A stretch of 15,363 nucleotides of DNA, taken from Pseudomonadota bacterium (GTDB taxonomy: Bacteria > Pseudomonadota > Gammaproteobacteria > Pseudomonadales > Pseudohongiellaceae). The notes under the pieces were generated by a model. That model searched no databases. It was not told the DNA's origin and saw only the letters and a list, made by a program, of their open reading frames with translations. The stretch covers positions 1 to 15,363 of the forward strand of contig JADFOC010000009.1 in assembly GCA_022563075.1 (NCBI GenBank), read 5' to 3'. The position numbers were made by a program, and so were the translations under genes. Position 1 is the stretch's first letter, and each line of letters opens with the position of its first letter. Below, piece by piece: positions 1 to 15,363 of the stretch.

Positions 1-359
1 TGCACTCTCTTTAGTGGTTGGATGACTTCCGTATTGCAGAAGACGCCGGATTTCAAGATGATATCGTGTAGCCTAATACTGTAGTGGATCGCCTTGGTGG
101 CTACATAGAGAAGCCACGCAATAAAAGTCAGGAGCAACAGCAGCAAGATCGCGGAGAGTAGACCGTAGGCTGTGAATAATACCGCCCGTAGCTCTGTCGA
201 TAACACGACTACCACTAGTGCCGCCAGCGCCAGGACGCCATAGAACACGAGTAATACTGTTAGCCTGATCAGTGCATATCCTTGATAGAGTGGGGTAAAA
301 CTTACGGTACTGGCTTGGGGCAGGCTGTCTACGGAAACTTCTTCGTTGGCAAAATCCAT
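1..359 (-). CDS. PH domain (bPH2/YdbS-like) membrane protein, 3' end cut off by window
   Basis: This is a minus-strand reading frame that is open to the left edge; only its first 119 codons are present. It starts MDFANEEVSVDSLPQ, an acidic N-terminus typical of YdbS-like proteins. Two hydrophobic segments follow (about residues 31-55 and 61-88), then the beginning of a bacterial PH domain, IHYSIRLHDIILKSGVF (about 91-107), and EVIQPLKRV. That layout (two TM helices, then a bPH2 domain whose first strand resembles 'YxLxxxxIxxxxGV') matches the DUF304/bPH2 family. Such proteins usually lie next to a second YdbT-like gene, which would be beyond the left edge. The frame is open upstream to a TGA at 462-464, with an alternative GTG at 434. 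I prefer the ATG at 359 because the family consensus begins there, although no strong ribosome binding site is visible. The family's molecular role is not well defined. Confidence 0.75.
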   Translation of the reverse strand, partial: MDFANEEVSVDSLPQASTVSFTPLYQGYALIRLTVLLVFYGVLALAALVVVVLSTELRAVLFTAYGLLSAILLLLLLTFIAWLLYVATKAIHYSIRLHDIILKSGVFCNTEVIQPLKRV

Positions 360-461
360 TCTTATTTTGGGTCCGGTTGTAGCATTAGTTTTGGAGTCGG
401 CGAAATCTACGGTATCGGTAATGGCGGAACTCACGCTGTGAGCTACTAAAATATCATAGTA

Positions 462-490
462 TCAATCAATAAATAGTCTCAATCAATAAA
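462..490. repeat. 12-bp direct repeat across the serine hydrolase stop codon
   Basis: TCAATCAATAAA occurs at 462-473 and again at 479-490. Read on the minus strand, the second copy carries the last codons and TGA stop of the serine hydrolase (TTT ATT GAT TGA), and the same 12 bases recur directly after the stop. It is probably a small slippage-type duplication. I see no evidence of function. Confidence 0.6.
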
Positions 491-1615
491 CAGGCGCCCA
501 ATATCCCTCAGGTTTCGATTGCCACCCAGGCAACCGCTAAGATTACAGGCTATTGCCACTACTACGTTCTGTTCGGGGTGCACCATGAACAAGGTGTTAC
601 CACCGACCGAGCCACCAGTATGCCCAACCCAGGCTCCATCTGGGGCAAACGCGACCCAGCCAAGCCCATAGTCTTGATCGGCAATGCTACCATCGGGAAG
701 CAGAGGTGGTGCCAGTAATAACTTCAGCGTCTCATCGGTAACGATGCCGCTATTGAATACGCCAAACCCAAATCGGACCAGATCAGAAGGTGTCGATAGA
801 AACCCGCCGCTGGACCATTTGTAACTATTATCCACGAAGGGCGCGTTGCGCAGCCGACCATCGGCGCGACGGGTGTATGCAGCCGCCCTATTTTCAATGA
901 TGTAGTCGGTGTGATCGGCGACGGTGTCGATCAGCTTTAACGGGCTCCAGACTCGATTGCGCATAAACGACAAAAATTCTTCACCACTGGCTTGCTGAAT
1001 AATCGCGCCGATCAGATTGTAGCCGTGGCTCGAATAGGAGTATTGTTCCCCCGGTATGAACAGCAGGGGATCATCTTCAAAAATTTCCAGGGCATCCACC
1101 ACATTGTCGTAGTGTTTGGTGATGAAATTGTCCGATCCATCGGGCAAGTAATGGCGGATGCCGGCTCGGTGAGAGGCCAGCAGTCGCAAAGTGATCTGGC
1201 CTTTTTCTTTAACGGGAAAATCGCTGACATAGTCTTGAATCGGCGCGTCCAAATCCAGTAAGCCCTGCTCCAGCAGCAACGCCATGGCTATAGATGTCAT
1301 CGATTTGGAGACGCTGCCGATGCGAAACTTGGTCAAGGTCGTCACCGGAATTCGGTGTTCAACATTGGCATAGCCGAAGCCTTCCGCCCAGATTAGTTCC
1401 TGATCGACACCGACGGCAATAGACACACCCGGTGCGCCATTATCGATCAATACCTGAATATGTTCGCGGGCTCGCTCGATGTCCGCCTGATAATTTGACG
1501 CCGCAGTGACAGTATCGAATCTCTGCAGGAAATCCGTTTGTGCGAGCGCAGAACCAGTTAAGGCAAACGTTAATGCAGTGACTAACAGAAAGCTGCTAAT
1601 GGAATCTTTTAACAT
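479..1615 (-). CDS. secreted serine hydrolase, beta-lactamase (class C/AmpC-like) fold
   Basis: The 378-residue protein begins with a Sec signal peptide (about 1-26, hydrophobic core 9-22, cleavage after ALA). It carries the three hallmark elements of the serine beta-lactamase/penicillin-binding superfamily: SVSK at 101-104 (Ser101 nucleophile, Lys104), a Y-S-S element at 194-196 (second motif) and HTGG at 332-335 (third motif, in place of KTG). HTGG and YSS are typical of the esterase, peptidase and LACTB-like branches rather than true cephalosporinases, so it is most likely a periplasmic esterase or peptidase. The length is normal for the family and no lesion is seen. A GAGG ribosome binding site lies about six bases upstream of the ATG. 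It follows the molybdopterin gene by 136 bp on the same strand. Its substrate cannot be told from sequence, and antibiotic hydrolysis should not be assumed. Confidence 0.9.
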   Translation of the reverse strand: MLKDSISSFLLVTALTFALTGSALAQTDFLQRFDTVTAASNYQADIERAREHIQVLIDNGAPGVSIAVGVDQELIWAEGFGYANVEHRIPVTTLTKFRIGSVSKSMTSIAMALLLEQGLLDLDAPIQDYVSDFPVKEKGQITLRLLASHRAGIRHYLPDGSDNFITKHYDNVVDALEIFEDDPLLFIPGEQYSYSSHGYNLIGAIIQQASGEEFLSFMRNRVWSPLKLIDTVADHTDYIIENRAAAYTRRADGRLRNAPFVDNSYKWSSGGFLSTPSDLVRFGFGVFNSGIVTDETLKLLLAPPLLPDGSIADQDYGLGWVAFAPDGAWVGHTGGSVGGNTLFMVHPEQNVVVAIACNLSGCLGGNRNLRDIGRLFID

Positions 1616-1673
1616 AAGCGCCTCGGCACTCTAAAGTTCTTTGGATTGTCGATAATACAGGCAATGGGTAAAT

Positions 1674-1688
1674 AGGCAGGTGCTGCCT
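1674..1688 (-). terminator. weak hairpin after the molybdopterin subunit gene
   Basis: AGGCAG-GTG-CTGCCT forms a perfect 6-bp stem with a 3-base loop, about 64 bp past the stop of the molybdopterin subunit. On the minus strand it is followed by ATTT, so the U tract is poor. It could be a weak terminator or chance. Confidence 0.25.
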
Positions 1689-1751
1689 CTGAAATAAATT
1701 GCCATTTGCTTTTCAGTTCAATTTCCTTATCGGCTTTCGATCTGAGTTTTT

Positions 1752-4166
1752 CTAGAGGGTATTTGTCTGCAGCGGTTTATGGGATTGTGGCCGGCCGCTG
1801 GCAGCGTTGATGATCATGTCGGCGGTCACCGGTACACGATTGAAATAGTGACCACCCATGGCATCGGATATCGCACATAACAGTGCCGCCGCAGCACAAC
1901 CCTGGATGGGTTCACCGATACCCTTGGCACCAACAGGATTTTGCGGGTCCGGTATATCGATGGCGGCCCAGTCCATGGTGGTTTCCACATCCAGATAGGT
2001 GGGCGGCTTGGATTGATGCAGAGAGACATTGGCAGGCAGTCCATTTTGCGGATCGTAGGCATGGCGCTCGAAACCTGCCATGCCAAAACCCATGATGGCG
2101 GCGCCCTTAATCTGGACCTCAAGTCCGCGTGGATGCAGCACCGTGCCGCAATCGGCCACACCCAAATAATCGAGAATGACGTATTTTCCAGTTTCCAGAT
2201 CCAGTTCTATCTGGATGAATCCTGCCGCCAAGGCCGGCACCGTGCCCTCTTTTTCCAGGTTGTCCTTGGCCACGCCAATCAAGCCGGTCCCCGCTAAAGC
2301 AGCCACCGATGTACTGGTCATCGAATTGATATCTTCCGGTACGTATTGACCGCTGTATTTGCCACCCAATTCGATCGCCCGGCTCGCGGCCGCGGCATAG
2401 GTGATAAAGATATTGGGATCAGATTTAAGAAATACCCGCTCCTCCGAGATATCGTAGTCTTCCGGCGACCCACCCAGATCGATGGCCGCAATCTCCAATA
2501 GTTTTTCCAGGGCATCGATGGCAGCGACATAATTGGTGCGGGTCATGGTGAATGAAGTATTGCTGCCGAACTGTCCCAGGTTCCAGGGTAAATGCCGGCG
2601 GCTGTCGCCGCGTTCAATCACACAGTTATCCCAGTTGTATTTCAGTACTTCGGCTGCCACCCGAGAAGTACTGCTGTGAGAATAGGTGCCTAGATTACCG
2701 ACGCCGGTATGAATGTGCAATTTGCCGTCGGGCAATATTCTCACCAACCCGTCGAAGCCATTGCTGCCGGCGGAATGGTAGGCCTGGCCGACGCCGACAC
2801 CAATCACCTTGCTGCCATTGCGTCGGCCGCTCTGTGCTCGCTTGGCTTCCCAGTCAAACTGTGCAGCGCCGCGGCTTAAGGCCGCAGACAGATGGGAGCT
2901 GGTAATGGCTCCCTGGAGAGCGCCATATTTCGCGTCATTTCCCGGTGCGTTGATGCGGCGTATCGCCAGCGGATCCAGCCCAAGTGCTCTGGCCGCCTTA
3001 TCCATTAGCGGTTCAATCGCCGCGGCAAGCTGATTCTGGCCGGGTCCGCGTTGGGGACCCTTAAAAGGCGTATTAGTGAATACGGGGATGCCGCGATAAC
3101 GCATTGCCAGGGGTGTGTACACCAGGGTAAGGGCATCGCCTGCCGACAGCCAATCGGAAAATCCGGCGTTGGCGCCATTGTCCTGCACGATGAAGAGATC
3201 CACCGCGGTGATGCGCCCGTCTTCTCGAAATCCCATTTTTACACGGCCTTGGAAGCCATGCCGCGCCGAACCGATGTAGTATTCTTCTTCGCGACTGATG
3301 CGCAGCATCACCGGTCGGCCAGTTAAACGCGACAGGTGGGCTGGAATCGACATGGTGGGGTAGGGTCCACCCTTGGAGCCGAAGCCGCCACCGCAATATT
3401 CGGCGATGAACACCAGGTCCTCAGGATCGATACCGATATAACTGGCTAATCCCGGAACCGGAAAACTCTGACTTTGACTGGAGCCATACACAAAACACTT
3501 CCCATTTTCCCAGTAAGAGAGCACAGAACGCGGTTCCATAGAATGGTGCGAATGACTGGCCGTGACAAAACTTTCATCCAGTGTATACGCGGCCTCGGCG
3601 AAACCTGCTTCCACATCACCGATGCTCCATTCTCTTACCGCTTCGCCTAAGGGCAGTCGGTTTTCGCCGGCCTCGGTAAATTCTTCTCGTGACCACTTAA
3701 CAGTTTTTATGTCTTCCCGCAGCGAAGAATTGCCCACGTTACCCTGGGTGCGCGCGTTGTCTCCATCAGGATGCAGACTGGTCAACGGGTCCACACAGAA
3801 GGGCAATGGTTCGAACTCGAAATTGATCGCCTGGATAGCATCTTCCGCGGTTTGTTCATCGACTGCCGCTACTGCCAATATTGGATCGCCAACGTAACTG
3901 GGTTCATTGGTGAGAATTGGGTTCTGCACACCCGGCATGACCGGGACATCGTCGGCGGTAAGCACCGCCACCACGCCGTCGATCTTCAATGCGGCAGCCA
4001 CATCGAGCCGGTGCACGCGCGCGTGAGGAATGGGACTGGTTAGCAAGCGCGCATAGAGCATGCCTTCCGCGCGAAAGTCTTCGGCATACTTGGCTTTTCC
4101 TGTCACCTTGCCGTGAATGTCCGGTGGCGTGAAGTTTTTACCAATCAATGTGTAAGCCATAGCCAT
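1752..4166 (-). CDS. xanthine dehydrogenase-family molybdopterin-binding (large) subunit, orphan
   Basis: This 804-residue protein is a molybdenum hydroxylase large subunit. The N-terminal aldehyde oxidase/xanthine dehydrogenase a/b-hammerhead domain starts at GKVTGKAKYAEDF (19-31). Cofactor-binding motifs follow: GGGFGSKGG (259-267), PQRGPGQNQ (371-379), GVGNLGTYSHSS (488-499) and, near the C-terminus, GAKGIGEPI (747-755), whose Glu752 aligns with the catalytic glutamate of the family. The family hydroxylates heterocycles or aldehydes with water as oxygen source. There is no Tat signal, so a cytoplasmic location is likely. Enzymes of this family normally need a [2Fe-2S] subunit and often a FAD subunit; neither is adjacent. 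The form I CODH loop (AYxCSFR) is absent, so it is not CO dehydrogenase. Two ATGs (4166 and 4160) compete; the second is better placed behind GGGA. Substrate unknown. Confidence 0.9.
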   Translation of the reverse strand: MAMAYTLIGKNFTPPDIHGKVTGKAKYAEDFRAEGMLYARLLTSPIPHARVHRLDVAAALKIDGVVAVLTADDVPVMPGVQNPILTNEPSYVGDPILAVAAVDEQTAEDAIQAINFEFEPLPFCVDPLTSLHPDGDNARTQGNVGNSSLREDIKTVKWSREEFTEAGENRLPLGEAVREWSIGDVEAGFAEAAYTLDESFVTASHSHHSMEPRSVLSYWENGKCFVYGSSQSQSFPVPGLASYIGIDPEDLVFIAEYCGGGFGSKGGPYPTMSIPAHLSRLTGRPVMLRISREEEYYIGSARHGFQGRVKMGFREDGRITAVDLFIVQDNGANAGFSDWLSAGDALTLVYTPLAMRYRGIPVFTNTPFKGPQRGPGQNQLAAAIEPLMDKAARALGLDPLAIRRINAPGNDAKYGALQGAITSSHLSAALSRGAAQFDWEAKRAQSGRRNGSKVIGVGVGQAYHSAGSNGFDGLVRILPDGKLHIHTGVGNLGTYSHSSTSRVAAEVLKYNWDNCVIERGDSRRHLPWNLGQFGSNTSFTMTRTNYVAAIDALEKLLEIAAIDLGGSPEDYDISEERVFLKSDPNIFITYAAAASRAIELGGKYSGQYVPEDINSMTSTSVAALAGTGLIGVAKDNLEKEGTVPALAAGFIQIELDLETGKYVILDYLGVADCGTVLHPRGLEVQIKGAAIMGFGMAGFERHAYDPQNGLPANVSLHQSKPPTYLDVETTMDWAAIDIPDPQNPVGAKGIGEPIQGCAAAALLCAISDAMGGHYFNRVPVTADMIINAASGRPQSHKPLQTNTL

Positions 4167-4189
4167 TCCCGGTTATTGGAGTCACCGTC

Positions 4190-4218
4190 AGCATAATTCC
4201 CTGATTGTCTATTGTCCA
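4190..4218 (-). promoter_or_regulatory. candidate sigma-70 promoter for the molybdopterin subunit gene
   Basis: On the minus strand, TGGACA (4213-4218, five of six bases of the -35 consensus) is followed after 17 bp by TATGCT (4190-4195, four of six of the -10). Transcription would start near 4183, just upstream of the ATG pair, between the hairpin terminator and the gene. Found by eye only. Confidence 0.4.
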
Positions 4219-4281
4219 TGCAGTTTGGCATAAGTTTGTGACCAGCAGGGAGCTTCAAAACTACTGGGCTGAAACGACGTG

Positions 4282-4316
4282 AAAAAAAGGGGACACACTT
4301 ACGTGTGTCCCCTTTT
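4282..4316 (-). terminator. strong rho-independent terminator or dispersed hairpin after the TonB receptor gene
   Basis: AAAAGGGGACACAC (4285-4298), loop TTAC, and GTGTGTCCCCTTTT (4303-4316) form a perfect 14-bp stem with a 4-base loop. On the minus strand the hairpin ends in a run of seven T (complement of A4282-4288), the classic terminator signature, about 57 bp past the receptor's stop codon. The flanking A and T runs allow weaker action in the other direction too. The GGGGACACAC core resembles short dispersed palindromes found in many gammaproteobacterial genomes, so this copy may be a REP-like element serving as a terminator. Confidence 0.75.
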
Positions 4317-4373
4317 GATTTGCTGTGACTGATCTAAGCACTTCCAGTGACCAGACCAACCCGATCCATCGAC

Positions 4374-7148
4374 TTAGAAGTTGACGCGGATCTTGGCGTA
4401 GTAGAACGCTCCTTCGATGCCCCAGGGTGTGGATCCATCGAAGGTGTTACCTGATCCGATAGTGCCGTCCAGGTTGTCGATATCGATTGCACCTTCTTCG
4501 TCGAAGACGTTGTTGGCGCCGACGATGACCGTGTAGTTCTCATTAAACGTATACGCGACTTCAACATCGAAGATGTTCTCGCCATCGTAGCAGTTATCAC
4601 GGAACAGCCCTCGCCCACAGTCGATGGTGAATCCTGTACCTTTGGCACCACGGGCAGTTGGGTCGCCAGACCAGCTACTGTTCACCCAGTCATCATAGAC
4701 GCTCAGACGTGCCAGGAAGCGGAAGTTATTGTAGAAGTGGTTGTAGGTAAATACGCCGCGGTTATGCGGGTTGAACTCTTCCAGGTCAACTACTCGGTTA
4801 CGACTCACTTCTGAACCCGCATTATCCACCTCGGTTTCAGTCCAGTTCCAAGCTGCCACCAGGCTACCCGTACCCATATCGCCCCAGTCCAGATTCCAGG
4901 TTCCAACGAGGTCGACACCGGTTGTAGTGGTTTCGAAATCGTTGGTATAAAAGGAAACAGAGTTGAGGTCGGCTGCGCCAGGCACGCCAAGTTCCTGTAA
5001 GCACAGGGCCAGGTTACCGGCAGGATTCGCTCTGGCACCCGGGCAATTTACGCCAGCAGGAACCGGCAGGCCGCCAATGACGATGGAACCAGTCTGTGAG
5101 ATACGGTCATCAATATTGATGTTGAAGTAATCCACAGTCACATTGATATCCGGAGTCACATCCCAGACGAATCCCAGCGAGAAGTTGGTTGATTCCTCTG
5201 GTTCCAGAGCCTCACCACCCAGGAACACTGCAATCGGGTTGGAAGGTGGAATCTGACCGCGTTGCTGCAATTCACCATCGATAGTGATGGTGGATACTTT
5301 GGTCACATTCTCCTGGCCCGGTGTTGGCGCTCGGAAACCCGTGTTGTAGGAAGCACGCAGCATCAATTGATCGGTGATGCGATAGCGGCCGGCAATCTTA
5401 TAGTTGGTAGTAGTACCAAAACTTTCGAAGTCTTCGAACCTTATTGCGATAGCGCCGGTGAATGCTTCGGTGAGATCTGCTTCCGCTTCGCCATAAACTG
5501 CGTAGTTTGCACGACCCCATATACCGGCTTGTTGTGGGCTGAAACCGGCGAAACCATGCGCACCAATACTTAGATTTGGCAGCGGCGTAACCCCATCGCT
5601 GTAGAAGTTATTGCCGATCGTGTTCTGAAACGCATAATCGCCGGCCTTCCAGGACGCTTCTTCGCCGATAATGGTTTCGAAGCGCTCATCACGCCACTCG
5701 CCACCGAAGGCGAGGCTCAGGTCGGAGGCAAAGCCGTCCACCGGCATCACGTACACAAAGTCCGCGTTGACATTGGTTTCAGACTGGACATAGGAGCCGA
5801 TGTCAAAATCTCGCTGCAGTGCACCATTGATAATACCGTTGGGTCCATTCGAGGGGTTCCAGGTATTGTTGAGGAAGAACGACACCTTGTTGCGACCGTA
5901 GCTGGCACTGAAGTCATAAGTGAGATTCGAGCTGAAGTCGCCACGAATACCCACCACCAGGCTGGCATCTTTCAATTGACCCCCGAATTGAGGCGTATAA
6001 CCACCAGGCAGAAGCTGATTCAACACCCAGCAGTTGCCAGGCAAGGCATTCAGCGCCGCTTCGTCGGCCGCTACTACGGCTGCATCGAGCAGCACACCAT
6101 TGCCGCCGGAACCTGGACTAGTCAGAGCTGGGCAATTAGAGGTAATGCCAGTTTGTCCTGGTGCGATATTGGTATCTACAATGGCTCGTATGCTGCCATT
6201 GGTGAATACACCGCTGCGAGAATTCGGATTACGGAAAAAGAAGCCGCCTTCGGTTTCACGTTGACCGTAGTTACCGAAAGCATAGACTTCCTGAGTGTCA
6301 GATAATTCGATTCCGGAGTTAATGAATACGTTCCAGTTATCAATATACTCAGGACCACCCCAGATTTGAGCATAGGGTTGTCGAACACTTGCTCTCTGAG
6401 CGGCATTGCCGCTGGCAATCAACGTAGTAGCATCGGTGCGCTGGGTAGAACGGCTGGTAGCGTCCTGTTCCATCCAGGAGCCGGTAATATTGATGAAACC
6501 GTCATCGCCCAGTGGCAGGCCGATGTTACCCATAAACTGGGTCAGGCCGCCGTCGCCTTCAGCGTATTCGCCGCTGCGGGCTTCAAAAGAAAAACCGTCG
6601 GCCGCGTCTTTCAGCACGAAGTTAATGACGCCAGCGATGGCATCTGAACCGTACTGGGCTGCAGCACCGTCGCGCAGGATTTCAGTGCGTTTGAAGGCCA
6701 TTGCCGGGATAGCTGAAATGTCAGCGCCCTGAGAGCCAGCCGCCAGCGAACCACCCAGTTCGGCGATTACACCCGAACGATGGCGGCGCTTGCCGTTTAC
6801 CAGGATAAGAATATTATCCGGTGGCAGGCCACGCAGATTGGCTGGACGTACTAAGGTGGCGGCATCAGAAATCGAATGCCTGACCACATTGTAGGAAGGC
6901 ACTGAAGTTCTCAACATATCGTCGAGATCCGAGTAGCCCATGTTCATGAACTCGTCGCCACTGATGACATCCACCGGCACCGAGCTGTCGGATGCACTGC
7001 GCTGTGGACGTCGTGAGCCGATGGTTATTATTTCTTCGATGAGCTCGTCCGCTTGCTGTGCCAGCACCATCGGGGCAAATCCCGGGGCCAGCATGCCAAG
7101 CGCAATCGCAGGTATTAAAACCCTTGCTTTCTTAGTTCGTGTAAACAT
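4374..7148 (-). CDS. TonB-dependent outer-membrane receptor
   Basis: This 924-residue receptor is a 22-strand outer-membrane barrel of the type that imports ligands using TonB/ExbBD energy. It has a signal peptide (1-30, cleavage VLA/QQ), a TonB-box-like stretch (IEEIITIG, about 37-44), a plug domain (about 50-180) with the conserved LRGLPPDNILILVNGKRRH and DGAAAQYGSDAIAGVINF signatures, then the beta-barrel, ending in KIRVNF with the C-terminal phenylalanine recognised by the BAM complex. The frame is open further upstream, to an ATG at 7250, but the start at 7148 is chosen because it has a GGGGGA ribosome binding site six bases away and opens directly onto the signal peptide. The ligand is unknown; no siderophore, sugar or vitamin genes are next to it. 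A strong terminator follows, so it is probably transcribed alone. Confidence 0.93.
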   Translation of the reverse strand: MFTRTKKARVLIPAIALGMLAPGFAPMVLAQQADELIEEIITIGSRRPQRSASDSSVPVDVISGDEFMNMGYSDLDDMLRTSVPSYNVVRHSISDAATLVRPANLRGLPPDNILILVNGKRRHRSGVIAELGGSLAAGSQGADISAIPAMAFKRTEILRDGAAAQYGSDAIAGVINFVLKDAADGFSFEARSGEYAEGDGGLTQFMGNIGLPLGDDGFINITGSWMEQDATSRSTQRTDATTLIASGNAAQRASVRQPYAQIWGGPEYIDNWNVFINSGIELSDTQEVYAFGNYGQRETEGGFFFRNPNSRSGVFTNGSIRAIVDTNIAPGQTGITSNCPALTSPGSGGNGVLLDAAVVAADEAALNALPGNCWVLNQLLPGGYTPQFGGQLKDASLVVGIRGDFSSNLTYDFSASYGRNKVSFFLNNTWNPSNGPNGIINGALQRDFDIGSYVQSETNVNADFVYVMPVDGFASDLSLAFGGEWRDERFETIIGEEASWKAGDYAFQNTIGNNFYSDGVTPLPNLSIGAHGFAGFSPQQAGIWGRANYAVYGEAEADLTEAFTGAIAIRFEDFESFGTTTNYKIAGRYRITDQLMLRASYNTGFRAPTPGQENVTKVSTITIDGELQQRGQIPPSNPIAVFLGGEALEPEESTNFSLGFVWDVTPDINVTVDYFNINIDDRISQTGSIVIGGLPVPAGVNCPGARANPAGNLALCLQELGVPGAADLNSVSFYTNDFETTTTGVDLVGTWNLDWGDMGTGSLVAAWNWTETEVDNAGSEVSRNRVVDLEEFNPHNRGVFTYNHFYNNFRFLARLSVYDDWVNSSWSGDPTARGAKGTGFTIDCGRGLFRDNCYDGENIFDVEVAYTFNENYTVIVGANNVFDEEGAIDIDNLDGTIGSGNTFDGSTPWGIEGAFYYAKIRVNF

Positions 7149-7675
7149 TAAATTCCCCCTTGAATAAAGAATATTTGGCTTAAAGTTGTAAGCAGTTGGG
7201 TTGACGCGGCGCCGAGATAGGATTGCTGACTCCATTGTTAGGAATATCAAGCGCGCGAGCGTTTATCAAGCATAAAAGTCCGTGCCATAAAAGTCTATAT
7301 CCCATGCACAAAAATGGGGCAAATGTGCCTTTAAAGTGCAAAATATGCCGTAATTTCGAAAGAAGGGGTGCTTGAAACGTCGAAAATCCCGAATTTAAGT
7401 TCAAAGATGTTCCTAAAAAGTAATAACTGCTCCCTTTCCGATTTGGGGAAAGTACAGCATGCCCCGGGTATTGATCCAAAACGGATGAAAATTAGTGGCA
7501 TAACACTCCTTGTTGGAAAAGATCTGGTTGCGCTTGACCGGTACCTGGTTCCCTGGCCAGCTTTCGAGAACCCCGATAAAAATCAATGAATTAAGCCGGG
7601 CGCATACGCGCGATAAGGAGTAAGCTGAGTACTAGCGGCTTAATGTAGCCCAATAATGCGGCGCCAGGTTATCTC
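7149..7675. other. intergenic region between divergent TonB receptor and redoxin genes
   Basis: These 527 bp separate divergently transcribed genes. The part next to the receptor holds its ribosome binding site and the candidate promoter with direct repeats. A small inverted repeat, CTTTCC/GGAAAG (7434-7439 and 7447-7452, 7-base loop), has no U tract. AAGGAG at 7615-7620 looks like a ribosome binding site but no start codon follows at a usable distance. No believable coding frame was found on either strand. Confidence 0.6.
7241..7295 (-). promoter_or_regulatory. candidate promoter with tandem direct repeat upstream of the TonB receptor gene
   Basis: On the minus strand, TTGATA (7264-7269) and TATTCC (7241-7246) are separated by exactly 17 bp, giving a likely start near 7234 and a leader of about 86 bases. 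Directly upstream of this -35 lie two identical 10-mers, GACTTTTATG (7286-7295 and 7271-7280), 5 bp apart, at about -37 to -61. Tandem repeats abutting the -35 are the arrangement expected for an activator site. The regulator is unknown, and the -10 matches only three bases of the consensus. Confidence 0.35.
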
Positions 7676-8170
7676 ATGGCAGACAAACTCAATCCGGGAG
7701 AATTGTTTCCCGATCTTGCGCTGAACATAGCGGGCAATGGTACTCTGTCTTTGCCTGGCGATATTGATTCGCCGCTGACGCTGCTGCTGTTTTATCGTGG
7801 TCACTGGTGACCCTATTGTCGCCGCTTATTAACGGGCTATGCAGAACGCCGTGATGCGTTTCGCGAACAAGGGGTTTCAATCATTGCCGGGACCGTCGAC
7901 TCGGAAGAAAAGACGGCAGAGGTTGCCGCCGATCTCGGTTTTCCTGTTGCCTATGGCATGACTCGGGAAGACGGCGACCGTATCGGCGCCTGGTGGGAAG
8001 AACGTCGAGATCATATTCAGCCTAGTGAATTCGTGTTAAGCAAGAGCGGCAAGGTAATGATGTCGACTTACAGCAATTCACCGATCGGACGCATGGATCC
8101 CGCGGAGACCTTGTCGCTCATTAAGTATTTGAACGACCGGCGCGCCAAAGCCAAACCCGCGGATGAATAA
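7676..8170 (+). CDS. peroxiredoxin-like (AhpC/TSA, Prx-like2) protein with probable selenocysteine: UxxC
   Basis: One frame of 165 codons runs from the ATG at 7676 to a TAA at 8168, interrupted once by TGA at 7808-7810 (codon 45). The flanks read LLLFYRGHW-[TGA]-PYCRRLL. In Prx-like proteins of this type the expected residues are FYRGxWCPYC, so the TGA stands exactly where the first cysteine of CxxC belongs. The frame stays intact for 119 more codons and matches the rest of the thioredoxin fold: GVSIIAGTVDS (66-76), LGFPVAYGM (86-94), a PSEFVLSKSGKV strand (about 114-125) and a C-terminal helix. The natural reading is a selenoprotein of about 164 residues with Sec45 and Cys48 as redox pair, reducing peroxides or disulfides in the cytoplasm (no signal peptide). 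The ATG at 7676 is the first after an in-frame TAG. The alternative is a nonsense mutation or base-call error. Confidence 0.72.
7808..7852 (+). promoter_or_regulatory. candidate bacterial SECIS region downstream of the in-frame TGA
   Basis: Two mutually exclusive hairpins can be drawn just after the TGA. One is GCCG (7821-7824) with CGG-G-C (7833-7837, one bulged G), spanning +11 to +27 from the TGA, about where the fdhF upper stem-loop lies; its loop CTTATTAA has no G. The other is ACGG (7832-7835) with CCGT (7849-7852), a 13-base loop that begins with G, 25 bases after the TGA. The second fits the loose bacterial SECIS rules (loop about 16-37 bases away, G at the loop start) but its stem is only 4 bp. 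Neither is decisive without folding and comparison. Confidence 0.35.
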
Positions 8171-8318
8171 ATAACGGAAGCTGTTAGAATTAATCACGAT
8201 TCCTCGCTCGCTGTATTCTTTTTATTAGCTACCACATAGACATTCGCTGCATTCAACGCGGACGTTGCACAGCGCTACAGCGCCGGCTATCTTAGTCGGG
8301 CTTTTCGGTCTGCTTCTG

Positions 8319-9479
8319 TTACCTTCTATAAATAATCTTATCGCCATAATGGTTTTCAGACAGAAATCCGCGATACCCATCCATCCCTCTGAGATAGACA
8401 TTAAGAAATGACAATGCATAAGCATTGATAATGGTGTGAGATTCATCCGCATCGAGGTAGGTGAGTGGTTCACCGTTGGTAATGCGTTCACCCGTGCCGA
8501 AGCCGTTACCATAGGTAGGGTTATATTGATTCACACTGGTGAAAGTCATGTGGCCCCCGTCTCTTAGCTCTACCAGGTAGCTCGGTCGCAGTGAATTTTC
8601 GTAGTAGAGTCGGTTCGTGGCATTACCCCGTTCACCGATGGTCGAATCTTCGCTGCCTAGCATCATCATAATCGGAGTGTAGGCATTGAGGCGCTCTCCA
8701 ACCGGGCCGCCCGGCGCCAGCAAGACACCCGCTTTGATCCGCGAATCCTGGCTCAATACATTGATGCTGGTGGTTCCCCCGAAGGACATGCCCGAGGCGG
8801 CCACCAGTTCGGTGTCGACTCTGCCGGCAAATCGGCTATCCGCACCGGCATTCATCTTGATCATGGTATCCAGCAGAAAGCTGATGTCGTTGGGTCGATC
8901 GGTTGCAGAGTTTCGTGCCCGTTCCCCGCCACGTAGGACGACTTTACCATCGAGAAAAGTAAATCGGGCGTTACCGGTATGATCTGCTGACATCACAATA
9001 TATCCATGGGACGCCATGTGTTCCACAAAGTAGATATAACCAACTCGAGTTCCGCCACTGCCATGAGAAAACAAGATGAGTGGCCATTCGCCGTCACGTA
9101 CCCCGGCATCACGTACCGAGACATTTTGAAATGTACGATCCAGTTCGGCAATGGTTAGCCCTTCCTTGTAACCATTTAGCCCGGCTTCTGCTGCGTCGAT
9201 GAAGCCCTCGCCCACTCCGCGTAAAATAAATTCGGAGTATTTGTTTTTTGGCATGCCGCGTGCGGCATCGATGGCCGGGTACCATATTTCGGTCAGTAAT
9301 TGTCGTGGACCGCCAGTTTCAGGATCGATTCGGCTATGATCATCCAGTTGCATGCTGGTAACACCAACCGGATAGGGGCCTAGCTGTTCCGGGTCCAGGA
9401 TGCTTTGGCCCATCAGTAGAGGTGAAGCAAACAGAAGGAAAACCGTGAACAGGGAATTGCCGGTGTTAGTAATTTTCAT
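8319..9479 (-). CDS. secreted alpha/beta hydrolase (PAF-acetylhydrolase/dienelactone hydrolase-like)
   Basis: The 386-residue protein has a signal peptide (about 1-24) and an alpha/beta-hydrolase core. The oxyanion-hole region reads LILFSHGSGG (134-143), the nucleophile elbow is GMSFGG (230-235, Ser232), an acidic residue is available in LGSEDST (274-280), and His310 in DGGHMTF completes a likely triad. The spacing, and the ADHTGN element after the oxyanion strand (165-170), fit the family of platelet-activating-factor acetylhydrolase-like and predicted dienelactone hydrolases, which cleave short-chain or oxidised esters in the periplasm or outside the cell. The ribosome binding site is GAGGA, about ten bases before the ATG. 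It converges with the redoxin gene (149 bp apart). The substrate is unknown and no lesion is seen. Confidence 0.87.
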   Translation of the reverse strand: MKITNTGNSLFTVFLLFASPLLMGQSILDPEQLGPYPVGVTSMQLDDHSRIDPETGGPRQLLTEIWYPAIDAARGMPKNKYSEFILRGVGEGFIDAAEAGLNGYKEGLTIAELDRTFQNVSVRDAGVRDGEWPLILFSHGSGGTRVGYIYFVEHMASHGYIVMSADHTGNARFTFLDGKVVLRGGERARNSATDRPNDISFLLDTMIKMNAGADSRFAGRVDTELVAASGMSFGGTTSINVLSQDSRIKAGVLLAPGGPVGERLNAYTPIMMMLGSEDSTIGERGNATNRLYYENSLRPSYLVELRDGGHMTFTSVNQYNPTYGNGFGTGERITNGEPLTYLDADESHTIINAYALSFLNVYLRGMDGYRGFLSENHYGDKIIYRR

Positions 9480-9736
9480 CGTAAGCTTGTCCTCTTTGTT
9501 GTTATTTTTTAGCTGGCATGGATAACTGCCCAGGAGTGGCAGCGACTCACTAGTTTATAGGCCAATCTCCCGGTTGCCTAGTTGTAACGAGGTGAGCATT
9601 ATCGATTTTTCTGTATTAGCAGTTGGTCTTAACGCAGGCCGCAGAGATTGTATTTAATCCCTCCGGCCCCTTCCAATTTGGGCGCTCGCGGCAGCAGTGG
9701 CCAGTCCGGCGGTCGCATTGCCGCCGCCAGCGTTGT

Positions 9737-10726
9737 CTACGCCCTGAGTTTCTGCGGAAATTCACCGATCTCGAAGGGATTCTCGAAGATCTGATGCATG
9801 CTAGCTCCGGCGAGAAGGGCGCGCTTGCAAGTCGCGTTGACCATGGACGGTGCGCCGCTCAGGTAAACGCGCCAGTTTTTGAGATGCTTATGTTGGCTGA
9901 ACGCGAGGTCGTCGGGACGACCGCGGGCAAGGCCCGACACTGCGTTGTCGCCCGAAACTGTGAATACGAAAGAAAAGTTTGAGTATTGTCGCGCCAGACT
10001 TTCCAGTTCATTACCCAGGTAAATCTGGGCACCTTCCCTTTCGCCATGATACAGCCAAATTCTACCGAAGTGTCCGCGGTGCAGCGCGTCTCGTGCAATG
10101 CCCCACAGTGGCGCCAGCCCCACGCCGGTGCCGATCAGGAGAATATCTTGGCTGGTATCCCCTGGCAGGTAAAAAAAACTGCCGCAGGGCGGTTGAAAAT
10201 CGATGACGTCGCCGGCTTGCAACTGGTTATGAATCCAGTTGCTCATGATGCCGTTCTGCATTTTTCTGACATGTAGTTCTAAATATCCATCCAGCGCTGG
10301 CACGCTCGCCAATGAGTAACTGCGTACTACACCATCAGGGCGCCGCAGATTGATGAACTGGCCGGGGTGATAGTGGAGATCCTTCGGCGGGGTCAAGCGC
10401 ACACGGCACAGGCTGGCGTTCACTTTTTCAACCTGATGCACCAGGGCATGGCGGAACATATCGGCATCTGTCGTTCGTGCAATTTCGATGTCATCGCTCG
10501 GTTGCCACTGACAGGCCAGGAAGTAGTTCTGCATGCGCTGGGTCGGTTTCAATTCACTCTGGGCTTGAGTCGGCACTTCGCCGCTCATAGCCTGCATCAC
10601 GCAGCTCTGGTAGATGCCCTGGTTACCGGGGTGCGCAATATCGCAGTCAGCCCCCACCAAAACGTCGAGCACGCTCTTGCCGCGATCGACAGCATAGCGC
10701 TGACCATGAAACAAAATGCTCCCCAT
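9737..10726 (-). CDS. ferredoxin-reductase-like flavoprotein with a degenerate [2Fe-2S] domain
   Basis: The 329-residue protein has the layout of oxygenase reductases: N-terminal plant-type ferredoxin domain (1-85), FAD-binding domain with RSYS (135-138) and PGQF (121-124), and an NAD(P)-binding domain with GTGVGLAPLWGI (199-210) and SGAP (290-293). It would pass electrons from NAD(P)H through FAD. In the ferredoxin domain the usual C-x4-C-x2-C reads G34-x4-Y39-x2-C42, with C72 as the fourth ligand, so two of the four cluster cysteines are replaced by Gly and Tyr while the surrounding residues (QSCVMQAMSGEVP, YFLACQ) are kept. A normal [2Fe-2S] cluster therefore seems unlikely. An AAGGGG ribosome binding site lies eight bases before the ATG. 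No oxygenase gene is adjacent. It is probably still a flavin oxidoreductase, with acceptor unknown. Confidence 0.85.
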   Translation of the reverse strand: MGSILFHGQRYAVDRGKSVLDVLVGADCDIAHPGNQGIYQSCVMQAMSGEVPTQAQSELKPTQRMQNYFLACQWQPSDDIEIARTTDADMFRHALVHQVEKVNASLCRVRLTPPKDLHYHPGQFINLRRPDGVVRSYSLASVPALDGYLELHVRKMQNGIMSNWIHNQLQAGDVIDFQPPCGSFFYLPGDTSQDILLIGTGVGLAPLWGIARDALHRGHFGRIWLYHGEREGAQIYLGNELESLARQYSNFSFVFTVSGDNAVSGLARGRPDDLAFSQHKHLKNWRVYLSGAPSMVNATCKRALLAGASMHQIFENPFEIGEFPQKLRA

Positions 10727-10965
10727 AGATACACCCCTTCATTAGTAGACAGTTCGGCACGTTTTACCGGTGCCGCCAACGCAGTCAAACAATGCATCGC
10801 TGATATCAGATTTGCCGTTTGAGAATAAATTAGAAATTAAATCAGAGAAAAATCAGATCTTCCTAGATTAGGTATAGACTAAAAAAGGGGAGTACCAAAG
10901 GTGTAAATGAGAGACAAGTTGCGAATGTGAGTTTGCTGCCCTGGCGCGCTTTATTAATATAATTG
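10727..10965. other. intergenic region, nothing recognised
   Basis: An AT-rich stretch of 239 bp lies between the reductase and the small membrane protein. It holds the reductase's ribosome binding site at its left end. No RNA gene, clear terminator or convincing coding frame was recognised. Confidence 0.5.
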
Positions 10966-11316
10966 TCATGCATCAATTATGCCCACTAACTGCAAAAAAA
11001 CACCGGTTAGGATGACCAGGGGTCCCGCAAGTATGCTTTTGTATATCCAGGCTAAAGTCTTTAATTTATTGTTGAGTTCATCGTTATCGGATTCATACTC
11101 AATGGGAAGAGACATAAGTTTGCGATACTTCACAAGAAAGCTTGCTCCTTCGATTCCCATGCCGTGCTTTGCCCAGATATGCGGACAGTTATTTTTGATA
11201 AAGTTATTAAATTGAACAAGGCGGAAGTGGTACAGCAGGCTAGACGACATTCCCATTACTACGCCTAAGAATATTAGCTGAATATCCAATGATAATATCC
11301 CTCCGAGCGGCGACAC
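10966..11316 (-). CDS. small membrane protein with two transmembrane segments (UspB-like layout)
   Basis: This is a 116-residue frame that starts with GTG. It has a hydrophobic segment near the N-terminus (about 8-29), a polar middle of about 55 residues with FIKNNCPHIWAKHGMG (38-53), LVKYRKLMSLPIEY and DNDELNNKLKTLAWI, and a second hydrophobic segment at 92-114. Two terminal helices enclosing a charged segment, and the NNCPHIWAKHG stretch, resemble small UspB-like inner-membrane proteins common in gammaproteobacteria. The frame is open upstream of the GTG and no strong ribosome binding site is visible, so the start is uncertain. It is divergent from the lipoprotein gene. No function can be assigned. 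Confidence 0.68.
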   Translation of the reverse strand: MSPLGGILSLDIQLIFLGVVMGMSSSLLYHFRLVQFNNFIKNNCPHIWAKHGMGIEGASFLVKYRKLMSLPIEYESDNDELNNKLKTLAWIYKSILAGPLVILTGVFLQLVGIIDA

Positions 11317-11525
11317 ATCACATTTGTGTAGCAGGTAATCGCCTCTGCCTTGAATACTATTGGAGACTCGTTTTCGCCGATAGTTTCGGAGTATCGCATT
11401 GATCTCGTGCTGATTCCACAGGCGATGAACGATCGAATGGAACTGGCGTAACCGCCGTATTTCAGGCGTATAGTAGCCAGTGCCGCATCACTCTATAATT
11501 GTCGCAGATAAAAAGGGAGGGCCTG
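11317..11525. other. intergenic region between divergent small genes
   Basis: These 209 bp separate the small membrane protein (minus) from the lipoprotein (plus). The right end carries a -10-like hexamer and the lipoprotein's ribosome binding site. The minus-strand frame of the membrane protein stays open through much of this region but has no convincing start there. Confidence 0.4.
11494..11499 (+). promoter_or_regulatory. -10 element TATAAT ahead of the lipoprotein gene
   Basis: A perfect TATAAT lies 32 bp ahead of the ATG, which would put the transcript start near 11506, some 20 bases before the start codon. No good -35 is visible at 16-18 bp, so an activator or weak promoter is possible. 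Confidence 0.4.
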
Positions 11526-11807
11526 ATGCTGAAATTAATCGTGTTAGCCGCCGTAGCAGGCCTCGCAACCACGGCGTGCAATACATCGAAATTGTATTAC
11601 AACAGGTTGAGTGATGAGCAAATCGGTCAATACAATTCGACTGTGGGAACGTGGGATCGGGTTTATTGTGTTTCCGAAGTAAGAGTGGGTAGTCATATCA
11701 GGAAAAGGCACTGCGCCACGATTCTGGAGATGCAAGGCCAAGGCGACCGGTCCGCCGCAATAATTAATGCACTCAATTATGGTAGTAGCGGAATCTTCGA
11801 GCAATAG
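11526..11807 (+). CDS. small putative lipoprotein with a conserved Cys pair
   Basis: The 93-residue protein starts at the ATG at 11526 behind a strong GGGAGG ribosome binding site (11515-11520, five bases). A TTG at 11499 lies upstream in frame, but that longer frame would place the ribosome binding site inside the gene. The N-terminus MLKLIVLAAVAGLATTAC looks like a lipoprotein signal with Cys18 as the lipidated residue, although the lipobox TTAC is not ideal. The mature part holds VYCVSEVRVGSHIRKRHC (46-63), a C-x6-GS-x-I-x4-C pattern resembling a motif seen in many short proteobacterial exported proteins (Cys...GSRI...Cys). Cys48 and Cys63 could form a disulfide in the periplasm. Function unknown. 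Confidence 0.72.
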   Translation: MLKLIVLAAVAGLATTACNTSKLYYNRLSDEQIGQYNSTVGTWDRVYCVSEVRVGSHIRKRHCATILEMQGQGDRSAAIINALNYGSSGIFEQ

Positions 11808-12093
11808 AATTAGTGGCAGGTTTTCGCCGAAAGCATCCGGGCTGGGGCAGGCTTTGACGCTCTGCTATTTCCTGCAAGTGTCCAATAATCACTTTTGTAA
11901 TAATACCTCCGAGGTGGGATCTGGCTTCCAGGATGAATCCCCTCAGCATCGCCTCAATTGTTGTGCCTGCTGCCATCGATACATCACTTCTCTGTCCCAA
12001 TGCTCTTTCCAATTTCCTTTGCCATCCCCCTAACACCACTGATGCGGTAGACTAGCCGCCCTGATATTCCTGAAGCATTCGATAGTCAGTAAC
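11808..12093. other. intergenic region between lipoprotein and uup
   Basis: These 286 bp have no recognised gene. A minus-strand frame of 88 codons with a GTG start overlaps the lipoprotein's 3' end, but it has no family resemblance or clear ribosome binding site. No terminator with a U tract was seen. The ribosome binding site for uup is weak. Confidence 0.4.
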
Positions 12094-12858
12094 ATGCCAC
12101 TAGTTCGTCTGGACAAGATATCTCTCCATTTCGGCACTCAAATCCTGTTGGATGAGGTTGACTTCACGCTGAAGAAAGGCGCCAAGATCGGTCTGCTGGG
12201 TCGCAATGGAGCCGGTAAGACCACGTTGATGAAAATCATCGCGGGAACCGTAACACCCGATGATGGCAGCAGATGGTTGCGACCCGGTGTGGAAGTAGCG
12301 TGGCTGGAGCAATCACTGCCTGAGGCGGATGATCAAACTGTTTACGACATGGTTGCCGACGGCTTGTCCAGCGTGGGTGAGTTGCTAAAACAGTACCATC
12401 ATTTGACCGCCGATTATGAGCATGCAGATATGGTGCAGCTGGAAAAAGTGCAGAGCCAATTGGAAGCCGTGCATGGTTGGAGCCTGGGCCAAAGAGTCGA
12501 TACGATAATTACTCAACTACAATTGCCAGCAGACAAACTGATGTCAGAGCTGTCCGGCGGCTGGCGTAAGCGGGTTGCCCTCGCTCGCGCATTGGTACGA
12601 CAGCCGGAATTCCTGTTGTTGGATGAGCCAACTAACCATCTGGATGAGAACAACATACAGAAGGTCGGTGATGTAATAAACAAGGCGAGAGAGATGACAG
12701 AAGACGGTGTTATCGTATTGATCGCAACTCATGAACATGAGCTAATGTCCTCGTTTACCAGGACAATAGATGTTGAAGAGTTACCATGGCGCCTTGCTGC
12801 CGGTAACACACGATCGTATATTTTTACAGAATGTGGTGAATGGAATTGCAGAAATTGA
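12094..12858 (+). pseudogene. uup: uup (ABC-F ATPase), N-terminal part, frameshifted
   Basis: Uup is a cytoplasmic ABC-F ATPase of about 630 residues with two nucleotide-binding domains, linked to ribosome function and to suppression of transposon precise excision. This half encodes the first domain: Walker A GRNGAGKT (36-43), signature LSGGW (153-157) and Walker B LLLDEPTNHLD (174-184). The match to Uup stops after residue 184. Residues 185-229 (beginning ENNIQKVGDVI) are unlike Uup and read like the D-loop to H-loop stretch of another ATPase (VIVLIATHEHEL, 207-218). The frame then runs out of register (PWRLAAGN...) to a TGA at 12856. The proper continuation of Uup, LLKSYHGALLPVTHDR, is in the +1 frame from 12770. 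Unless a frameshift occurs, the product is a truncated first domain. Confidence 0.85.
12646..12780 (+). other. foreign ATPase-coding segment inserted in uup
   Basis: Between Uup's LDEPTNHLD (ending at 12645) and its LLKSYHGAL (from about 12773) the usual 'IxTIxWLExL' stretch is missing. In its place about 135 bp encode ENNIQKVGDVINKARE...GVIVLIATHEHEL...TRTIDVEE, which aligns in kind with the same part of an ABC-type ATPase (end of Walker B to just past the H-loop). At the right junction TTGAAGAG serves both readings: GTT GAA GAG (V-E-E) in the foreign frame and TTG AAG AG(T) (L-K-S) in Uup. At the left junction CTGGAT is what both proteins would need (LD). Short shared sequence at both ends suggests microhomology-driven template switching. 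Confidence 0.6.
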
Positions 12859-14107
12859 TAGGGGGCACTTGTACCATTTTAAAGGCACATATCAACGTTT
12901 CCTGCAGTATCGTGAACAACAATTAGCCGCCGAAGAAACTGCTAACAGGCTCTTCGACAAGAAGCTTGCGGAAGAAGAGGTCTGGATTCGTCAGGGAATC
13001 AAGGCGCGTCGCACTCGCAATGAGGGTCGGGTGCGCGCATTGGAGGCGATGCGCACAAAACGTGGAGAAAGAAGAGAGTTACAACGAGGTGCGAGTTTCA
13101 AACTAAACGCATCAGATCGCTCCGGAAAGATAGTTGCTGAATTAACCAAGATAAGTCACAGCTTTGAAGATAACCTGGTAATTAGGAATTTTTCCACTAC
13201 GGTATTGCGTGGCGATCGTATCGGTATTGTTGGCGCTAATGGTGCCGGCAAGTCAACTCTGCTCAAAATATTGTTGGGCAAACTAGAACCTACTCAGGGC
13301 AAAGTAAAGCTGGGCACCAAATTAGATGTCGCTTATTTCGATCAGCTGCGAGAGCATCTCGACCTGGAGAAAAACCTCATAGACAACGTATCCGATGGTC
13401 GGGACTTTATTGAAATCAACGGACAAAAAAAGCACATCATAAGCTATCTTTCAGATTTCCTGTTTACCCCGGATCGCATTCGAACCCCGACCAAGGCCTT
13501 GTCTGGCGGAGAGCAAAACAGAGCGATACTGGCAAAAGTTTTTAGCCAACCTGCCAACATTATGGTGCTGGATGAACCCACTAACGACCTCGATATAGAA
13601 ACGCTGGAATTGCTTGAAGATATTCTAATTCAATTCAAAGGTACTGTATTGCTGGTGAGTCACGATCGACAATTTATGGATAACGTGGTTACCAGTCTCA
13701 TGGTATTCGAGGGCGAAGGCGTCATTAATGAATATATCGGTGGATACAGTGATTGGAGTCGAAAAGGGGGCAGCTTGATAAGTTTTGAAGATGCCGAATA
13801 TTCCTCTTCTGCCAAAACCACCCGGACCACAGCAGGGCGGCCACAGGATGAAGTTATTGTCGCCCCAATGCAAAAACTCAAAAAACTTTCTCATAAAGAT
13901 CAGCGTGAGTTGGATGCACAACCTGCACTCATCGAAAAACTGGAGTCACAACAGGCCGAGTTCGAACAGTTGATCTCACAGCCGGAGTTTTATGCGAATG
14001 ACAATGAAAAAGTACAACAAGCCCTGAAGCAACTTGCAAACACCCAAGCATTGCTTGAGAGGGCTTTTCAGCGCTGGGAAGAATTGGAAAAAATCAAGCT
14101 CTCGTGA
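12770..14107 (+). pseudogene. uup: uup (ABC-F ATPase), C-terminal part, out of frame with the first half
   Basis: This 445-codon frame carries the rest of Uup without further lesions: the first domain's H-loop VTHDR (12-16), the inter-domain linker with EEVWIRQGIKARRTRNEGR (69-87), the second nucleotide-binding domain with Walker A GANGAGKS (155-162), signature LSGGE (244-248), Walker B VLDEPTNDLD (266-275) and H-loop SHDR (297-300), and a C-terminal coiled-coil DNA/RNA-binding region (about 370-445, ending FQRWEELEKIKLS). The ATG at 12770 lies just after an in-frame TAG and has no proper ribosome binding site, so it is probably only the first available start, not a real one. Conservation of everything beyond the junction suggests the break is recent or technical. 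The downstream PQQ gene is 121 bp away. Confidence 0.85.
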
Positions 14108-14228
14108 GAAATTAGAGACCTGATCTTAAGCAAAATACCGTTCGCACAAAATAAATAGTACTCTGGCACCTGCTACCCACCGGCCGTTTTGATGCGGTCA
14201 TCCAAGTTAAAATAATTAAGGAGTGGTT

Positions 14229-15363
14229 ATGGCTTCCGATCGATTCATGATCCCGCACCGCTTGCTATTTGCGGTTACGTTACTCATTGCCGGGCAAGTG
14301 AGTCTGGCGCAGACAGAGGCTGACTGGCCCATGTATCGCGGCAATCTGGCTGGTACTGGCTATTCATCGCTTGCCCAGATCAACACCGGCAACGTGGCTG
14401 GTCTCGCCGAAGCGTGGAGCTACACGCTTGGCGGCGACGCTGTGACTGGAAACGGAGGCAGTCCTCGAGCAGCCAACTCCCAGGCAACACCCATTGTCGT
14501 GGATGGTGTCATGTATCTTCCGGCGGCGGACCGCGTAGTTGCGCTCGACCCGGTAAGCGGTGAAGAGATCTGGCGGCACATCGTGGAAGACGGTGCACCT
14601 TCGAGACGCGGTGTGGCTTATTGGCCGGGCGGCGAGGGGGCATCGCCGCGTATCATCTTCACGGCGGGTCGACGTCTGCTGGCGCTGGATGCTGCCACTG
14701 GCCTAGCCGCGGCTGGCTTCGGACAGTCCGGCGAGATAGACATGATTATCCCCTATAATTCGGTGCCGATGGTCTACCAGAATATCATCGTGGTGGGTGC
14801 GAATACGCCACGGGGCGCTGCCGGAGGTATCGGTAATGCGCGGGCATTCGATGCGCAAACTGGCGACAAATTATGGGAGTTTAGTTCCGTCCCGCAACCG
14901 GGCAGTTTCGGACACGACACCTGGGCAGGCGACAGTTGGATGGGCCGCCTGGGTGCGAACGCCTGGCCATTTTATTTCACCGTCGATGAGCAGCGCAGTC
15001 TGCTATATATCCCCCTGGCCTCACCCATTCCCTTCGGTTATGGCGGTGACCGGGGAGGATCGAATTTGTTCGCGAATTCACTGGTGGCCGTGGACATTCG
15101 CAGCGGTGAGTACGTCTGGCACTTTCAAACCATTCATCACGATCTATGGGACCACGATCCTCCGGCGCCGCCAGTCTTATTCGATATCGCAGGCCAGAAT
15201 GGCGCTGCCCCCGCGCTTGCCCTGACCACCAAGTCGGGTTACCTCTACATCCTGAACCGTGTAACCGGGGAACCCATATTCGGTGTAGAAGAGCGCGTGG
15301 TGCCGCAGTGCGATGTTCCTGGGGAACAAACATTTCCCACCCAGCCGATTCCGTTGAAGCCGC
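14229..15363 (+). CDS. PQQ-dependent dehydrogenase (sugar/alcohol), 3' end cut off by window
   Basis: This frame starts at an ATG six bases behind AAGGAG and stays open to the right edge (378 codons seen; the family is usually 550-800). A signal peptide (about 1-28, cleavage near SLAQ) sends it to the periplasm. The sequence has the marks of the eight-bladed quinoprotein propeller: DWPMYRGNLAGTGYSSLAQI (32-51), APSRRGVAYWPG (123-134), WHFQTIHHDLWDHD (297-310) and VEERVVPQCDVPGE (353-366). The HHDLWDxD and VPxxDVPGE elements are closest to membrane glucose dehydrogenase-like and pyrroloquinoline quinone-dependent enzymes. It would oxidise a sugar or alcohol in the periplasm and pass electrons to ubiquinone or a cytochrome. 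No PQQ biosynthesis gene or cytochrome lies in the window. A Cys361 sits where relatives often have Ser. Confidence 0.9.
   Translation, partial: MASDRFMIPHRLLFAVTLLIAGQVSLAQTEADWPMYRGNLAGTGYSSLAQINTGNVAGLAEAWSYTLGGDAVTGNGGSPRAANSQATPIVVDGVMYLPAADRVVALDPVSGEEIWRHIVEDGAPSRRGVAYWPGGEGASPRIIFTAGRRLLALDAATGLAAAGFGQSGEIDMIIPYNSVPMVYQNIIVVGANTPRGAAGGIGNARAFDAQTGDKLWEFSSVPQPGSFGHDTWAGDSWMGRLGANAWPFYFTVDEQRSLLYIPLASPIPFGYGGDRGGSNLFANSLVAVDIRSGEYVWHFQTIHHDLWDHDPPAPPVLFDIAGQNGAAPALALTTKSGYLYILNRVTGEPIFGVEERVVPQCDVPGEQTFPTQPIPLKP

Follow-up and report, generated by a model that had tools for sequence, protein, structure and literature searches.

Prx-like selenoproteins with Sec in a UxxC motif have previously been described from marine sequence collections. 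In the parts of the two reports available to us, the GOS set is given as containing 225 Prx-like 1 selenoproteins assigned to pfam00578 (PMC2398784), and the Sargasso Sea set as including a Prx-like protein with UXXC (PMC1088965). With respect to the RNA signal, the accessible part of PMC13188914 describes most bacterial SECIS elements as having a spacing of 16-37 nt and a G within the first two positions of the loop, with G or U often coming next; it notes itself that a subset of genes does not conform. G23 and U24 are named among the critical sites of the E. coli SECIS in the part of PMC8659212 available.

The locus analyzed here lies in a stretch of 15,363 nt (the window) belonging to a MAG of 2.97 Mb in 531 contigs with a completeness of 73.8%. 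An earlier note on this DNA had proposed that one of its genes encodes a Prx-like UxxC selenoprotein. Compared by description with the available parts of the two marine reports, the product of this gene fits GOS Prx-like 1 by pfam00578 and UxxC (PMC2398784), and like the Sargasso Sea protein it is marine, peroxiredoxin-related and has its putative Sec in UxxC (PMC1088965). The coordinates of the features discussed below are collected in Table 1.

Table 1. Features of the window, with the evidence on which each assignment rests
Feature	Position	Strand	Basis and remarks
Prx-like UxxC gene, putative selenoprotein	7676..8170	+	164 residues, terminal TAA; translation, domain match, relatives
UGA, probable selenocysteine codon (residue 45)	7808..7810	+	translation and aligned relatives
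Cys48 codon, partner of Sec45 in U-P-Y-C	7817..7819	+	invariant in 34-row alignment
Pro116 codon	8021..8023	+	place of thioredoxin-type Pro and peroxiredoxin Arg
Hairpin 1	7821..7837	+	nt 14-30 from U of UGA; covariation over 79 genes, synonymous resampling
Hairpin 2, candidate SECIS	7844..7861	+	nt 37-54 from U of UGA; codon use, resampling, folding
Apical loop CGUGAU of hairpin 2	7850..7855	+	39 nt after UGA; shares CGUG with 24/31 SelW genes
Possible enclosing stem, three-way junction (tentative)	7811..7872	+	arms ~7811-7819 and 7865-7872
TonB-dependent receptor	4374-7250	opposite to Prx-like gene	
Hydrolase	8319-9479	opposite to Prx-like gene	

The Prx-like gene, its relatives and its product

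Translation of 7676-8173 revealed a single internal stop, a TGA in the context FYRGHW-U-PYC, followed after residue 45 by 119 sense codons and TAA; the earlier statements that one frame carries a lone TGA at codon 45 and continues undamaged for 119 codons beyond it were thus borne out. With U at position 45 the translation matched PF00578 (AhpC-TSA) over residues 8-128 (5e-15). Comparison of the window gene with its relatives gave a median dN/dS of 0.08 downstream of the TGA (100 codons, 22 of 78 pairs computable) and of 0.17 upstream of it (40 codons, 36 of 78 pairs computable), with dS mostly saturated in these pairs.

A six-frame search located the gene in 34 of 137 genomes of the family, 32 of them with an in-frame TGA, one with Cys and no stop (G015) and one with a frameshifted copy (G089) that was excluded from the hairpin counts below. 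Direct reading of the TGA site covered 31 of these 32 genomes, namely the 30 fetched loci and G016, the remaining one being G091. All 30 fetched family loci carried the TGA within G-x-W-U-P-[YF]-C, and the further TAG/TAA counts of the six-frame search agreed with the terminal stops of these loci. The search of named genomes confirmed 165 relatives, and the TGA was present at the site in every one of the best 80 of the 165; two additional pattern matches in this set (L079 with TAG, L095 with TGC) fell in other frames and were disregarded. The titles of these best 80 were mostly those of gammaproteobacterial MAGs (including Pseudohongiella, OM182 and Pseudomonadales), together with two Alphaproteobacteria (L129, L131) and one Myxococcota (L101). 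An order-wide search of 390 genomes returned 17 matches, ten of them with TGA. Seven distant stop-free homologues (L209-L215, 30-37% identity) gave no line for the motif pattern and were left out. The unnamed-genome set (30) and the named-genome set (80) overlap; their 110 TGA loci were reduced to 105 with the full region free of N, 81 unique sequences and finally 79 below 97% identity. The locus L110 (CAMAVY010000002.1), titled Klebsiella pneumoniae, holds a TGA gene that branches amid marine gammaproteobacterial sequences, and this label is probably wrong.

Homologues of both types, with Cys or with TGA at the site, were found, and the Cys forms place their Cys where the TGA stands, in agreement with its proposed position at the first Cys of a CxxC. 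Of 375 homologous proteins, 120 were listed, 100 of which had a length of at most 125 residues; the twelve short ones examined all start downstream of the TGA. An in-frame ATG in the window gene (Met95 at 7958) offers gene callers a possible restart, as had been foreseen with the prediction of a truncated ORF from 7958. The remaining variation at the Sec site among the 120 listed homologues comprised W in 16 and C in four, the latter full-length. Protein P0006 corresponds to the L033 gene translated with TGA as W, and since the DNA of L033 carries TGA there, this W is a product of the translation table. Given the 100 short forms and the 16 with W among the 120 listed, genes of this kind are widely misannotated.

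The structure model of the protein had a pLDDT of 90.2, and its top-ranked whole-chain fold matches were peroxiredoxins. Peroxiredoxins are characterized by a Thr/Ser three positions before the peroxidatic Cys and by an active-site Arg. Profile alignments to 6q5v and 5xbq put Sec45 and Pro116 at the places of this Thr and Arg, by which the protein differs from peroxiredoxins such as Bcp4 (3hjp, 19% identity). In an alignment to the ResA-type thiol-disulfide oxidoreductase 3c71, UPYC stands opposite CPHC and Pro116 opposite the Pro of ResA, that is, a thioredoxin-type (ResA-like) UxxC with its partner Pro; these oxidoreductases differ from the window protein in having Cys at the first position instead of Sec, and the best whole-chain matches here were peroxiredoxins. 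As judged from the model and the alignments, the fold is that of a peroxiredoxin and the active site is thioredoxin-like. Because Sec45 and Pro116 sit at the Thr and Arg positions of peroxiredoxins, a peroxidase role is not established, and the corresponding label in the earlier note was not upheld. The score against the SelL-related redox protein model NF040769 was 20.8 bits at a curated cut-off of 120, and no NCBIfam family was above its cut-off for the protein.

Elsewhere in the window, the uup gene (ABC-F, 12094-14107) is interrupted, as had been noted before: two overlapping frames match two parts of the Uup model with 211 and 588 bits (cut-off 900), the frame changes near 12770, and the stretch before this change is unlike Uup. 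The best NCBIfam model for the flavin reductase at 9737-10726 scored 152.7 bits at a cut-off of 338, and its N-terminal ferredoxin-like part presumably has fewer Cys than the usual motif. No tRNA was found in the window, PADLOC reported 0 families, and an Rfam scan at the gathering threshold gave 0 matches.

Selenocysteine machinery and other TGA-containing genes

The MAG of the window contains selA (571.6 bits, above cut-off), tRNA-Sec (63.7 bits, above cut-off, with ARAGORN in agreement) and a selB match of 223.5 bits (cut-off 242.25), whose frame of 540 residues is truncated by the end of the contig. The search for sel genes that the earlier note had proposed thus recovered selA, tRNA-Sec and a contig-cut selB, and selD was not found in this 73.8% complete assembly. 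Across the 137 family genomes, selA was present in 93, tRNA-Sec in 86 (E 1e-8) and selD above cut-off in 118. In the genus of the window most of the best selD matches lie within frames of roughly 750-800 residues, which recall the Ndh-SelD fusions mentioned in the available part of PMC2398784. A SelD with an in-frame TGA was observed in L197 (G064:C40:1-1600), the best SelD matches of the genus being mostly in much longer frames.

Further candidate selenoprotein genes in the MAG include a SelW-like gene whose TGA was read and two UGSC-family matches (G000:C30:20923-21345 and G000:C244:1958-2389) with one TGA each, the latter two known as matches only. Within the genus, 80 of 84 genomes gave a match to the UGSC family.

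The Prx-like TGA gene co-occurred with the machinery: of the 32 genomes with the TGA form, 31 contain selA or tRNA-Sec (Fisher p = 2e-4 for 99 genomes with and 38 without selA/tRNA-Sec, relatedness ignored). The exception, G114, carries the Prx-like TGA gene and a SelW match with TGA, and neither selA nor tRNA-Sec was matched in this 85% complete MAG, in which selD also stayed below its cut-off. The sole Cys form among the 137 genomes, G015, had no selA/tRNA-Sec match and a weak selD match only, and its congener G016 carries the TGA form together with selA, tRNA-Sec and selD; the two (L163 and L164) form a close Cys/Sec pair within one genus. The conservation of the TGA, the Cys aligned with it and the Sec machinery in the genome, along with the further TGA selenoprotein genes, support the selenoprotein reading put forward in the earlier note.

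Two hairpins downstream of the UGA

Among the 79 non-redundant genes, excess synonymous identity averaged 0.30 in the first 17 codons downstream of the TGA (+1 to +17), where it peaked at +13, +14 and +16, and ranged from 0.02 to 0.09 in the remaining bands. The segment Arg13-Arg14-x-Ala16 was present in 67 of the 79 genes and encoded by CGC CGT GNN GCG in all 67, against a share of 1.0% predicted by codon use in the remainder of the gene. This sequence forms hairpin 2, CGC[CGUGNN]GCG, the loop of which occupies nt 43-48 from the U of the UGA and leaves 39 nt in between. Upon synonymous resampling, 4.90 of five hairpin 2 pairs formed in the 67 genes compared to 3.50 expected (sd 0.08), and 2.08 compared to 2.35 expected (sd 0.19) in the 12 genes lacking the motif. 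In the window, hairpin 2 alone had a z of -1.9, and 9 of 200 shuffles did as well.

A simple scan for G-loop hairpins, with no energy filter and with limits taken from the accessible part of PMC13188914, found no qualifying hairpin at 16-37 nt in the window, the looser rule included, and one at 39 nt. With regard to the SECIS that the earlier note had suggested looking for, the conserved GU-loop hairpin lies just beyond the usual 16-37 nt range. At 38-42 nt the scan detected a hairpin in all 67 hairpin-2 genes versus 2/31 SelW, 1/30 UGSC and 3/12 motif-free Prx genes. A GU-loop hairpin at 16-37 nt is also kept in 30 of the 67 (49 by the looser rule), and in some of the genes hairpin 1 may therefore have remained active.

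Hairpin 1 was retained in both groups, with 5.51 of six pairs against 3.68 expected in the 67 genes (sd 0.13) and 5.33 against 3.84 in the 12 motif-free genes (sd 0.28) under synonymous resampling. Its pair 14-30 was GC in 49, UA in 11, GU in ten and other in five of 75 distinct rows, and four of the six consensus pairs form in the window. Closer inspection of its loop separated the two groups: G21 was found in 12/12 motif-free genes (ten CUGUUAG, two CAGUUGG) versus 30/67 hairpin-2 genes (Fisher 2.5e-4, relatedness ignored), the window gene being one of the 37 without it. In genes without hairpin 2, the hairpin 1 loop thus looks like a conventional GU loop 16 nt after the UGA. G016 lacks hairpin 2 and has the loop CUGUUAG, as do L199 and L207 from outside the 79. 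In two other loci outside the 79, L203 and L204, the CUGUUAG loop persists alongside hairpin 2, and for this reason they look like intermediates.

With the two hairpins taken jointly, 90.0% of cells paired, compared to 85.2% in shuffled and at most 40.2% in slid controls. Changes on both sides were seen in 34 cells, with 8.5 in shuffled alignments, none of 500 of which reached 34; a slide of +2 columns gave 36, yet only 33.1% of its cells pair. Seven pairs showed a both-side change, with 4.7 in shuffled alignments (20/500), and the slide of -1 also gave seven. RNAalifold by itself returned hairpin 1 only and no hairpin 2, and the 68-nt fold of the window was no better than its shuffles (z -0.45). 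In 43 of the 67 genes, the minimum-energy fold of the 68 nt contained the two hairpins together with an enclosing stem, and over the 67 the mean pair probabilities of the two hairpins were 0.73 and 0.73 versus 0.04 and 0.06 in synonymous controls. The enclosing stem itself was slightly above expectation (5.91 of eight pairs, 5.53 expected, sd 0.07). Among the 12 genes without hairpin 2, the minimum-energy fold included hairpin 1 in only five.

A quick tree with two Cys forms as its root placed the genes without hairpin 2 mostly outside the hairpin-2 genes. Hairpin 2 required four changes on this tree, many forks of which are open, and a single origin may be possible; the hairpin 2 codons were included in building it, so the trait's own columns helped shape it.

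Similar loops were observed in the other selenoprotein genes read. SelW genes carried C[CGUGU]G at nt 25 in 24/31, for a spacing of 21 nt after the UGA in most SelW genes read in the genus, and C[AGUCU]G in 7/31. In this latter subgroup (L141-L144, L154, L156 and L158) AGUCU replaces CGUGU, with position and GU constant. UGSC genes had C[AGUUU]G at nt 22 in 30/30, a spacing of 18 nt, with G and U at the positions of G23 and U24 in the E. coli SECIS as given in the available part of PMC8659212. The CGUG hairpin accordingly occupies one position in 67/79 Prx genes and another in 24/31 SelW genes; as a measure of chance, with a stem of at least 4 it arises ~0.0023 times per 75 nt elsewhere in the Prx loci. 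The fold of the TGA-bearing SelD of G064 showed no GU loop and is an exception to this pattern. A covariance model built from the 31 SelW hairpins missed the Prx hairpins both in the window with filters off (26 matches elsewhere to E 10) and in 41 loci, 39 Prx plus L163 and L164 (eight matches elsewhere). In terms of sequence, SelW and Prx hairpins have the loop and closing pair in common, not the stem.

Rival readings, proposed mechanism and comparison with known systems

The earlier note had cautioned that the TGA could reflect decay. A nonsense mutation or a sequencing error would fit the interrupted uup in the same window and the broken copy in the relative G089, but the identical TGA recurs in many independent assemblies, the rest of the frame is intact and dN/dS after the TGA is low in the 22 computable pairs; on these grounds this explanation was rejected as extremely improbable. 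We give equally little credence to a decoding of TGA as tryptophan in these bacteria. The W found at the site in some listed homologous proteins speaks for it, yet in P0006 this W is a translation-table effect, several genes of the genus terminate at TGA, and Cys occupies the site in four other full-length listed homologues and in G015, for which reasons it was likewise rejected.

A different question is which hairpin would serve as the SECIS. Hairpin 1 lies at a conventional distance and could have this function in all members, with hairpin 2 being a pausing, stability or other element. The stem of hairpin 1 is kept in both gene groups, G21 persists in the loop of 30 of the hairpin-2 genes, and its 16 nt spacing agrees with the model in the accessible part of PMC13188914. 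We nevertheless regard this arrangement as unlikely, since G21 is missing in the other 37 hairpin-2 genes, the window included, and present in all genes without hairpin 2, and since the loop of most SelW genes in the genus is the one that sits in hairpin 2. The reading we consider likely is that the gene encodes a Prx-like UxxC selenoprotein with a thioredoxin-type site on a peroxiredoxin fold, in which hairpin 2 would be the SECIS and hairpin 1 a folded spacer.

As far as sequence comparison reaches, the TGA is conserved, the Sec machinery is present and both hairpins are under RNA-level selection; that SelB binds hairpin 2, that hairpin 1 acts as a spacer and how the chemistry proceeds are what we infer beyond that. 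The UGA would be decoded as selenocysteine by SelB with tRNA-Sec, the SelB-binding SECIS of the clade most likely being hairpin 2 with its loop 39 nt past the UGA. Hairpin 1 would fold out 17 nt, by which the 39 nt become an effective spacing of ~22 nt. Since the active site is of the thioredoxin type (Sec45-Pro-Tyr-Cys48, Pro116), the Sec45 selenolate would be expected to attack a disulfide or hydroperoxide, with Cys48 resolving. We lean, with less assurance than for the selenoprotein reading as such, towards a re-siting of the SECIS in which the 16-nt hairpin lost its SelB loop after the CGUG hairpin arose 23 nt downstream, the old hairpin staying as a spacer in a two-hairpin/three-way-junction SECIS and the RNA element fixing the protein segment Arg-Arg-x-Ala. 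A moving SECIS, together with L203 and L204, which combine hairpin 2 with the old GU loop, would make the UGA-SelB distance testable, along the chain versus in the folded RNA.

Among the open-access papers searched, no earlier report was found on selenoproteins of Pseudohongiella or selenocysteine in OM182 and, by titles and the beginnings of abstracts, no bacterial SECIS with a three-way junction, which does not imply that these are unpublished. Bacterial SECIS models use a range of 16-37 nt, and within it the simple scan gave no qualifying hairpin in the window gene. Compared to the bacterial SECIS model in the accessible part of PMC13188914, hairpin 2 has the same small GU apical loop closed by C-G, but its loop is placed at 39 nt with another conserved hairpin in between. 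The effective 22 nt would be close to the 16 nt of the hairpin 1 loop, the 18 nt of UGSC and the 21 nt of SelW. The Prx-like UxxC kind of protein is already known, and the new part is the SECIS arrangement.
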